In this document: positions 1-64,000 of the stretch, in pieces | Layout of the letters: every line of letters begins with the position of its first letter | Numbering within the stretch: the first letter of the stretch is position 1 | NCBI GenBank assembly: GCA_943846595.1 | Contig: OX044355.1 | Coordinates: forward strand, 558,001 to 622,000 | DNA: 64,000 bases | Source of the DNA: an uncultured Polaribacter sp. | GTDB lineage: Bacteria; Bacteroidota; Bacteroidia; Flavobacteriales; Flavobacteriaceae | Direction: 5' to 3' | Made by a program: the position numbers and the translations under genes | The notes under the pieces: generated by a model | Seen by the model: the letters and a program-made list of their open reading frames with translations, nothing else | Told to the model about the DNA's origin: nothing | Databases searched by the model: none

Positions 1-29
1 ACTTCTTTTGTAGTCTATAAATAGAGTTT

Positions 30-602
30 ATGAAGCGTCTGGTTATTTTTGCTTCTGGTTCGGGATCGAATGCAGAAAACATTATACAATTTTTTAATCA
101 ATCCAAAACGGCAAAGGTTACACAAATATTGTGTAACAACAAAGATGCCAGGGTTTTTGATCGATGTGAACGGCTAAACATACCGGCTTCATTAATTGAT
201 AAAGACGTTTTTATAAAAGACGATACGGTGCTTCATTTTCTGCAACAAGAGGCAGATTTTATCATTTTAGCAGGGTTTTTATGGAAAATTCCAGCAAAAA
301 TCGTGGCAGCATTTCCAAATAAAATTATCAATATTCATCCTGCATTGCTCCCAAAATATGGTGGCAAAGGAATGTATGGCATGCATATTCACAAAGCTGT
401 AAAACAGCACAACGAAACAGAAACAGGAATTACAATTCATTATGTGAATGAAAATTATGATGAAGGGGCTATTATTTTTCAAGAAAAAACAGCCGTTTCT
501 AAAGAAGATTCTCCCGAAATGATTGCTGAAAAAATTCATGTGTTAGAACAGCGCTATTTCCCAAGAGTTATTGAAAGTGTAATATTAGACGTAAATGAGT
601 AA
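30..602 (+). CDS. purN: Phosphoribosylglycinamide formyltransferase PurN
   Basis: Transfers a formyl group from 10-formyl-tetrahydrofolate to glycinamide ribonucleotide in de novo purine synthesis, in the cytosol. The 190-residue protein has the family's usual length and opens with the typical FASGSGSNAENI segment. The active-site block NIHPALLPKYGGKGMYG is present, with its Asn and His, and the conserved Asp lies in NYDEGAIIFQ. The ATG at 30 gives the expected N-terminus. Its last 8 bases overlap the next gene, so the two are probably co-transcribed. Identification is secure. Confidence 0.96.
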   Translation: MKRLVIFASGSGSNAENIIQFFNQSKTAKVTQILCNNKDARVFDRCERLNIPASLIDKDVFIKDDTVLHFLQQEADFIILAGFLWKIPAKIVAAFPNKIINIHPALLPKYGGKGMYGMHIHKAVKQHNETETGITIHYVNENYDEGAIIFQEKTAVSKEDSPEMIAEKIHVLEQRYFPRVIESVILDVNE

Positions 603-1230
603 AAAAAAGTTTTATGTAGTTTGGAATGGGCGAAAAAAAGGAATTTATACTTCCTGGAATGTCTGCAAGAAACAAGTTGACGGTTTTGAAGCCGCGCAAT
701 ACAAATCTTTTGCAAGCTTAGACGAAGCCGAAATCGCTTTTTCTAAAAAATATGAAAACTACAAAGGGAAAACCATCTCAAAACCGACATTAAGTGCTTC
801 TGAAAAAGCAGCGATTGGATCACCAAACTTAGAAAGTATTTCGGTAGATGCCGCATGCTCTGGAAATCCCGGTAAAATGGAATATAGGGGGGTGCTTACA
901 CATAACAAAAAACAACTTTTCCTAAAAGGACCTTACCCGAATGGAACCAATAATATTGGCGAATTTTTAGCATTGGTTCACGGAATCGCATTGTTAAAGA
1001 GTAAAAACAAAGAGTCCATTCCTATTTATTCCGATTCTAGAACGGCAATGAGTTGGGTAAAACAAAAAAAATGCAAAACAAATCTTCATTTTGACGCTTC
1101 CAATGAAGACTTGTTAGTCCTTATTAAAAGAGCAGAAAACTGGTTGAAAGAAAACACTTTTAAAAACCCTATTCTAAAATGGGAAACTAAAGCATGGGGA
1201 GAAATTCCAGCAGATTTTGGTAGAAAGTAA
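595..1230 (+). CDS. rnhA: Viroplasmin-type ribonuclease H
   Basis: Predicted to cut the RNA strand of RNA-DNA hybrids. The N-terminus (about residues 4-48, KFYVVWNGRKKGIYTSW) is the viroplasmin/hybrid-binding domain found at the start of RNase H1. The catalytic domain follows from about residue 80. All four acidic residues appear intact: Asp in SVDAACSGNPG, Glu in IGEFLALVHG, Asp in IYSDSRTAM and a C-terminal Asp in PADFGRK. This domain pairing is common in Bacteroidota. The start overlaps the end of purN by 8 bases. The symbol follows the usual usage for this family. Confidence 0.9.
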   Translation: MSKKKFYVVWNGRKKGIYTSWNVCKKQVDGFEAAQYKSFASLDEAEIAFSKKYENYKGKTISKPTLSASEKAAIGSPNLESISVDAACSGNPGKMEYRGVLTHNKKQLFLKGPYPNGTNNIGEFLALVHGIALLKSKNKESIPIYSDSRTAMSWVKQKKCKTNLHFDASNEDLLVLIKRAENWLKENTFKNPILKWETKAWGEIPADFGRK

Positions 1231-1245
1231 ACATTAATTTTTTCT

Positions 1246-1253
1246 TACCTTTG
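1246..1253 (+). promoter_or_regulatory. -7 promoter box of the FG-GAP/ASPIC gene
   Basis: TACCTTTG matches the Bacteroidota sigma-A -7 consensus TAnnTTTG. It lies in the gap after the RNase H gene, 25 nt before the ATG at 1279. Confidence 0.6.
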
Positions 1254-1278
1254 AATTTATCAATTATGCTACACATAC

Positions 1279-4200
1279 ATGTCAATCCCTAAACGCTTTA
1301 TCTATTCATTCTTTTTACTGCTGTTCTGCATTCGTTGTAACAAAGCAATAAAGACGCCAAAGCAAAACTATCTTCTTAATAAACTCTCTGAGAAAGCAAC
1401 GGGTGTTGACTTTAAAAACACGCTTATAGAAGATGCTGCACACAGTATTATTAATTATATCTACTTTTATAACGGAGGCGGTGTAAGTGCTGGTGACATT
1501 AATAATGATGGTTTGGTAGACCTTTATTTTGTATCAAATCAAGGCGAAAACAAGCTTTACCTCAACAAGGGGAACTTACAATTTGAAGACATTTCAGAGA
1601 AAGCAAATATCGACAGCGCTTCCGATTGGAATACTGGAGTGACCATGGTAGATATTAATAACGATGGTTTCTTAGATATTTATGTCTGTGCAGTTTCTGG
1701 ACTCTTAGATTTTGAAGGCAAAAACGAACTTTTTATCAATAATGGTGATGCTACTTTTACAGAAAGTGCTCGCGAATATGGCCTCGATTTTTCTGGATAT
1801 GCAACTCAGGCATACTTTTTTGATTTTGACAAAGACAACGACTTAGATGTCTATATTGTAAACCATGCAACACATACTGTTACTTCTCTCGGAAAAGCAG
1901 CCTTAAGAAATAATCGAGTCCCGTTGGTCGGCGATGTTTTGCTAGAAAACAAAAAAGGAAAGTTTACTGATATTAGTGAAAAAGCACAAATTTATGGTGG
2001 AGTAAACGGATATGGTCTGAGTGCCTCTATTGCAGATTTTAACAACGATGGATGGGACGATATCTATGTTTGTAATGACTTTCATGAAGATGATTATTAT
2101 TACATCAACAATCAAGACGGTACTTTTAGAGAAGAATTAAAAGCGTCTTTTTCTACCCTATCCCGATTCTCAATGGGGAGTGATGTTGCCGATATTAATG
2201 GAGATGGCTTTCAAGATTTGATCACTTTAGACATGCTCCCCAATGACGAGCGTGTGCTAAAAGAAACGGAGGGGGATGACGCCATGTACAATATGCAAGA
2301 AAAACTAAGAAAGCAAGGGTACAAAGATCAATACTCTAGAAACATGCTTCAAATAAACGAAAAAGGTGGCTATTTTTATGAAACAGCTTTGTTAAATAAT
2401 GTGGCTGATACAGATTGGAGTTGGGCGCCGCTATTTGCTGATTTCGACAATGATGGGCACCAAGATTTGTTCATTAGTAATGGAATTAATAGAAGACCAA
2501 ACGGCTTAGATTTTAAAAACTATATTTCAAATACCTTCAAACAAAAAAATGAAGCGGAGAGTTTAAAATGGCTTTATGAGTCTATTAATAAAATGCCTTC
2601 TGGAAAGGTTTCCAATGAAATTTATCGCGGAAATTCAAACCAATTTACAAAGAAAACTGGAGATTGGATAGAAGAAAAACGCTCGCTTTCTAACGGGGCG
2701 ATTTATGTAGATTTAGATTTGGATGGCGATTTGGATATTGTAACCAATAACCTAAATGAATTTGCCGGAGTTTATGAAAATACAACCAACGGCAAAAAGA
2801 ACGCTATTAGTTTGCGTTTTAGCTATAAAGAAGGGAACCAAAACGGAATGGGGACAAAGGCTATTTTATACAGCAAAGGAAAAAGTCAATTCAAACAATT
2901 ATTTTCTTCAAGAGGGTTTATTTCATCTGTAGCACCACAAATTCATTTTGGACTAGATACAGTCTCAAAAGTAGATTCAATTGCAATTATTTGGCCAGAC
3001 AATACCATTCAGAAAATTAGCAAACTTCCCCTGAACAAAACCGTATTGGTGCGCTATGACCCCAACAACCCTTCTTTTATTTATTCAGAAAATAAAAACA
3101 CCATTTTTAAAGCATCTAAAAGCATCTCTTTTAAACACAAGGAAGATGGTTATTACGATTTTAACAACGAAAAACTCATTCCTTATCAAGTTTCAAAACT
3201 AGGCCCTGCAGTTGCTGTAGGGGATGTGGATGGAAATGGTTTTGAGGATGTGTATTTAGGAAATGGATCTGGAAATGCTGCCGAATTGTATTTAAATAAT
3301 GGAAATTCTTTCCAGAAAAGTTTGCAAAAACAATTTGAAAAAGATGCCGATTATGAAGACAATGACGCTGTGTTTTTTGATGCTGATAATGACGGTGATC
3401 TTGACTTATATGTTGCAACAGGAATTCATAAAACAAGAAACAGAAGGTTGGAAGTAGACCGTTTGTACCTCAACCAAAAAGGAAGCTTTATAAAATCCAG
3501 TAATCAAACCCTATTAAATCCTTTGAATACTTCCTGTGTTGCCGCTTATGATTACGACAGTGATGGGGATGTAGATTTGTTTATTGGTAATCTTTCAAAT
3601 CCAAAAAGTTTTGGTGCCAATGTAAATTCGGCCATACTGGTCAATGATGGTACAGGAAATTTTACTGCAGATTTTGATTTTCGATTGAATGCAAAAGTTA
3701 CCGATGCAAGCTGGGTAGATATTAATGGTGACAATCAAAAAGATTTATTAGTCGCAACAGAATGGGGAACTCCTCAGGTTTTTATCAATAAAAAGGGAAA
3801 ATTATCATTGTTAGAAATTCCTAAAAACTTAACAGGTTTGTGGCAATCGATTACTGCTTTTGATATTGACAAGGACGGTGACAATGATATTTTGTTGGGG
3901 AATTGGGGATTGAACACAAAGTTTAAGGCCTCTGTAGAAAATCCACTCCGATTGTATTATGGTGATTTTGATGCCAATAATAAAAAAGAAACCGTACTCA
4001 CCTATTCAAAAAAAGGAAAAGAATATCCTGTAAATTCAAAAAATGAATTGGCTGCACAAATGAACCGTATTAGCACCCAATTTGTAACCCACAAAAACTA
4101 TGCATTAAAAACAGTCAATGAAGTACTAACGCAAGATGCTGTAAACAAAGCCACAAAATTTACCGTAAATACCCTCGCATCTGGCTATCTCGAAAATAAC

Positions 4201-4527
4201 AATGGCACTTTTTCCGTCTTTAAACAGTTTCCTAAAGAATTGCAGGCAGCACCAATTACAAACTTCAATCAGCTGCATTTTAAAAATAAAGATGCGCTTA
4301 TTGTCTCTGGAAATTCACTGCGCGTAAACACCTATCACGGAGGGTATACTTCGTTAAAAGGAGTCTTATTAAACTCCATTTCGGAATATCAATTTGTATC
4401 CGATTTCGGAATTAGGCCTTTTAATGAACAAGTGAAATCGGTAAAAATAGTCGAAATGAAAAATGAAAAAAGACTCCTGGTGGTTTCCAATAATGACTCA
4501 TTACAATCCTATTCTTTTAAAAAGTAA
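1279..4527 (+). CDS. FG-GAP/VCBS-repeat lipoprotein with ASPIC/UnbV domain
   Basis: A large (1082 aa) predicted surface or periplasmic lipoprotein. The N-terminus has a hydrophobic stretch followed by Cys20, a weak lipobox. Repeated calcium-binding-type FG-GAP motifs of the form D-x-N/D-x-D-G run from about residue 72 to 900, for example DINNDGFLDIY and DFDKDNDLDVY. An ASPIC/UnbV-like domain sits around residues 510-600, with the IAIIWPDNTIQ block. Such proteins in Bacteroidota often accompany SusC/SusD glycan-uptake genes, but none is adjacent here. The substrate and exact role are unknown. The family call is firm. Confidence 0.88.
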   Translation: MSIPKRFIYSFFLLLFCIRCNKAIKTPKQNYLLNKLSEKATGVDFKNTLIEDAAHSIINYIYFYNGGGVSAGDINNDGLVDLYFVSNQGENKLYLNKGNLQFEDISEKANIDSASDWNTGVTMVDINNDGFLDIYVCAVSGLLDFEGKNELFINNGDATFTESAREYGLDFSGYATQAYFFDFDKDNDLDVYIVNHATHTVTSLGKAALRNNRVPLVGDVLLENKKGKFTDISEKAQIYGGVNGYGLSASIADFNNDGWDDIYVCNDFHEDDYYYINNQDGTFREELKASFSTLSRFSMGSDVADINGDGFQDLITLDMLPNDERVLKETEGDDAMYNMQEKLRKQGYKDQYSRNMLQINEKGGYFYETALLNNVADTDWSWAPLFADFDNDGHQDLFISNGINRRPNGLDFKNYISNTFKQKNEAESLKWLYESINKMPSGKVSNEIYRGNSNQFTKKTGDWIEEKRSLSNGAIYVDLDLDGDLDIVTNNLNEFAGVYENTTNGKKNAISLRFSYKEGNQNGMGTKAILYSKGKSQFKQLFSSRGFISSVAPQIHFGLDTVSKVDSIAIIWPDNTIQKISKLPLNKTVLVRYDPNNPSFIYSENKNTIFKASKSISFKHKEDGYYDFNNEKLIPYQVSKLGPAVAVGDVDGNGFEDVYLGNGSGNAAELYLNNGNSFQKSLQKQFEKDADYEDNDAVFFDADNDGDLDLYVATGIHKTRNRRLEVDRLYLNQKGSFIKSSNQTLLNPLNTSCVAAYDYDSDGDVDLFIGNLSNPKSFGANVNSAILVNDGTGNFTADFDFRLNAKVTDASWVDINGDNQKDLLVATEWGTPQVFINKKGKLSLLEIPKNLTGLWQSITAFDIDKDGDNDILLGNWGLNTKFKASVENPLRLYYGDFDANNKKETVLTYSKKGKEYPVNSKNELAAQMNRISTQFVTHKNYALKTVNEVLTQDAVNKATKFTVNTLASGYLENNNGTFSVFKQFPKELQAAPITNFNQLHFKNKDALIVSGNSLRVNTYHGGYTSLKGVLLNSISEYQFVSDFGIRPFNEQVKSVKIVEMKNEKRLLVVSNNDSLQSYSFKK

Positions 4528-4545
4528 AGGGATTGCATCGCTGTT

Positions 4546-4893
4546 TTATATCAATATTTTTTTTCCTTTACTAAAGACTCTATCACTGTAGAAATATTCA
4601 AAAACAGTAGGTCTAACTCCAACTTCCTTAATAGTGAGTACTTGAAGACAAGATGCACTTATTTCGTTGAAGTAAATACTATACTCAGAAGGAAGTATTT
4701 GAATAAAAATCTTATTATTGGTATCTAATAATACTTTCTTTTTAGATTTTTTAGAGGTTTTTTTATGAGTGGTATTTTTCCATGTAAAAAGTCCTAAAAG
4801 GGTGATTTTATCAACGGTATCTCGCTCAAAAGAATCAAGCCATTTCACCATTAAATCGGAAAGAAATCCGGGAAAATTTTTAGCATCTCCCAT
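4546..4893 (-). CDS. Unrecognised small protein
   Basis: I do not recognise this 115-residue protein. It has no signal peptide or membrane segment. A Lys/Ser/Thr-rich stretch (about residues 45-54, THKKTSKKSKKK) separates an alpha-looking N-terminal part from a C-terminal part rich in beta-branched and aromatic residues. It is convergent with the FG-GAP gene, with only 18 bases between them, and no -7 box was found upstream. The reading frame is open and the composition is protein-like, so it is probably real, but no function can be assigned. Confidence 0.6.
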   Translation of the reverse strand: MGDAKNFPGFLSDLMVKWLDSFERDTVDKITLLGLFTWKNTTHKKTSKKSKKKVLLDTNNKIFIQILPSEYSIYFNEISASCLQVLTIKEVGVRPTVFEYFYSDRVFSKGKKILI

Positions 4894-5067
4894 ACATTTC
4901 TTTTGTATTAAAAACCTCTAAATATATCTTGTCTGTCAATGAATTTTTTTTAATAATTCAAAACAAAACTAATTCTTTTTTAATAAAAGATAGACCATAT
5001 TTAGCCCATTTCGAGACTTGCTACAAAAACAAATCATTGATTTACAGTATTTAAAATTTATAAAAAA

Positions 5068-5104
5068 TAAAAAAACCAAAAAGATAGTCATTTTTGGTTT
5101 TTTT
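5068..5104 (-). terminator. Terminator downstream of sdhB
   Basis: AAAAACCAAAAA and TTTTTGGTTTTT form a stem with an 8-nt loop, flanked by A and T runs, so it could act in either direction. It lies just beyond the sdhB stop codon and probably ends the sdhCAB transcript. Confidence 0.7.
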
Positions 5105-5142
5105 ATGATTTCAACAAAAGTTAAAAGATTCAATTCTAAAAA

Positions 5143-5883
5143 TTAAATAGAAGCTTTCATCAACTCTCTATTCATTCTTGCTATGTTGTCTAAAGAAATT
5201 CCTTTGGGGCACTCTACTTCACAAGCACCTGTATTGGTACAGTTTCCAAAACCTTCTAAGTCCATTTGCGCCACCATGTTTTTCACACGATCTGCCGCTT
5301 CTACTTGTCCTTGTGGTAACAATGCATATTGCGATACTTTAGCCCCTACAAATAACATGGCAGAAGAGTTTTTACAAGTTGCTACACAAGCACCACAACC
5401 AATACAAGTTGCTGCATCCATCGCTTGATCTGCAGCTTGTTTCGCAATTGGAATTGAGTTCGCGTCTTGGGTATTTCCTGAAGTATTTACAGAAATATAC
5501 CCTCCTGAATGTTGAATTCTATCAAATGCCGAACGGTCTACTACTAAATCTTTAATCACAGGAAAAGCAGCAGCTCTAAAAGGCTCTATGGTAATCGTAT
5601 CTCCATCTTTAAACATACGCATATGCAACTGACAGGTTGTTACGCCTCTGTCTGGACCATGTGCCTCTCCGTTAATATACATAGAACACATTCCACAAAT
5701 TCCTTCTCTACAATCATGATCAAAAGCAACAGGCTCTTCCCCTGCATTTACCAACTGCTCGTTCAACACGTCCATCATTTCTAAAAAAGACATGTGCTCT
5801 GAAATCTCAGTCACTTTATAATCCACCATTTGACCCTTTGAGTTTGAGTCTTTTTGTCTCCAAATTTTAAGTGTTAAATTCAT
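5143..5883 (-). CDS. sdhB: Succinate dehydrogenase/fumarate reductase iron-sulfur subunit
   Basis: Carries electrons from the flavin of SdhA to quinone through three Fe-S clusters. All cluster ligands are visible: CREGICGMC plus a later Cys in TTCQLHM for the [2Fe-2S] cluster, and [13 protein letters not shown] and [14 protein letters not shown] for the C-terminal ferredoxin-like clusters. The length of 246 aa is normal for the B-type enzyme. It is the last gene of sdhC-sdhA-sdhB, starting 10 bases after sdhA, and is followed by a hairpin terminator. Confidence 0.96.
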
Positions 5884-5893
5884 TCTATCTTTT

Positions 5894-7891
5894 TTATTTA
5901 TAACTTCTTTCTTTAACTTCTATATTCTCGTACACCAGTGCTTCTTTATGTAAAACAGCATCTTTTGGTTCTCCTTTATATTCCCAAGCAGAAACAAATT
6001 GAAATTCTTTCATTCGCTTTGCTTCTCCGTCTTCAGTTTGGTGCTCTTCTCTAAAGTGTCCTCCAGCAGATTCTTCTCTCACTAAAGCATCTTTTGCAAA
6101 CAATTCTCCCAATTCTAAGAAATCTGCTACTCTTCCCGCCTTGGCTAATTGTTCGTTATATTCTGTTGCCGTACCTGGAACAATAACATTTTCCCAGAAG
6201 TCTTTTCTTAAAGCAGATATTTCTTCAATCGCTTCTTCTAAACCTTCTTTGTTTCTAGACATTCCACATTTATCCCACATAATTTTTCCTAATTTCTTGT
6301 GGTAATAATCTACAGAATGAGTTCCTTTATTATTCACAAAAAACGCAATTCTTTCAGAAACTTCTTTTTCTGCTACATCAAACTCTGGAGTATCTGTTGA
6401 AATTTTTCCGGTACGAATATCGTCTGACAAATAATCTCCAATCGTATATGGCAATACGAAATAACCATCTGCCAAACCTTGCATTAATGCAGAAGCACCC
6501 AATCTGTTTGCGCCATGATCAGAGAAATTTGCTTCTCCAATTGCATAACATCCCGGTATGGTGGTCATCAAATTATAATCTACCCAAACACCACCCATGG
6601 TATAGTGTACTGCCGGATAAATCATCATTGGAGTTTCGTATGGATTCTCATCGACAATTTTCTCATACATCTGAAATAGGTTTCCATATTTCGCACGTAC
6701 AATTTCTTGTCCTAATTCTTTAATTTTTGCCGCCGATGGGTTTGTGATCCCTTGAATCTTCGCTTGTTCTGAACCATAACGTTCAAAAGAAGCAGCAAAA
6801 TCTAAATACACGGCTTCTCCAGTTGCGTTTACACCAAAACCTGCGTCACAACGTTCTTTTGCAGCTCTAGAAGCTACATCACGCGGTACCAAATTTCCAA
6901 AAGCAGGATATCTTCTTTCTAGATAATAATCTCTTTGATCTTCTGATAATTGAGTAGGTTTTAATTTTCCTTCACGAATGGCTGTAACATCTTCTAAGTT
7001 CTTAGGAACCCAAATACGCCCATCATTCCGCAAAGACTCAGACATCAAGGTTAATTTTGATTGATAATCTCCTGAGCGTGGAATACAGGTTGGATGAATT
7101 TGCGTATAACAAGGATTTGCGAAGTACGCTCCTTTTTTATGCACTTTCCATCCTGCAGTCACATTCGATCCCATGGCATTGGTGGACAAGAAATAAACAT
7201 TTCCATATCCTCCAGAAGCAATCACTACTGCATGTGCAGCATGACGTTCAATTTCTCCAGTGACTAAGTTTCGTGCAATGATTCCTCTTGCTTTTCCATC
7301 AACAACCACTACGTCTAGCATTTCATGACGATTGAACATTTCAATCTTACCACGAGCAATTTGACGGTTCATTGCTGAATAAGCCCCTAGTAGTAACTGT
7401 TGTCCTGTTTGCCCTTTGGCATAAAAAGTTCTAGAAACTAAAACTCCTCCAAAAGATCGGTTGTCCAAAAGACCTCCATAATCACGTGCGAAAGGGACTC
7501 CTTGCGCCACACATTGATCGATAATATTCGCAGAAACTTCTGCCAATCTATAAACGTTTGCTTCACGAGAACGGTAATCTCCTCCTTTTACAGTATCGTA
7601 AAATAATCTGTAGGTAGAATCTCCATCTCCTTGGTAATTTTTTGCTGCATTAATTCCTCCCTGTGCTGCAATAGAATGCGCTCTACGTGGAGAATCTTGG
7701 TACGCAAATGATTTTACATTGTAGCCTAACTCTGCTAAGGTTGCAGAAGCAGACCCTCCTGCCAATCCTGTACCCACGACAATAACATCAATATGACGCT
7801 TGTTGGCAGGGTTTACTAGGTTGATATGATTTTTATAATCTGTCCATTTATCTTTCAATGGACCTTGTGGTACTTTTGAATCTAAAGCCAT
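5894..7891 (-). CDS. sdhA: Succinate dehydrogenase/fumarate reductase flavoprotein subunit
   Basis: Catalytic subunit that oxidises succinate to fumarate in the TCA cycle. The N-terminal FAD-binding motif is [13 protein letters not shown]. The His that links covalently to FAD lies in [11 protein letters not shown] (about residue 70). The substrate-site segment [10 protein letters not shown] and the [17 protein letters not shown] block are present. At 665 aa it has the length of the Bacteroidota B-type enzyme. It starts 12 bases after sdhC in the same operon. Confidence 0.97.
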
Positions 7892-7903
7892 ACTATTTTG
7901 CGA

Positions 7904-8581
7904 TTAATGGTTGAAGTGATGATAAAGGGCAATAAAAATAAATCCTGCTGGAATTATAATTGAATACGCCTTTCCTATATTTTGTGCTGCCTTCTTTCTT
8001 CCTACAGTACCTCCCATCGATTGAAAAGCAGAAGTGAAACCGTGCGCTAAATGCAATCCCAAAAAGACAAAAGCAATAACATAAGCACCTACTCTAATTG
8101 GATTCACAAATTTATGCTTCAATTCTTCATGATAACGAAAACCATCAACACCATCTAGCATTCCAGACCAATCGCCTTGGATAAATTTTGTGTTGATTTC
8201 TGGAAACCAAAAATCAATAAAGTGCAAAACGATAAAGGCCAGAATTGTAATTCCGCTGTAAATCATATTTCTACTGAACCACGTTGAATTTGCTGCACCA
8301 TTGTTCTTCGCATACGATACGCCATTTGCTTTGCTGTTTTTTAGCTCTAGAATAAAACCCATTACAAAGTGAAAAACAACCGCAAAAATTAAAACCGGCT
8401 GTAACGCAAATTGAACAACTGGATTTGTCCCCATAAAGTGAGAAACTTCATTAAAGGTTTCTGGGCTAAAAACCGATAAAATATTAATCGCTAAATGCTG
8501 TAGTAAAAAGAACATTAAAAAAAACGCTGAAAGCGCCATTGCTACTTTTCTTCCAATTGAAGATTTAAAAAATCCAGGCAT
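7904..8581 (-). CDS. sdhC: Succinate dehydrogenase cytochrome b subunit
   Basis: Membrane anchor of the complex, expected to hold two b haems and reduce menaquinone. It shows about five hydrophobic segments, with His residues placed to ligate haem (LLQHLAIN, VVFHFVMG, VLHFIDFW, LHLAHGF). The open frame extends upstream to a TTG at 8608, but the ATG at 8581 gives the conserved start MPGFFKSSIGRK. The TTG start would also overlap the promoter box. The product is 225 aa and it is the first gene of the sdh operon. Confidence 0.94.
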   Translation of the reverse strand: MPGFFKSSIGRKVAMALSAFFLMFFLLQHLAINILSVFSPETFNEVSHFMGTNPVVQFALQPVLIFAVVFHFVMGFILELKNSKANGVSYAKNNGAANSTWFSRNMIYSGITILAFIVLHFIDFWFPEINTKFIQGDWSGMLDGVDGFRYHEELKHKFVNPIRVGAYVIAFVFLGLHLAHGFTSAFQSMGGTVGRKKAAQNIGKAYSIIIPAGFIFIALYHHFNH

Positions 8582-8605
8582 TGTATAATTTATTAAAATT
8601 TCAGG

Positions 8606-8613
8606 CAAAAATA
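8606..8613 (-). promoter_or_regulatory. -7 promoter box of sdhCAB
   Basis: On the minus strand this reads TATTTTTG (TAnnTTTG), 24 nt before the sdhC ATG at 8581. Its position supports 8581 over the upstream TTG as the true start. Confidence 0.6.
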
Positions 8614-8721
8614 CGCCGAAACAAGTCGTAAAACAAAGAATTTACATCGTTTTCGAACCTATTTAGAATTATTTTAAATAATCCTTTTAAACTTCCCTTA
8701 GAAGCCAAGTAGTCCCTTGAA

Positions 8722-11553
8722 TTATTTTACCTCAAACGCACTCCCTGCGCCCTCGATTTTTACAACATATTTTCCTTTTGGAAGGTAGAAAACACCGTTT
8801 TTGGCCGCTTGTAAAGTATCGGCTTCAGGGCTTTTCTTCTCATAGGTTCTTTTCCCTTTTTTAGAGAAAGACACATCAAAGATCACTTCATTATACCCTT
8901 TGTCTGCCACAACTTTTATCGTATTTACTTGGACCGTATCTTTAAAAACTGCGAGCGTTATCTTTTGAGAGGAATTCGAATAAAAAGGAATTTTCAATGC
9001 TGGAGTATTCGCCTTTCTCCACGGACTCCAAGAACGTCCCCAAGAACTGTTTTTTCGAATGTTTTTCACCGCAAAAACATGCGTTTTCTTTGCCAAAATC
9101 TTCGCTGACATTTTTTGTAAAGGAGCAATGTCTGCTTTGTACAAACTTCGCCCATGCGTTCCTACTATCAAATGTTTTGCTGTGGGTTGAATCACTAAAT
9201 CATGCACCGCAACATTGGGTATGTTTTTACGGAAGACCTCCCAAGATGCACCAGAATTCAAAGAAACATACACCCCGTTATCCGTTCCGACATACAAGAG
9301 TTTTTCGTTTACCGGATCTTCCTTTACCACATTTACCGGCGAAATAGGAAGGTTTGCCGAAATGCTTTTCCAGGTTTGACCATAATCGTCAGAAACATAC
9401 ACATAAGAAGTAAAGTCATCAAAACGATATCCGTTTAATGTAGCATATACGCGTTCTTTTTTGTGTTTTGAAGCGATAACTCTAGAGACCCATAAGTTTT
9501 GAGGTAAATCATTTGAGATTTTTGTCCAACTTCCTCCGCCATTTTTGGTAACATGAAGGAGCCCATCATCCGAACCAACGTAAATCACTCCAAATTGAAA
9601 GGGGCTTTCAGAAATTGACGTCAGCGTTCCGTAGGCTACATTTCCTTTCTTTCCGCCAGTTGTTAAATCGCCTGAAATGGTTTCCCAAAGATCTCCTTTG
9701 TTAAGAGAGCGATGCAATTTATTGCCGCCCAGATATAAAATATCTTGGTTGTGTTTTGATAAATGAATTGGGGTTTGCCAATTAAATCGATAAGGAGTTT
9801 CTCCTAAAGTGTGTTTTGGTTGAATATAAGTTCTCTTTCCCGAACCTCTATTGATTCGATAATAATTTCCAAATTGATATCCTGTATATACAATGTCTGG
9901 ATTTCGATCGTCTACTTGCACTTGCATTCCATCTCCCCCCATAATAGACTCATAGGGATTCTTACCTGTTTGTTTCCATCCTTTATTCATTTTTGCATTA
10001 TTTGGAGCTACCCAAACACCGTTGTCTTGCAAGCCTCCATAAACATTATAGTTTTTCTGATTGTCTGCGTATACCGAATAAAATTGCCCCACAGCAGGAT
10101 CGTTTAGCTTTGTCCAATTTTTACCATCATCATAAGAAAGATTCAATCCGCCATCATTTCCATTTAAAAGATGCCCAGGTTTGTTTGGATTTACCCAAAG
10201 CGCTTGATGATCTGAATGCACATTTTCTTTGCTAATCGAAGTAAATGTTTTTCCGCCATCTTTCGATTTTATAATGGGAACACCCATCACATAAATACCG
10301 TTTTCATCTTGAAGATCTACACGTATCTCTCCAAAATAATAGCCGTAAGAACTATACACCCCATCCAAGAAGTTTTCATGTGTTTTCTTCCAAGATTTCC
10401 CACCATTGGTTGATTTAAAAATCTCTGCACCTATTACCTGTGTGTCAAAGAGCATCGAATTGGCATCCTCTAAGTAACTTGCTAAATCTATGGGTTTTAC
10501 AGTGCCAACACGCAGCATTTGTTTTACGTTTTCGGCGCGGTATTTTTCTTGAAAGCCGTTGTTTTTTAGATAGGCATTCAGTTTTTTATCGGTTAATTGT
10601 AAGAAATCACTTGAAGACATGGTTTTAAAATCTTCTTTAGTAAGATCCTCTGAAGGTTTTTTGACGGTATCTTTTGGCCTCCTAAATTGACTGTCATGCA
10701 AAGCATAAACCGTATTTTCATTAAAAACCGCCAAGCCAATTCTACCCACACCATGCCCCGTTGGGAAACCGCTGTTGTCTGCAATCTTTGTCCATGAGCT
10801 ACCCGCATCAGTACTTTTATAAATGGCAGCGCTACTGCCGTCACCGTCAAAGTTCCATGCTTTACGAACTCGTTCCCAAGAAGCAGCATACATCACATTA
10901 AAATTCCCAGGCGCTGCCGCAACATCTATAATCCCCGTTGCATTATTAATGAACAATGACTTTGCCCATGTTTTTCCCCCATCGGTAGTTTTAAAAACAC
11001 CCCTTTCTTCATTGGAAGAGTACAAATGGCCAATAACACCTACCACCACTTCATCGGCATTCTTTGGATTGATTAAAATTCTACTGACATGATGTGTGTC
11101 TGGCAAACCAACATTGCTCCAGGTTTTTCCTTGATCAGTAGATTTTAAAATTCCAATTCCAGCATAACTAGATCGGGAAGAATTTTTCTCACCAGTTCCT
11201 ACCCATAAAGTTCCAGAACTCCAGTCAACAGCAATGTCTCCTACATTTTGCGTGGGAGCATTATCAAGCACTGGCGTAAAAGTTATTCCATTATTATTGG
11301 TATACCACAAACCCCCTGAAGCATACCCTACATAAAACTCTGTGGTGTTCTCTGGATTTACAGCAACATCCGCCACACGTCCACTCATTATTGTTGGACC
11401 AATATTGGTGAAATTTATATTTTTAACCAACGAAGTATTTGCCAAGCTTGTTTTTTGAAGCAATGCTTCTTGAATAAGCGCAGCATCTGTGGCTTGTTGT
11501 GCGAAAAAACTTATAGAAAAAAGAAATAAAATAAAGTGAAAAACAGCTTTCAT
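8722..11553 (-). CDS. Secreted BNR/VPS10-type beta-propeller protein
   Basis: A 943-residue exported protein. A signal peptide ends near AQQATDAA (about residue 18-22). At least nine Asp-box (BNR) motifs of the form S-x-D-x-G-x-T-W are visible, including STDQGKTWSN, TTDGGKTWAK, SKDGGKTF and SDDYGQTWKS. These indicate sortilin/VPS10-like propellers like those in glycosyl-hydrolase-annotated proteins. No clear type IX secretion C-terminal domain is seen. The family includes sialidases and xyloglucanases, but no catalytic residues can be assigned, so the activity is unknown. Confidence 0.88.
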   Translation of the reverse strand: MKAVFHFILFLFSISFFAQQATDAALIQEALLQKTSLANTSLVKNINFTNIGPTIMSGRVADVAVNPENTTEFYVGYASGGLWYTNNNGITFTPVLDNAPTQNVGDIAVDWSSGTLWVGTGEKNSSRSSYAGIGILKSTDQGKTWSNVGLPDTHHVSRILINPKNADEVVVGVIGHLYSSNEERGVFKTTDGGKTWAKSLFINNATGIIDVAAAPGNFNVMYAASWERVRKAWNFDGDGSSAAIYKSTDAGSSWTKIADNSGFPTGHGVGRIGLAVFNENTVYALHDSQFRRPKDTVKKPSEDLTKEDFKTMSSSDFLQLTDKKLNAYLKNNGFQEKYRAENVKQMLRVGTVKPIDLASYLEDANSMLFDTQVIGAEIFKSTNGGKSWKKTHENFLDGVYSSYGYYFGEIRVDLQDENGIYVMGVPIIKSKDGGKTFTSISKENVHSDHQALWVNPNKPGHLLNGNDGGLNLSYDDGKNWTKLNDPAVGQFYSVYADNQKNYNVYGGLQDNGVWVAPNNAKMNKGWKQTGKNPYESIMGGDGMQVQVDDRNPDIVYTGYQFGNYYRINRGSGKRTYIQPKHTLGETPYRFNWQTPIHLSKHNQDILYLGGNKLHRSLNKGDLWETISGDLTTGGKKGNVAYGTLTSISESPFQFGVIYVGSDDGLLHVTKNGGGSWTKISNDLPQNLWVSRVIASKHKKERVYATLNGYRFDDFTSYVYVSDDYGQTWKSISANLPISPVNVVKEDPVNEKLLYVGTDNGVYVSLNSGASWEVFRKNIPNVAVHDLVIQPTAKHLIVGTHGRSLYKADIAPLQKMSAKILAKKTHVFAVKNIRKNSSWGRSWSPWRKANTPALKIPFYSNSSQKITLAVFKDTVQVNTIKVVADKGYNEVIFDVSFSKKGKRTYEKKSPEADTLQAAKNGVFYLPKGKYVVKIEGAGSAFEVK

Positions 11554-11665
11554 AAGAGTCGAGGTTTAATTTGAAGTGATGAAATTACTGTTTGTAAATT
11601 CAACCGCAAAAGAATTTCACTAAAAAGCCATCAAAAACTTTACAAACCCTCAACTTAAAAGAATG

Positions 11666-11673
11666 TATCTTTG
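11666..11673 (+). promoter_or_regulatory. -7 promoter box of the DEAD-box helicase gene
   Basis: TATCTTTG matches TAnnTTTG and sits 44 nt before the ATG at 11718, leaving a leader of about 40 nt. Confidence 0.6.
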
Positions 11674-11717
11674 TCCTCAGAAACCGCTACATAAAGTGAG
11701 CTTCTTAAATAATTTCT

Positions 11718-13019
11718 ATGACATTTTCAGATTTAGGGTTGTCTTCAGCATTGGTCAAAGCCGTTGAAGAGAAAGGATACACCAAACCGTCTCCCATACA
11801 AGAAAAAGCAATCCCACCTATTTTACAAGGAAAAGATATTTTAGCTTCTGCACAAACAGGAACTGGAAAAACAGCAGGATTTACTCTGCCTGTTTTACAG
11901 TATTTATCAGAAACAAAACACCCAAAATACAGGCCTTTGCGCGCGTTGGTTTTAACCCCAACAAGAGAACTCGCAGCTCAAGTACATGACAATGTACGAG
12001 AATACAGTAAGTATGTAAACATAAAATCGACGGTTATTTTTGGTGGCATAAATGCAAATCCACAAATAGCAACCTTGAAAAATGGCGTTGATATTTTGGT
12101 GGCAACTCCCGGAAGACTATTGGATTTACATGATCGAAAAGCCCTCTCTTTTAAACGTGTAGAGGTTTTAATTTTAGACGAAGCAGACAGAATGTTGGAT
12201 ATGGGTTTTGTACGAGATATCAACAAAATCATTCGTTTTATGCCAGAAAAGCGTCAAAACTTGATGTTTTCTGCTACTTTTTCAAACGATATTAAAAAAC
12301 TCGCTGCTGGTATTTTAAGAAATCCTGTTTCCGTACAAACGGCGCCTCAAAATTCAACAGCAAAAAAAGTAACCCACAAGGTTTATAAAGTGGATAAAAA
12401 AAGGAAAACCGAGTTTACTATTAAATTAATTAAAGACAACAATTGGACGCAGGTGTTGGTTTTTACAAGAACCAAACATGGTGCAAATAAATTGACTGAA
12501 AAACTAATAAAAGCGGGGATTTCTGCTGCTGCAATACACGGAAATAAAAGTCAAGGAGCTAGAACAAAAGCGCTTCGGAATTTTAAAGACAATACCATTA
12601 AGATTTTAGTAGCTACCGATATTGCTGCGCGCGGTTTAGACATTCCATTATTGCCTCATGTCATTAATTTTGAATTGCCAAACGTTCCTGAAGATTATGT
12701 ACATCGAATTGGAAGAACAGGAAGAGCAGGTGCTGCTGGAGAGGCAATCTCATTAGTTTGTAGTGAAGAAGTGGAGTATCAAAGTGAGATCGAAAAGCTC
12801 TTGAAAGAAAAATTAAACTCACATGTTGTTGCAGGTTTTGAACCAACAGATACAACACCTCCAAAAAGAGCAGCTACACAAAGTAAAGGTTCTTTTGGGA
12901 AGAAAAAATCGAACTCTGGTGGTAATCGACCCAAAAACAAACCGCATTTTAAAGGGAATCATACGACGCCAACTTCAGGACGTGGAAGAACAGGTGCTCC
13001 AAAGAGAAAACGGACTTAG
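11718..13019 (+). CDS. rhlE: DEAD-box ATP-dependent RNA helicase, RhlE-like
   Basis: Unwinds RNA in ribosome assembly or RNA decay. The helicase motifs appear in order: Q motif ([13 protein letters not shown]), Walker A AQTGTGKT (about residue 47), PTRELA, TPGR, DEAD (about residue 153), SAT, ARGLD and [10 protein letters not shown]. The C-terminal 70 residues are a basic, Gly/Lys/Arg-rich tail typical of RhlE-type enzymes, likely for RNA binding. It is transcribed alone from its own promoter box. The subfamily assignment is less certain than the helicase call. Confidence 0.92.
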
Positions 13020-13091
13020 AAAACAGTGTTTCTTTATTAAAGATTAAAGAACCACATAAAAACATCGTTTTAAGTTGCTGTTTATTATTGC

Positions 13092-13099
13092 TACCTTTG
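13092..13099 (+). promoter_or_regulatory. -7 promoter box of the aminopeptidase P gene
   Basis: TACCTTTG matches TAnnTTTG, 19 nt before the ATG at 13119. Confidence 0.6.
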
Positions 13100-13118
13100 A
13101 ATTCAAAATAGATTTCTC

Positions 13119-14411
13119 ATGAAATACCAACCCATAAATTCAGCACTTTTTTCAAAGAATCGCAATAATTTTGCTTCGCTAATGCAAAAAAATAGCTTGG
13201 CTATTTTTAATTCGAATGATATCTATCCGATTAGTGCAGACAGTACCATGCCCTTTGAGCAACATCGAGACCTCTTTTATTTGAGTGGTGTAGACCAAGA
13301 AGAAAGTGTCTTAATGCTGTTTCCAGATTGCCCCAATGAAAACTTACGAGAGGTGCTTTTTCTAACAGAGACCAACGAGCACATTGCTGTTTGGGAAGGT
13401 GAAAAATTAACCAAAGAAGCAGCGTTTAATACGGCGGGGATTCAAACGGTATTTTGGCTTCAAGACCTAGAGAAAGTATTGTTTGAAATGGCTTCATATG
13501 CGAATACTTTTTACATCAATACCAACGAACATTACAGAGCCAATGTAGCGACTGAAACCCGTGAAGACCGTTTTACAAAATGGTTGTTGGCAAAATATCC
13601 TGCTCACAATGTTGCCAAAAGCAATCCTATTTTACAAGGCTTGCGTGCCGTTAAAGATCCGATTGAATTAGATTTAATGCAACAAGCTTGTGACATAACC
13701 GAAAAAGGATTCAGAAGAATTCTAAATTTCATACAACCCGGTGTTTGGGAATATGAAATTGAAGCAGAGTTGATTCATGAATTCATAAAAAATCGCTCTA
13801 AAGGTTTCGCCTACACGCCTATAATTGCCAGCGGAAACAATGCCAATGTATTGCACTACATTGAAAACAATCAGCAATGTAAAGCGGGCGATTTGATCTT
13901 GTTAGATATCGCGGCAGAATATGCCAATTATAAAAGTGATTTATCAAGAACTGTTCCGGTTTCTGGAAAATTTTCTGAAAGACAAAAAGCAGTATACAAC
14001 GCAGTAAACCATGTAAAAAAAGAAGCAACAAAGCTCTTAACTCCAGGAACGATTTGGAAAGATTACCATGTTGAAGTTGGCGGAATTATGACGGCAGAAT
14101 TATTGAAATTAGGTTTGCTAGACAAAGCAGATGTTCAGAATGAAGATAAAAATTGGCCTGCATACAAAAAGTATTTCATGCACGGTACCAGCCATCATAT
14201 TGGATTGGACACCCATGATTACGGATTGCTTCACAAACCAATGGAAGCCAATATGGTCTTTACAGTAGAGCCTGGAATCTACATTCCTAAAGAAGGTTTT
14301 GGAATTCGGTTGGAGGATGATGTGGTGGTCCAAGAAAACGGAGCCCCTTTCAATTTAATGGGAAATATTCCTATTGAAGCAGAGGAAATTGAAGATCTTA
14401 TGAATGCTTAA
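13119..14411 (+). CDS. pepP: Xaa-Pro aminopeptidase (M24 family)
   Basis: Predicted to remove N-terminal residues preceding proline. A creatinase-type N-terminal domain (residues 1-165) precedes the pita-bread catalytic domain. The metal ligands are visible: Asp in LLDIAAEYANYKSD (two Asp), His in GTSHHIGLDTHD, Glu in TVEPGIYIP and Glu in IRLEDDVVV. At 430 aa it is a normal length for PepP. It has its own promoter box and is followed by a hairpin terminator. It is likely cytosolic, as no signal peptide is present. Confidence 0.92.
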   Translation: MKYQPINSALFSKNRNNFASLMQKNSLAIFNSNDIYPISADSTMPFEQHRDLFYLSGVDQEESVLMLFPDCPNENLREVLFLTETNEHIAVWEGEKLTKEAAFNTAGIQTVFWLQDLEKVLFEMASYANTFYINTNEHYRANVATETREDRFTKWLLAKYPAHNVAKSNPILQGLRAVKDPIELDLMQQACDITEKGFRRILNFIQPGVWEYEIEAELIHEFIKNRSKGFAYTPIIASGNNANVLHYIENNQQCKAGDLILLDIAAEYANYKSDLSRTVPVSGKFSERQKAVYNAVNHVKKEATKLLTPGTIWKDYHVEVGGIMTAELLKLGLLDKADVQNEDKNWPAYKKYFMHGTSHHIGLDTHDYGLLHKPMEANMVFTVEPGIYIPKEGFGIRLEDDVVVQENGAPFNLMGNIPIEAEEIEDLMNA

Positions 14412-14417
14412 TATAAA

Positions 14418-14444
14418 AAGCGAGTTGAAAGACTCGTTTTTTTT
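14418..14444 (+). terminator. Terminator downstream of pepP
   Basis: CGAGT (14421-14425) pairs with ACTCG (14432-14436) across a 6-nt loop, followed by eight T residues. The T run abuts the stop codon of the opposing hydrolase gene. Confidence 0.7.
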
Positions 14445-15225
14445 ATCCCAAAGAATTGATAAATTGAATGCTGCGGGTGTTGAACATTTCTGGCTGTTCT
14501 ACATTCACTACATGCCCACAATTGTCGATCACAAAAAGAGAAGAGCTGCCGTGTTTGGAAACAATGTTTTTTATGGAAGGTAGAAACAAATGGTCTTCTG
14601 AACCCATCACATAAAAAGTAGGAATTTTAATGTCTTTGGCTCTAAAAAGTCTTAAAAGTGGATTGATTTCTGAAGTCAACTTAAACCAACGAATAAATTC
14701 TTTTTGGTATAATTTCTTCGCTTCGTTGACAAACAATAATCTCGATTTTTTGTGATTCTTCTTTGGCATAATAATAAACGCAAAGAGTTTGTATAATAGC
14801 ATATAGGGCACCACAGATTTAAAAAGATTCCCCACTTTCATTAACACTTGCGAGCGGAAATTCATTTTTATAATCGCACCACCCATCACCATACTCTTCA
14901 CCATTGCTGGCTTTTTTTCGGCCAAGTTTCGAATCAAAATCGTCCCTAAAGAAATACCAATAAAATGCGATTTCTTTATTTTTAAATACGCAAGAACCTC
15001 CACAATATCATCTGTTATAGAATCAAAAGTATATTTTGGGTTGAACGTGTCTTTTAAAGAAGGTTTGCTATCTCCGTGTCCCCGCAAATCCAGAATTAAC
15101 ACGTTGAACTGTTTTTTGAAAGCACGCACTTGTTTGAACCATATAGAACTACTACCGCCTGCTCCATGAACAAAGGTCACCCATTGTTTAGAGGAAGTAT
15201 GTGGATATGCGTAATAGTTTAACAA
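14443..15225 (-). CDS. Alpha/beta hydrolase
   Basis: A 260-residue soluble serine hydrolase of unknown substrate. The oxyanion segment is FVHGAGGSSSIW and the nucleophile elbow is GISLG. An acid residue lies in VMGSEDHLF and the catalytic His in CGHVVNVEQPE, so the triad looks complete. No ATG lies near the N-terminus. The TTG at 15225 begins the frame and a -7 box lies 23 nt upstream. It is convergent with pepP. The family is certain; the substrate is not. Confidence 0.85.
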   Translation of the reverse strand: MLNYYAYPHTSSKQWVTFVHGAGGSSSIWFKQVRAFKKQFNVLILDLRGHGDSKPSLKDTFNPKYTFDSITDDIVEVLAYLKIKKSHFIGISLGTILIRNLAEKKPAMVKSMVMGGAIIKMNFRSQVLMKVGNLFKSVVPYMLLYKLFAFIIMPKKNHKKSRLLFVNEAKKLYQKEFIRWFKLTSEINPLLRLFRAKDIKIPTFYVMGSEDHLFLPSIKNIVSKHGSSSLFVIDNCGHVVNVEQPEMFNTRSIQFINSLG

Positions 15226-15248
15226 AAGCTGTGTTTTACAATAAAAGC

Positions 15249-15256
15249 CAAAAATA
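15249..15256 (-). promoter_or_regulatory. -7 promoter box of the alpha/beta hydrolase gene
   Basis: Minus-strand TATTTTTG, 23 nt before the TTG start at 15225. It supports that unusual start. Confidence 0.5.
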
Positions 15257-15303
15257 ACCTATTTATATTTTATAACAACAAAAATCCTTTTTTTAACCTG
15301 CTT

Positions 15304-16584
15304 TTAATTGGAAGTCTTGGTTTTGAAAGCAATAATATTCAACCCCATAAAAACTAAAAAAGCCGGAAGCACCCATCCTAAACTGGCGTTTGCCAATGGA
15401 ATGAGATTTTTTAGATCCACTAAATATACGCTCGGAATTACGAAGCCTAAAAAATCGGGGATGCTGAACAAAAAGGTGACCAATACCACGCCTCTAAATA
15501 CTTTTTTGGAAGCCAATTTGTCTGGAAGTACATTCAAAACTATCAACACAATGGTAATGGGATATAAAAACATTAAGGCAGGCACGGCCAGTATAATGAT
15601 AAAACCTACTTGATAACTCCCTACTAAGACTCCAATAATAGAGGCAATTGCAGCGGTAATGAGGTAGGCTTTTTTAGAATTTTTACAGATTCCACTGATG
15701 TAATCTGCGGTTCCAGTAACAATTCCAACCGCGGTGGTAAAACACGCCAATGCCACCAAAACACTTAAAAATCGGGCACCAAAATCGCCCAACGTTTGGG
15801 TGCTCAATCCTGATAAAACTGCAGTTCTTGTGGTGCCTTCTGCAAAAGTAGGACCCAATAAAGCACCGCTTAAAATCAATCCCCCATAAATAAGAAGCAA
15901 GCCGATTCCGGCAATAAAACCTGCTTTTCGAAGCAAATTTCTTTTGGCATCAAAAGTGGTATGACTGCTATAATTTAATGAAATAATAATGACCGCGCCC
16001 ACCACCACGCCGCCAATGGCATCAAAGGTTTGGTAGCCCTCTAGAATTCCATCTACAAAAGGAGTTGTAAAGGTGGAAGCTTGCAGGGTTCCAGAAGTGG
16101 TAAAAACAGCAATTCCGATAATGATCAATAAGATGAAAACAATAATCGGTGTGAGAAATTTCCCGATTAATCCAATAACTCGAGTTCTGTTTACAGCAAA
16201 AATAAAAACCAGTACAAAATATAGGATACTTGTATAAATGGGTGCACTATCAAAAAAGGGTTGTACCGTCATTTCATGAGTAACTGCAGCGGTTCTTGAT
16301 GAGGGAATTGCAACGGCAATGATATAGATGAGAAAACAATATACACTGCTAAATCGTGGGGACACTTTCTTTCCAAAATCGTACAAAGTACCTTGTAATT
16401 TTGCATGTGCAAAAATGGCCAAAATAGGAATGCTAACAGCTGTTAGCACAAAACCCGATACCACAATCCACCAATCTACTCCCGATTTTAACCCGAGGGT
16501 AGGGGGTAATATTAAATTTCCTGCACCAAAAAAAAGTGAGAAAAGAGCAAAACCAGCAATCCAAATTTCTTTTGTTTTATTCAT
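15304..16584 (-). CDS. brnQ: Branched-chain amino acid carrier BrnQ
   Basis: Inner-membrane cation-coupled importer of leucine, isoleucine and valine. It has 426 residues and about twelve hydrophobic segments spread over the whole length. The N-terminus, GFALFSLFFGAGNLILPP, is the family signature. It is divergent from the hydrolase gene at 16630, with a 45-base gap shared by both promoters. No T-box or leucine leader was found. Confidence 0.95.
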   Translation of the reverse strand: MNKTKEIWIAGFALFSLFFGAGNLILPPTLGLKSGVDWWIVVSGFVLTAVSIPILAIFAHAKLQGTLYDFGKKVSPRFSSVYCFLIYIIAVAIPSSRTAAVTHEMTVQPFFDSAPIYTSILYFVLVFIFAVNRTRVIGLIGKFLTPIIVFILLIIIGIAVFTTSGTLQASTFTTPFVDGILEGYQTFDAIGGVVVGAVIIISLNYSSHTTFDAKRNLLRKAGFIAGIGLLLIYGGLILSGALLGPTFAEGTTRTAVLSGLSTQTLGDFGARFLSVLVALACFTTAVGIVTGTADYISGICKNSKKAYLITAAIASIIGVLVGSYQVGFIIILAVPALMFLYPITIVLIVLNVLPDKLASKKVFRGVVLVTFLFSIPDFLGFVIPSVYLVDLKNLIPLANASLGWVLPAFLVFMGLNIIAFKTKTSN

Positions 16585-16617
16585 TTTTTTGGATGATTTT
16601 TATTCTTGAAATATACA

Positions 16618-16625
16618 TATTTTTG
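16618..16625 (+). promoter_or_regulatory. -7 promoter box immediately before a start codon
   Basis: TATTTTTG matches TAnnTTTG and ends only 4 nt before the ATG at 16630. Transcription would begin at or next to the start codon, which predicts a leaderless mRNA. Confidence 0.55.
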
Positions 16626-16629
16626 TAAG

Positions 16630-17415
16630 ATGCATAAATCAGTCACTTTTAAAAAGGCGGGCATTTCTTTTTCGGATATCGGAAAAGGAACTGCCGTGGT
16701 TCTCTTACATGGTTTTTTAGAAAACATAAGTATGTGGAAAGACGTGATTCCGCAACTTTCGAAAAGAAATCGAGTCATTGCCATTGATTTACTAGGCCAT
16801 GGAAAATCTGACTGTTTGGGCTATTTGCACAGCATGGAACTGTTTGCAGAAAGTGTAGCGGCAGTTTTAAAACATTTGCGCATCCGAAAATGTGTGATCA
16901 TTGGGCATTCGTTGGGCGGTTATGTGGCCTTGGCTGTTGCAGAGAAATACCCACAAAAAATAAAAGGGATGTGCCTAATGAACGCGACGTCGATTGAAGA
17001 TGATGCTGAGCGAAAAACACTGCGCCTTCGTGCCAACAAAATGATTCAGAAAAACTTTGAAAACATGGTACGCATGTCTTTTACCAACTTGTTTGGTGAA
17101 AAAAGCCGAAGTCTATTTAAAGCCGAAATAAAAGCGGCATTGCAAGAAGCCTTAAAAACACCAATACAAGGCTATATTGCTGGACAGGAAGGGATGCGAA
17201 TTCGCCCCAACCGAACGGCGGTTCTGACTGAAAACAACTTTAAAAAACTGATTATTATCGGTGAAAAAGATCCTGTTTTGGATCTTGAAACTTCTTTAAA
17301 CGAAGCAAAAACAACCAACTCGGAAGTGGTTGTTTTTCCAGAGGGTCACATGAGCCATATTGAAAACGCGCCAGCACTCACCCTTGCCTTAACTTCTTTT
17401 GTAAAACGTTGTTAA
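16630..17415 (+). CDS. Alpha/beta hydrolase
   Basis: A second serine hydrolase, unlike the one at 14443 in detail. The oxyanion region is VLLHGFLENISMW, the nucleophile elbow GHSLGG, the acid lies in GEKDPVL and the catalytic His in PEGHMSHIE. The frame opens at a TTG at 16606, but the ATG at 16630 is preferred because the promoter box lies between the two. The product is 261 aa. The substrate is unknown. Confidence 0.87.
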   Translation: MHKSVTFKKAGISFSDIGKGTAVVLLHGFLENISMWKDVIPQLSKRNRVIAIDLLGHGKSDCLGYLHSMELFAESVAAVLKHLRIRKCVIIGHSLGGYVALAVAEKYPQKIKGMCLMNATSIEDDAERKTLRLRANKMIQKNFENMVRMSFTNLFGEKSRSLFKAEIKAALQEALKTPIQGYIAGQEGMRIRPNRTAVLTENNFKKLIIIGEKDPVLDLETSLNEAKTTNSEVVVFPEGHMSHIENAPALTLALTSFVKRC

Positions 17416-17464
17416 CAAACAATTTACTTCAAAAATCTCTATATTTTATCCTGCTTCAAAAACA

Positions 17465-17524
17465 GTTATTCTAAATAACACCCGGTTATTCTGATATACG
17501 CCCAGTTGTTTATTGGTATTTATT
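17465..17524. repeat. Three imperfect 20-bp tandem repeats
   Basis: Units at 17465-17484, 17485-17504 and 17505-17524 lie exactly 20 bp apart. The first two share GTTATTCT and 14 of 20 positions; the third is more diverged. Such repeats resemble the transposase-binding repeats at the ends of some insertion sequences, but no transposase gene is present. They may be the scar of a lost element. The stretch from 17416 to 17620 holds nothing else recognisable. Confidence 0.45.
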
Positions 17525-17620
17525 TTTTTAAATTTTTTGTAGCTATTTACATATGTTTACAAAACTTAAAGGTTTAATTTTAACCATTTAATAAAAAAAT
17601 TATTATCCCAATAATAGTAA

Positions 17621-17880
17621 TGGATAAAGAACCTTTTAGTAAACACCCTTTTTGAAGCTGCATTAAAAAAGAGAGAGATGATGTTGAAAAATTTGACTCC
17701 ATCTTTGAGTGTTCTGATCGTATCGCAAAAAATCCGTTTTCATTTGAATCTGTCGATGATATAAAAACTGGGTCTAGACGATGTGTGTGTGGTTCTGATA
17801 CTATCTATTTCAAAATAACGAACAATCGTGTAGCGGTGATGGCAATAATTGGAAAACAAGATTTAAAAAACATTCTCTAA
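17621..17880 (+). pseudogene. Decayed ParE-family toxin gene
   Basis: From the ATG at 17621 the frame stops at codon 12 (TGA), then stays open until the TAA at 17878-17880. The downstream part reads DRIAKNPFSFESV, then GSRRCVCGSDTIYFKITNN and IIGKQDLKNIL. These match the C-terminal half of RelE/ParE-family toxins, with the RRCVCG core and the end IIGxQDL. The N-terminal half is missing or scrambled. No intact antitoxin gene is adjacent. It is almost certainly inactive. The family assignment rests on remembered motif patterns and was not searched. Confidence 0.6.
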
Positions 17881-17970
17881 CACGAGAGGTTACAGTTATC
17901 AATAACGTTTATAAAACACCGCCAGGAAGTAGTAATCTCAAAGGTTATTGCTTATTTACCAACACCCTCT

Positions 17971-18002
17971 AAAAAACAAAACCCACAAATTAAAAATTTG
18001 CG
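17971..18002 (-). terminator. Terminator downstream of thiL
   Basis: On the minus strand CGCAAATT and AATTTGTG form an 8-bp stem (one G-U pair) with a 3-nt loop, followed by a T-rich run. It lies 31 bases past the thiL stop codon. Confidence 0.5.
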
Positions 18003-18032
18003 CGTTTTTTGTATCTCTTTTTTTATCTGTTT

Positions 18033-19082
18033 TTATACTTCCTCTTTCATCGGATTCCAGCCTTGAGCTTTTAGCTCAATTTCTTGGCTGGCTCTCGTCA
18101 CCAAGTTCAATCCTTGGTTTTCTTCCGTAATGTGCCCAATAATAGAAAAATTTGGGTTTCCTTTCATTTTTTCAAAATCGGCAATCGGCACCGTAAAAAG
18201 CAATTCGTAATCTTCACCGCCACTCAAAGCGACCATGGTCGAATCCAATTCAAATTCTTCACAAGCAGAAATTACTTGAGGGTCTAAAGGCAATTTTTCT
18301 TCGTAGATTTTACACCCCACCTTACTTTGCGAACAAATGTGCATGATTTCTGAGGAAAGACCGTCAGAAATATCAATCATGGCCGTTGGTTTTACGTCCA
18401 ATTCTTTCAACCAACCCACTACATCTTTTCGAACTTCCGGTTTTAATTGTCGTTCAATTAAATACGTATAATTGTCTAGGTCTGGCTGATTCTTTGGATC
18501 TACCGCAAACACTTGCTTTTCTCTTTCTAACACTTGTAAGCCTAAATAAGCAGCCCCTAAATCTCCAGTAACTACAATTAAGTCGGTTACTTTTGCGCCG
18601 TGTCTGTAAACAATATCTTCCGCTTTTGCAGTTCCAATGGCCGTTACAGAAATTAGCATTCCTTTGGTAGAAGAGGTGGTATCTCCACCCACTAAATCTA
18701 CCTGATAGGTATCACAAGCCAGCTGAATTCCCGCATACAATTCCTCAATTGCTTCCAATGGAAAACGATTAGAAACGGCAATCGAAACCGTAATCTGAGT
18801 GGCTTTCCCATTCATCGCGTACACATCCGATAGGTTGACCATGACTGCCTTATAACCTAGATGCTTTAATGGCATATAGCTTAAATCAAAATGCACTCCT
18901 TCGATCAATAAATCGGTGGTAACTAAGGTTTCATCTTGATTGGAAATCACCGCAGCATCATCGCCAACAGCATATTTTGTAGTGGCATTCTTAACCGTAA
19001 AATATTGTGTAATATGATTGATTAAACCAAACTCTCCAAGCTCAGCCAACGACGTTTTTTGTGGGTTTTTATCTTCTAACAT
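18033..19082 (-). CDS. thiL: Thiamine-monophosphate kinase
   Basis: Phosphorylates thiamine monophosphate to the active cofactor thiamine diphosphate. It has the AIR-synthase-like fold, with the ATP/Mg motif GDDAAVI near residue 40, MVNLSDVYAMNG, and the GGDTTSST block. The frame extends to a start at 19115, but the ATG at 19082 gives the conserved MLEDKNPQKTSLAELGEFGLI start and follows a -7 box by 4 nt. The product is 349 aa. No TPP riboswitch was seen upstream. No other thiamine gene is nearby. Confidence 0.95.
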   Translation of the reverse strand: MLEDKNPQKTSLAELGEFGLINHITQYFTVKNATTKYAVGDDAAVISNQDETLVTTDLLIEGVHFDLSYMPLKHLGYKAVMVNLSDVYAMNGKATQITVSIAVSNRFPLEAIEELYAGIQLACDTYQVDLVGGDTTSSTKGMLISVTAIGTAKAEDIVYRHGAKVTDLIVVTGDLGAAYLGLQVLEREKQVFAVDPKNQPDLDNYTYLIERQLKPEVRKDVVGWLKELDVKPTAMIDISDGLSSEIMHICSQSKVGCKIYEEKLPLDPQVISACEEFELDSTMVALSGGEDYELLFTVPIADFEKMKGNPNFSIIGHITEENQGLNLVTRASQEIELKAQGWNPMKEEV

Positions 19083-19086
19083 GCCG

Positions 19087-19094
19087 CAAAGATA
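19087..19094 (-). promoter_or_regulatory. -7 promoter box of thiL, abutting the start codon
   Basis: Minus-strand TATCTTTG, ending 4 nt before the ATG at 19082. It decides the thiL start and predicts a leaderless or nearly leaderless transcript. Confidence 0.6.
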
Positions 19095-19161
19095 AAAACA
19101 TTCAGAAGAACACACCTACTTACTTTAACAATGTTGCTTGGTGAAATAGAAAGAATAATGG

Positions 19162-19169
19162 TACTTTTG
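19162..19169 (+). promoter_or_regulatory. Possible -7 promoter box of the four-lipoprotein operon
   Basis: TACTTTTG matches TAnnTTTG but lies 123 nt before the ATG at 19293, a longer leader than elsewhere in the window. A closer box was not found. Confidence 0.35.
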
Positions 19170-19292
19170 TTTACCAATGCTTTTTTCTTTTAAGTAAAAT
19201 ATAAATACCCTAAAATACGTTTTGCATAAAGATACCTTGAAAAGAAGTGTTTATTTCATCAAAAAAATCATTTTTAACTAATCATTTACCCC

Positions 19293-20501
19293 ATGTATAA
19301 AAAAGCACTATTTATTTCTTTAACCCTCTTAATTGGCTGTACCAAAAAAGATGTTTTCGAAGAAACTCCCTTTATTGGAGAGCCTTTGGCAAAATGCATC
19401 AACGGTTTTGCAGGTGAATACCCTTGTAATAACTACGATTTATTGGCACATATTTCTTTAACCGATTTAAATCTTTCTACTGCTGGAAATGATTGTTGGG
19501 GCTGGACAGATCCTCTGACCAACAACGAATATGCTTTAATGGGTTCAAATAAAACACTAACGTTTATTGATATTACAGATCCAATAAACCCTAAAATAAT
19601 GGGCTTTTTAGACACACAAACCGTTTCAAGTTCGTGGCGAGACGTGAAGGTTTTTAACAACCATGCCTATGTCGTCAGTGAAGCAGCAGGGCATGGAATG
19701 CAAGTTTTTGATTTAACGCGATTGCGAGATGTGGTAGATGCTCCCGAAACCTTTTCAAACGATGCTTTTTATTCAGGATTTGGAAAAGCACACAATATTA
19801 TCATCAACGAAGACAGTGGTTTTGCCTATGCAGTTGGAACCAGTAGCTTTTCTGGTGGACCTCATTTTGTAGATATAACCGACCCCCTAAACCCCGTTGC
19901 AGCAGGTGGATTTTCTGGTGGAGGGTATTCTCACGATGCACAAGTAGTTACTTACAAAGGCCCAGACACAGACTATACAGACAAAGAAATTTTAATTGGT
20001 AGTAACGCAAACCAAGTTGTTATTGTGGATGTTACCGACAAATCGGCTCCCATAACAATTTCGACAATCACCTATCAAAACATTGGGTACACCCACCAAG
20101 GCTGGTTTACAGAAAACCAACAATACTTCATTTTAGGAGATGAATTAGATGAGCGTGATTTTGGAGGAAATACGAGAACAATTGTTTTCGATTTTACCGA
20201 TTTGGACAACCCTATTTATCATACAGAATATATTGGACCAACAGCCGCAATAGATCATAACGGCTACACAAAAGGAACTACCTATTTTCAGGCAAATTAC
20301 ACCGCCGGAGTACGAATGATCGACCTCAGCAATATCGAGGCTAAAAGCTTTACTGAAATTGGATCTTTCGACACCTATCCAGAAAATGATTTGGCTAGCT
20401 TTAGAGGCACCTGGAATGTATACCCTTATTTCCAAAGTGGCAATATTATTATCAGTGATATCAATCGTGGGTTCTTTATTATCAGAAAAAGTGGCTCCTA
20501 A
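19293..20501 (+). CDS. Choice-of-anchor B family lipoprotein (LVIVD-type propeller)
   Basis: A 402-residue lipoprotein with lipobox LLIGC (Cys16). The body carries repeats of the LVIVD type, such as LTFIDITDPINPKIMGFLD, FVDITDPLNPVAAGGF and VIVDVTDKSAPITIS. These predict a beta-propeller on the cell surface or in the periplasm. It is the first of four lipoprotein genes that end with an MbnP/MbnH-like pair. The gap to the next gene is 15 bases, so co-transcription is likely. Members often occur beside MbnP-like genes, but their function is not established. Confidence 0.88.
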   Translation: MYKKALFISLTLLIGCTKKDVFEETPFIGEPLAKCINGFAGEYPCNNYDLLAHISLTDLNLSTAGNDCWGWTDPLTNNEYALMGSNKTLTFIDITDPINPKIMGFLDTQTVSSSWRDVKVFNNHAYVVSEAAGHGMQVFDLTRLRDVVDAPETFSNDAFYSGFGKAHNIIINEDSGFAYAVGTSSFSGGPHFVDITDPLNPVAAGGFSGGGYSHDAQVVTYKGPDTDYTDKEILIGSNANQVVIVDVTDKSAPITISTITYQNIGYTHQGWFTENQQYFILGDELDERDFGGNTRTIVFDFTDLDNPIYHTEYIGPTAAIDHNGYTKGTTYFQANYTAGVRMIDLSNIEAKSFTEIGSFDTYPENDLASFRGTWNVYPYFQSGNIIISDINRGFFIIRKSGS

Positions 20502-20516
20502 AATCAATCCCAAAAA

Positions 20517-21842
20517 ATGAAAGTATTTTACTTTTTTGTGTGTTGTCTTATGCTCTTGAATTGTTCGAAAAAGGAACCACTTTCTTTTCCTATTTCAGAA
20601 GGTTCTTTGGGAGAAATTACGACCATCAAAAACTATGGAGGTTCTAAAAATGATGTTGCCAATGCGGTTGTAAAAACACAAGATGGAGGAGCTGCAGTTT
20701 TAGGCTATACGCAAAGCATCAATGGAGATATTTCTGATAAAACTGTCGAAGATTTTGATTTTTGGATATTGAAATTAGATGCAGAAAACAACATCCAATG
20801 GAGTAAAACCTTTGGTGGATCGGAAGACGATCGAGGAAATGATATCCTACAAACTAAAGATGGTGGTTTTGCTATTTTGGGCTACAGTACAAGTTCCAAT
20901 CTAGATGTTCCAGGAAATGCGGGTTCGCAGGATTTTTGGATGATAAAACTAGATGCAAACGGTACGATTTCTTGGAGTAAAACCTTTGGATATTTAGGAG
21001 CAGACTTCGGCACGACCCTATTACAAACTGCCGACAATAGCTATTTAATCACAGGAGTTTTAGATGTTACGGCATCAGGAGGGCAAGGGAATTCAAGAAA
21101 TTCACAAAGACATGCCGGAGGTGATATTTGGGCGATAAAACTAAGCGAAAACGGCGACTTACAGTGGAGTAAATATTTTGGCGGCTCTTTTACAGACGCT
21201 CCTTTTGGAATTGTCGAAACGGAAGATCACAATTTTATAATCGCAGGTTCATCAGACAGTGCCGATGTAGATATTTCAAACAACAACGGTTCGTATGACT
21301 TTTGGGTACTTAAAATAACTTCCAATGGGAGTTTGCTTTGGGAACGAAGTTTTGGAGGATCAGAAATTGACGAAGCAAGAGCCATTACTGCCACCAATGA
21401 CGGAAACTTTATCATTGTTGGCGACACCAGAAGTGCAGATAAAGATGTATCAAATAATCATGGAGCAGCAGATGTCTGGATCATTAAGATGAATACGGAC
21501 GGGAACTTAATTTGGGAAAAAACAATTGGTGGAAGCAGCTTTGATGTTGCCCGTTCCGTTGCTAGAGCACAAGACAATGGTTTTATTATTTCAGGAAGTT
21601 CTCGGAGCTTGAATGAGGGTTTTACAAATCAAGGACAAAATGATGCCCTGCTTTTAAAAATAGATGCCGAAGGGAACCTCGTTTGGAAGCAAACCATTGG
21701 CGGAGATGAAATTGACTATTTTTACGATGCAGTTCAACTCAACAACGCAAGCATTATTGCTGTTGGAGAAACCAATAGTTCTAATGGAGACTTAACCGAA
21801 AACAAAGGGTTTTCTGATGCTTTAATTATAAAAACAAACTAA
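20517..21842 (+). CDS. Repeat-containing propeller-like lipoprotein
   Basis: A 441-residue lipoprotein with lipobox LLNC (Cys16). After it come about seven copies of a 50-60-residue unit built on W-S-K-T-F-G-G-S, then a D-D-G-G-F or similar turn, then DFWILKLDANG-like strands (for example FGGSEDDRGNDILQTKDGGF). This is the pattern of a beta-propeller. The unit is highly regular, with copies at roughly 80, 140, 210, 265, 320 and 375. The gene is 1 base from the next, so they are translationally close. The function is unknown. Confidence 0.85.
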   Translation: MKVFYFFVCCLMLLNCSKKEPLSFPISEGSLGEITTIKNYGGSKNDVANAVVKTQDGGAAVLGYTQSINGDISDKTVEDFDFWILKLDAENNIQWSKTFGGSEDDRGNDILQTKDGGFAILGYSTSSNLDVPGNAGSQDFWMIKLDANGTISWSKTFGYLGADFGTTLLQTADNSYLITGVLDVTASGGQGNSRNSQRHAGGDIWAIKLSENGDLQWSKYFGGSFTDAPFGIVETEDHNFIIAGSSDSADVDISNNNGSYDFWVLKITSNGSLLWERSFGGSEIDEARAITATNDGNFIIVGDTRSADKDVSNNHGAADVWIIKMNTDGNLIWEKTIGGSSFDVARSVARAQDNGFIISGSSRSLNEGFTNQGQNDALLLKIDAEGNLVWKQTIGGDEIDYFYDAVQLNNASIIAVGETNSSNGDLTENKGFSDALIIKTN

Positions 21843-21843
21843 T

Positions 21844-22599
21844 ATGAGAATGCTATTATTTCTCTTAACCGGACTATTAGCATGGAGTGCTTGCAGTTCT
21901 CCAGAGGAAGCGCAAAGCGCAAGTGTAGCCGTCCGATTTTCTCACAATTGGGAAAATACACCCGTGAACGCTGCAGATTTTAATATCCTAAAATTTACCA
22001 ATGAAAATGGTGAAATGCTCAGTATCGAAAGGTTGAGATATTTAGTTTCAAATGTGATTTTAACAAGTGCAAGCAATGAAATTTACAAACTTTCATCTTA
22101 TCAATTAGTAAACCTTGGTGAAGAGAAAGTAACAATAGAAGGCAACGAAGTGCCTGTAGGAGACTACAAGCTCTCCTTTGTTTTTGGATTTACAGATACC
22201 GAAAATGTGGATGGAAGCTATCCAGATTTAAATACAGCTTCGTTTAACGTGCCGGGAATGCTTGGTGGTGGCTATCATTTTATGCAATTTGACGGAAAAT
22301 ATGTTGGTCAAAGTCTAGCACCAGCAGCGTTTAATTACCATGTTATTAGTGCTGTTAATAGCGCAGATCCCAACAATTTAATCTTTCAAGACACTTCCTT
22401 TAAAGTAGATCTTGGAGTCGTTAGCATATCCGCAACTACTGAAATTGAAATAAAAATGAACATTGCCGAATGGTTTAAAAACCCAAATACATGGGATTTA
22501 AATGTCCTAAATACCGTTTTAATGCCAAATTTCGATGCGCAAATTTTAATGCATCAAAATGGAAAATCGGTTTTTAGTTTGGGAGCAGTACAAGAATAA
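21844..22599 (+). CDS. MbnP-like lipoprotein
   Basis: A 251-residue lipoprotein (LAWSAC, Cys17) resembling the MbnP family: N-terminal VAVRFSHNWENTP, then LSIERLRYLVSNVIL, FVFGFTDTENVDG and a HFMQFDGKYV segment. In methanotrophs MbnP binds copper, and a Trp in it is converted to kynurenine by the di-haem enzyme MbnH. The adjacent downstream gene here encodes a di-haem peroxidase, which supports the assignment. Candidate Trp residues are W36 and two in EWFKNPNTWDL. The copper or kynurenine role in this organism is inference. Confidence 0.8.
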   Translation: MRMLLFLLTGLLAWSACSSPEEAQSASVAVRFSHNWENTPVNAADFNILKFTNENGEMLSIERLRYLVSNVILTSASNEIYKLSSYQLVNLGEEKVTIEGNEVPVGDYKLSFVFGFTDTENVDGSYPDLNTASFNVPGMLGGGYHFMQFDGKYVGQSLAPAAFNYHVISAVNSADPNNLIFQDTSFKVDLGVVSISATTEIEIKMNIAEWFKNPNTWDLNVLNTVLMPNFDAQILMHQNGKSVFSLGAVQE

Positions 22600-22622
22600 A
22601 AAACACTATTTTAAGAGAAAAA

Positions 22623-23681
22623 ATGAAAAACAACGGTATTTTTCTACTTGCTATTTTTCTTTTGATGCAATGCACATCAAAAGAAACAACAATGTACACT
22701 CCTGTACCTTATAATTTAGAAATTCCAACACTCTTTGCCAACAAGTTAATTGCTCCTATAATTCCCGCAAACAATCCACTTACAGAAGAAGGAGTTGCCT
22801 TAGGAAAAAAATTGTTTTTTGACAGAAAACTTTCTGGAAACAACACACAGTCCTGTGCTACCTGCCATAGTCCACAGAAATCATTTGCCAATAACCGACA
22901 ATTTAGCGAAGGAGTTCAAGGAATTTTAGGAACTAGAAATTCAATGCCTTTATTCAATTTAGCATGGAATTTTGACGAACGCTTCGCTTGGGACGGAAAA
23001 GAAGTAGGTTTGGAAAAACAGGCCTTAGAACCTGTAAAAAACCCAATAGAAATGCATGCTAATTGGGAAACTGTCGCAGAAAAATTACAAGCAAGTCCTG
23101 AATATCCAGATTTATTTTTACAAGCCTTTGGAAGTTCGGAAATCGATGCTGTTTTAATCACAAGAGCGCTTGCTCAATTTGAAAGAACCCTGATTTCTGG
23201 AAACTCAAAATTTGATCGATATTTGAATGGAGAAACTACGCTAACTCCCCAAGAATCTGCTGGATTTAATGTTTTTATGGACGAAGCCAAAGGAGATTGC
23301 TTCCATTGCCATGGGAGCGATAACAATCCCCTTTGGACAGACAATAAGTTTCACAATAACGGATTGGATAGCAACTTTTCAGACCTGGGCTTAGGCGCTG
23401 TAACTGGCGACACAAACGATAATGGTAAGTTTAAATCACCATCACTTCGGAATTTAATATTTACCGCACCCTATATGCACGATGGTCGTTTTGCAACTTT
23501 AGACGAAGTCATCCAGCATTATTCGGAAGGCCTCCAACCCTCGGCAACTATTGACCCTTTAATGAAAAAAGTGAATCAAGGCGGTGTGGGTTTGTCCCTG
23601 CAAGAGAAAGCAAATTTAAAAGCCTTTTTATTATCCCTTAGTGATCCAGATTTCGTCAACAATCCAGTCTTTAGAGAATAA
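22623..23681 (+). CDS. Di-haem cytochrome c peroxidase family lipoprotein (MbnH-like)
   Basis: A 352-residue lipoprotein (lipobox LMQC, Cys17) with two c-type haem sites, CATCH near residue 78 and CFHCH near residue 222. Other family landmarks are LGKKLFFDRKLSGN, LFNLAWNFDERFAWDG and APYMHDGRFATLDEV. It belongs to the bacterial CcP/MauG superfamily. Next to an MbnP-like gene, the MbnH-type partner is the best reading, acting on the neighbour instead of on free peroxide. A plain periplasmic peroxidase cannot be excluded. It is the last gene of the four-gene lipoprotein operon. Confidence 0.88.
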   Translation: MKNNGIFLLAIFLLMQCTSKETTMYTPVPYNLEIPTLFANKLIAPIIPANNPLTEEGVALGKKLFFDRKLSGNNTQSCATCHSPQKSFANNRQFSEGVQGILGTRNSMPLFNLAWNFDERFAWDGKEVGLEKQALEPVKNPIEMHANWETVAEKLQASPEYPDLFLQAFGSSEIDAVLITRALAQFERTLISGNSKFDRYLNGETTLTPQESAGFNVFMDEAKGDCFHCHGSDNNPLWTDNKFHNNGLDSNFSDLGLGAVTGDTNDNGKFKSPSLRNLIFTAPYMHDGRFATLDEVIQHYSEGLQPSATIDPLMKKVNQGGVGLSLQEKANLKAFLLSLSDPDFVNNPVFRE

Positions 23682-23747
23682 TCAAAAAAACCAATAGCTG
23701 CATTGTTCTTGTTAATGAAGGTTACCTTCTTTTTAAGACATATATTG

Positions 23748-23755
23748 TATATTTG
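23748..23755 (+). promoter_or_regulatory. -7 promoter box of the suf operon
   Basis: TATATTTG matches TAnnTTTG, 31 nt before the sufA ATG at 23787. It rules out the longer upstream frame from 23703. Confidence 0.6.
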
Positions 23756-23786
23756 CAGACAATTTAGATTTAATCTATTTAAAATT

Positions 23787-24116
23787 ATGATAAAAGTTTC
23801 AGACACAGCAAAGAAGAAAGTCATACAATTAATGACAGATGATGGCTTCGACGCGACCAATGACTTTGTAAGAGTTGGTGTAAAAAGCGGTGGTTGTTCA
23901 GGTTTGTCTTACGATTTAACTTTTGATAACAAAAGAAAAGAAAACGATAAGGTTTTTGAAGAGAACGATGTGAAAATTATCGTTGACAAAAAAAGTTTTT
24001 TATATTTAGTGGGAACTACCTTAGAATATTCTGGAGGTTTAAATGGAAAAGGATTTGTTTTTAACAACCCGAATGCCAATAGAACTTGTGGATGTGGAGA
24101 AAGTTTTTCGCTTTAA
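23787..24116 (+). CDS. sufA: HesB/IscA-type iron-sulfur carrier, SufA-like
   Basis: A small A-type carrier (109 aa) that passes Fe-S clusters from the SufBCD scaffold to target proteins. Three conserved Cys are visible, one in SGGCSG and two in the C-terminal CGCGESF. The start at 23787 (MIKVSDTAKKKVIQLM) is preferred over 23703 because the promoter box lies between them. It is the first gene of sufA-B-C-D, with 13 bases to sufB. Confidence 0.93.
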   Translation: MIKVSDTAKKKVIQLMTDDGFDATNDFVRVGVKSGGCSGLSYDLTFDNKRKENDKVFEENDVKIIVDKKSFLYLVGTTLEYSGGLNGKGFVFNNPNANRTCGCGESFSL

Positions 24117-24129
24117 AAATTAGAAAAAG

Positions 24130-25578
24130 ATGTCAAAATATACAGAAGAACAGTTAGAGCAAGAATTAAAAACCCAAGAGTACAAATATGGTTTTTATAC
24201 AGATATAGAAAGTGAAACTTTTGCAAAAGGGTTAAACGAAGAGGTTGTAATCGCAATTTCTAAGAAGAAAAACGAACCGCAATGGATGACCGATTGGCGT
24301 TTGGAAGCTTTTAGAGTTTGGAAAAAAATGGAAGAACCAGAATGGGCAAATGTGCAGTATGAGAAACCAAAATTTCAGGACATTGCCTACTACTCTGCGC
24401 CAAAAGAAAAACCAAAATTAAATTCTTTAGACGAAGTTGATCCAGAATTATTGGACACTTTTAAGCGTTTAGGAATTTCTTTAGATGAACAAAAGAAATT
24501 AGCCAATGTTGCCGTAGATATTGTAATGGATTCGGTTTCTGTTGCCACTACATTTAAGAAAACATTGGGTGAAAAGGGGATTATTTTTATGCCTATTTCA
24601 GAAGCAATTCAAGAACATCCAGAATTGGTGCGTAAATATTTAGGAACCGTAGTACCAACAACCGATAACTTTTACGCAGCGCTAAATTCGGCTGTTTTCT
24701 CTGATGGGTCTTTCTGTTACATTCCAAAAGGTGTTCGATGTCCAATGGAATTGTCTACCTATTTTAGAATAAACGAAGGCGGAACCGGACAGTTTGAAAG
24801 AACGTTAGTGGTTGCAGACAAAGGGAGTTATGTTTCGTATTTAGAAGGCTGTACAGCTCCAAGCAGAGATGAAAATCAATTGCATGCAGCAGTTGTAGAA
24901 CTCATTGCAATGGACGATGCCGAAATTAAATACTCTACAGTACAAAACTGGTACCCTGGGAACAAAGAAGGAAAAGGTGGGGTTTACAACTTTGTAACCA
25001 AAAGAGGTTTGTGTGAAAACAATGCAAAAATTTCTTGGACACAAGTAGAAACAGGTTCTGCAGTAACTTGGAAATATCCTTCGTGTATTTTAAAAGGAAA
25101 TAATTCTGTTGGTGAGTTTTACTCAATTGCAGTTACCAATAATTATCAGCAAGCAGATACTGGGACGAAGATGATTCATCTTGGTAAAAATACAAAATCA
25201 ACAATTATTTCGAAAGGAATCTCTGCTGGAAGCTCTCAAAACAGTTACCGTGGTTTGGTGCAAATTGGCGCAAGAGCTGAAAATGCGCGGAACTTTTCTC
25301 AATGTGATTCTTTATTGATGGGAAATTTATGTGGCGCTCACACCTTTCCATACATCGAAGTAAAAAATAAAACTGCGCAAGTAGAACATGAAGCAACCAC
25401 TAGTAAAATCGGTGAAGAGCAACTTTTCTATTGCAACCAACGTGGAATTGATACCGAAAAAGCAATTGCATTAATCGTAAACGGATTTAGCAAAGAAGTT
25501 TTAAACAAACTCCCTATGGAGTTTGCGGTAGAAGCGCAAAAATTATTAGAAATTTCGTTAGAAGGCTCTGTAGGATAG
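24130..25578 (+). CDS. sufB: Fe-S cluster assembly protein SufB
   Basis: Scaffold subunit of the SufBCD complex, on which new Fe-S clusters form. The 482-residue protein is collinear with SufB, including [46 protein letters not shown] and [18 protein letters not shown]. Several Cys are in conserved positions. It sits between sufA and sufC, as expected. An 80-base gap precedes sufC, without an obvious terminator. Confidence 0.97.
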
Positions 25579-25658
25579 AGGACTCCGAGTTCGTGATTCT
25601 AAAATAGAAAAATATTAAAAAGCAAACGCCTGGAGTTGAGGGCATATAAAAGATAACC

Positions 25659-26408
25659 ATGTTAAAAATAGAAAATTTACACGCAAGTATCGAAGACAAA
25701 TCAATCTTAAAAGGATTGAGCTTAGAAGTCAAAGCAGGTGAAGTTCACGCAATTATGGGACCAAATGGTGCAGGTAAAAGTACCTTGGCTAATATTATTG
25801 CTGGAAAAGAAGAGTATGAGGTTACTGCTGGAAACATTGAATTGGACGGAGAAGATATTGGTGAGCTTGCTCCTGAAGAAAGAGCGCACAATGGTATCTT
25901 TCTATCCTTTCAATATCCTGTAGAAATTCCTGGAGTTTCTGTAACCAACTTTATCAAAACTGCTATTAACGAAACAAGGAAGGCTAAAGGTTTGGAAGAC
26001 ATGCCAGCAAAAGATATGTTGAAAATGATTCGTGAAAAATCAGAATTATTAGAAATAGATCGTAAGTTTTTGTCACGTTCTTTAAACGAAGGTTTTTCCG
26101 GAGGAGAGAAAAAAAGAAATGAAATCTTTCAAATGGCAATGTTAGCACCAAAATTAGCCATCTTAGATGAAACTGATTCTGGTTTGGATATTGATGCGTT
26201 GCGAATTGTTGCAAACGGCGTAAACAAATTAAAATCGAAAGACAATGCGGTCATCGTAATTACGCATTACCAACGTTTGTTAGATTATATCGTTCCCGAT
26301 TTTGTTCATGTTTTACATGATGGAAAAATTGTAAAATCTGGGGATGCCTCCTTAGCTTTAGAATTAGAAGCAAAAGGGTATGATTGGATTAAGCAAGAAT
26401 TGGTTTAA
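25659..26408 (+). CDS. sufC: Fe-S cluster assembly ATPase SufC
   Basis: ABC-type ATPase that drives conformational change in SufB-SufD. The Walker A motif is GPNGAGKS (residues 33-40), the signature SGGEKKR (about 147) and the Walker B segment [15 protein letters not shown], with a switch His in VITHYQR. The length of 249 aa is standard. It is soluble and not a transporter. Confidence 0.97.
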
Positions 26409-26471
26409 ATTAAGTTGGTAGCAACAGTACAGATAATCACTTACTAAAACTACCTACCGAATACTAAAAAA

Positions 26472-27785
26472 ATGGAATTAAAAGATAAATTAGTATCCTC
26501 ATATGTAGCTTTTGAAAATCGAGTAGAAACCGATTCAGAGGTTCACGAAATTCGTTCTAAAGCACTTCAAAACTTTGAAGCGCTAGGGTTTCCTACTAAA
26601 AAGTTAGAAGCTTGGAAATACACTTCTTTAAACGCTGTTTTAAAGCAAGACTATAGTTTGTTTCCAAACAAAGAAAACAACATTCAATTAGCAGATGTAA
26701 AAAAGTATTTTATTCATGATATCGATGCCTACAAGCTAGTGTTTATCGATGGAAAATACAGTTCTTTTTTGTCGGAAACTACCCACGATACGTTTGATGT
26801 TTGTTTGATGTCTTCAGCATTGGTAAAGCCAAAATACAAAGCAGTTATTGAAAATTACTTTGACAAAATAGCAACAAAAGACAACCTAACTTCACTAAAT
26901 ACGGCTTTCGCTTCAGAAGGAGCTTACATTCACATTCCAAAAAACGTTGAAGTAGAGAAACCCATTCAAATCATCAACTTTACAACCGGATCTGAGGCGG
27001 CAACATTGTTGCAACCTAGAAATTTAATTGTTGTAGAACAAAATGCACATGTTCAAATTATAGAACGCAATCAAAGTTTAACTTCCAACCCTGTTTTAAC
27101 AAATTCAGTCACTGAAGTTTTTGCAGCAAAAGACGCTACCGTTGACATTTATAAAATTCAAAATGATGATGAAAATGCCTCATTGGTAGACAATTCTTAC
27201 ATCGAACAAAAATCGAAGAGTATTGTTTCTGTACACACCTTTTCTTTTGGTGGAAACATCACCAGAAACAACTTAAACTTCTTTCAGCGTGGAGAACATA
27301 TAGACTCCATCTTAAAAGGAATTACCATTATTGAAGGAAAACAACACGTAGATCACCACACATTGGTTCATCATATAGCGCCAAATTGTGAAAGTCATCA
27401 AGATTACAAAGGAATTTTCGACGAGCGTGCTACAGGTGTTTTTAACGGGAAAGTAATTGTTGAGAAAGAAGCGCAGAAGACCAATGCCTATCAAAAAAAC
27501 AACAATATTTTAGTAAGTGATAAAGCCACCATTAATGCAAAACCTCAACTAGAGATTTTTGCAGACGATGTAAAATGTTCGCATGGTTGTACCATTGGTC
27601 AATTGGATGAAGATGCTTTATTTTACATGCAACAACGTGGAATTCCAAAGAAAGAAGGAAAAGCATTATTAATGTATGCCTTTGCCAACACGGTGTTAGA
27701 AAGTGTAAAAATACCTGAAGTAAAACAACGAATCACCAAATTAATTGCCAAAAAATTGGGCGTTGATATTGGCTTTGATTTATAA
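26472..27785 (+). CDS. sufD: Fe-S cluster assembly protein SufD
   Basis: Partner of SufB in the scaffold. At 437 aa it has the SufB/SufD C-terminal domain, with the stretch GVFNGKVIVEKEAQKTNAYQ and the end block CSHGCTIGQLDEDALFYMQQRG. The N-terminal part (KLEAWKYTSL) is typical of SufD. It is followed by a strong hairpin terminator, so sufS further downstream has its own promoter. Confidence 0.96.
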   Translation: MELKDKLVSSYVAFENRVETDSEVHEIRSKALQNFEALGFPTKKLEAWKYTSLNAVLKQDYSLFPNKENNIQLADVKKYFIHDIDAYKLVFIDGKYSSFLSETTHDTFDVCLMSSALVKPKYKAVIENYFDKIATKDNLTSLNTAFASEGAYIHIPKNVEVEKPIQIINFTTGSEAATLLQPRNLIVVEQNAHVQIIERNQSLTSNPVLTNSVTEVFAAKDATVDIYKIQNDDENASLVDNSYIEQKSKSIVSVHTFSFGGNITRNNLNFFQRGEHIDSILKGITIIEGKQHVDHHTLVHHIAPNCESHQDYKGIFDERATGVFNGKVIVEKEAQKTNAYQKNNNILVSDKATINAKPQLEIFADDVKCSHGCTIGQLDEDALFYMQQRGIPKKEGKALLMYAFANTVLESVKIPEVKQRITKLIAKKLGVDIGFDL

Positions 27786-27814
27786 GCAATTAAGTTCCTT
27801 TTTATAAAAAAGAG

Positions 27815-27843
27815 AAAACCACGCAAATTGCGTGGTTTTTTTT
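27815..27843. terminator. Bidirectional terminator between sufD and the broken hydrolase gene
   Basis: AAAACCACGCAA pairs with TTGCGTGGTTTT, flanked by A and T runs. It ends both the suf transcript on the plus strand and the opposing hydrolase transcript. Confidence 0.8.
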
Positions 27844-27844
27844 G

Positions 27845-29170
27845 TTACTTAATTGCCTCTAAAATTCCATTCAAAAAGGCATTTTCTTCAAAATTAGACA
27901 TTCCGAAACGCACAACCACCATTTCTTGATCTGGCAATACATAAACACGTTGTCCTTTGTAGCCATCCGCATAATACATGTTTTTCGGCACGTCTTTAAA
28001 ACCGCCATCAGCATTTAACCAAAATTGTGCACCATAGACTCCTTCTGAAGTGGGCGTGGGGGTCGTAGCATACGCTACCCAATCTTTGGTAAATAGCTGT
28101 TCGCCATTCCAAGCTCCGTTGTGGAGGTAAAGCAATCCAAATTTTCCCCAATCTCTGGCCGTTGCCCAAGCATAGGATGAGGCTACGTAATTTCCTGCTA
28201 AATCTGCTTCCAATGTCATGGAATTCATCCCAATTTTATCAATCAAATCCGTGTACCAGAAATCTAAATATTCTTGATGTGTATCAAACTGATCTCTCAA
28301 AATACCCGACAATAAGTTTGTAGTTCCAGAAGAATAATACCAGCTTTCATTGGGTTTTCCTACCAATGGTTTTAGCGCTTACATCTTGGTCATATCGCGT
28401 TCTAAAAAAAGCATTTTAGTCGCATCCGAAATTTCGTCATAGTTTTCATCCCATTCCAATCCCGAATTCATTTGTAATAAATTGTGAATTGTGATCTCTT
28501 TTCTTGGATCATTTTGCCAAGAAGCAATAGGGGCTTTGTCTTGTAGTTGTATTTTTTGCTGATGTTCTAAAACCCCAAAAACAGTACTTAGAACACTTTT
28601 CGTCATCGACCAGCCTAAAATTTTGGAGTCTTTATGAAACCCTTCAGAATACTTCTCAGCAATAATTTGATCTTTGTAAAGCACCACAATGGCTCTTGAT
28701 TTTCTTTCCCCAAAAATGGAACGAACGGCGGTGTTTAATTTTTCATAGTCTACATTGGTAAAAACCGTGTCTTTCTGAGGCCCATCTCCTAAAGGATATG
28801 GCATTGCCTTGTTTTTATTTTTTGTTCTCTTAGGGGTTAAATAAGGGCTGTTTTCGTCTGCTTTACTTAAAGTTAAAACAGATCCCAAACCTTCTCTTAT
28901 AATTGCTTTTCGTGTGAGTAATCCAAATACCGAAGCAGTGGCTGACTTTGTGATGGTATCAATCGCATCTGTTGCTAAATGTACAGGAGAAAAGTTATTA
29001 TCAGTTGAATCAGTAAACACCAAGCTTCTTTCGCCCAGAAAAACAGACGTTGCAGTGCTTTTTGCAGAATAGCCTGCTAAAATATTTAATTTCGGGTAAT
29101 TATGAATAATAACAACCGTCACAAAAACAGCCAACAAAAGGAGGATTCTCTTAAAAATTTTCATAGCCAA
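27845..29170 (-). pseudogene. Serine hydrolase (beta-lactamase class C fold) interrupted by an in-frame stop
   Basis: Two open stretches, 28379-29170 (263 codons) and 27845-28366, lie in the same frame. They are separated only by a TAA at 28379-28381 and five further codons. Together they would make a protein of about 441 residues. The N-terminal part has a membrane anchor (residues 8-24) and the catalytic SMTK (S-x-x-K). The C-terminal part has the YYSSGT motif and the rest of the fold. The stop therefore separates the nucleophile from the second active-site motif. It looks like a recent nonsense mutation or a sequencing error. Confidence 0.8.
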
Positions 29171-29235
29171 TGATTTAATGATGTAAAAATAAGAAAAACA
29201 TATTGTCTTTTTGAAAACTTTAAAAATGCATCGTT

Positions 29236-29243
29236 TATCTTTG
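29236..29243 (+). promoter_or_regulatory. -7 promoter box of sufS
   Basis: TATCTTTG matches TAnnTTTG, 19 nt before the ATG at 29263. A TTG at 29211-29213 lies 22 nt upstream, a suitable spacing for the -33 element. Confidence 0.65.
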
Positions 29244-29262
29244 CATTATAAATACATGTGGT

Positions 29263-30477
29263 ATGATACAGATTGATAAAATTCGTGAAGATTTCCCAAT
29301 TCTAAAGAGAACTGTAAATGGAAAACCTTTGGTATATTTTGACAACGCTGCCACCTCCCAGACCCCACAAGTAGTGATCGATGCAATTGTAGATTATTAT
29401 AGCAACTACAATGCTAATATTCACAGAGGTGTGCATACGCTAAGTCAAGAAGCAACCGATAAGTATGAGGAAGCGCGTATAAAGGTACAACAGCACTTTA
29501 ATGCAAAACATGCTTATGAAGTTATTTTAACCGCAGGCACCACGCACAGCATCAATATGGTTGCCTCGGGTTTTGCAAGCCTTTTACAAAAAGGAGATGA
29601 AATTATTGTTTCTGCCTTAGAACACCATTCAAACATTGTTCCTTGGCAAATGCTTTGTGAAAAAACAGGAGCTCTTTTAAAGGTAATTCCCATGAACCTG
29701 GACGGTTCTTTGCAAATGGAAGTATACCATACTCTAGTAAACGAAAAAACAAAAGTGGTTTTCTGTAACCATGTTTCAAATGCTTTGGGCGTTGTAAACC
29801 CAATTGAAGAAATTATTAAAAAAGCACATCTGTTTGGTGCTGCTGTTTTAATCGATGGTGCACAAGCAACCCCACACATAAAACCAGATGTACAAGCTTT
29901 AGGTGTTGATTTCTATGTAGCTTCGGCCCACAAGTTATGTGGTCCTACAGGCGTGGGAATGTTGTATGGAAAAAAAGAATGGTTAGAAAAACTCCCGCCC
30001 TACCAAGGAGGTGGAGAAATGATTGATGTAGTTACCTTTGAAAAAACCACCTATGCTGGATTGCCACATAAGTTTGAAGCAGGAACTCCCAATATTTGTG
30101 GAGGCATCGCTTTTGGTGCAGGATTAGATTATATGAATGCAATTGGTTTTGACAATATAGCTAGCTATGAAGCAGAACTTTTAGCTTACGGAACAGCCGA
30201 GTTATTAAAAATTGAAGGCGTGAAAATATATGGAACCACCGCAGAAAAAACAGCGGTAATTTCTTTCAATGTAGGTGAAATTCACCCCTATGATATTGGC
30301 GTTATTTTAGATAAACTGGGCATTGCCGTGAGAACAGGACACCACTGTGCACAGCCAATTATGGATTTCTTTAAAATACCAGGAACCATACGAGCTTCCT
30401 TTTCTTTTTATAATACCAAAGAAGAGATTGATGTGTTTATTACTGGGTTGAAAAGAGCCGTGATGATGCTTTCTTAA
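29263..30477 (+). CDS. sufS: Cysteine desulfurase SufS
   Basis: PLP enzyme that takes sulfur from cysteine for SufBCD. Landmarks are VYFDNAATSQ near the start, the PLP-binding Lys in SAHKLCGPTG, and the catalytic Cys in RTGHHCAQP, the group II (SufS) arrangement. It has 404 residues. It is separated from sufABCD by the opposing hydrolase pseudogene and has its own promoter box and terminator. A sufE-type partner is not in this window. Confidence 0.96.
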   Translation: MIQIDKIREDFPILKRTVNGKPLVYFDNAATSQTPQVVIDAIVDYYSNYNANIHRGVHTLSQEATDKYEEARIKVQQHFNAKHAYEVILTAGTTHSINMVASGFASLLQKGDEIIVSALEHHSNIVPWQMLCEKTGALLKVIPMNLDGSLQMEVYHTLVNEKTKVVFCNHVSNALGVVNPIEEIIKKAHLFGAAVLIDGAQATPHIKPDVQALGVDFYVASAHKLCGPTGVGMLYGKKEWLEKLPPYQGGGEMIDVVTFEKTTYAGLPHKFEAGTPNICGGIAFGAGLDYMNAIGFDNIASYEAELLAYGTAELLKIEGVKIYGTTAEKTAVISFNVGEIHPYDIGVILDKLGIAVRTGHHCAQPIMDFFKIPGTIRASFSFYNTKEEIDVFITGLKRAVMMLS

Positions 30478-30513
30478 AACGAATCCCAGATTTAAAAAAA
30501 ATAGTTTATAAAT

Positions 30514-30546
30514 AAAAAAAGGTTGCGCAAATGCGCAACCTTTTTT
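30514..30546. terminator. Bidirectional terminator between sufS and the TonB receptor
   Basis: The arms GGTTGCGCA and TGCGCAACC, extended by A and T runs on either side, form a strong hairpin. It serves sufS on the plus strand and the receptor gene on the minus strand. Confidence 0.85.
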
Positions 30547-30587
30547 GGTATTGTATAATTTAGGAATACTCCTATCTGTAATTTTTA

Positions 30588-33359
30588 CTAGTTGTTAATT
30601 GTCCAAGCAATATAGTACTGAGAACCAATGGCTCCAACTCCTGGTGCACTTAAGTACTCTTGACCTGTTAAATTCGCTCCACCTACTTTAAATACAGATT
30701 TCCAAGCGGGAACACTGTAGTTGATTTGAGCATCTATAACAGTTCTAGAAGTGATGTCTGCATCTAAGAATGTAGATTCCCAACGGTACTCATCTTGCCA
30801 TCTCGCATTGATGTTGAAACCAAAGTTTTTAAATACATTTTGTTTTCCAAATTGAATTTTTACTTTGTGTTCTGGCGTATTAAATCCTGCTTCAAAATCT
30901 GGATCAGATGCTTGATCGAAATCAAACTTCGCATAGGTATAATTTGCTCCTAAGTTAAATCCTCCAAAAATATTTGTTGTTAAACCAATACTTGCTCCAT
31001 AAGAATTAATGTCAGCAGATGTATTTGTGTACGTAGAGAAAACAGTGAAATCTCCTTGTGACAATGCAACAAGTGATAATGGAACTGGAGCACCCCCTGG
31101 ACCTACTGGAGCCGTTTGCGTAAACGCTACATCTCCATAATAAGGAACAACTACGTTTTTTCCTGCAATAAAATCTTGATACTGGTTGTAATATACACTT
31201 AAATCTACGGTAACTCTAGAATCATCTGATCCTACCAATCCTCTATATCCAATTTCATATGCAGAAACTCTTTCTGCTTTTACCAATTCTACATTTGCAG
31301 CAGTTGGCGCCCCTCCTAAAACAGATGTTAAAGAGAATGCATTTTCATATGCTTCTCTTCCTGAAACCTCTCTAGAAGGAAGTCCAGTAAGTGCAGTTCC
31401 TGTTGGGCTAAAAGGCAATGCTGGTGTATTAAAGCGATCTAAGTTGTCTGGAGCAGAACCAACCAAATACGCTCTACCTGCATTTAAACCAATGTATTGA
31501 TCTTGTGTTGTTGGGTTTCTAAAACCTGTCTGAAAAGAAGCTCTAAAGTTTTGGTTTTTATTTTCACCTCCTGCATATGCCAAAGAAACTCTTGGAGAAT
31601 AATTTCCATCAAAGTTTTGTGCTTTGTCATAACGAACAGAACTCGTTAACTTTAAACGATCGTCTTCTAAAAAGCTTTTTTGAATTTGTGTATAAATACC
31701 AAATTCATCATAATTAATAGGTCCGTCATAATCAGTAAAAATACTACCGTTAGAATTCAAAGAATATCTCCTATAAGATCCTCCTACTTGAACTTCTGCC
31801 CAATCTATATAATCTCTTAAGTTTAAATTTGCATCTGCATGATACAATTTCGTGTTGTCTTGAAACTTAGAACCTGTTATTAAGTCTGGATCTGTTGTTA
31901 TTTTATCAAATGCAGCTTGAAAACCAGGTGTTCCTGGTATCAACCTACCAGTATCTGCAACAGCTCTTGCTGCTTGATGATTCCCTGCTGGCACTCCTGG
32001 AATTGCTCCTAAGAAAGCACCTGCATATTGTTGAAACCATTCGGCGTCAGATTTCCATTCTCTGTTGATATTAATGGCTGCAAAACGTGTATCATAAGAG
32101 TCTCCTGCATCTTCACTGGTCATATACCCTCTTACAAAAAAGTTTTTCCCACGAACCTCAAGTTTGTGTTGCTCCATAAAGAAGTTCTTAATGTTATATC
32201 TGTTCGTTCCTTGGTATATGGTGTTTCCATTACCAAACTTAGAATTCCAGATAATCTCTAAACGATCGTCTCCTAAAGGACGATAATTTAAAGAGGCACC
32301 AAACTTCATGCTTTCCGCTTCATAAGACATTAAATCTCTTTCATCATATCCTGTTCTACTTACATCTCCAATTCCAAAAGGTAAAGTTGTAGTAACCTCG
32401 TCACCATAAACATTTAAACCGTCATAGTTATTGTCTGTATTTCTGTCACCTGTAGTAACACCTTCAAGATTTGTGTTTCTATAATCTGTAGCAAACCATT
32501 CTGTACCTTCTAAATAAGACAAGGTTGCTTTTGCTGCAAATTTATTAGAAAAGACGTGTGCCATTCTAAGGTTTACATCATAAAACTTGTTGTCTCCAGC
32601 TGCATCCTGACTCGTTAATCCATCTTTGTAAGAAAAACTAATTCCTTGATAATCAAAAGGATTTTTACTCCTCATAAACATGATACCATTAAAAGCATTT
32701 GCACCATACAAAGCAGAAGAAGCTCCAGGTAATAATTCAACACTTTCAACATCCAATTCAGACATTCCTAATAAATTCCCCAAAGCAAAGTTTAATGCTG
32801 GAGAAGAATTGTCCATTCCGTCTACCAATTGCATGAAACGTGTATTTGCAAAAGTTGCAAAACCACGTGTATTGACAGATTTAAATGTTAAACTGTTGGT
32901 ATTCACATCCACCCCTTTTAAATTCTCTAATCCGTCATAGAAGGAAGGAGCAGAAGTATTTTTGATGGCTCTAGAATCCATTCTTTCTACTGTTACTGGA
33001 GACTCCATAATACGTTCTGGAGTTCTAGAAGCAGAAACAACAATTTCATCTAAAGAAGTCGCATTTTCCGAAAGGTTCACTGATACTTTTTGGTTGTTTT
33101 CAGTAATTTCTACTTTGGCCGTTTGATAACCAATCATAGAAAATTCTAAAATAAACGGAGGGGTATCCGCAACATTCAACACAAAATTTCCATCAAAATC
33201 TGTGTTTGTTCCAACAGCTTTTCTCGCCACTTTAATGTTTGCGCCAGGGAGTGTCTCACCTGTTTTCGCATCTTTCACGGTACCTGTAATCGTTGTTTGT
33301 GCAAACATTGCTGCACTTCCAAAAACCACAAACGCAAGTAGTAAAATCTTTTTTATCAT
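30588..33359 (-). CDS. TonB-dependent receptor
   Basis: Outer-membrane active transporter of 923 residues. It has a signal peptide (to about residue 20, ending AMFAQ), a carboxypeptidase-regulatory-like beta domain (about 22-105, GTVKDAKTGETLPGANI), a plug domain (SLDEIVVSASRTPERIMES onward) and a long beta-barrel. The C-terminus ends in an aromatic/aliphatic barrel strand. No SusD-type lipoprotein gene follows; a terminator lies directly downstream, so it is an orphan receptor. The ligand is unknown. The upstream gap of 130 bases is very AT-rich with no clear -7 box. Confidence 0.93.
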   Translation of the reverse strand: MIKKILLLAFVVFGSAAMFAQTTITGTVKDAKTGETLPGANIKVARKAVGTNTDFDGNFVLNVADTPPFILEFSMIGYQTAKVEITENNQKVSVNLSENATSLDEIVVSASRTPERIMESPVTVERMDSRAIKNTSAPSFYDGLENLKGVDVNTNSLTFKSVNTRGFATFANTRFMQLVDGMDNSSPALNFALGNLLGMSELDVESVELLPGASSALYGANAFNGIMFMRSKNPFDYQGISFSYKDGLTSQDAAGDNKFYDVNLRMAHVFSNKFAAKATLSYLEGTEWFATDYRNTNLEGVTTGDRNTDNNYDGLNVYGDEVTTTLPFGIGDVSRTGYDERDLMSYEAESMKFGASLNYRPLGDDRLEIIWNSKFGNGNTIYQGTNRYNIKNFFMEQHKLEVRGKNFFVRGYMTSEDAGDSYDTRFAAININREWKSDAEWFQQYAGAFLGAIPGVPAGNHQAARAVADTGRLIPGTPGFQAAFDKITTDPDLITGSKFQDNTKLYHADANLNLRDYIDWAEVQVGGSYRRYSLNSNGSIFTDYDGPINYDEFGIYTQIQKSFLEDDRLKLTSSVRYDKAQNFDGNYSPRVSLAYAGGENKNQNFRASFQTGFRNPTTQDQYIGLNAGRAYLVGSAPDNLDRFNTPALPFSPTGTALTGLPSREVSGREAYENAFSLTSVLGGAPTAANVELVKAERVSAYEIGYRGLVGSDDSRVTVDLSVYYNQYQDFIAGKNVVVPYYGDVAFTQTAPVGPGGAPVPLSLVALSQGDFTVFSTYTNTSADINSYGASIGLTTNIFGGFNLGANYTYAKFDFDQASDPDFEAGFNTPEHKVKIQFGKQNVFKNFGFNINARWQDEYRWESTFLDADITSRTVIDAQINYSVPAWKSVFKVGGANLTGQEYLSAPGVGAIGSQYYIAWTINN

Positions 33360-33510
33360 AATTTGAATTATTTGTTAACTTTTACGAAAATACAATATTT
33401 TTTCATTTGTTAATTATTTTAACACTTTTTTTCATTTATTAATAACAAGATCCACTTTTATTACAAAAACTATAATTCAAAAAAACCACTTTGATACATC
33501 GAACAAATTG

Positions 33511-33518
33511 TACCTTTG
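33511..33518 (+). promoter_or_regulatory. -7 promoter box of ribF
   Basis: TACCTTTG matches TAnnTTTG. A TTG lies 17 nt upstream (33491-33493). It sits inside the longest possible ribF frame, so the true start must be downstream. Confidence 0.6.
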
Positions 33519-33538
33519 TGTTTATAAATAAGCGCTTT

Positions 33539-34471
33539 TTGAAAACCTTTCACGATATTACTTCTTTCAAAACCAACGAAAAAACCTTTGTGACGATTGG
33601 CACTTTTGATGGGGTGCATTTTGGTCACCAAGAAATCATTAACAAACTGGTTGATGATGCTAAATTAGCAGGCAAAAAATCGGTGTTGCTTACCTTTTTT
33701 CCGCACCCAAGAATGGTGCTACAAAAAGGGACTACAATTGCATTGATCAACACCATTGAAGAACGCACCGCGCTGTTAGAAAAAACAGGACTAGACTACC
33801 TAATCATTCATCCATTTAGCATTGCCTTTTCAAGACTAACCGCACTGGATTTTGTCAGAGATTTTCTCGTCACTCAATTAAATATTTCTAAATTAATTAT
33901 CGGATACGATCATCATTTTGGGAAGAACCGAGAGGGAAATATAGAACAACTCACGGAGTACAGCCATACCTATGGCTTTTCTGTAGAAGAAATTCCAGCA
34001 CAGGATATTGATGATGTTTCGGTAAGCTCTACCAAAATAAGAAGGGCTTTGGCTGCCGGAAACTTAAAAACCGCAAACCGTTATTTAGGAAGCCCGTTTA
34101 TGCTGTCAGGAAAAGTCGTCAACGGAAAAAAGCTAGGGGGTCAAATAGGATTCCCAACCGCAAACATTGACATCCTAGAAGACTACAAACTAATTCCCAA
34201 AACGGGAGTGTATGTAATACAATCAGAAATCCACAATAAAACCGTTTTTGGAATGATGAATATTGGAAATAGGCCTACTGTTTCAGGAACACATCAAACC
34301 ATTGAAGTGCATTTTTTTGATTTTAACAACGACTTATACAATGCTTTTTTAACCATTGAATTGCTCTTCTTTTTGCGAGAAGAACATAAGTTTGACACAA
34401 TCGAAAGCTTAATTCTTCAACTTAAAAAAGATGAACAGACAGCCCGAGATTATCTAAAAAAGGAATTATAA
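33539..34471 (+). CDS. ribF: Bifunctional riboflavin kinase/FAD synthetase
   Basis: Makes FMN from riboflavin and FAD from FMN. The N-terminal nucleotidyltransferase domain has GTFDGVHFGHQ. The C-terminal riboflavin kinase domain has GFPTANI and MMNIGNRPTV. The frame opens at 33491, but the TTG at 33539 gives the usual MKTFHDITSF start and lies downstream of the promoter box, so it is chosen. The product is 310 aa. No FMN riboswitch is seen. Confidence 0.93.
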   Translation: MKTFHDITSFKTNEKTFVTIGTFDGVHFGHQEIINKLVDDAKLAGKKSVLLTFFPHPRMVLQKGTTIALINTIEERTALLEKTGLDYLIIHPFSIAFSRLTALDFVRDFLVTQLNISKLIIGYDHHFGKNREGNIEQLTEYSHTYGFSVEEIPAQDIDDVSVSSTKIRRALAAGNLKTANRYLGSPFMLSGKVVNGKKLGGQIGFPTANIDILEDYKLIPKTGVYVIQSEIHNKTVFGMMNIGNRPTVSGTHQTIEVHFFDFNNDLYNAFLTIELLFFLREEHKFDTIESLILQLKKDEQTARDYLKKEL

Positions 34472-34612
34472 TCTTTTTTGAACACAATCAACTTCCTCGA
34501 AGCATTCCCTGATCTTATGGGTTGGAGTCCCTTTGGAAAGAGCGCGCAAAATTACAACAATAAGCCAATCATTTTAAATTGTGAATTCGCCGCAAAAATC
34601 GCCCACAAATTA

Positions 34613-34620
34613 TATATTTG
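34613..34620 (+). promoter_or_regulatory. -7 promoter box of serS
   Basis: TATATTTG matches TAnnTTTG, 22 nt before the ATG at 34643. No leader peptide or T-box-like structure was seen. Confidence 0.6.
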
Positions 34621-34642
34621 CATTTCATAATTCTTACAAAAA

Positions 34643-35917
34643 ATGTTACAAGTACACTTTATTAGAGAAAACAAGCAAAGGGTATTAGATGGATTGGCAA
34701 AACGTAATTTTGCCAATGCAGAAACCATTGTTGATCAAGTATTAACTGCTGATGAAAATCGGAGAAAAACACAAGTTTCTCTGGATGAAGCACTGGCAGA
34801 ATCTAATAAATTATCAAAAGAAATTGGGGCCTTTTTTAAGTCTGGTGAAAAACAAAAAGCAATCTTATTAAAAGAAAAATCAGGACAATTAAAAGAACAG
34901 TCGAAAGAAATGTCAGTAAGCTTACAAGCCTTTTCTGACGAGCTACAAGGCTTATTATATCTGATTCCGAACATTCCGCATGCCTCTGTGAAAGCCGGAA
35001 ACTCTGAAGCGGACAATGAAGAAATTTATAAAGAAGGAAGCATTCCTGTTTTAGGAGAAAACGCTCTTCCGCATTGGGAATTGGCGAAAAAATATGACAT
35101 CATCGATTTTGAATTAGGGACCAAAATTGCAGGTGCAGGGTTTCCGGTATATAAAGGAAAAGGCGCAAGATTACAACGCGCTTTAATCAATTATTTTTTA
35201 GATAAAAACACCAAAGCAGGGTACACAGAAATTCAAGTACCACATTTAGTAAACGAAGCTTCAGGAATTGGCACCGGCCAGTTACCAGACAAAGAAGGAC
35301 AAATGTATCATGTAGGGGAAGATGATTTGTATTTAATTCCTACCGCAGAAGTACCTATCACCAATATTTTTAGAGGAAACTTAGTGCAAGAATCTGATTT
35401 TCCAATCACATATACAGGATACACCCCTTGTTTTAGACGAGAAGCTGGAAGCTATGGTGCACATGTTCGTGGTTTGAATCGACTGCACCAATTCGATAAA
35501 GTGGAAATTGTTCGTGTAGAACATCCTGAAAATTCTTACAAAGCCCTGAATGGAATGGTAGAACATATTAAAGACATTTTACGGGAGTTGAAATTACCGT
35601 ATAAAATTTTACGTTTGTGCGGAGGAGACACTGGGTTTACGGCTGCAATCACCTTCGATTTTGAAGTGTTTTCTACAGCACAAGATCGATGGTTAGAAAT
35701 TAGTTCTGCCTCAAATTTTGAAAACTTTCAAGCAAACAGATTAAAACTTCGTTTTAAAAATAAAGAAGGAAAAAGCGAATTGGCCCATACATTAAATGGA
35801 AGTTCTTTGGCGTTGCCTCGTGTTTTGGCTGCAATATTAGAAAACTATCAAACAGAAGACGGAATTCAAATACCCGAAGTATTGATTCCTTATTGTGGGT
35901 TTGACATTATCAATTAA
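34643..35917 (+). CDS. serS: Seryl-tRNA synthetase
   Basis: Charges tRNA-Ser. The N-terminal 110 residues form the antiparallel coiled-coil arm that contacts the tRNA. The class II motifs follow: motif 2 FRREAGSYG, the ISSASNFENFQANR segment, and motif 3 LNGSSLALPRVLAAILEN. The length of 424 aa is standard. Its stop codon overlaps the stop of the small minus-strand gene at 35914. Confidence 0.97.
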   Translation: MLQVHFIRENKQRVLDGLAKRNFANAETIVDQVLTADENRRKTQVSLDEALAESNKLSKEIGAFFKSGEKQKAILLKEKSGQLKEQSKEMSVSLQAFSDELQGLLYLIPNIPHASVKAGNSEADNEEIYKEGSIPVLGENALPHWELAKKYDIIDFELGTKIAGAGFPVYKGKGARLQRALINYFLDKNTKAGYTEIQVPHLVNEASGIGTGQLPDKEGQMYHVGEDDLYLIPTAEVPITNIFRGNLVQESDFPITYTGYTPCFRREAGSYGAHVRGLNRLHQFDKVEIVRVEHPENSYKALNGMVEHIKDILRELKLPYKILRLCGGDTGFTAAITFDFEVFSTAQDRWLEISSASNFENFQANRLKLRFKNKEGKSELAHTLNGSSLALPRVLAAILENYQTEDGIQIPEVLIPYCGFDIIN

Positions 35918-36099
35918 TTAGACACAATAGCAATCATTAACCCCTTGTATTTTTTCATTTCTAACAAGGTATTGAAATATGCGTTGATCTTTCCTGCTTT
36001 CATCAATTTTAAAGCTTCTTCTTTTGAGTTTTCGTAGCGATAGGTTAATTCTTTCATCCCTTTTTTGATTTGTTGTGCTATATGAAAGACAATTTCCAT
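35914..36099 (-). CDS. Small conserved-looking protein
   Basis: A 61-residue soluble protein that I cannot assign to a named family. It is charged and mostly helical in appearance (IKKGMKELTYRYENSKEEAL). It ends convergently on serS, with the stop codons overlapping by 2 bases, and begins 81 bases before the divergent TPR gene. The tidy fit between neighbours and the protein-like composition favour a real gene. A comparison of related genomes at this position would settle it. Confidence 0.6.
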   Translation of the reverse strand: MEIVFHIAQQIKKGMKELTYRYENSKEEALKLMKAGKINAYFNTLLEMKKYKGLMIAIVSN

Positions 36100-36165
36100 G
36101 CCAAAATGTTACAACTGCTAGGTTGAAAATTATACTGTTTCTTAAAAAATTAACCTCTGGTTCGC

Positions 36166-36173
36166 TATCTTTG
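36166..36173 (+). promoter_or_regulatory. -7 promoter box just before the TPR gene
   Basis: TATCTTTG ends 7 nt before the ATG at 36181, so the transcript would start at or within a few bases of the start codon. Confidence 0.6.
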
Positions 36174-36180
36174 AGTTCAA

Positions 36181-37950
36181 ATGAAAAAATATATCCTCTT
36201 TCTTGTATTACTTGCTAGTCATTTTGGGTATGCTCAAAACGATTATCTGCTGGGAGAAAACTACTTTAGGGGTGGAGAATATGAAAAAGCAACAACGGTT
36301 TTTAAAAAACTATACGACAACAGCCCTTTTAACACCACTTATTTACAAAGACTAATTACTTGTTATCAAGAAACAAACCAATTTGTTAGGGCTGAAGAAT
36401 TGCTAAAAACAAAAATTCAATCAAACCCTTCTCAGGTTTTTTTATATGTCTATCTGGGCTACAATTACGAGCGACAACAACAGAAAGAAACAGCAACCGT
36501 TTATTACGAGAAGGCACTTTCAGAAATTGATAAAAAATCAAATTACAGTGGTATTATTGCCGCCATTTTCAAAAACTATTCGCTCTTAGACTATGCAATT
36601 ACTGCCTATGAAAAAGCAATGGCAAACAATCCAAAAGCAAATTACAATTTTCAAATTGCACAGATTTATGCAGAAAAAGGCGCTTTTAAAAAAATGTTTC
36701 AATCCTATATTGAGCTCATCGACAAAAATCCGGATTACCTTAAAAATGTGCAGCGGTATGCCAGCAGATATCTTACGGAAGACCCTGAAGATAAAAACAA
36801 TATCCTATTTCGAAAAACTCTTTTAAGAAAATCAGCGAGCAATCCAAAAGATGTTTGGAACCTACTCTTAAGTTGGTTATTTGCACAACAAAAAGAATAC
36901 GGGAAAGCATTTATTCAAGAGCGTGCATTGTACCAAAGAAACCCAGAAAATCTTTCACAAGTATTCCTTTTGGGAAAGATTGCTTTTGAAAATGCCGATT
37001 ATGATGCAGCATCACAGATTTTTACCTTTGTAAATGATGAAGCGTCCCTTCAGGAAGAAAAATTTGAGGCGAATTTGTTTTTAGTACATATTTCGATAAA
37101 AACGAAAAGCGATCAAACAGAAAACCTCTTTCGAACACTTTTTACCGCTTTTGGTAAAAATGAAGCAACTATAAAACTGCAGGTTTTATATGCAGATTAT
37201 TTAACCTTCCAAAAAAATAACGCCCCGAAAGCGATTGAGGTATTAAAAGAAGCTTTGGATTTTTCTAATTCGAAGTTTGACAAAGCTCGCATAAAATTGA
37301 AGCTCGGTGAAGTGTTGGTTTTTACTGGAAAAAACAACAAAGCACTCATTTACTTTTCTCAGGTTCAAACGCAATTAAAAAACCATCCTTTGGCACAAAA
37401 AGCCACATTTAAGGTTGCTCAAACGAGTTATTTTAAAGGTGATTTTACCTGGGCAAAAGCGCAATTAAAAATCTTAAAAAGCGCGACAACCCAATTAATT
37501 GCGAACGATGCCGTCGACCTCTTTTTAACAATTACAGACAATGAGCCAGTAGATAGTATTCCTTCCGGATTGACTGCATATGCAAAAGCAGAATTACTAG
37601 CATTTCAAAAGAAAGACCAAGAAGCGGTTGATGTATTAAAAAACATTCTTGAAAACTTTAAAGGGCAGCCCATCGAGGACGAAGCGCTGTTTAAGCAAGC
37701 AACACTTTTTGTAAAGCTGCAAGCATTTGAAAATGCAATTGTAAATTTCAAAAAAATAATTCAAGGGAATCCTGAGGGGATTCTTAGAGACGATGCACAC
37801 TATGCATTGGCTGAATTGTATCATAATCAACTTAATAATCCCGAAAAGGCGTCAGAACATTATCAAAAGATTATTTTTGACTTCGCATCGAGTATTTATT
37901 TGGTAGATGCGCGAAAGAAATTTCGAGAATTACGTGGCGATACACTTTAG
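36181..37950 (+). CDS. Secreted tetratricopeptide-repeat protein
   Basis: A 589-residue protein with a signal peptide (cleavage near HFGYAQ, residue 19) followed by TPR-type helical repeats over the whole length. Examples are LLGENYFRGGEYEKATTVF, FLYVYLGYNYERQQQKETA and DDAHYALAELYHNQLNNPEKA. It probably acts as a periplasmic or outer-membrane-associated scaffold. It is the first gene of a run with DUF4286, rsmA and mgtE. No catalytic domain is present. Confidence 0.88.
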   Translation: MKKYILFLVLLASHFGYAQNDYLLGENYFRGGEYEKATTVFKKLYDNSPFNTTYLQRLITCYQETNQFVRAEELLKTKIQSNPSQVFLYVYLGYNYERQQQKETATVYYEKALSEIDKKSNYSGIIAAIFKNYSLLDYAITAYEKAMANNPKANYNFQIAQIYAEKGAFKKMFQSYIELIDKNPDYLKNVQRYASRYLTEDPEDKNNILFRKTLLRKSASNPKDVWNLLLSWLFAQQKEYGKAFIQERALYQRNPENLSQVFLLGKIAFENADYDAASQIFTFVNDEASLQEEKFEANLFLVHISIKTKSDQTENLFRTLFTAFGKNEATIKLQVLYADYLTFQKNNAPKAIEVLKEALDFSNSKFDKARIKLKLGEVLVFTGKNNKALIYFSQVQTQLKNHPLAQKATFKVAQTSYFKGDFTWAKAQLKILKSATTQLIANDAVDLFLTITDNEPVDSIPSGLTAYAKAELLAFQKKDQEAVDVLKNILENFKGQPIEDEALFKQATLFVKLQAFENAIVNFKKIIQGNPEGILRDDAHYALAELYHNQLNNPEKASEHYQKIIFDFASSIYLVDARKKFRELRGDTL

Positions 37951-37991
37951 AGTCGAAAAAAATAGAATTCATAAACAATTAAGAATAGAAA

Positions 37992-38321
37992 ATGTACATA
38001 TATAACGTAACCATAAATATTGATGAAAGTGTCCATAAAGATTGGCTTTCATGGATGCACACACACATTACTGAAGTATTGGATACCGGGCGTTTTTTAT
38101 CGGCAAAATTTACAGAAGTATTGGTAGAAGAAGATCTAGGCGGAAAAACATATTCGATACAATATACTGCAAATACAAGAAGTGATATAGACGATTATTA
38201 TCAATTTGACGCAGATCGATTGCAAAAAAAGAAACTTGCAAAATTTGCTAATAAAATGGTTCGTTTTAGTACCGAATTGAAAGTAATAAAGGAGTTTTTT
38301 CCAACCGCAATAAGCAATTAA
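37992..38321 (+). CDS. DUF4286 family protein
   Basis: A 109-residue cytosolic protein with the DUF4286 pattern: MYIYNVTINIDESVHKDWL at the start, then TEVLVEEDLGGKTYSIQY and a C-terminal helix. The role is unknown. In Bacteroidota it is often found next to rsmA, as here with a 3-base gap, which suggests co-translation and perhaps a link to ribosome maturation. That link is inference. Confidence 0.85.
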   Translation: MYIYNVTINIDESVHKDWLSWMHTHITEVLDTGRFLSAKFTEVLVEEDLGGKTYSIQYTANTRSDIDDYYQFDADRLQKKKLAKFANKMVRFSTELKVIKEFFPTAISN

Positions 38322-38324
38322 AAA

Positions 38325-39128
38325 ATGGACGTTAAAGCAAAGAAACATTTAGGGCAACATTTTTTAAAAGATGAAGAAATCGCAAAAGACATTGCAGACG
38401 CTTTAACTGAAAATGGTTACGAGAATGTGTTAGAAATTGGACCGGGTATGGGTGTTTTAACCAAATACTTATTAGAAAAAAAACCAAAAATTACGGTCAT
38501 GGAACTTGACCGAGAATCGGTTGCTTATTTGCATGGTACATTTCCAAACGAACACATAAAGCTAAATACCTCAAAAGAAAAATTTGAAATTATTGAAGGT
38601 GATTTTCTAAAATATGATTTGGCGTCTTTGTTTAACAAAAAGCAGACCGCAATTATCGGAAACTTTCCCTACAACATCTCTACCCAAATTGTTTTTAAAG
38701 CAATTGAGCACAGAGAATTTGTGCCAGAGTTTGCGGGCATGTTTCAAAAAGAAGTTGCCAAAAGAATTGCTGAAAAAGAAGGCAGCAAAGTCTACGGAAT
38801 TCTCTCAGTATTAACACAGGCATTCTTTGATGTAGAATATTTATTTACGGTACCTCCCATTGTTTTTGATCCTCCTCCAAAAGTAGATTCAGGAGTCATT
38901 CGTTTTATTAGAAAAAAGGATTATTCCCTTCCAGTAGACGAAAAATTATTTTTTAGAATTGTAAAAACAGCCTTTAATCAACGACGAAAAATGTTGCGTA
39001 CTAGCTTAAAAACCTTTAATCTTTCGGATTCTTTAAAAGAAGAGGTTATCTTCGCAAAACGTCCAGAACAATTATCTGTAAATGATTTTATAGAATTGAC
39101 GAAAAAACTCACAATCAATGGGATTTGA
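38325..39128 (+). CDS. rsmA: 16S rRNA dimethyladenosine transferase
   Basis: Dimethylates two adjacent adenines near the 3' end of 16S rRNA during small-subunit assembly. The SAM motif is [16 protein letters not shown], the target-base motif NFPYNIST (usually NLPYNIS), and the N-terminus [15 protein letters not shown] is typical. The length of 267 aa is standard. The last 11 bases overlap the start of mgtE, indicating translational coupling. Confidence 0.96.
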
Positions 39129-40467
39129 AATTACAAATACACTTTTTGAAAACTTAACAATATACATCGACACTAAAAACGATGAAGCCATTAGTAGCCT
39201 TTTTGCTGAGGTACATTATGCAGATATTGCAGAAGTCTTAGATGAAATTAAGTTTGAAGAAGCGGTTTACATTATTAAACTTTTAGACAGTGAAACCACG
39301 GCTGCTGTTTTAATGGAAACAGACGAGGATACGCGTGAAAAAATTCTTAAAAACCTTACTGCAAAGGAAATTGCCGAAGAAATTGCCGAACTCGATTCGG
39401 ATGATGCGGCGGATATGATTGCAGAATTGCCCGAAGAAAGGCAAGAAGCGGTAATGTCTAAAATAGAAGACGAAGAGCATGTAAAAGAAATTGAAGAATT
39501 ACTAACCTATGATGAAAATTCTGCGGGTGGATTGATGGCCAAAGAATTGGTGCAAGTCAATGAAAACTGGACCGTTTTAAAATGCGTGAAAGAAATGCGG
39601 ATCCAAGCGGAAGAGGTAACTCGGGTGCATTCTATTTATGTTGTAGATGATAAAGGTAAATTAAAGGGCCGTTTGTCTTTAAAAGATTTATTGGTTGCTT
39701 CAACAAGAACACCAATCTCAGACATTTACATTCCAAAAGTAGATTTTGTAAACGTCATTGATGGGGCAGAAGATGTTGCAAATATTATGCGAAAATATGA
39801 TTTAGAAGCAATTCCGGTGGTCGATGATGATCAAATATTATTAGGAAGAATTACGATTGACGATATTGTAGATGTTATTAAAGAAGAAGCAGACAAAGAT
39901 TATCAAATGGCCGCAGGTATTACGCAGGATGTTGAAGCTGATGATAGTATTTTAGAGCTTACAAAGGCACGATTACCTTGGTTGTTTTTAGGATTGTTGG
40001 GAGGAATTGGTGCCTTTATTATTATGGAAGGTTTTCAAGATGTTTTTGAAAAATATGCCGCTTTGTTCTTTTTTACACCTTTAATTGCTGCTATGGCAGG
40101 AAATGTAGGTGTGCAGTCTTCTGCAATTATTGTGCAAGGACTTGCGAACGATGACATCAAAGGAAGTATCAATAGTCGTCTACTCAAAGAAATGCTCTTA
40201 GCGGCTCTAAATGGTGTTGTTTTAGCGCTATTTTTATTCCTATTTGTATGGCTCTCTCAAGGAAAAATAACCTTAGCAATTGCCATTTCTGTTTCGTTGG
40301 TTGTTGTCATTATTGTAGCAGGTTTAATAGGAACTTTTGTACCGCTATTTTTAAACAAAAGAGGGATTGATCCAGCCATTGCTACAGGACCTTTTATTAC
40401 AACGTCAAATGATATCTTCGGAATCTTGATTTATTTTATGATTGCTAAAATGATTTTAGTTATTTAA
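39118..40467 (+). CDS. mgtE: Magnesium transporter MgtE
   Basis: Gated Mg2+ channel of the inner membrane. The cytosolic N domain (residues 1-130, with [16 protein letters not shown]) is followed by two CBS domains (about 135-255), a plug helix and five membrane segments (about 285-449). The pore region contains [16 protein letters not shown]. The length of 449 aa is usual. It overlaps rsmA by 11 bases. Regulation is probably direct, by Mg2+ binding to the N and CBS domains. No riboswitch is seen. Confidence 0.96.
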
Positions 40468-40472
40468 AAAAA

Positions 40473-40645
40473 CCCATCAGTTTCCTGATGAGTATTTCTC
40501 TTTTTCAAAACCCACTTACTCCCGTTAAGTTTGATAGCAATTTATCCCATTGATAGGATAAAACTATTGTGAGCATTAATCACAATTTACAAATATAACA
40601 TAGGGGAATCGGTTTTTTCCACGGAAAAACACAGATAAAAGTGCG
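40473..40645. other. Hairpin-rich intergenic stretch
   Basis: The 196-base gap between mgtE and the response regulator holds several inverted repeats. CATCAG-TTTC-CTGATG (40475-40490) has a T run on its minus-strand side and could end minus-strand transcription. TTTATCC and GGATAAA flank an 8-nt loop (about 40542-40563). TTGTGA and TCACAA flank 7 nt (40567-40585). A TTTTTCC-AC-GGAAAAA palindrome follows (about 40613-40628). No open frame is present. It could be an untranslated RNA, a set of operators or a repeat scar. Confidence 0.4.
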
Positions 40646-40663
40646 GATTGCCGCAAAAACACA

Positions 40664-41341
40664 TTAATCGATCACACCCAACTCTTTCGCTTTTAAAACG
40701 AGGTCGGTATTATTATTTGCGCCCAAATCTGCTCTAAGGTTAGAAAGTTTGGTTTCAATAGAACGAAGCCGCATCAAAGTACCATCATTTTTAAGAATTA
40801 CGACCTCTAAATTACTAATCTTTGGTTGATTTGGCAACTCTTTTAAGATCTGAATCGCAACCTCATCCATTTGGATTTGAATAATAGTTCGTCTCATTAT
40901 TTTTTGGTGTACTTCATGCGAGTAATAAAAGTCATTTGACTGCATTTTTTCAATAGCATAACGAAGTTTAGCCACACCACATTTACTTTTTATTAAATAA
41001 GCATCTGGGTTTAAATTCTGGATGACATTATAGATTCTATTGGTCTCTACATGCCCAGTAATAACCCCTATTTTAATATCAATATTTTGATTTTTAAGTG
41101 CTTTAATAAGAGCTTCTCCACCGTCAAGCTTTGTGGCCTTAGTGCCATTGTCAAAACTTAAATCTGTAAAAACGATTTCAAATGGACGGTCGTTTTTGTG
41201 TTTTAAAATCAAGTCAAGAGCGGCATCACAGGTATTGGTTGTAACAACGTCGAAGTTTCCAATTTTTGTTAAAGAATATAAAATTCTTAGAATCACTAAT
41301 TGATGATCATCAACAATTAATATTCTTTTTTTAGGCGCCAT
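40664..41341 (-). CDS. Orphan response regulator
   Basis: A receiver domain (residues 1-125) with the acidic pair in ILIVDDHQ, the phospho-acceptor Asp in VFTDLSFDNG, Thr in GVITGH and Lys in LIKSK. The C-terminal 90 residues end in RSIETKLSNLRADLG and NTDLVLKAKELGVI, like the recognition helix and end of a NarL/LuxR domain, but the first half of that domain is diverged. The ATG at 41341 (MAPKKRILIV) is preferred over the frame start at 41470, which would overlap the upstream gene. No histidine kinase gene is in the window. Confidence 0.85.
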   Translation of the reverse strand: MAPKKRILIVDDHQLVILRILYSLTKIGNFDVVTTNTCDAALDLILKHKNDRPFEIVFTDLSFDNGTKATKLDGGEALIKALKNQNIDIKIGVITGHVETNRIYNVIQNLNPDAYLIKSKCGVAKLRYAIEKMQSNDFYYSHEVHQKIMRRTIIQIQMDEVAIQILKELPNQPKISNLEVVILKNDGTLMRLRSIETKLSNLRADLGANNNTDLVLKAKELGVID

Positions 41342-41442
41342 ACTGAGGGAGTTTCGTTTTTCTTTAACTATTTTTAAAAATAAGGCAGTCAAGAAACCGT
41401 AAGAACTATAAATTAAAAAAATCAGCTTAAATAACAAATGAT

Positions 41443-41970
41443 TTATTGCATTTTTTGAAACAAATCCCATAAAACAACACCCGTAGTAACAGAAATATTT
41501 AAAGAATGTTTGGTTCCTAATTGAGGTATTTCAATGCATAAATCAGATGCATTCACAACTTCTTGCTGAACCCCTTTCACTTCATTTCCCATGACAATTG
41601 CATAGATTTCTCCCTTTATTGGCTGAAATGTATCTAGCTTTGTGCTATTTTCTGCTTGCTCTATTGCCAACACATTCACTTTTGCTTCTTTCAATTTTTT
41701 AATCAATGAAAGAGTATCTTCTACATACTCCCAGGCAACAGACTCGGTTGCCCCTAAAGCAGTTCTGTGTATGTCTTTGTTAGGGGGTGTTGCAGTAATG
41801 CCACACAAATATATTTTCTCTATTAAAAAAGCATCTGAGGTTCTAAAGACAGAGCCGATATTATTCAAACTCCTAATATTATCCAAAACGACAATTAAAG
41901 GTGTTTTCGGGGTTGTTTTAAACTCCGCTACGGTAATTCTATTTAACTCGTTATTCTTTAGTTTTCTCAT
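41443..41970 (-). CDS. SpoU/TrmH-family RNA 2'-O-methyltransferase
   Basis: A 175-residue SPOUT enzyme that methylates a ribose in tRNA or rRNA. The conserved motifs are LDNIRSLNNIGSVFRTSDAF (motif 1), IVMGNEVKGVQQEV (motif 2) and IEIPQLGTKHSLNISVT (motif 3), which form the SAM-binding knot. It lies directly upstream of the response regulator on the same strand, so the two may share a transcript. The target nucleotide cannot be told from the sequence. Confidence 0.92.
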   Translation of the reverse strand: MRKLKNNELNRITVAEFKTTPKTPLIVVLDNIRSLNNIGSVFRTSDAFLIEKIYLCGITATPPNKDIHRTALGATESVAWEYVEDTLSLIKKLKEAKVNVLAIEQAENSTKLDTFQPIKGEIYAIVMGNEVKGVQQEVVNASDLCIEIPQLGTKHSLNISVTTGVVLWDLFQKMQ

Positions 41971-41979
41971 AAAAAATTA

Positions 41980-41987
41980 TATCTTTA
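41980..41987 (+). promoter_or_regulatory. Weak -7 promoter box of mutS
   Basis: TATCTTTA differs from TAnnTTTG only in the last base. It lies 47 nt before the TTG start of mutS. Confidence 0.35.
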
Positions 41988-42034
41988 AACGCGAATATGT
42001 ACCCTCACAAAACTAACTGAAAATTTCCAAAAAA

Positions 42035-44665
42035 TTGGCAAAAAGCACTCCAAAAAAGGTAACTCCGTTAATGAAACAATACAATGCTATCAAGGTGAAG
42101 TATCCAGATGCAATGTTATTGTTTCGAGTAGGTGATTTTTACGAAACCTTCGGTGAAGACGCTAAAAAAGCAGCACATGTTTTAGGGATTATTCTCACAA
42201 AAAGAGGTGCTGGTAGCGAAACGGAAACCGCTTTAGCGGGCTTTCCACACCATTCTTTAAATACCTATTTACCAAAATTAGTCAAAGCAGGAATGCGGGT
42301 TGCTATTTGTGATCAATTGGAAGATCCAAAAATGACAAAAACCATTGTAAAGAGAGGTGTTACCGAACTGGTAACCCCGGGAGTCTCTTTAAATGATGAA
42401 GTCCTACACACCAAAACAAACAATTTTTTAGCGGCGGTTCATTTTGATACTTCAACACGCTCAGCAACAAAAAAACAACTTGGAATCTCGTTTTTAGACA
42501 TTTCAACTGGCGAATATTTAACCGCACAAGGAAACACCGAATATATCGACAAATTATTGCAGAACTTCAATCCAAGTGAGATCCTAGTCCAAAAACAACA
42601 CAAACAACAATTCTTAGAGCTTTTTGAAAACAGGTATTACACGTTTTATCTAGACGACTGGATTTTTCAACCAGAATATGCCCAAGAAACACTTCAAAAT
42701 CACTTTGATGTTAAAAGCCTAAAAGGTTTTGGGGTTCAGGATTTAAAACACGGAATTATCGCAGCAGGCGCTGTGCTATATTATTTATCGGAAACACAAC
42801 ATAAGCAACTCAAACACATTCAAGCAATCAGTAGAATTGCGGAAGATAATTATGTTTGGATGGATCGTTTTACGGTTCGGAACCTGGAATTGTATGCGCC
42901 AAATTCTGTGAATGCGATCACCCTTCTAAATGTCATTGATAAAACAATTTCCCCAATGGGAGGACGTTTACTTAAACGATGGTTGGCCCTTCCATTAAAG
43001 AAGATTGAGGCCGTTAAAAATCGCCATGAACTCGTAAAGTTTTTTATAGACTCTGAATCCTTTTCAGAAATCGTAAGCTATCAATTAAAACAAATTTCCG
43101 ATTTAGAAAGGTTGATTTCCAAAGTAGCAACCACAAAAGCATCCCCTCGAGAAATTGTCTTATTAAAAAACTCATTAAAAGCAATTTTACCCATAAAATA
43201 TGCCGCTGAAAAAAGCAACAATAAAACAGTAAAAGAACTCGGAAATCAATTGCATACTTGCGAGGCGTTAATTGCAAAGATTACTCAAACACTTTTCGAT
43301 GACGCACCTGTAAATATCAATAAAGGAAATGCCATAGCTACTGGAGTACACCAAGAGTTGGACAATTTGCGAGCCATTTCCAGTTCAGGGAAACAGTATT
43401 TAGATCAAATGCTAAAAAAAGAAACCGAAAACACCGGAATCTCTAGTTTAAAAATTGCGTTTAACAACGTTTTTGGATATTATATTGAAGTTAGAAACAC
43501 ACACAAAGACAAAGTTCCAGCAACTTGGATTCGAAAACAAACCTTAGTCAATGCAGAGCGCTATATTACCGAAGAATTAAAAGAATACGAATCTAAAATA
43601 CTGGGTGCAGAGGAAAAAATTCAGAAAATAGAGCAGGATCTTTTTGCTCAATTATTACAAAATATCATTCAATTTGTACAAAAAGTGCAAGAAAACGCAC
43701 AAATTGTTGCAAAAATAGACTGTTTATTGTCTTTTTCTGTTTTAGCAATTGACAACAATTATGTGCGTCCACAAATGGATGAATCTACCGATTTGGAAAT
43801 TAAAAACGGAAGACATCCCGTGATTGAAAAACAATTGCCCATCGATCAAAATTACATTGCCAACGATGTGGTGCTCAATCGAAATCAACAACAAATTATT
43901 ATGATTACAGGACCCAACATGTCAGGTAAATCTGCCATTCTAAGGCAAACCGCTTTGATCGTTTTGTTGGCACAAATGGGAAGCTATGTCCCTGCACAAA
44001 ATGCAAAAATAGGAATTGTAGATAAAATTTTCACTAGAGTAGGGGCCAGTGATAATATTTCTATGGGCGAATCTACCTTTATGGTTGAAATGAACGAGAC
44101 AGCCTCTATTCTTAATAATATTTCTGAACGTAGTTTGGTTTTATTGGATGAAATTGGCCGAGGAACCTCTACCTATGATGGTATTTCAATTGCTTGGGCC
44201 ATTTCAGAATTCCTACACGAACACCCTTCGAAAGCAAAAACACTCTTTGCAACGCATTATCATGAGTTGAATGAAATGACCGCTACTTTTGAGCGCATTA
44301 AAAACTTCAATGTGTCTGTAAAAGAACTCAAAGACAGTATTGTGTTCTTGCGGAAATTGGTAGCTGGCGGAAGCAACCATAGTTTTGGAATTCATGTTGC
44401 AAAACTTGCAGGAATGCCAAATGTAGTCATTCATAGAGCGAATAAAATATTGGAAAAGCTTGAAAAAAACAATAAAAACGCCGAAGTAAAAGAAGTCCTA
44501 AAACAAGCGCAACATGAAGAAATGCAACTGAGCTTTTTTCAATTAGACGACCCGCTATTAGAAAACATCAAAGAGGAAATATTAGCCACCAATATTGATG
44601 CGCTAACACCTATTGAAGCGCTAATGAAATTGAATGAGATTAAAAGAATGCTAACAAAAGACTGA
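42035..44665 (+). CDS. mutS: DNA mismatch repair protein MutS
   Basis: Recognises mismatches and recruits MutL. The mismatch-reading Phe-x-Glu lies in FRVGDFYETFGEDA. The ATPase has Walker A GPNMSGKS (about residue 626), a Walker B ending in LLDEIGRGTSTYDG, and the FATHYHEL segment. At 876 aa it is a full-length MutS I. The start is the TTG at 42035, giving MAKSTPKKVTPLMKQYNAIK, which fits the family. No in-frame ATG fits better. Confidence 0.97.
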   Translation: MAKSTPKKVTPLMKQYNAIKVKYPDAMLLFRVGDFYETFGEDAKKAAHVLGIILTKRGAGSETETALAGFPHHSLNTYLPKLVKAGMRVAICDQLEDPKMTKTIVKRGVTELVTPGVSLNDEVLHTKTNNFLAAVHFDTSTRSATKKQLGISFLDISTGEYLTAQGNTEYIDKLLQNFNPSEILVQKQHKQQFLELFENRYYTFYLDDWIFQPEYAQETLQNHFDVKSLKGFGVQDLKHGIIAAGAVLYYLSETQHKQLKHIQAISRIAEDNYVWMDRFTVRNLELYAPNSVNAITLLNVIDKTISPMGGRLLKRWLALPLKKIEAVKNRHELVKFFIDSESFSEIVSYQLKQISDLERLISKVATTKASPREIVLLKNSLKAILPIKYAAEKSNNKTVKELGNQLHTCEALIAKITQTLFDDAPVNINKGNAIATGVHQELDNLRAISSSGKQYLDQMLKKETENTGISSLKIAFNNVFGYYIEVRNTHKDKVPATWIRKQTLVNAERYITEELKEYESKILGAEEKIQKIEQDLFAQLLQNIIQFVQKVQENAQIVAKIDCLLSFSVLAIDNNYVRPQMDESTDLEIKNGRHPVIEKQLPIDQNYIANDVVLNRNQQQIIMITGPNMSGKSAILRQTALIVLLAQMGSYVPAQNAKIGIVDKIFTRVGASDNISMGESTFMVEMNETASILNNISERSLVLLDEIGRGTSTYDGISIAWAISEFLHEHPSKAKTLFATHYHELNEMTATFERIKNFNVSVKELKDSIVFLRKLVAGGSNHSFGIHVAKLAGMPNVVIHRANKILEKLEKNNKNAEVKEVLKQAQHEEMQLSFFQLDDPLLENIKEEILATNIDALTPIEALMKLNEIKRMLTKD

Positions 44666-44715
44666 TTTTAATTTTTCATAATGATTACTTTCACTTTTTT
44701 TAAGCAGTTTTTTTC

Positions 44716-44723
44716 TATCTTTG
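44716..44723 (+). promoter_or_regulatory. -7 promoter box just before tatA
   Basis: TATCTTTG ends 7 nt before the ATG at 44731. It predicts a leaderless or nearly leaderless tatA transcript, independent of mutS. Confidence 0.6.
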
Positions 44724-44730
44724 TCAGCAG

Positions 44731-45012
44731 ATGAAAACAACTTTTTTATTTATTGGAGGTCCAGAAATCTTTGTGATTTTATTGATTGTCGTGATGGTTT
44801 TTGGCGCAGACAAAATACCCGAAATCGCGAGAGGTTTAGGAAAAGGAATTCGTCAAGTAAAAGACGCAACGAATGAGATTAAGAAAGAAATTAATGACAG
44901 CGCAAAAAATCAAGGAATTGATACTGATTTGGTCAAGGACATTAAAAAAGAAATTGATACTGTAAAAAGCAATGTTGACGATTTTACAGGGCCTATTAAG
45001 CGCAATTTTTAA
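44731..45012 (+). CDS. tatA: Twin-arginine translocase subunit TatA/TatE
   Basis: A pore-forming subunit for export of folded proteins. The single membrane segment (about residues 8-24, IFVILLIVVMVFGADKIPE) leads into the amphipathic helix IARGLGKGIRQVKDATNEI, and a charged tail follows. The product is 93 aa. No tatC is adjacent. A second TatA-type gene lies at 59555 in this window. Confidence 0.92.
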   Translation: MKTTFLFIGGPEIFVILLIVVMVFGADKIPEIARGLGKGIRQVKDATNEIKKEINDSAKNQGIDTDLVKDIKKEIDTVKSNVDDFTGPIKRNF

Positions 45013-45055
45013 ATTTTATTTTATCCCTTCTTACTTTTAATAATAGCATAAAAAG

Positions 45056-45694
45056 CTATTTCACACGACTTATTGTCAATCCATCTCGTATCGGCAACAT
45101 AACAGTTTCTAGACGATCATCTGTGTTCAATAAAGTGTTGTACGCTTGTAATGCAATTGTATCCACATCTTTCTCATCTGATTTTTCTGCAACCTTGCCA
45201 TACCAAAGCACATTGTCTGATAATATAATCCCGCCAGAATTCATTTTATCGATAATTAAATGAAAATAGTTGGTATAATTCGATTTGTCGGCATCAATAA
45301 AAACCAAATCAAATTTTTGGTGGAGCGTTGGTATAATTTCTAGAGCGTTCCCAACATAAGATTTCAACTGTTTTGTATACCTCGATTTGTTAAAATATTT
45401 TTGCTGTAACTCTGTCAACTCTTCATTGCTGTCAATTGTAAAAAGCGTCCCATCCTTTGGCAACCCCTCAGCAATAGAAAGTGCAGAATATCCTGTAAAG
45501 GTCCCGATCTCTAAAACGTTTTTAGGCTGAATTAATTTAGAAATCATCGACAAAATACGTCCTTGATATGCGCCACTAATCATTCTTGGATTCAGCACTT
45601 TTTGCCAAGTTTCTTTAGTGAGTTCTTGAAGAATTTTAGGTTCTTCTTGCGAGTGTGCAACTACATAATTGTCTATATTCTCTGGTAAAAACAT
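45056..45694 (-). CDS. Class I O-methyltransferase
   Basis: A SAM-dependent methyltransferase of the caffeoyl-CoA/catechol O-methyltransferase type, 212 aa. The SAM motif is VLEIGTFTGYSALSIAEGLP and the metal-site segment is LVFIDADKSNYTNYF, followed by LSDNVLWYGKV. The substrate is unknown. Bacterial members act on small phenolics or on tRNA. It is convergent with tatA and 40 bases downstream of the NTF2-like gene. Confidence 0.92.
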   Translation of the reverse strand: MFLPENIDNYVVAHSQEEPKILQELTKETWQKVLNPRMISGAYQGRILSMISKLIQPKNVLEIGTFTGYSALSIAEGLPKDGTLFTIDSNEELTELQQKYFNKSRYTKQLKSYVGNALEIIPTLHQKFDLVFIDADKSNYTNYFHLIIDKMNSGGIILSDNVLWYGKVAEKSDEKDVDTIALQAYNTLLNTDDRLETVMLPIRDGLTISRVK

Positions 45695-45734
45695 GCGCTA
45701 TCATCTTAATTTTTTAAAGGGAGGAAATATACTA

Positions 45735-46208
45735 CTATTTTTGATTTTGAAGCGCTTTACAATTGGTTCTTCTTCGCATATCAATGAGGTAGGTAATTTG
45801 CCAGAGACCATTGTTATTAAAGAGTTGAAATGAATTGGCTCCGCAGTGACTAAAAGTACCGTTAAAGTAAAACTCATAAGGAGTCCAAACAGATGCTAAA
45901 TTTCCATCTATCTGAACATTTATAGCGAGTAATTTTTCAAAATAAACATGTTTAGGATCTTTAGCTGCAATACCTGTCAATAGTTTCGTTTTTGCCTCCG
46001 TTACTAAAATCTTCTTTCCTTTTTGAGTAGTCGTTGTTTGAATTTTTATGTCTTTATGAAATGTTTTTGAAACAACAGCGCTGTCTCCTTTATGAAGCCC
46101 CTTAAAAAAAGTAGCAATCACCTCTCTAATGGCCTCTTCTTCAATGTTTTTTTGCGCAGTAATTGTAAAGACAAAAAAGAACATGAAGTAGGATAGGAAT
46201 AATTTCAT
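45735..46208 (-). CDS. Secreted NTF2-like protein
   Basis: A 157-residue protein with a signal peptide (cleavage near FTITAQ, residue 18) and an NTF2-like (SnoaL/DUF4440-type) cone fold: IREVIATFFKGLHKGDSAVV, later VQIDGNLASVWTPYEFYFNG and WQITYLIDMRRR. Such domains bind small ligands or act as accessory domains. The role is unknown. Confidence 0.82.
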   Translation of the reverse strand: MKLFLSYFMFFFVFTITAQKNIEEEAIREVIATFFKGLHKGDSAVVSKTFHKDIKIQTTTTQKGKKILVTEAKTKLLTGIAAKDPKHVYFEKLLAINVQIDGNLASVWTPYEFYFNGTFSHCGANSFQLFNNNGLWQITYLIDMRRRTNCKALQNQK

Positions 46209-46351
46209 CAGTAAAGTTTAATGTTTTATTTGCTAAAATTACACAAAAAGAAAGAAAGAAAAAATAAATGCCTTCTTTTGACTCAAAAAATAATGCTACT
46301 AATATCGCAGTTTATTTAGTACTTTTACCTCTTAAAATATACCCTAAAAAT

Positions 46352-47170
46352 ATGTCTGTAGCAAAAAAACAGTACAAGAGAGTTACCGTGAAATCTTTGA
46401 TTGACATGAAGGCAAATGGAGAAAAAATTTCAATGTTAACGGCCTATGATTATACCATGGCAAAAATTGTTGACGGTGCAGGAATTGATGTAATTCTTGT
46501 TGGAGACTCCGCCTCCAATGTAATGGCAGGTCATGAAACAACATTGCCAATTACCTTAGATCAAATGATCTATCACGCAAGTTCTGTTGTCAGAGGGATT
46601 GATCGTTGTTTGGTGGTGGTAGATTTGCCTTTTGGGAGCTACCAGTCAGATCCTAAAGAGGCATTGCGTTCTGCGATTCGTATTATGAAAGAATCTGGCG
46701 GACATTCTATAAAAATGGAAGGTGGAAAAGAAATTAAAGAGTCGATCAAACGAATCTTAAATGCTGGAATCCCAGTCATGGGGCACTTGGGTTTAACCCC
46801 TCAATCCATCTATAAATTTGGAACCTATACCGTAAGAGCCAAAGAAGAAGAAGAAGCTGAAAAATTATTGGAAGACGCGTTAATGTTAGAGCGAATTGGT
46901 TGCTTTTCAATAGTACTCGAAAAAGTACCCGCAAAATTAGCACAAAAAGTGGCAGATGCACTCAACATTCCAGTGATCGGAATTGGTGCAGGAAATGGTG
47001 TTGATGGACAGGTGCTAGTAACCCATGATATGATTGGAATGACGCACGAATTTCACCCTCGTTTTTTAAGACGCTATTTAGATTTATATGCTGAAATGAC
47101 CGGGGCTTTTGAAAACTACATCACCGATGTAAAAAGCGGTGATTTCCCAAACAAAAAAGAGCAATATTAA
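46352..47170 (+). CDS. panB: 3-methyl-2-oxobutanoate hydroxymethyltransferase
   Basis: First committed step of pantothenate (coenzyme A) synthesis, making ketopantoate. The Mg2+ and substrate segment is [20 protein letters not shown], with later [12 protein letters not shown] and [19 protein letters not shown]. The frame is open from 46268, but the ATG at 46352 gives the standard start [20 protein letters not shown] and a normal 272 aa. It is followed after 11 bases by a hydroxyacid dehydrogenase. The other pan genes are not here. Confidence 0.95.
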
Positions 47171-47181
47171 AAGAACTTCTA

Positions 47182-48117
47182 TTGAAAATTCTACATCTAG
47201 ACAAAAACCACCCATTGCTTCGTAATCAATTGAATGCTTTGGGGTTTGAGAACGATGAAGACTACAGCGCTTCAAAAGAAGAAGTGATGGCTAAAATTCA
47301 TTTGTACGACGGGCTTATTATTCGAAGTCGATTTAAAATAGATGCCTTATTTCTGGAAAAAACAAAGGGCTTAAAATTTATTGGAAGAGTAGGAGCTGGT
47401 TTGGAAAATATCGATTGTGAAGCAGCTGCCAAAAAAGGGATTGCACTAATTGCTGCTCCAGAAGGAAATAGAAATGCCGTTGGCGAACATGCTTTGGGGA
47501 TGTTATTGGCGCTTTTTAATAAATTACACGAAGCCAATCACGAAGTGAAAACCGGAAAATGGCTGCGCGAAAAAAATCGCGGTGTCGAATTGGATGGTAA
47601 AACAGTTGGACTCATTGGCTATGGAAATATGGGGAAGTCATTCGCAAAAAAACTTCGCGGCTTTGATGTTGATGTGCTTTGTTTTGATATCAAAGAAAAT
47701 GTTTCTGATGAAAATTGTAGGCAAGTATCATTGCAAGAACTCCAGGAAAAAAGTGATGTTTTGAGTTTGCACACCCCACAAACAGCACTTACAAAAAGAA
47801 TGATAAATGCTTCTTTTATAGCACAGATGAAAAAAAATTTCTGGCTTGTAAATACGGCACGCGGATCTGCTGTTGTTACAAAAGATTTAGTAGAGAGTTT
47901 GAAGTCTCATAAAATACTTGGTGCCGCTTTAGACGTTTTAGAGTATGAAAAATCATCCTTTGAACAATTGTTTTTAGAACAAGTTCCTGAAGCATTTCAA
48001 TATTTAATCAATGCAAAAAATGTACTTCTAACCCCTCATGTTGCAGGGTGGACTTTGGAAAGCAACGAAAAACTGGCGCAAACAATTGTACATAAAATTA
48101 AAGAAAAATTTAATTAA
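47182..48117 (+). CDS. D-2-hydroxyacid dehydrogenase (SerA-like)
   Basis: NAD-dependent dehydrogenase of 311 aa. The Rossmann motif is GLIGYGNMGKSFAKKL, the catalytic Arg lies in NTARGSAVV, and the His in LLTPHVAGW. It lacks the C-terminal ACT domain of full-length phosphoglycerate dehydrogenases. It is TTG-initiated and 11 bases downstream of panB. The substrate could be 3-phosphoglycerate or another 2-hydroxyacid. Next to panB, a ketopantoate-related role is possible but not supported by a motif. Confidence 0.88.
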   Translation: MKILHLDKNHPLLRNQLNALGFENDEDYSASKEEVMAKIHLYDGLIIRSRFKIDALFLEKTKGLKFIGRVGAGLENIDCEAAAKKGIALIAAPEGNRNAVGEHALGMLLALFNKLHEANHEVKTGKWLREKNRGVELDGKTVGLIGYGNMGKSFAKKLRGFDVDVLCFDIKENVSDENCRQVSLQELQEKSDVLSLHTPQTALTKRMINASFIAQMKKNFWLVNTARGSAVVTKDLVESLKSHKILGAALDVLEYEKSSFEQLFLEQVPEAFQYLINAKNVLLTPHVAGWTLESNEKLAQTIVHKIKEKFN

Positions 48118-48153
48118 CTTTATACTTCAAAGCAGCAACAAAACAAAAAAGCG

Positions 48154-48612
48154 ATGAAATACGAAGCAGATTCCCCAGAAGCATATATTGAGCAACTCCC
48201 TGAGGAGCGGAAAATAGTCATTAAAAAATTACGTGCCATTATCCAAAAAAATTTACCGAAAGGATTTCAAGAGTGTATCAATTACAACATGATTGGATAT
48301 GTAGTTCCTCATAGCACCTATCCCGATGGATATCATTGCAACCCTAAAACACCACTGCCTTTTATGAATATTGCTTCACAGAAAAACTTTGTAGCAATCT
48401 ACCATTCAGGGATTTATGCAAAAAAAGAATTATTAGATTGGTTTGTTGGAGAATACCCTAAACACACGAAAAGAAAAATAGATATGGGGAAAAGTTGTGT
48501 TCGTTTTAAAAAAATGGATGACATTCCTTATGATTTAATTGGTGAGTTGTGTCAAAAAATGACAATAAAAGAATGGATAAACACCTACGAATCAGCCATA
48601 AAGAAGAAATAA
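48154..48612 (+). CDS. DUF1801 domain protein
   Basis: A 152-residue cytosolic protein with the DUF1801 (YdhG-like) pattern: SPEAYIEQLPEERKIVIKKL, then CINYNMIGYVVPHSTYPDGY and a C-terminal GKSCVRFKKMDDIPYDLI. No enzymatic role is established for the family. It starts a run of four small genes with short gaps (1, 20 and 9 bases), probably one transcript ending at the terminator near 49790. Confidence 0.88.
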   Translation: MKYEADSPEAYIEQLPEERKIVIKKLRAIIQKNLPKGFQECINYNMIGYVVPHSTYPDGYHCNPKTPLPFMNIASQKNFVAIYHSGIYAKKELLDWFVGEYPKHTKRKIDMGKSCVRFKKMDDIPYDLIGELCQKMTIKEWINTYESAIKKK

Positions 48613-48613
48613 T

Positions 48614-49000
48614 ATGAAAAAAAGAGTAACAGGAATTGGGGGATTATTCTTTAAAAGTGAAGACCCAAAAGCATCCAAAGAATGGTACCGAAAACATCTT
48701 GGTTTCAACACGGATGAATATGGAGCAACGTTTTGGTGGAAAAACAAGGAAGGAAAAGACGCTTCGACACAATGGAGTCCATTTGCAAAAAAGACCGATT
48801 ACTTTGAACCCTCAACAAAAGACTTTATGTTTAACTATCGGGTGGAGGACCTGGTAGAATTGCTTGCTGTTTTAAAAGCAGAAGGAATAAGAATTATAGG
48901 AGAAATGCAGGAATTTGATTATGGGAAATTTGCTTGGATCCTAGACAATGAGGGAAATAAAATTGAACTTTGGGAACCCGTTGACAGTGCTTTTTTGTAA
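48614..49000 (+). CDS. VOC family (glyoxalase-like) protein
   Basis: A 128-residue vicinal-oxygen-chelate fold protein. GIGGLFFKSEDPKASKEWYRKHLGF is the start of a typical betaalphabetabetabeta module, and LDNEGNKIELWEP the end of the second, with the C-terminal Glu that usually binds metal. Substrates in the family range from methylglyoxal to antibiotics. None can be assigned here. Confidence 0.88.
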   Translation: MKKRVTGIGGLFFKSEDPKASKEWYRKHLGFNTDEYGATFWWKNKEGKDASTQWSPFAKKTDYFEPSTKDFMFNYRVEDLVELLAVLKAEGIRIIGEMQEFDYGKFAWILDNEGNKIELWEPVDSAFL

Positions 49001-49020
49001 ATTTATAAAAATTAACAGTA

Positions 49021-49302
49021 ATGGAAATAATTGATAAAAATGGGAATACAATTCCCAACCAAGAAAGTAAACGTGTTTTGGCGGGTGTCTTAGCGATTCT
49101 AATCGGTCCTTTGGGCATCCATAAATTTGTTTTAGGATATACAACTCAGGGTTTGGTCCTTCTTGGAGTGAGTCTTTTGACCTGTGGAATTGGCGTATTT
49201 ATAACAAGTATCATAAGCTTAATTGAAGGGATTATTTATCTCTCGAAATCTGATGAAGCGTTTATTCACACCTACCAACTAAAAAAAACAGCTTGGTTTT
49301 AA
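49021..49302 (+). CDS. TM2 domain membrane protein
   Basis: A 93-residue protein with two membrane segments joined by a short loop. The TM2 pattern is clear: LAGVLAILIGPLGIHKFVLG, then GLVLLGVSLLTCGIGVFITS. The role is unknown. It lies in the small-gene run after panB. Confidence 0.88.
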   Translation: MEIIDKNGNTIPNQESKRVLAGVLAILIGPLGIHKFVLGYTTQGLVLLGVSLLTCGIGVFITSIISLIEGIIYLSKSDEAFIHTYQLKKTAWF

Positions 49303-49311
49303 AAAAATACG

Positions 49312-49713
49312 ATGATGAAAATATTTTCAAATTATCCAACAGAAGTTTTAACACTTCTTTTTTTAATCGTCACGTTCCTACAATCCGGAATTGATAAACT
49401 AACAGATTGGAACGGTAACTTGTCTTTTATAAAGGGGCATTTTAAAAATTCTCCATTAAAAAATGCGGTACCTCTTTTACTCGCGATTATTTTAATTGTA
49501 GAAATGGCAGCGAGTATTTGTATGCTTGTAGGCGTTTATCAACTCTACACATCCGAGATCAAAGAAACGGCAGTTTTAGGTGTAGCGCTTTCAGCTGTAA
49601 GCTTAATCTTTCTTTTAATCGGACAACGTCTTGCTAAAGATTATGCTGGAGCGATGACCTTAGCTGTCTACTTTATCATTTGTCTTTTTGGACTGTATCT
49701 GCTAAATAAGTAA
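49312..49713 (+). CDS. DoxX-like membrane protein
   Basis: A 133-residue protein with four hydrophobic segments and the N-terminal stretch FLQSGIDKLTDW, then AAVEM-like LIVEMAASICMLVG, resembling DoxX-type quinone-linked proteins. No cofactor motif is visible. It is the last gene of the small-gene run and is followed by a hairpin terminator. Confidence 0.75.
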   Translation: MMKIFSNYPTEVLTLLFLIVTFLQSGIDKLTDWNGNLSFIKGHFKNSPLKNAVPLLLAIILIVEMAASICMLVGVYQLYTSEIKETAVLGVALSAVSLIFLLIGQRLAKDYAGAMTLAVYFIICLFGLYLLNK

Positions 49714-49753
49714 AACCTATCATAAAAAAATTATTATTAGTTATATTTATTAA

Positions 49754-49800
49754 AAAACACCCTTAAAAAATACATTTTAAGCGTGTTTTGTTTTTATTTG
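49754..49800 (+). terminator. Terminator after the small-gene run
   Basis: The AAAACAC..TTAAAA arm pairs with TTTTAA..GTGTTTT across a short loop (with two mismatched positions), followed by a T-rich tail. It lies 40 bases past the DoxX-like gene. Confidence 0.6.
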
Positions 49801-49855
49801 TAGAGTTGTTACCTATGGGTTGTAAAAATGGTTTAAAAACCTATTGAATTCGGTT

Positions 49856-50713
49856 TTAGGTGCTTTTGAGCACATATATTAAAGAAGAGTACTCTGAAGT
49901 CTTTTTTGCTTTCGAATTGGATTGAAATCCAATCCAAAATGATTTTATAATATTCATTTTTCCATTTCTATATTTTTCACTTAAAAGGGAAACATAGTAG
50001 GCATCAAATTTCATTGGAAGAACTCCAATGACTTTCAAGGAGACGAGCGCAAATATTTTTTGAATGCTTTTTTGGGAGAAATGCCACAAGTGCCTTGGAA
50101 CATCAAAAGCAGCCCAAAAGGCTGCATAATACCTTGCATCAAAACTTTTATAATTTGGAACCGCAATTAAAAGCCTTCCGTTTTCTTTTAACAATTCTTT
50201 TAGGCTTTGTGTGTAGGTTTCTAAATTTTCTACATGCTCTAAGACATGCCAAAGAGTAATAACGTCAAATTTTTGTCCTTTAAAAAAAGAGAGGTCTTTT
50301 TTTAGTATAATATTTTTACTTTTCGCAATTTCACGCGCCTTTTCACTAGGCTCTAAACCCTCGACTTTCCAATGATTTTTTTTACAAGCCTGAAGAAAAT
50401 CGCCTGTACCTGCACCAACATCTAAAACCGTTTTCTCTTCTGTTACAAAGGAATCTAACAACATCACTTTCTTCTTTAGTGTGTGTCTTTTTACAATTTG
50501 ATACACCTTGTCAAAAAGAGACTTTTTGGCATCAGTGTGTGAAATATAAGCATTACTTTGATAATATTTTTCTAAATTTGAAGGGACAGGAGAAGTTACT
50601 AAAAGATCGAATTCTTGGTTTTTCATTAAGCTGTATTGCTCTCCAGAAACAGTGTGATCTTTACAGATTAAAAAAGGTTTTACGTTTTTTTGAAAACGAC
50701 TTTTATGCACCAT
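49856..50713 (-). CDS. Class I SAM-dependent methyltransferase
   Basis: A 285-residue soluble methyltransferase with SAM motif TVLDVGAGTGDFLQACKK (about residue 94), GLEPSEKAREIAK and the post-motif ITLWHVLEHVENLETYTQSL. This resembles UbiG/UbiE-type or sugar/lipid methyltransferases. The N-terminal 25 residues are Cys-poor, with FLICKDHTVSGEQYSL, seen in related Bacteroidota enzymes. It is the last gene of a mnmG-linked cluster. The substrate is unknown. Confidence 0.88.
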   Translation of the reverse strand: MVHKSRFQKNVKPFLICKDHTVSGEQYSLMKNQEFDLLVTSPVPSNLEKYYQSNAYISHTDAKKSLFDKVYQIVKRHTLKKKVMLLDSFVTEEKTVLDVGAGTGDFLQACKKNHWKVEGLEPSEKAREIAKSKNIILKKDLSFFKGQKFDVITLWHVLEHVENLETYTQSLKELLKENGRLLIAVPNYKSFDARYYAAFWAAFDVPRHLWHFSQKSIQKIFALVSLKVIGVLPMKFDAYYVSLLSEKYRNGKMNIIKSFWIGFQSNSKAKKTSEYSSLIYVLKST

Positions 50714-50733
50714 AATCGTAAAATTAGCTTAGA

Positions 50734-50749
50734 TGTTCCTCGTGGAACA
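50734..50749. promoter_or_regulatory. parS-like palindrome downstream of mnmG
   Basis: TGTTCCTCGTGGAACA is a palindrome with one imperfect central pair. It matches TGTTCCACGTGGAACA, a symmetric form of the ParB-binding parS site, at 15 of 16 positions. It lies in the 56-base gap between the methyltransferase and mnmG. Binding is inference. Confidence 0.55.
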
Positions 50750-50769
50750 TCGTCCGTTTTTTTATTTGT

Positions 50770-52647
50770 TTACCTTCCCATATACACCAACAAAACAGAA
50801 ATATCACTTGGTGAAACACCGCTAATTCTACTTGCTTGTGAAATGGATGTAGGTTGTATTTTTGATAATTTCTCTCGTGCTTCAAAAGAAATAGATTGTA
50901 CTTTTTGGTAATTAAATGTGGATGGAATCATTACGTTTTCTAGACGGTTTAATTTGTCTGCATTGTTCTTTTCTTTCTCAATATATCCAGCATACTTTAA
51001 ATGAATCTCCACCTGCTCTATCACATCTGGACCAATATTATTCTTTGAAACAAAATCACTTAATTTATCAATAACCATGAAATCAGAAAAAGACAATTGC
51101 GGCCTTGCTGCAATTTTAAAAAGCTTCATAGACTGTTTTACAAGCGCCAATCCTTTTGCTTCTAAAATAGAATTTACTTCCGTTTCTTTGACACTGGTAA
51201 CTTCTAAAAACCGAATTAGCAAAGCTGTTTTTTTTCTTTTTTGAACCACTAAATCCAGGCGCTCTTGAGAAGCCAATCCTAATGCATGACCAATTGGGGT
51301 AAGTCTCAAGTCGGCATTGTCTTGTCGCAAAAGGGTTCTGTATTCGGCACGTGAAGTAAACATTCGATAAGGCTCTTCCGTGCCTTTTGTAATTAAGTCA
51401 TCTATTAAAACACCGATATAAGCTTCATTCCTTTTTAGAATAAAAGGCTTTTTTTCTTGTACTTTAAGCGCAGCATTAACTCCTGCCATTAGTCCTTGGG
51501 CAGCAGCTTCTTCATATCCGGTGGTTCCGTTAATTTGGCCCGCAAAGAACAAGTTCTTTACTAATTTTGTTTCCAAAGAATGGGTTAATTGTGTGGGTGG
51601 AAAGTAATCGTACTCTATAGCATACCCATATCTTAAAAATTTTACCTTTTCAAAACCGTCAATCGCGCGAATTGCTTTGTCTTGAATATCTTCAGGCAAA
51701 GAGGTTGAAAATCCATTAACATAAATTTCAACCGTAGTCCAACCTTCAGGTTCTACAAAAACCTGGTGACGTTCCTTAGTGGCAAAACGATCAACTTTAT
51801 CTTCTACAGAGGGACAATATCTTGGGCCTGTAGATTGAATTCTACCATTGAACATTGGAGATCGGTCAAAGCCTTCACGGAGCAAATCATGCACTTTAGC
51901 ATTGGTATAAGTTAGGTAACAAGAACGTTGTTTGATCAGTGGGTTTGTCGTTGGTAAATAAGAGAATTTTTCAGGAGCATCATCGCCTGGCTGCTCGATC
52001 ATTTTTGAAAAATCTAAAGAACGACTATCCACTCTAGGCGGTGTTCCTGTTTTCATTCTTCCTGACTCAAACCCTTTTGCGATTAAATCTTCCGTAATTC
52101 CTGTGGAGGCCCCTTCTCCTGCTCTTCCGCCTCCAAAGGTTTTTTCACCAATATGAATCAATCCATTTAAAAAAGTCCCTGCGGTAATAATGACAGTTTT
52201 AGCTTTAATCTCAAGACCTAAAGCGGTTTTCACGCCGATAATGGTGTCTCCATCAAACAACAATCCATTAACAGAGTCTTGATAAAAATCTAAATTTGTG
52301 GTTTGCTCCAACATGGTTCTCCAACACGCTGCGAATTGCATTCGATCGGACTGGGCTCTTGGGCTCCACATTGCAGGTCCTTTTGATTTATTTAACATCT
52401 TAAACTGAATTGCTGTCTTGTCGGTTACAATGGCACTATAACCTCCTAAAGCGTCAATCTCACGAACAATTTGCCCTTTGGCAATTCCTCCCATCGCAGG
52501 ATTGCAACTCATCTGTGCAATGTTCTGCAAATTCATGGTAATTAGCAAAGTGTGCGCACCCATGTTGGCGCTTGCTGCTGCGGCCTCGCTCCCTGCGTGA
52601 CCACCACCAACAACAATAACATCAAATACTGTTGAATATAAACTCAT
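50770..52647 (-). CDS. mnmG: tRNA uridine 5-carboxymethylaminomethyl modification enzyme MnmG
   Basis: FAD- and NADH-dependent enzyme that, with MnmE, modifies U34 of certain tRNAs. The FAD motif is VVGGGHAGSEAAAA (residues 11-24). GGGRAGEGASTGIT and SRAEYRTLLRQDNADLRLT are further family landmarks, and the C-terminal helical domain ends at SGVSPSDISVLLVYMGR. The length of 625 aa is standard. It follows ybeY and DUF4175 on the same strand and is flanked by two parS-like palindromes. mnmE is not in the window. Confidence 0.97.
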   Translation of the reverse strand: MSLYSTVFDVIVVGGGHAGSEAAAASANMGAHTLLITMNLQNIAQMSCNPAMGGIAKGQIVREIDALGGYSAIVTDKTAIQFKMLNKSKGPAMWSPRAQSDRMQFAACWRTMLEQTTNLDFYQDSVNGLLFDGDTIIGVKTALGLEIKAKTVIITAGTFLNGLIHIGEKTFGGGRAGEGASTGITEDLIAKGFESGRMKTGTPPRVDSRSLDFSKMIEQPGDDAPEKFSYLPTTNPLIKQRSCYLTYTNAKVHDLLREGFDRSPMFNGRIQSTGPRYCPSVEDKVDRFATKERHQVFVEPEGWTTVEIYVNGFSTSLPEDIQDKAIRAIDGFEKVKFLRYGYAIEYDYFPPTQLTHSLETKLVKNLFFAGQINGTTGYEEAAAQGLMAGVNAALKVQEKKPFILKRNEAYIGVLIDDLITKGTEEPYRMFTSRAEYRTLLRQDNADLRLTPIGHALGLASQERLDLVVQKRKKTALLIRFLEVTSVKETEVNSILEAKGLALVKQSMKLFKIAARPQLSFSDFMVIDKLSDFVSKNNIGPDVIEQVEIHLKYAGYIEKEKNNADKLNRLENVMIPSTFNYQKVQSISFEAREKLSKIQPTSISQASRISGVSPSDISVLLVYMGR

Positions 52648-52652
52648 TTTAT

Positions 52653-52668
52653 TGTTTCACGTGGAACT
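52653..52668. promoter_or_regulatory. parS-like palindrome upstream of mnmG
   Basis: TGTTTCACGTGGAACT matches the parS form TGTTTCACGTGGAACA at 15 of 16 positions. It lies 5 bases upstream of the mnmG ATG, in the 42-base gap to ybeY. Confidence 0.65.
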
Positions 52669-52689
52669 TATTATTTAATTAACTGATAA

Positions 52690-53103
52690 TTAGATTGTTA
52701 AAAAAGAAAGCGCTCTATCTTCTTCAAGAGTCATTGCTTTTTTATCTACAGGATCTTTGTCTTTATAGCCAAGATAATGCAATACTCCATGAATCATAAC
52801 TCGGTGTAATTCTTCCAAAAACAACACCTTATAATCCTCGGCATTGTCAGCAACCCTTTCGATGGAAATATAAATATCTCCATTGATGATTTTTCCGATA
52901 GTATTGTCAAAACTAATCACATCCGTAAGTGTATCATGCTGCAAGAATTCAATATTTAACTTGTGCAAATATACGTCATCACAAAAAATATAATTGATTT
53001 CCCCTAATGTAAAGCCATGATTCAAAATTACGGTTTCAATCCATTTTTCATAGGATGGCTCCGCTTCCAATACAAAAGGAGTTTCATAATTAAATGTAAT
53101 CAT
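52690..53103 (-). CDS. ybeY: rRNA maturation RNase YbeY
   Basis: Metal-dependent endoribonuclease in 16S rRNA 3'-end processing and ribosome quality control. The frame has HRVMIHGVLHYLGYKDKDP, in the place of the usual H-x3-H-x5-H zinc site. The first two His are present, but the third ligand position is Asp. The start at 53103 (MITFNYETPF) is chosen over 53151. The product is 137 aa and it lies between DUF4175 and mnmG. Confidence 0.93.
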   Translation of the reverse strand: MITFNYETPFVLEAEPSYEKWIETVILNHGFTLGEINYIFCDDVYLHKLNIEFLQHDTLTDVISFDNTIGKIINGDIYISIERVADNAEDYKVLFLEELHRVMIHGVLHYLGYKDKDPVDKKAMTLEEDRALSFLTI

Positions 53104-53192
53104 TTGATGGTCTATGTTTGTTTTAAAAAACTTCGATTTTTTCTTATACACCGTAAAAAGAAATGTTGTTTGAAAAACAACCTGCTTTGATG

Positions 53193-56100
53193 TTACTGCT
53201 TTTGCTTTGGTTGCGAGAAATATTCACGAACCTTCTTTTTGAAATTTTGTTGCAAAGGTAAGGATTGTCTGTTTAAAATCTCTGTTTGGTTGTAAAACAA
53301 CTTTTTAAACTCCAATTCTTTTTTCTTATTGGATTTCATAAGAGCTCGGTTGACGGAAGATTTCCTTTTATTTTCTCTGCCTTGCTCTAGGGCAGCTTTG
53401 TCTAATTTTAACAACTCATAGGCTAATTGCTGCATTTTTTGGAGGGTCTGCGAATTAAATCCGTTTGCTAAAATTTCATTCTCTAACTGCTCCATGGTTT
53501 TCAATACTTTTTTGGCAGACAGGTTTCCATTGGGTGCGCTTCCTTCATTTTCTTTTATCGCTTCTTCTAATTGCTGCCGAAGCAACTGTTGTTCTTTAAA
53601 TATTTGATACAAAGCTCCATCTAAGTCTTCAGATTGTGACCCTGAGGAGCCGTTGTTTCCTTTTGTGTCATTTTCTCCTGCTTTCCCTGTTTTTCCCTTG
53701 TCCCCTTTTTCTCCTGGGCTTTCTTTTTCTCCTGGCTTTTTAGCACCTTCTTTTCCTTGATTTTCTCCAGGCTTGGCTCCTTTTTTCATGCCTTCTTTCA
53801 TTTTTTCGGAAAGTGCTCCTTGTTTTTTTATAATGTCGGGCAAACTAAATCCAACTCCCGCTCCTTTGCCTTTGCCTAATTTCATTGACATCGATTTCTT
53901 TATATTTGTAAGCATATTGCTTAAATAATCTGCTAAATTGTTCGTGGCAGTCATTACATAACGTTGGTTGGAAACTCCGTCTGTAAATCTGTTTTCACTA
54001 AAATTTTCTAAGGTTTGCGCTAGATTATAGTGCGCCGACGAAAGGTCGTCTTGGATTTTCGTTGAAATTTTAGGAAGCCGCATCGACAATACATACAAAC
54101 TATCGTCAATATGTTCAAAATAAGTTCTCAGCTCATTTTGTTTTTTAAGTGAACTGCCAAAACTGGGATGGGCTGTTGAAATTTCATCAAACCGATTCAT
54201 TAACTGTTCTTGTTTGAATGAAAAAGTGACTAGGTTTTCTAAAATCTTTCGCAAATCATCCAGGTTTTCTTCCATGGAATCCATTTCCAGGTCCATCATT
54301 GCTTGTTGCATTTTGGCGCTCATTTCTTTCATTTTTTGAGCGGCTTTCTGTTGGCTTTTCTCTGCTGCAGCGGGTGTTTTTTTTGAAAGTTTTTCTTCTG
54401 ATTTTTGAAGGGCCTCTTTTATCGCTTCTTTTTCATCTTCGGTATCTGGAAGCTCTAAAGGTTCTTTTAGATTTTGATTGTCTTTTGCAAGAGTGTCTAA
54501 TTCTTTATTGATGGCTTCAAAAGCTGTTTTAATTGCTGTTTGTTTCAGCAAAACACTATCCTTCTTTTTTGCTAGAGCTTCTTGATTTTTTGACAATGCC
54601 TCTAATTTGTTAGCAATTTGCATGGCTTTTTGTTCTACATAAAACCGTTTTACAAGTTCTAATGTTCTTTCTAAACTTCGCTCTTGCTGTTTGTTTTGCT
54701 GCGCCAGTTCTTTTGCTTTTCTAAGAAAGTCTTCCTTGTTTAATTTCTCGGCAATTTTTTCAATTTCATCGAGGAGTTTTTGTTGTTTGTCTAATTTCTT
54801 TAATTCGTGTATTCGATTTTTTAAAACTTCTTTTTTCTCTTGAAGCGCTTCACTTTGTGCCTTCTTTTCACTTAGGTTTTCTTGCAGCTTTTCAGTTTGA
54901 CGTTGAATCCGTTTTTTATATTCTTGTTGTCGCTTTAAAAAAGTTTGCACTTTTTTCTGATCGTTCCAACTTCCTTTTTTCTTGCGTTGAATTTCTTGCT
55001 GAATTTTTACGAGCTCCTGCTGCTGATTTTGGTTTTCTGAAAGACTTTTTTCAAGATTATTGAGGGTGTTTTTTTGTTCTAACAACAATTCTTCTTCTAT
55101 TTCAATCACAGTTTTTTGTCGGTATTGATACGTTTCCGACTTGGTTTTTTTACTCCCATTGAATCCATCATTATCAAAAACCTGAAAAAAGAGCTCGTAA
55201 TTTACGCCTGTTTGTAGGCTAAAGTCTTCTGGGAATTGATAGTAAAAAGACTGTATGTTTTCATTACTAATTGTAAAATCTAAGATTTGTTTATTTGCTG
55301 GATTTTCTTTTTCATAATAGACCAATTGTAGTTTTTGTAAACCGTAATCGTCTGAAATCTGTCCTGCAAATTGGGCAGGTCCACGTGAAATACTATCAAT
55401 GTTGGTAACCACGTGAATCGCTGGGAATTCATCTTTGACGATATCGAGGGAAAACTCCAGTTGCTCGTAATCTTTTAATGGGGTATTGGAAGACGTAATT
55501 GTATAAGAAATTGGTTTGACAATTTGTTTTGTAAACACAAAATCCATTTTTGAAATGGGGGTAAAAGAATTTCTTTTTGCTTTTGTGATAAAAGAAACGG
55601 TATCTGTTGTTGCTGCTTTTACATTCCATTGCACTTGGGTGCCTTCTGGTAAAACATGATTGCCTGTATTTTGAATGATTTCATTTTTTCTACCTAAGTA
55701 GTTTGGATAGTTTAACTCCATAAACACATTTAAAATCGTAGGGGTTTTCACCACCTCTAGGCTGTGATTTGAAGATTGTACTCCGTTGGCTTTTAAGTAA
55801 AAAGTAAGAGGGGTTTCTACTTGTGAAAACATATGTGTAAAGGTGGTTTCGTTTTGTTTTTTTAGCACATATTCTTGTTGTTGAAACACGATTTTAACCT
55901 CCTCTGGACGCACCGTTCCTTTTGTTTGTATTCGAAGCGTAAACGGGTTTCCTTGAATTACTTTTAAAGAGTCATTAGCAATGTAAAATGCAAAAGGCGC
56001 GGGAGGTGTAAAGGCGGTTCTATGATTTACAACACGATCGAAACTTTGAGTTAATGCGGCAGTACTCCCAGAAAATACGGTAATAACTCCTATAACAATC

Positions 56101-56579
56101 GGAACAATTGCATACTTTAAATACTTTTTATTTTTAGTAAGATCAACCGCATTGATAAATGGGATCGGCTGAATTTCGGCGGCTTTTTGTGCGATGCTAG
56201 CCAATAATAAATCCGAGGGATTAGGGTCTTCTTTCAGTTGTAATATATTGAGCAATTTGTCTTGAATTTCTGGAAAATGATTTCCAATAATCCTAGAAGA
56301 TTCTTGGAATGAAATTCCTTTTTGCAGGCCGATCAATTTTAGTATCGGTTTTAAAATAAATTGCACCGATAAATAGGCTTCTACTATAATAAAAGTCCAA
56401 AACAAAGCGGTTCTTGCAAGGGGTTGCAACCACAAAAAAGACTCGATAAATAGGGTTATAAAAAAATAGATGCATCCTAAAGAGAAAAATAAAATACTCC
56501 CTTTCAGCAATTCACTTCTGTAATATTTACGTGTAAAATGCCGTAATTTCTCTGTTATTATTTGATAGCCTTCCATCAT
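53193..56579 (-). CDS. DUF4175 family membrane protein with long coiled coil
   Basis: A 1128-residue protein. Two or three membrane segments lie in the first 180 residues (for example GSILFFSLGCIYFFITLFIE and AIVPIVIGVITVFSG), and a beta-rich region spans about 190-470. After that comes a long Gln/Glu/Lys-rich coiled coil (about 495-790), then a Gly/Lys-rich low-complexity stretch near 915-970. The family is widespread in Bacteroidota next to mnmG-ybeY. The function is not established; a cell-envelope role is likely. Confidence 0.88.
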   Translation of the reverse strand: MMEGYQIITEKLRHFTRKYYRSELLKGSILFFSLGCIYFFITLFIESFLWLQPLARTALFWTFIIVEAYLSVQFILKPILKLIGLQKGISFQESSRIIGNHFPEIQDKLLNILQLKEDPNPSDLLLASIAQKAAEIQPIPFINAVDLTKNKKYLKYAIVPIVIGVITVFSGSTAALTQSFDRVVNHRTAFTPPAPFAFYIANDSLKVIQGNPFTLRIQTKGTVRPEEVKIVFQQQEYVLKKQNETTFTHMFSQVETPLTFYLKANGVQSSNHSLEVVKTPTILNVFMELNYPNYLGRKNEIIQNTGNHVLPEGTQVQWNVKAATTDTVSFITKAKRNSFTPISKMDFVFTKQIVKPISYTITSSNTPLKDYEQLEFSLDIVKDEFPAIHVVTNIDSISRGPAQFAGQISDDYGLQKLQLVYYEKENPANKQILDFTISNENIQSFYYQFPEDFSLQTGVNYELFFQVFDNDGFNGSKKTKSETYQYRQKTVIEIEEELLLEQKNTLNNLEKSLSENQNQQQELVKIQQEIQRKKKGSWNDQKKVQTFLKRQQEYKKRIQRQTEKLQENLSEKKAQSEALQEKKEVLKNRIHELKKLDKQQKLLDEIEKIAEKLNKEDFLRKAKELAQQNKQQERSLERTLELVKRFYVEQKAMQIANKLEALSKNQEALAKKKDSVLLKQTAIKTAFEAINKELDTLAKDNQNLKEPLELPDTEDEKEAIKEALQKSEEKLSKKTPAAAEKSQQKAAQKMKEMSAKMQQAMMDLEMDSMEENLDDLRKILENLVTFSFKQEQLMNRFDEISTAHPSFGSSLKKQNELRTYFEHIDDSLYVLSMRLPKISTKIQDDLSSAHYNLAQTLENFSENRFTDGVSNQRYVMTATNNLADYLSNMLTNIKKSMSMKLGKGKGAGVGFSLPDIIKKQGALSEKMKEGMKKGAKPGENQGKEGAKKPGEKESPGEKGDKGKTGKAGENDTKGNNGSSGSQSEDLDGALYQIFKEQQLLRQQLEEAIKENEGSAPNGNLSAKKVLKTMEQLENEILANGFNSQTLQKMQQLAYELLKLDKAALEQGRENKRKSSVNRALMKSNKKKELEFKKLFYNQTEILNRQSLPLQQNFKKKVREYFSQPKQKQ

Positions 56580-56812
56580 GAATGAATAAAAATACTGCTT
56601 TTAAGGAAATCATCCGCATAATAATTGTTAAAAGGCCGGGGAATACTTAAAGTGGTGGATTAATTTTAGATCGGTTTTGAGCATTCCGTTATTTTAATTG
56701 CAGCACAAAAAAACACTTAGGTTTCTTTTTTTAATGATCCTTCCCAGGTAAAAAAATTGCAATTCCTCTCCTTTTTTATTCTAAAAACAGCTTAAAAACA
56801 CCCTTTTTTTCT
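56580..56812. other. Gene-free stretch between DUF4175 and gltX
   Basis: The whole gap to the gltX start is 296 bases and lies between divergent genes. I see no RNA gene, repeat or open frame in it. The gltX promoter box lies near its right end. Confidence 0.6.
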
Positions 56813-56846
56813 TTGTGGGAATTTCACTCCTCTTCCAAGAAAAAAG

Positions 56847-56854
56847 TATCTTTG
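56847..56854 (+). promoter_or_regulatory. -7 promoter box of gltX
   Basis: TATCTTTG matches TAnnTTTG, 21 nt before the ATG at 56876. It lies inside the longer frame from 56813 and so excludes that start. Confidence 0.65.
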
Positions 56855-56875
56855 CGACATCCAAAAACCAAAAAG

Positions 56876-58399
56876 ATGGAATCTAATGTTCGTGTTCGTT
56901 TTGCCCCAAGTCCCACAGGTCCCCTACATATGGGTGGTGTAAGAACTGCGTTATTTAATTATTTATTTGCTAAAAAGCACAACGGTACTTTTATTTTACG
57001 GATTGAAGACACAGACCAGACCCGTTATGTGGCCAATGCAGAACAGTACATTATAGATGCAATGGATTGGTGCAACATTCCTTTTGATGAAGCTCCTGGA
57101 AAAAATGAAAAATTTGGACCTTATCGACAATCTGAACGAAAAGAGCTCTATAAAAAACACGTCGAAGTGCTGTTACAATCGGGGTGGGCATACTATGCTT
57201 TTGACACTGCAGCACAATTGGATGCAGAAAGAAAAGGACATGAAGAAAAGGGAAAAACCTTTATTTATAACTGGCACAACCGAGAAAAAGGACGTTTGGT
57301 AAACTCCTTGGTATTGACAGACGAAGAGGTACAAAAACGAATTAATCGTGGTGATAAATATGTCGTTCGTTTCAAATCTCCTAAAGATGAAGCCCTTGTA
57401 ATACGGGACGAAATTCGTGGAGAAATTAACATTGATACCAATGTGTTGGATGATAAGATTTTATTTAAATCAGATGGAATGCCTACCTATCATTTGGCAA
57501 ATATTGTCGATGATCATTTTATGGAGATCTCTCACGTGATTCGAGGTGAGGAATGGTTGCCTTCTATGGCATTGCATGTTTTGCTATACCGTGCTTTCAA
57601 TTGGACTGCACCAAAATTTGCACACTTGCCATTGATTTTAAAACCTGTTGGTAAAGGAAAATTAAGCAAACGAGACGGAGATAAATTAGGATTTCCAGTA
57701 TTTCCATTAGAATATACCAATGAACTAACAGGAGACATTTCTCGAGGTTATAAAGAGGATGGCTACTTTGCAGATGCCTTTGTAAACATGTTAGCGTTAT
57801 TAGGGTGGAATCCTGGTACTGAACAAGAAATTTTTTCTTTGGAACAATTGGTACAGGAGTTTGACTTGAATAGAGTGAGTAAGTCTGGTGCAAAATTTAG
57901 CCCTGAAAAAACCAAATGGTTCAACCAACAATATATGCAAACGAAAGACGATACCACTTTAACAGAGTTGTTTCTTCCGATATTAGAAACGAAAGAGGTT
58001 TCTTCTGAAAAAGAATATGTTCAAAAAGTAGTAAGTGCTATTAAAGAGCGTGCTGTTTTTGTGGAAGATTTTTGGGCGTTGTCTGATTTTTATTTTCAGG
58101 ATCCAACAACCTACGATGCAAAGGCCTCTAAAAAAAACTGGAAAGAGGGTGCTACTGACTTAATGAACGAATTGCTTGTTATTGTAAAAGAGATTCAAGA
58201 ATTTACGGCGGCAAATGTAGAAACCGTGATTAAGGGGTGGATTACCGGCAAAGAAATTGGTTTTGGAAAAGTAATGCAACCCCTTCGATTGAGTTTAGTA
58301 GGGGCTTTAAAAGGACCTCATTTGTTTGATATTATTGAAATGATTGGAAAAGAAGCTAGTATCAAAAGAATTGAAAACGCCATTGATTTTCATCGATAA
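56876..58399 (+). CDS. gltX: Glutamyl-tRNA synthetase
   Basis: Charges tRNA-Glu. The class I HIGH-type motif is PSPTGPLHMGG and the KMSKS-type motif is GKLSKRDGDK. The anticodon-binding helical domain occupies the C-terminal third. With the ATG at 56876 (MESNVRVRFAPSPTGP) it has 507 aa, which is normal. A hairpin terminator follows. Confidence 0.97.
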   Translation: MESNVRVRFAPSPTGPLHMGGVRTALFNYLFAKKHNGTFILRIEDTDQTRYVANAEQYIIDAMDWCNIPFDEAPGKNEKFGPYRQSERKELYKKHVEVLLQSGWAYYAFDTAAQLDAERKGHEEKGKTFIYNWHNREKGRLVNSLVLTDEEVQKRINRGDKYVVRFKSPKDEALVIRDEIRGEINIDTNVLDDKILFKSDGMPTYHLANIVDDHFMEISHVIRGEEWLPSMALHVLLYRAFNWTAPKFAHLPLILKPVGKGKLSKRDGDKLGFPVFPLEYTNELTGDISRGYKEDGYFADAFVNMLALLGWNPGTEQEIFSLEQLVQEFDLNRVSKSGAKFSPEKTKWFNQQYMQTKDDTTLTELFLPILETKEVSSEKEYVQKVVSAIKERAVFVEDFWALSDFYFQDPTTYDAKASKKNWKEGATDLMNELLVIVKEIQEFTAANVETVIKGWITGKEIGFGKVMQPLRLSLVGALKGPHLFDIIEMIGKEASIKRIENAIDFHR

Positions 58400-58422
58400 A
58401 CAAGAAAATTACATTTTATAAA

Positions 58423-58455
58423 AAAACCACAACATTTTGTAAGTGGTTTTTTTTT
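58423..58455 (+). terminator. Terminator downstream of gltX
   Basis: AAAACCAC (58423-58430) pairs with GTGGTTTT (58443-58450) across a 12-nt loop, followed by further T residues. Confidence 0.75.
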
Positions 58456-58512
58456 GCTTAAATGTGTAACATTCTATAAAAACTTCGTCTTGTAATTAAC
58501 TACTTAAAGCGG

Positions 58513-58520
58513 TATCTTTA
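58513..58520 (+). promoter_or_regulatory. Weak -7 promoter box of the SPFH gene
   Basis: TATCTTTA differs from TAnnTTTG in the last base, 34 nt before the ATG at 58555. Confidence 0.35.
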
Positions 58521-58554
58521 CAAAAAGCGAATATTCACCTTTTAAAAAATAAAT

Positions 58555-59481
58555 ATGAATTTAATTCCAATTATTATAATCAGCCTTATTGCCCTTTTTC
58601 TTTTCTCCGCTATTTTTACGGTTAAGCAACAAACGGCTGCAGTGATAGAAACTTTCGGAAAATTTAGTAGCATTCGTCAATCTGGTTTTCAAATAAAGAT
58701 ACCAATCATCCAAAGAATTGCGGGAAGATTGAGTTTAAAAATTCAACAACTAGATGTAATTATTGAAACAAAAACAAAGGATGACGTTTTTGTTAAATTA
58801 AAAGTTTCTGTTCAATACAAAGTAATTAAAAGTAAAGTAGAAGACGCTTTCTATAAGCTCGATTATCCACACGATCAAATTACTTCCTATGTTTTTGATG
58901 TAGTAAGGGCTGAAGTTCCTAAAATGATTTTAGACGATGTTTTTTTACGAAAAGATGATATTGCCATTGCGGTAAAATCTGAATTGAACGAAGCGATGAT
59001 GACTTATGGGTATGACATTATTAAAACCTTGGTAACAGATATAGATCCAGACGCACAAGTAAAAGAAGCAATGAATCGAATTAATGCTGCTGATAGAGAA
59101 AAAACTGCAGCACAATATGAAGGAGATGCACAACGTATTTTAATTGTAGAACGAGCAAAAGCAGAAGCAGAAAGCAAGCGTTTACAAGGACAAGGTATTG
59201 CAGATCAACGTAGAGAAATTGCTCGTGGATTGGAAGAGTCTGTAGAGGTTTTAAATAAAGTAGGTATCAACTCACAAGAAGCTTCAGCTTTAATTGTAGT
59301 TACACAACATTATGATACGCTACAATCAATTGGGCAACAAACCAATAGTAACTTAATATTGTTACCGAATTCTCCGCAAGCGGGAAGCCAAATGTTGAAC
59401 GATATGGTCGCTAGTTTTACGGCAAGCAATCAAATTGGTGAGGCAATGAAAAACCCAAAACCAAAAAAATTAGAAAGCTAA
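58555..59481 (+). CDS. SPFH/band 7 membrane protein (stomatin-like)
   Basis: A 308-residue protein anchored by one N-terminal membrane segment (residues 3-22, LIPIIIISLIALFLFSAIF). The SPFH/PHB domain follows (about 24-200), with the typical DQITSYVFDVVRAEVPKM. A charged helix (AKAEAESKRLQGQGIA) and a C-terminal tail come after. Family members form oligomers that organise membrane microdomains or control proteases. It has its own terminator and is convergent with a TatA gene. Confidence 0.92.
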   Translation: MNLIPIIIISLIALFLFSAIFTVKQQTAAVIETFGKFSSIRQSGFQIKIPIIQRIAGRLSLKIQQLDVIIETKTKDDVFVKLKVSVQYKVIKSKVEDAFYKLDYPHDQITSYVFDVVRAEVPKMILDDVFLRKDDIAIAVKSELNEAMMTYGYDIIKTLVTDIDPDAQVKEAMNRINAADREKTAAQYEGDAQRILIVERAKAEAESKRLQGQGIADQRREIARGLEESVEVLNKVGINSQEASALIVVTQHYDTLQSIGQQTNSNLILLPNSPQAGSQMLNDMVASFTASNQIGEAMKNPKPKKLES

Positions 59482-59500
59482 AAACACTTTTTATAAAATA

Positions 59501-59540
59501 AAAAGCTCCGTATGATATTTCAAACGGAGCTTTTTTTATT
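59501..59540. terminator. Bidirectional terminator between the SPFH gene and tatA
   Basis: AAAAGCTCCGT (59501-59511) pairs with ACGGAGCTTTT (59524-59534) across a 12-nt loop, with A and T runs on both sides. Confidence 0.85.
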
Positions 59541-59554
59541 TGTATGTTAAAAAA

Positions 59555-59761
59555 TTAGTTTCCTTCTTCTAATTTTTCGTCTTTCTTTGCTTCTTTCTCC
59601 TCGTCTTTCGTGGCTTTTTTAAATTCTTTAATACCACCACCAATACCTTTCATTAATTCTGGAATCTTTTTACCACCAAATAATAGTAAAAGTGCCCCTA
59701 CAATAAGTGCCATCGAAAGTGGACTTGGCATTCCTAATAAAAAAATATTTAAAGAGATCAT
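59555..59761 (-). CDS. Second twin-arginine translocase subunit TatA/TatE
   Basis: A second TatA-like subunit, 68 aa from the ATG at 59761 ([20 protein letters not shown]). The membrane segment is followed by [20 protein letters not shown] and an acidic/basic tail. The FGG(K/A)KIPE turn is the family hallmark. The start at 59791 is less likely because the -7 box lies next to it. It differs clearly from the TatA at 44731, so the two are probably not redundant copies. Confidence 0.9.
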
Positions 59762-59780
59762 GTGTTTCAATTTTAAGGGA

Positions 59781-59788
59781 CAAATATA
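59781..59788 (-). promoter_or_regulatory. -7 promoter box of the second tatA
   Basis: Minus-strand TATATTTG (TAnnTTTG), 19 nt before the ATG at 59761. It decides the start. Confidence 0.6.
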
Positions 59789-59821
59789 CAAAAACGTTTT
59801 TATACTTGATAAAAGAAATTG

Positions 59822-60511
59822 TTAATCCTTTTTCTGAATAATTCCTCCTACTAATTTTTTATCTCTTATTAAGTCTGGATTTCCTTTGTAAAAAATAGAG
59901 CCTCCAAAACTAACTTTTGCATTCAATACTTTGCCTGCAAAAATTTCTGCTTTTGCGCCGGTTCCAGATTTTACCATCGCACTGTTTTCTACTTTCAAAC
60001 CAAAACCATGGTAAACACCATACAAATCTACATCTACATCTTGGTTGTTTGCAGTCCCTGTTAATTTTACAATTCCTCCTGAGATGGCTTTTACAACAAT
60101 ATTTTTGGCTTTTAAAACCACGTTTATGTAAGCGCGCTCTTGTGCTCTTATTTCTACTTCGTCTTGTTGAAAGTCTTTTGCAGTAATGATAGCACCTTGG
60201 TTGGCATCAATTACTGTAAGAATATCTTTGTAAAAAAGTTGAATGAATATTTCTCCATTTGCAGCATTTTTTGAAGGGTTTAAAGAAAAGGGTAAGGAGA
60301 GTTTTAAAGTATTATTCACCGTTTTAACCTTCACTATTTCTGACTTCTCTCCAGTAATTTCTATTTTATTTTCTGTAGATTTAATGAGTTCTACTTCAAT
60401 GCCATTATAAACTTTAAGTATGGTATAATCTCCTAAATTTTTGGTAACTTTTGATTGTGCATGAATTGAAAACGCAAAGAAGAACACTCCTATAAAAATT
60501 ATCTTTTTCAT
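59822..60511 (-). CDS. Secreted GIN-domain (DUF2807) protein
   Basis: A 229-residue protein with a signal peptide (cleavage near FSIHAQ, residue 19) and the GIN/DUF2807 head domain: repeated short beta-strands such as YTILKVYNGIEVELIKSTEN, NIVVKAISGGIVKLTGTANN and VDVDLYGVYHGFGLKVEN, predicted to stack as a beta-helix. It is probably periplasmic or surface-exposed. The role is unknown. Confidence 0.87.
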   Translation of the reverse strand: MKKIIFIGVFFFAFSIHAQSKVTKNLGDYTILKVYNGIEVELIKSTENKIEITGEKSEIVKVKTVNNTLKLSLPFSLNPSKNAANGEIFIQLFYKDILTVIDANQGAIITAKDFQQDEVEIRAQERAYINVVLKAKNIVVKAISGGIVKLTGTANNQDVDVDLYGVYHGFGLKVENSAMVKSGTGAKAEIFAGKVLNAKVSFGGSIFYKGNPDLIRDKKLVGGIIQKKD

Positions 60512-60602
60512 TTTTTTAAATTTTGATTAAAAATTCTTACAATAAAGTTACTAATATAAAGTGTTTTTCTATTTTTTATTGTATTTTTTATGTTAAAGTA
60601 GT

Positions 60603-62822
60603 TTAATTTTCAATTAAATTAAAATCTAAATGCTTGCGTTCTAAATCTGCATTTTTCACTTGTACTTTTACATCGTCTCCTAATTGATACATTTGTTTGG
60701 TGGTTTGACCAATAATTGCAAATTGCTGTTCGTCAAAGGAATAAAAATCACTCTTTATATCTCTAATTCTTACCATCCCTTCACATTTATTAGAAGAAAT
60801 TTCTACATAAATACCCCATTCTGTAACTCCGGTGATTACCCCTTCAAAGACTTCATTATTGTGATCTTGCATGTATTTAATTTGCATGTATTTTATGGAT
60901 GCGCGCTCTGCTTTGCTTGCTAGTTCTTCTCTTTTTGAAGAGTGTTTACAGTTTTCTTCGTATTTAATTGCTTTTGGAGTGTCTCCTCCCTCTAAATAAT
61001 GTTGTAACAATCGATGTGTCATTACATCTGGATAACGTCTAATAGGAGAGGTAAAATGACTATAATAGTTAAAAGCCAATCCATAATGGCCTATGTTTTG
61101 TGTAGTATAAACAGCTTTACTCATGGTACGAATCGTGAGTGTTTCAATCATATTTGATTCTGCTTTTCCACGAACATCACTTAATAATTGATTTAAAGAT
61201 TCTGAGGTACTCCCTTTTGTTTCTGTATTTATTTTATATCCAAACTTATCAATAATTTTTTCTAATGCTGCTAATTTCTCGATGTCTGGTTCATCATGAA
61301 CTCTATAAATAAAGGTTTTATTCGTTGCTTTTCCTTTAGAAAAACCAATAAATTCAGCAACTTTACGATTGGCTAGTAGCATAAATTCTTCAATTAATTT
61401 ATTAGCATCTTGTGATGTTTTAAAGAAAACTCCGATGGGGTTTGCTGCTTCATCTAAGTTGAATTTTACTTCTACTCTATCAAATGAAATCGCCCCTTGT
61501 TGCATTCTTTTTTTACGGAGAATTTTTGCCAATTCATCTAATTTTAACGTCGCTTCTACAATTTCTGGAGTTACTTCGTATTCTTTGTCAAGAATCGAAA
61601 CTTCTAAAGGCATTGTATAGGGTTTTATAACTGCTGATAGTGTACAATTTTCGATAATAGATTGTGCTTCTTCATATGCAAAACGTTGATCGGAATAAGT
61701 TACTGTTCTCCCAAACCACTCATTTACAATTTGTGCTTTAGGGTTGATTTCAAAGACGGCAGAAAAGGTAAGTTTTTCTTCATGGGGTCTTAAAGAACAA
61801 ACTCCATTACTTAATTTTTCTGGAAGCATTGGCACCACTCTATCTACTAAATACACAGAAGTAGCTCTTTCGAAAGCTTCGTCGTCTAAAATAGTTTTTG
61901 GTGTTAAATAGTGAGACACATCAGCAATGTGAATTCCGATTTCATAATTTCCGTTTTCTAATTTCTTAAAAGACAATGCATCATCAAAATCTTTTGCATC
62001 TTTTGGATCTATCGTAAAAGTAAGATCTTGACGCATATCCCTCCGTTTACCAATCTCTTCTTTGGTTATAATAATAGAAAGATTCTCTGCTTCTTGTTCT
62101 ACTTCTGTAGGAAACTCATACGGTAAATCGTATTCTAACAAAATAGCATGCATTTCTGTATTATGTTCTCCTGGTTTCCCTAGAACTGCGGTAATTTCTC
62201 CGAAGGGATTTTTAGATTTCGCTGGCCAATCAGAAATTGTAACTTGTACTTTATCACCATCTTCTGCACCATTCATTTTATTTTCTGAAATGAAAATATC
62301 TACATACATTTTATTATTGTCTGGAACTACAAAGCCAAAATTTTTATTCTTTTGTAAAACTCCTACAAACTGTGTTTTGGATCGTTCTAAAACTTCAACA
62401 ACATCAGCTTCGTATTTTTTTCCACTTCTCTTTTTAAATACATATGCTTTTACCGTATCATTATGCAATCCTTTTCCAAGGTTTGAATTTGGAATAAAAA
62501 TATCATCTTCGTAATCGTCGGAAATAAAATATCCATTTCCATTAGAGGTAATATCTAAGGTACCTGTAGTATATTTTCGATTTTTATTTATTTGAAATTT
62601 CCCACGATCTATTTCTACAATTTTTTGAGTTCCTGTTAATTCGGCCAATCTCTTTATTACTTGTGTTTTTCCATCGGTATCTGAAATACTTAATTTATTA
62701 GAAATTTGTTTGTAATTATAAGATTTTGAAGTGTCTTCATTTAAAATTTTAAAGATATTTTTAGTCAAATCTTTTACAATATTCCCTTTCTTTTTATATA
62801 TATTTTTCTTTTTTCTCGTCAT
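60603..62822 (-). CDS. rnr: Ribonuclease R
   Basis: Processive 3'-5' exoribonuclease that digests structured RNA. Cold-shock/OB domains fill the N-terminal 240 residues. The RNB catalytic domain begins near residue 270, with the acidic metal-binding motif IDPKDAKDFDDALS. A C-terminal S1 domain (GVITGVTEWGIYVEISSNKC) ends the protein. The 739-aa length is normal for Bacteroidota RNase R. It is divergent from the lipid kinase gene. Confidence 0.96.
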   Translation of the reverse strand: MTRKKKNIYKKKGNIVKDLTKNIFKILNEDTSKSYNYKQISNKLSISDTDGKTQVIKRLAELTGTQKIVEIDRGKFQINKNRKYTTGTLDITSNGNGYFISDDYEDDIFIPNSNLGKGLHNDTVKAYVFKKRSGKKYEADVVEVLERSKTQFVGVLQKNKNFGFVVPDNNKMYVDIFISENKMNGAEDGDKVQVTISDWPAKSKNPFGEITAVLGKPGEHNTEMHAILLEYDLPYEFPTEVEQEAENLSIIITKEEIGKRRDMRQDLTFTIDPKDAKDFDDALSFKKLENGNYEIGIHIADVSHYLTPKTILDDEAFERATSVYLVDRVVPMLPEKLSNGVCSLRPHEEKLTFSAVFEINPKAQIVNEWFGRTVTYSDQRFAYEEAQSIIENCTLSAVIKPYTMPLEVSILDKEYEVTPEIVEATLKLDELAKILRKKRMQQGAISFDRVEVKFNLDEAANPIGVFFKTSQDANKLIEEFMLLANRKVAEFIGFSKGKATNKTFIYRVHDEPDIEKLAALEKIIDKFGYKINTETKGSTSESLNQLLSDVRGKAESNMIETLTIRTMSKAVYTTQNIGHYGLAFNYYSHFTSPIRRYPDVMTHRLLQHYLEGGDTPKAIKYEENCKHSSKREELASKAERASIKYMQIKYMQDHNNEVFEGVITGVTEWGIYVEISSNKCEGMVRIRDIKSDFYSFDEQQFAIIGQTTKQMYQLGDDVKVQVKNADLERKHLDFNLIEN

Positions 62823-62880
62823 TTTTTAACTTATTAATGTACTGATTTAAGTTCTTTTTATACTGAAATCAACAACTATT

Positions 62881-62938
62881 GTAAAATACAATTAATTTTA
62901 CTGTTTAAATATTAAATAATAGTTATCAAACTATTATT
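62881..62938. promoter_or_regulatory. Two inverted repeats in the rnr/lipid-kinase divergent gap
   Basis: GTAAAAT and ATTTTAC flank a 7-nt spacer (62881-62901). AATAATAGTT and AACTATTATT are perfect complements across a 4-nt loop (62915-62938). The second ends 26 bases before the lipid kinase ATG. They could be operators or RNA hairpins; the AT-rich context makes chance possible. Confidence 0.35.
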
Positions 62939-62964
62939 GTATTTTGCTTTTTAAATTATTATTT

Positions 62965-63879
62965 ATGTCTAAATCTTGGTTTATAATTGCAAACCCTATT
63001 GCAGGAAATGGAAAATTTTCTAAACAGTGGAAGGAAATTCAACAAGTACTTAACAATAAAAATATAGACTATTCTTTTGTTTTTACACAGTTTTCTAAAC
63101 ACGAAATTGAATTGGTGCAAAATGCAATTCAGCAAGGTTTTAGAAATATTATTTCCGTAGGTGGAGATGGAACACTACATAATATAGTTAACGGAGTAAT
63201 GATGCAAAGGTATGTAAAATCTTCTGATATAACTATTGCAGTACTTCCAATAGGAACTGGTAACGATTGGATTAAAACCTATAACATTCCAAATAATAAA
63301 AAAAAAGCGATCGATTGTATTTCAGAAAGAAAAACAATTCTACAGGATATTGGACAAATAAAAACAACAGCTGGTAAAATTTTCTACTTCAATAATGTAG
63401 CAGGTGTGGGATATGACGGTTATATTGCTAAAAAACTACAAGAAGTAAAAAGATTAGGTGCTTTGTCTTATTTAATTGCTGGAATTTACGGGTTGTTATT
63501 TTATAAAAAGTCAACCTTTAAAATTTTAATAAATCAAACAATAATTAAAACTACTTGTTTAATGACAATTGTTTCAATTTGTAAATTTTCTGGTGGAGGA
63601 ATGCAGTTTTCTAAAAAAGGGGCTCTTAATGATGGATTGTTTGATATTACGATCTTTAAAAATCTTAGTTTATTTGATTTAATTTTAAATATTAAAAAAT
63701 TATACAACGGAAAAATTGTAAATCACCCAAAAGTAGCTACTTATAAAGCAAATGAAATTACAGTAGTTCCACAAAATTCGGAACCCTTTATTCAAGCAGA
63801 CGGTGAATTGATTGGAACTGGAACAGCTACTTTCTCTCTTATTGAAAAAGGAATTCATTTTGTGATTACTTCTAATTAA
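62965..63879 (+). CDS. Diacylglycerol kinase family lipid kinase
   Basis: A 304-residue soluble lipid kinase of the YegS/DgkB type. The nucleotide-binding motif is SVGGDGTLHNIVNG, with VLPIGTGNDWIKTYNIP following. The C-terminal half has the second lobe with GGGMQFSKKGALNDGLFDI. The open frame begins at 62944, but the ATG at 62965 (MSKSWFIIANPIAG) gives the standard start. The substrate could be diacylglycerol, sphingosine or another lipid alcohol. Confidence 0.93.
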   Translation: MSKSWFIIANPIAGNGKFSKQWKEIQQVLNNKNIDYSFVFTQFSKHEIELVQNAIQQGFRNIISVGGDGTLHNIVNGVMMQRYVKSSDITIAVLPIGTGNDWIKTYNIPNNKKKAIDCISERKTILQDIGQIKTTAGKIFYFNNVAGVGYDGYIAKKLQEVKRLGALSYLIAGIYGLLFYKKSTFKILINQTIIKTTCLMTIVSICKFSGGGMQFSKKGALNDGLFDITIFKNLSLFDLILNIKKLYNGKIVNHPKVATYKANEITVVPQNSEPFIQADGELIGTGTATFSLIEKGIHFVITSN

Positions 63880-64000
63880 TTTTTATGTATGGGTATTTTT
63901 ATTTTTTCTTTGGATTCAGAGTTATCAACATTCTATATAATATTCATTTTTCTTTTATTAAATTTTAAAAAATAATGATGTTTATAATAGTTTGTGAATA

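Follow-up and report, generated by a model that had tools for sequence, protein, structure and literature searches.

A conserved four-gene lipoprotein cassette of marine flavobacteria with an MbnP–MbnH-type pair that lacks the WxW tryptophan

The four-gene locus and its products

In a 64,000-nucleotide stretch of Polaribacter DNA, hereafter called the window, four consecutive genes of lipoprotein type occupy positions 19293–23681 of the plus strand, separated by gaps of 15, 1, and 23 bases; the open reading frames agree in this with the initial sequence-only reading. They encode a choice-of-anchor B family protein (chB), a propeller-type protein (g2), an MbnP-like protein, and a di-heme enzyme, and the last two are here called A-type. 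Upstream lies a divergent gene that, judging by its sequence, we take to be thiL-like. The start codon of the IscA/SufA-like gene downstream was picked to fit the homolog length of 109 aa.

Table 1. Features of the cassette and its immediate neighbors (window positions).
Feature	Position	Strand	Evidence
thiL-like gene (presumed), divergent 5' neighbor outside the cassette	18033–19082	−	34/36 slot loci; 72/80 named loci
chB, choice-of-anchor B family lipoprotein	19293–20501	+	TIGR04312, 555.3 bits (cut-off, 100); LIGC lipobox
g2, SBBP-type seven-bladed beta-propeller lipoprotein	20517–21842	+	AF2 model; Foldseek; invariant C16
A-type MbnP, MbnP-fold lipoprotein without WxW	21844–22599	+	PF20243, 98.5 bits; model resembles 7l6g (Z 16.8); motif counts
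A-type MbnH, MauG/MbnH-like di-heme enzyme	22623–23681	+	Best PDB sequence match 6e1c; TIGR04039, 260 bits; column counts
TAnnTTTG (presumed −7 type) promoter element of the iscA-suf genes; marks cassette end	23748–23755	+	Motif in 53/53 stretches
IscA/SufA-like gene, first of the iscA-sufBCD block; neighbor outside the cassette	23787–24116	+	35/36 slot loci

Lipoboxes had been assigned to all four products from the sequence alone. The N-terminal cysteine was invariant in the aligned sequences of MbnP (C17, 78/78), g2 (C16, 50/50), and MbnH (C17, 39/39), the alignments drawing on 49 of the 65 g2 and 38 of the 62 MbnH relatives available, each with the window sequence added; the motif of chB was read in the window sequence. 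These data support the assignment for the three aligned proteins, although the motif of the window MbnP, WSAC, is not a textbook lipobox. A lipobox pattern, applied to look for acidic residues behind the lipidation Cys as a hint of export to the surface, matched only 57 of 94 chB, 48 of 68 g2, 57 of 76 MbnP, and 30 of 71 MbnH proteins, a coverage at which this hint was dropped.

Two of the products had also been read as beta-propellers. For g2, this is supported by an AF2 model (pLDDT 91.1) with seven groups of four strands, which Foldseek aligned with the CylK propeller (TM about 0.8, E 1e-25); the match of g2 to the SBBP/LipL53 model is weak (57 bits against a cut-off of 400). chB passes the test for its family (Table 1) and scored 16.3 bits against LVIVD, under the cut-off of 20.2; beside this sub-threshold match, its propeller fold is presumed from what we know of the family. 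A text search of the literature under "choice-of-anchor B" or TIGR04312 found nothing.

MbnP without WxW and its di-heme partner

The reading of the third product as MbnP-like was confirmed by sequence and by fold. The window protein (251 aa) exceeds the PF20243 gathering score of 27, and its model matched the MbnP of Methylosinus trichosporium (7l6g) with a Foldseek E of 7.6e-7 and its Z score over 212 residues, the runner-up having a Z of 7.8. By sequence, the A-type MbnP profile gave no match to 7l6g, and the profile of WxW-type MbnPs gave a weak one (E 0.0049).

MbnP is known for a kynurenine produced by its MauG-like partner. The first Trp of the WxW motif is said, in a 2021 PNAS study of Methylosinus, to be the residue converted, and we take the Met and His columns of MbnP to be copper ligands. 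In the window MbnP, V136 stands at the kynurenine-Trp column and F134 at the Met column, while H166 keeps the His column, leaving the Met-plus-His copper site incomplete. The kynurenine expected by the sequence-only reading therefore loses its site, and the test proposed for it targets an absent residue. WxW was absent from 103 of 105 distinct A-type sequences (any WxW, 2/105), whereas MxWxW was present in 29/29 WxW-type MbnPs of the family, the set examined being those of 34 places for which loci were returned. Conversely, the W210/W217 motif (EWFKNPNTW in the window) was found in 105/105 A-type and 0/29 WxW-type proteins; W36, W210, and W217 are the tryptophans left in the window MbnP. H145, M147, H166, and M227 were invariant in the 78-sequence A-type alignment, which excludes three truncated open reading frame calls (L113, L116, and L130); four A1 rows identical to A3 rows were counted once.

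Intermediate sequences mark the former Trp position, with MEWP in L198–L200 and WNWP in L026 and L044; in the latter two, the old-site Trp and W210/W217 are both present. Because the distant relatives that retain the old Trp (L198–L201) already carry W210, this residue is not simply a replacement. In the window model, W210 lies in a short helix (residues 207–211), and the conservation of W210/W217 may serve folding. As a kept kynurenine Trp, we also considered the residue at column −9 and the WNWP of L026 and L044; column −9 holds Phe in 73 and Trp in 32 of the 105 A-type MbnPs, with Phe in the window, and both candidates were rejected. A scan of one genome collection yielded 453 stretches matching the A-type subfamily.

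Compared with 7l6g and the TIGR04052 family, the A-type MbnP has the same fold, an adjoining gene for a MauG-like partner, and the His column, but it is shorter, lacks WxW, has Phe at the Met column, carries the conserved W210/W217, and is tied to two propeller-type lipoproteins. As the sequence-only reading had it, methanobactin genes do not accompany the pair: a search for MbnB (TIGR04159) in the genome of the window, which is 98.7% complete, gave 0 matches. The family's own WxW-type MbnP–MbnH pairs belong to the same two families and have the same order. A further known system close to the cassette is MopE/CorA with SACCP/CorB, described in PMC3912023 as a kynurenine-containing copper protein of the cell surface with a partner gene for a di-heme protein.

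The window MbnH scored 198.7 bits against CCP_MauG (cut-off, 25.6) and contains the heme c motifs CATCH (residues 78–82) and CFHCH (226–230), as well as the inter-heme W123, the distal Q133 and E143, and Y300; in MauG, Trp, Gln, Glu, and Tyr residues have established roles. Its best PDB match by sequence, ahead of all peroxidases, was M. trichosporium MbnH (6e1c; E 2.4e-53, profile 3e-68), with which it is colinear over residues 34–351. The earlier call of a di-heme enzyme is thus upheld, and the protein shows the MbnH traits of two CxxCH motifs, an inter-heme Trp, a Tyr at the distal ligand column, and an adjoining MbnP gene. Unlike TIGR04039 MbnH, it stays below the cut-off of 362.85 bits, which 0 of 149 family genomes reached. 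It also resembles MauG (194.6 bits to TIGR03791 over residues 53–339; profile match to MauG chains over 59–302) but falls short of the TIGR03791 cut-off of 443.85 for that enzyme of tryptophan tryptophylquinone biosynthesis. In a 57-row tree, built without L010, L029, L058, and L060, where there was no open reading frame call, the A-type enzymes formed a group separate from those that partner WxW-type MbnPs; among 20 WxW-type rows, the inter-heme Trp was missing in 1 and the Gln in 7.

The CCP_MauG match would also suit an ordinary peroxide-removing di-heme peroxidase or electron-transfer protein, with MbnP as its unmodified docking or electron-transfer partner. W123, Q133, and E143 are spaced as Trp98, Gln108, and Glu118 are in the Neisseria peroxidase, and the E-heme Met ligand of NgBCCP is Met280, according to PMC10094543; apart from Tyr300, the A-type MbnH residues are common to ordinary peroxidases. 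The classical Met ligand of the E heme is replaced at this position by Y300: in profile alignments, the column holds Met in the peroxidase 3o5c, the only peroxidase among the four displayed with an alignment extending that far, and Tyr both in 6e1c and in 29/29 A-type rows. We take this Tyr to be a heme ligand. A one-to-one partner protein is, to our knowledge, not typical of peroxidases, and with an MbnH ranking above all of them as the best PDB match, we regard an ordinary peroxidase as improbable.

Gene order, co-occurrence, and the chB–g2 pair

A-type MbnP was found in 44 of 149 family genomes, and the order chB-g2-MbnP-MbnH was kept in every one of the 44, in one case split by a contig end. 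Conservation of this order, on which the sequence-only reading had staked its case beforehand, was thereby established. By script, the order was recognized in 40 of 45 A-type rows; on reading, G039, G063, and G073 have it as well, with chB as a longer frame of 636–678 aa, and the remaining two rows represent one G124 gene at two contig ends. g2 lies directly upstream of MbnP in 44/44 genomes of this sample. A-type MbnP and A-type MbnH were confined to the same 44 of 149 genomes, given an MbnH limit of 242 bits that was set after the rows had been seen and with an unpaired 245.9-bit match (G135) set aside. These synteny counts put the arrangement beyond chance. As a point against a functional tie between enzyme and partner, genes of a single operon may be kept together through their linkage. 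Altogether, the locus is a four-gene cassette for envelope lipoproteins that is conserved among marine flavobacteria.

The complete order was called at all but 15 of the 80 named loci: of these 15, 8 had g2 uncalled, 1 met a contig end, and 6 (five Polaribacter and one "Bacteroidia bacterium") had no MbnH beside MbnP. All six parted genomes keep one A-type MbnH (72–75% identity) beside IscA-SufB elsewhere, and their conserved MbnP positions are unchanged (44/44). In these genomes, MbnP remained with chB, and with g2 where called, not with MbnH.

Among the best 71 g2 matches (292 bits and up), an MbnP–MbnH pair follows g2 at 48 loci, 44 of A type and 4 of WxW type, and the remaining 23 have no MbnP. 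Between g2 and IscA, no di-heme gene was found at the 20 of these 23 loci that were inspected (all except G035, G065, and G137). Because MbnP is missing from so many g2 loci, chB–g2 is the more widely kept unit and not an addition to MbnP–MbnH, which overturns the earlier description of the propellers as added. The chB–g2 pair is conserved and occupies a constant slot of the chromosome, next to suf.

These MbnP-free loci would also be expected if chB–g2 and MbnP–MbnH were two unrelated units in a shared place, as would the 30 of 34 WxW-type MbnP places without chB–g2. That explanation, which we rate slightly below that of an ordinary peroxidase, sits poorly with g2 directly preceding A-type MbnP in every genome of the sample, with the four WxW-type pairs occupying the same chB–g2 slot, and with the parted genomes, where MbnP remained with chB.

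Candidate function of the A-type pair

The heme enzyme is still paired with a partner that has lost the usual modified residue, and the pair may thus carry out another modification. Tentatively, we favor the reading that the cassette is a four-lipoprotein envelope module in which a dedicated MauG-like enzyme serves a divergent MbnP substrate modified at another place. A-type MbnH would be a MauG-like oxidase dedicated to A-type MbnP, on which it probably acts, and it would be able to do so in trans, outside the inner membrane. Since the WxW Trp is gone, MbnP would be oxidized elsewhere, and W210/W217 would be the foremost candidates, although we consider it somewhat unlikely that they are the target. 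The modified residue or cross-link could build a redox or metal site, as the invariance of H145, M147, H166, and M227 might suggest; copper is an unlikely choice of metal. The propellers chB and g2 might dock or present the finished MbnP. The more specific proposal, that MbnH installs a new protein-derived cofactor by oxidizing or cross-linking W210 and W217, is rather unlikely; if true, one protein family would have switched its modified residue with enzyme and fold retained.

The shared fold, the shared enzyme family, and the kept copper-site His (H166) would be in keeping with MbnH making kynurenine at the known place of MbnP and with the protein binding Cu(I). We judge this highly unlikely given V136/F134 in the window and the rarity of WxW among A-type sequences. 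TIGR04052 (MbnP_like_WxW; cut-off, 140 bits) gave no match for the window MbnP and at E 0.01 matched 1/31 A-type members versus 29/29 of WxW type; the single WxW-type score displayed (47.9 bits) likewise stays under the cut-off. Outside the chB–g2 slot, 18 of 25 WxW-type pairs have Cys-rich neighbors, with CxGKC proteins adjoining 18/25 and CDxCxC proteins 9/25, whereas such neighbors were found at 0 of 111 A-type loci (four of which are repeats). A copper function by analogy was set aside: the canonical site is absent and metal-type neighbors were not found. The surface metal or redox system first proposed is therefore retained in part, as an MbnP/MbnH-type pair in a conserved cassette, while its canonical Trp/Met site and its copper link were not found for the A type.

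The motif TAnnTTTG, which we take to be the Bacteroidota −7 element, was present in all MbnH–IscA stretches tested (53 stretches of the gap plus 80 bases, from the 80 named loci with IscA called next to MbnH), against a mean of 7.2 and a maximum of 15 in letter shuffles; of the gaps preceding chB, 39 of 69 contain it. Near chB-(g2)-MbnP in the six parted genomes, no suf gene was found in the flank examined. The adjacency of cassette and suf is explained by a gene order that members of one family inherited from a common ancestor, and a functional tie was rejected in view of this inherited order, the promoter element belonging to iscA itself, and the breakable adjacency. That the cassette serves Suf-dependent metabolism has very little likelihood, despite the IscA-like gene downstream at nearly all slot loci, for iscA has its own promoter element, the parted genomes lack suf in that flank, and the cassette proteins are lipoproteins whereas the Suf machinery is cytoplasmic.

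A dedicated MauG-like enzyme acting at a new place on MbnP would bear on a large flavobacterial subfamily in which the kynurenine Trp was lost and the enzyme was kept, in 44/44 family-sample and 6/6 parted genomes. This raises the question of further chemistry of MauG-like enzymes on the MbnP scaffold, for which the WxW pairs in the chB–g2 slot are natural controls and W210 and W217 are the residues to mutate. chB, for its part, contains a CWGW motif, noted as a candidate Trp substrate of MbnH.

A four-lipoprotein cassette and its conservation

The cassette is an MbnP-MbnH pair that lacks the kynurenine tryptophan and is tied to a four-lipoprotein unit; its conserved order, fold and haem motifs, the joint presence of the two partners and the absence of the known modification site are directly established. 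Gene coordinates confirmed the sequence-only reading of four genes on one strand, separated by 15, 1 and 23 bases, at the positions tabulated below. The identities proposed there also held: gene 4 as an MbnH-like di-haem protein, by its family and top structure match, and gene 3 as MbnP-like, by its PF20243 score and by a model (pLDDT 90.7) that matches Methylosinus MbnP (7l6g) with a Z of 16.8 over 212 residues, against 7.8 for the next entry. The predicted fold is thus that of a true MbnP. Genes 2, 3 and 4 each encode an N-terminal Cys that does not vary across their aligned relatives.

Features of the cassette, with the basis for each identification
Feature	Positions	Strand	Identification	Basis
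Cassette	19293-23681	+	chB, g2, MbnP, MbnH; putative lipoproteins	
Gene 1 (chB)		+	choice-of-anchor B protein	profile search: TIGR04312, 555 bits
Gene 2 (g2)		+	predicted propeller	profile search: weak family matches only; model: seven groups of four strands, pLDDT 91.1, TM about 0.8 to CylK propeller
Gene 3		+	MbnP	profile search: PF20243, 98.5 bits (cut-off 27)
Gene 4		+	CCP_MauG-family di-haem protein	profile search; top solved structure 6e1c, MbnH of Methylosinus trichosporium, E 2.4e-53

The earlier statement that the pair occurs without methanobactin genes stands as well, with no MbnB match in the window's genome; a 2013 methanobactin survey describes the pair as conserved far beyond methanobactin producers (PMC3621798). 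One genome-collection scan found 453 stretches encoding a relative of the window MbnP, the best 80 of which were retained as named loci; its nearest named relatives come mostly from Polaribacter, Tenacibaculum and Winogradskyella.

PF20243 was present in 71 of 149 family genomes. MbnPs of the window's kind (A type, defined by E < 1e-45 to the window MbnP) occupied 45 PF20243 rows in 44 genomes, and a scripted count placed chB, g2, MbnP and MbnH in sequence at 40 of these, bearing out the expectation that the four genes are conserved together. Reading the loci added genomes G039, G063 and G073, where a chB frame of 636-678 aa lies immediately 5' of g2 and had been overlooked by the script's 700-base limit; the remaining two rows are one G124 gene at two contig ends. 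At the other 34 MbnP places, of the WxW type (MxWxW-bearing) or another type, MbnH was downstream at 33 and chB-g2 upstream at four. A-type MbnP and A-type MbnH occurred in an identical set of 44 genomes, the latter being TIGR04039 rows of at least 242 bits, a limit picked after the rows were seen, with G135 (245.9 bits, no adjoining MbnP) left out. G131, which belongs to the same genus as the window, had no match for any of the four genes.

The MbnP modification site

Methylosinus MbnP reportedly carries kynurenine at the first Trp of its WxW, with Cu(I) bound by Met and His, as described in a 2021 PNAS paper. In a weak profile match (E 0.0049), the 7l6g stretch GMAWNWQAG...HVGS aligned to columns M142, W144, W146 and H172, which do not vary among 29 WxW-type proteins of the family; MxWxW was found in all 29 (of the 34 places found). 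By comparison, 103 of 105 distinct A-type sequences contain no WxW and have Val at the first-Trp place. The window MbnP reads FNVPGMLGGGYHFM here. The register is set by intermediate sequences: MEWP...GGGYHY at L198-L200, three distant relatives; WNWP...GGGYH at L026 and L044; and (F/W)NVP...GGGYH in the remaining A-type sequences. V136 is accordingly assigned by alignment to the kynurenine-Trp place and F134 to the Met place, with H166 retained. A-type MbnP therefore shares its fold and His column with the Methylosinus protein but not its kynurenine Trp or Met column, and the expectation of kynurenine at the known Trp was not upheld.

The motif EWFKNPNTW, containing W210 and W217, was present in 105/105 A-type and 0/29 WxW-type sequences; four distant relatives sharing A-like features carry W210, with Tyr at position 217. 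At L198-L201, which belong to other families within the phylum, a distant MbnP with an old-site Trp (as MEWP in L198-L200) also has W210 and the A-type GGGYHYM, and is followed by a di-haem gene.

MbnH and its proposed action on MbnP

A-type and WxW-type MbnH formed separate groups in a 57-row tree (support 100/95), and no genome of the 149 reached the NCBI MbnH cut-off (TIGR04039, 362.85 bits). Tyr is a haem ligand in MauG and MbnH. All 29 A-type rows had two CxxCH motifs, the inter-haem Trp, Gln, Glu and Tyr at column 300; WxW-type rows had Tyr in 20/20 (slot loci 4/4), Trp in 19/20 and Gln in 13/20. In a profile alignment Y300 fell on a Tyr of 6e1c, at the ligand column, and on a Met of peroxidase 3o5c; in the Neisseria enzyme the E-haem ligand is Met (PMC10094543). 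Three odd MbnH-like enzymes (L027, L028, L030) have lost the Tyr column (to F or L), with HDG changed to SFG, and the MbnP at each locus keeps WxW (WEW in L027); these enzymes perhaps represent different chemistry or decay.

Among the 80 named loci, six had an A-type MbnP without an adjoining MbnH and no suf gene in the available flank; five are from Polaribacter and one is from a "Bacteroidia bacterium". Searches of these genomes showed that each encodes a single A-type MbnP and a single A-type MbnH; the latter is 72-75% identical to the window MbnH and adjoins IscA and SufB. Some also had weaker matches of other types. Although the rearrangement separated the two genes, neither is missing, and all six MbnPs retain the 44 positions that show at least 95% conservation among 72 sequences; an enzyme acting on its partner in trans is thereby favored over a mere shared transcript. 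A block resembling MoxR, DUF58 and Bat genes follows the parted MbnP at L114, named by eye, and at L134 and L168, matched by similar gene lengths.

We propose that MbnH would be a MauG-like oxidase of its own MbnP, that the modified residue of A-type MbnP may have moved, with W210/W217 the best candidates, and that the product would be a putative redox or metal site outside the inner membrane, which the two propellers may help to present. The weakest step is the assignment of W210/W217, which could be structural; a relocated modification, if shown, would make the cassette more notable.

The propeller core, its slot and neighboring genes

MbnP was absent downstream of 23 of the 71 best g2 matches, and chB adjoined g2 in all 23; chB-g2 is therefore the more widely kept unit. 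The earlier view of propellers and pair in one conserved cassette stands, but not that of the propellers as an addition to the pair. chB itself is widespread: in a phylum-wide set of 395 genomes, 120 reached the TIGR04312 cut-off. At L082 (G090), L083 (G078) and L086 (G087), three to five choice-of-anchor B genes lie in tandem immediately 5' of g2.

We read 36 loci of the slot in which chB-g2 lies between a thiL-like gene and the iscA-suf block (the window, 15 other loci with MbnP and 20 lacking it). An IscA-like gene was downstream in 35 and thiL on the opposite side in 34; no di-haem gene lay between g2 and IscA at the 20 MbnP-less loci. The sole locus without an IscA-like gene is L077, in G135. 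The -7 type promoter element TAnnTTTG was found in all 53 MbnH-IscA stretches tested (shuffled mean, 7.2); suf thus appears to be transcribed from a promoter of its own, and inherited gene order best accounts for the neighborhood. In four genomes (L086-L089; G087, G118, G096, G102) the slot holds WxW-type pairs, as if one type had replaced the other in place.

Outside the slot, a small CxGKC protein was encoded at 18 of 25 WxW-type loci and a CDxCxC protein at 9 of 25 (1.5-kb flanks); neither was found at 111 A-type loci, a count that includes four repeats, or at the four slot WxW loci. The metal-like context therefore belongs to the other type, whose pair and Cys-rich protein possibly form a metal-handling unit. 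The CxGKC protein lies upstream of the pair at L097 and L100, and the CDxCxC protein downstream at L099-L101.
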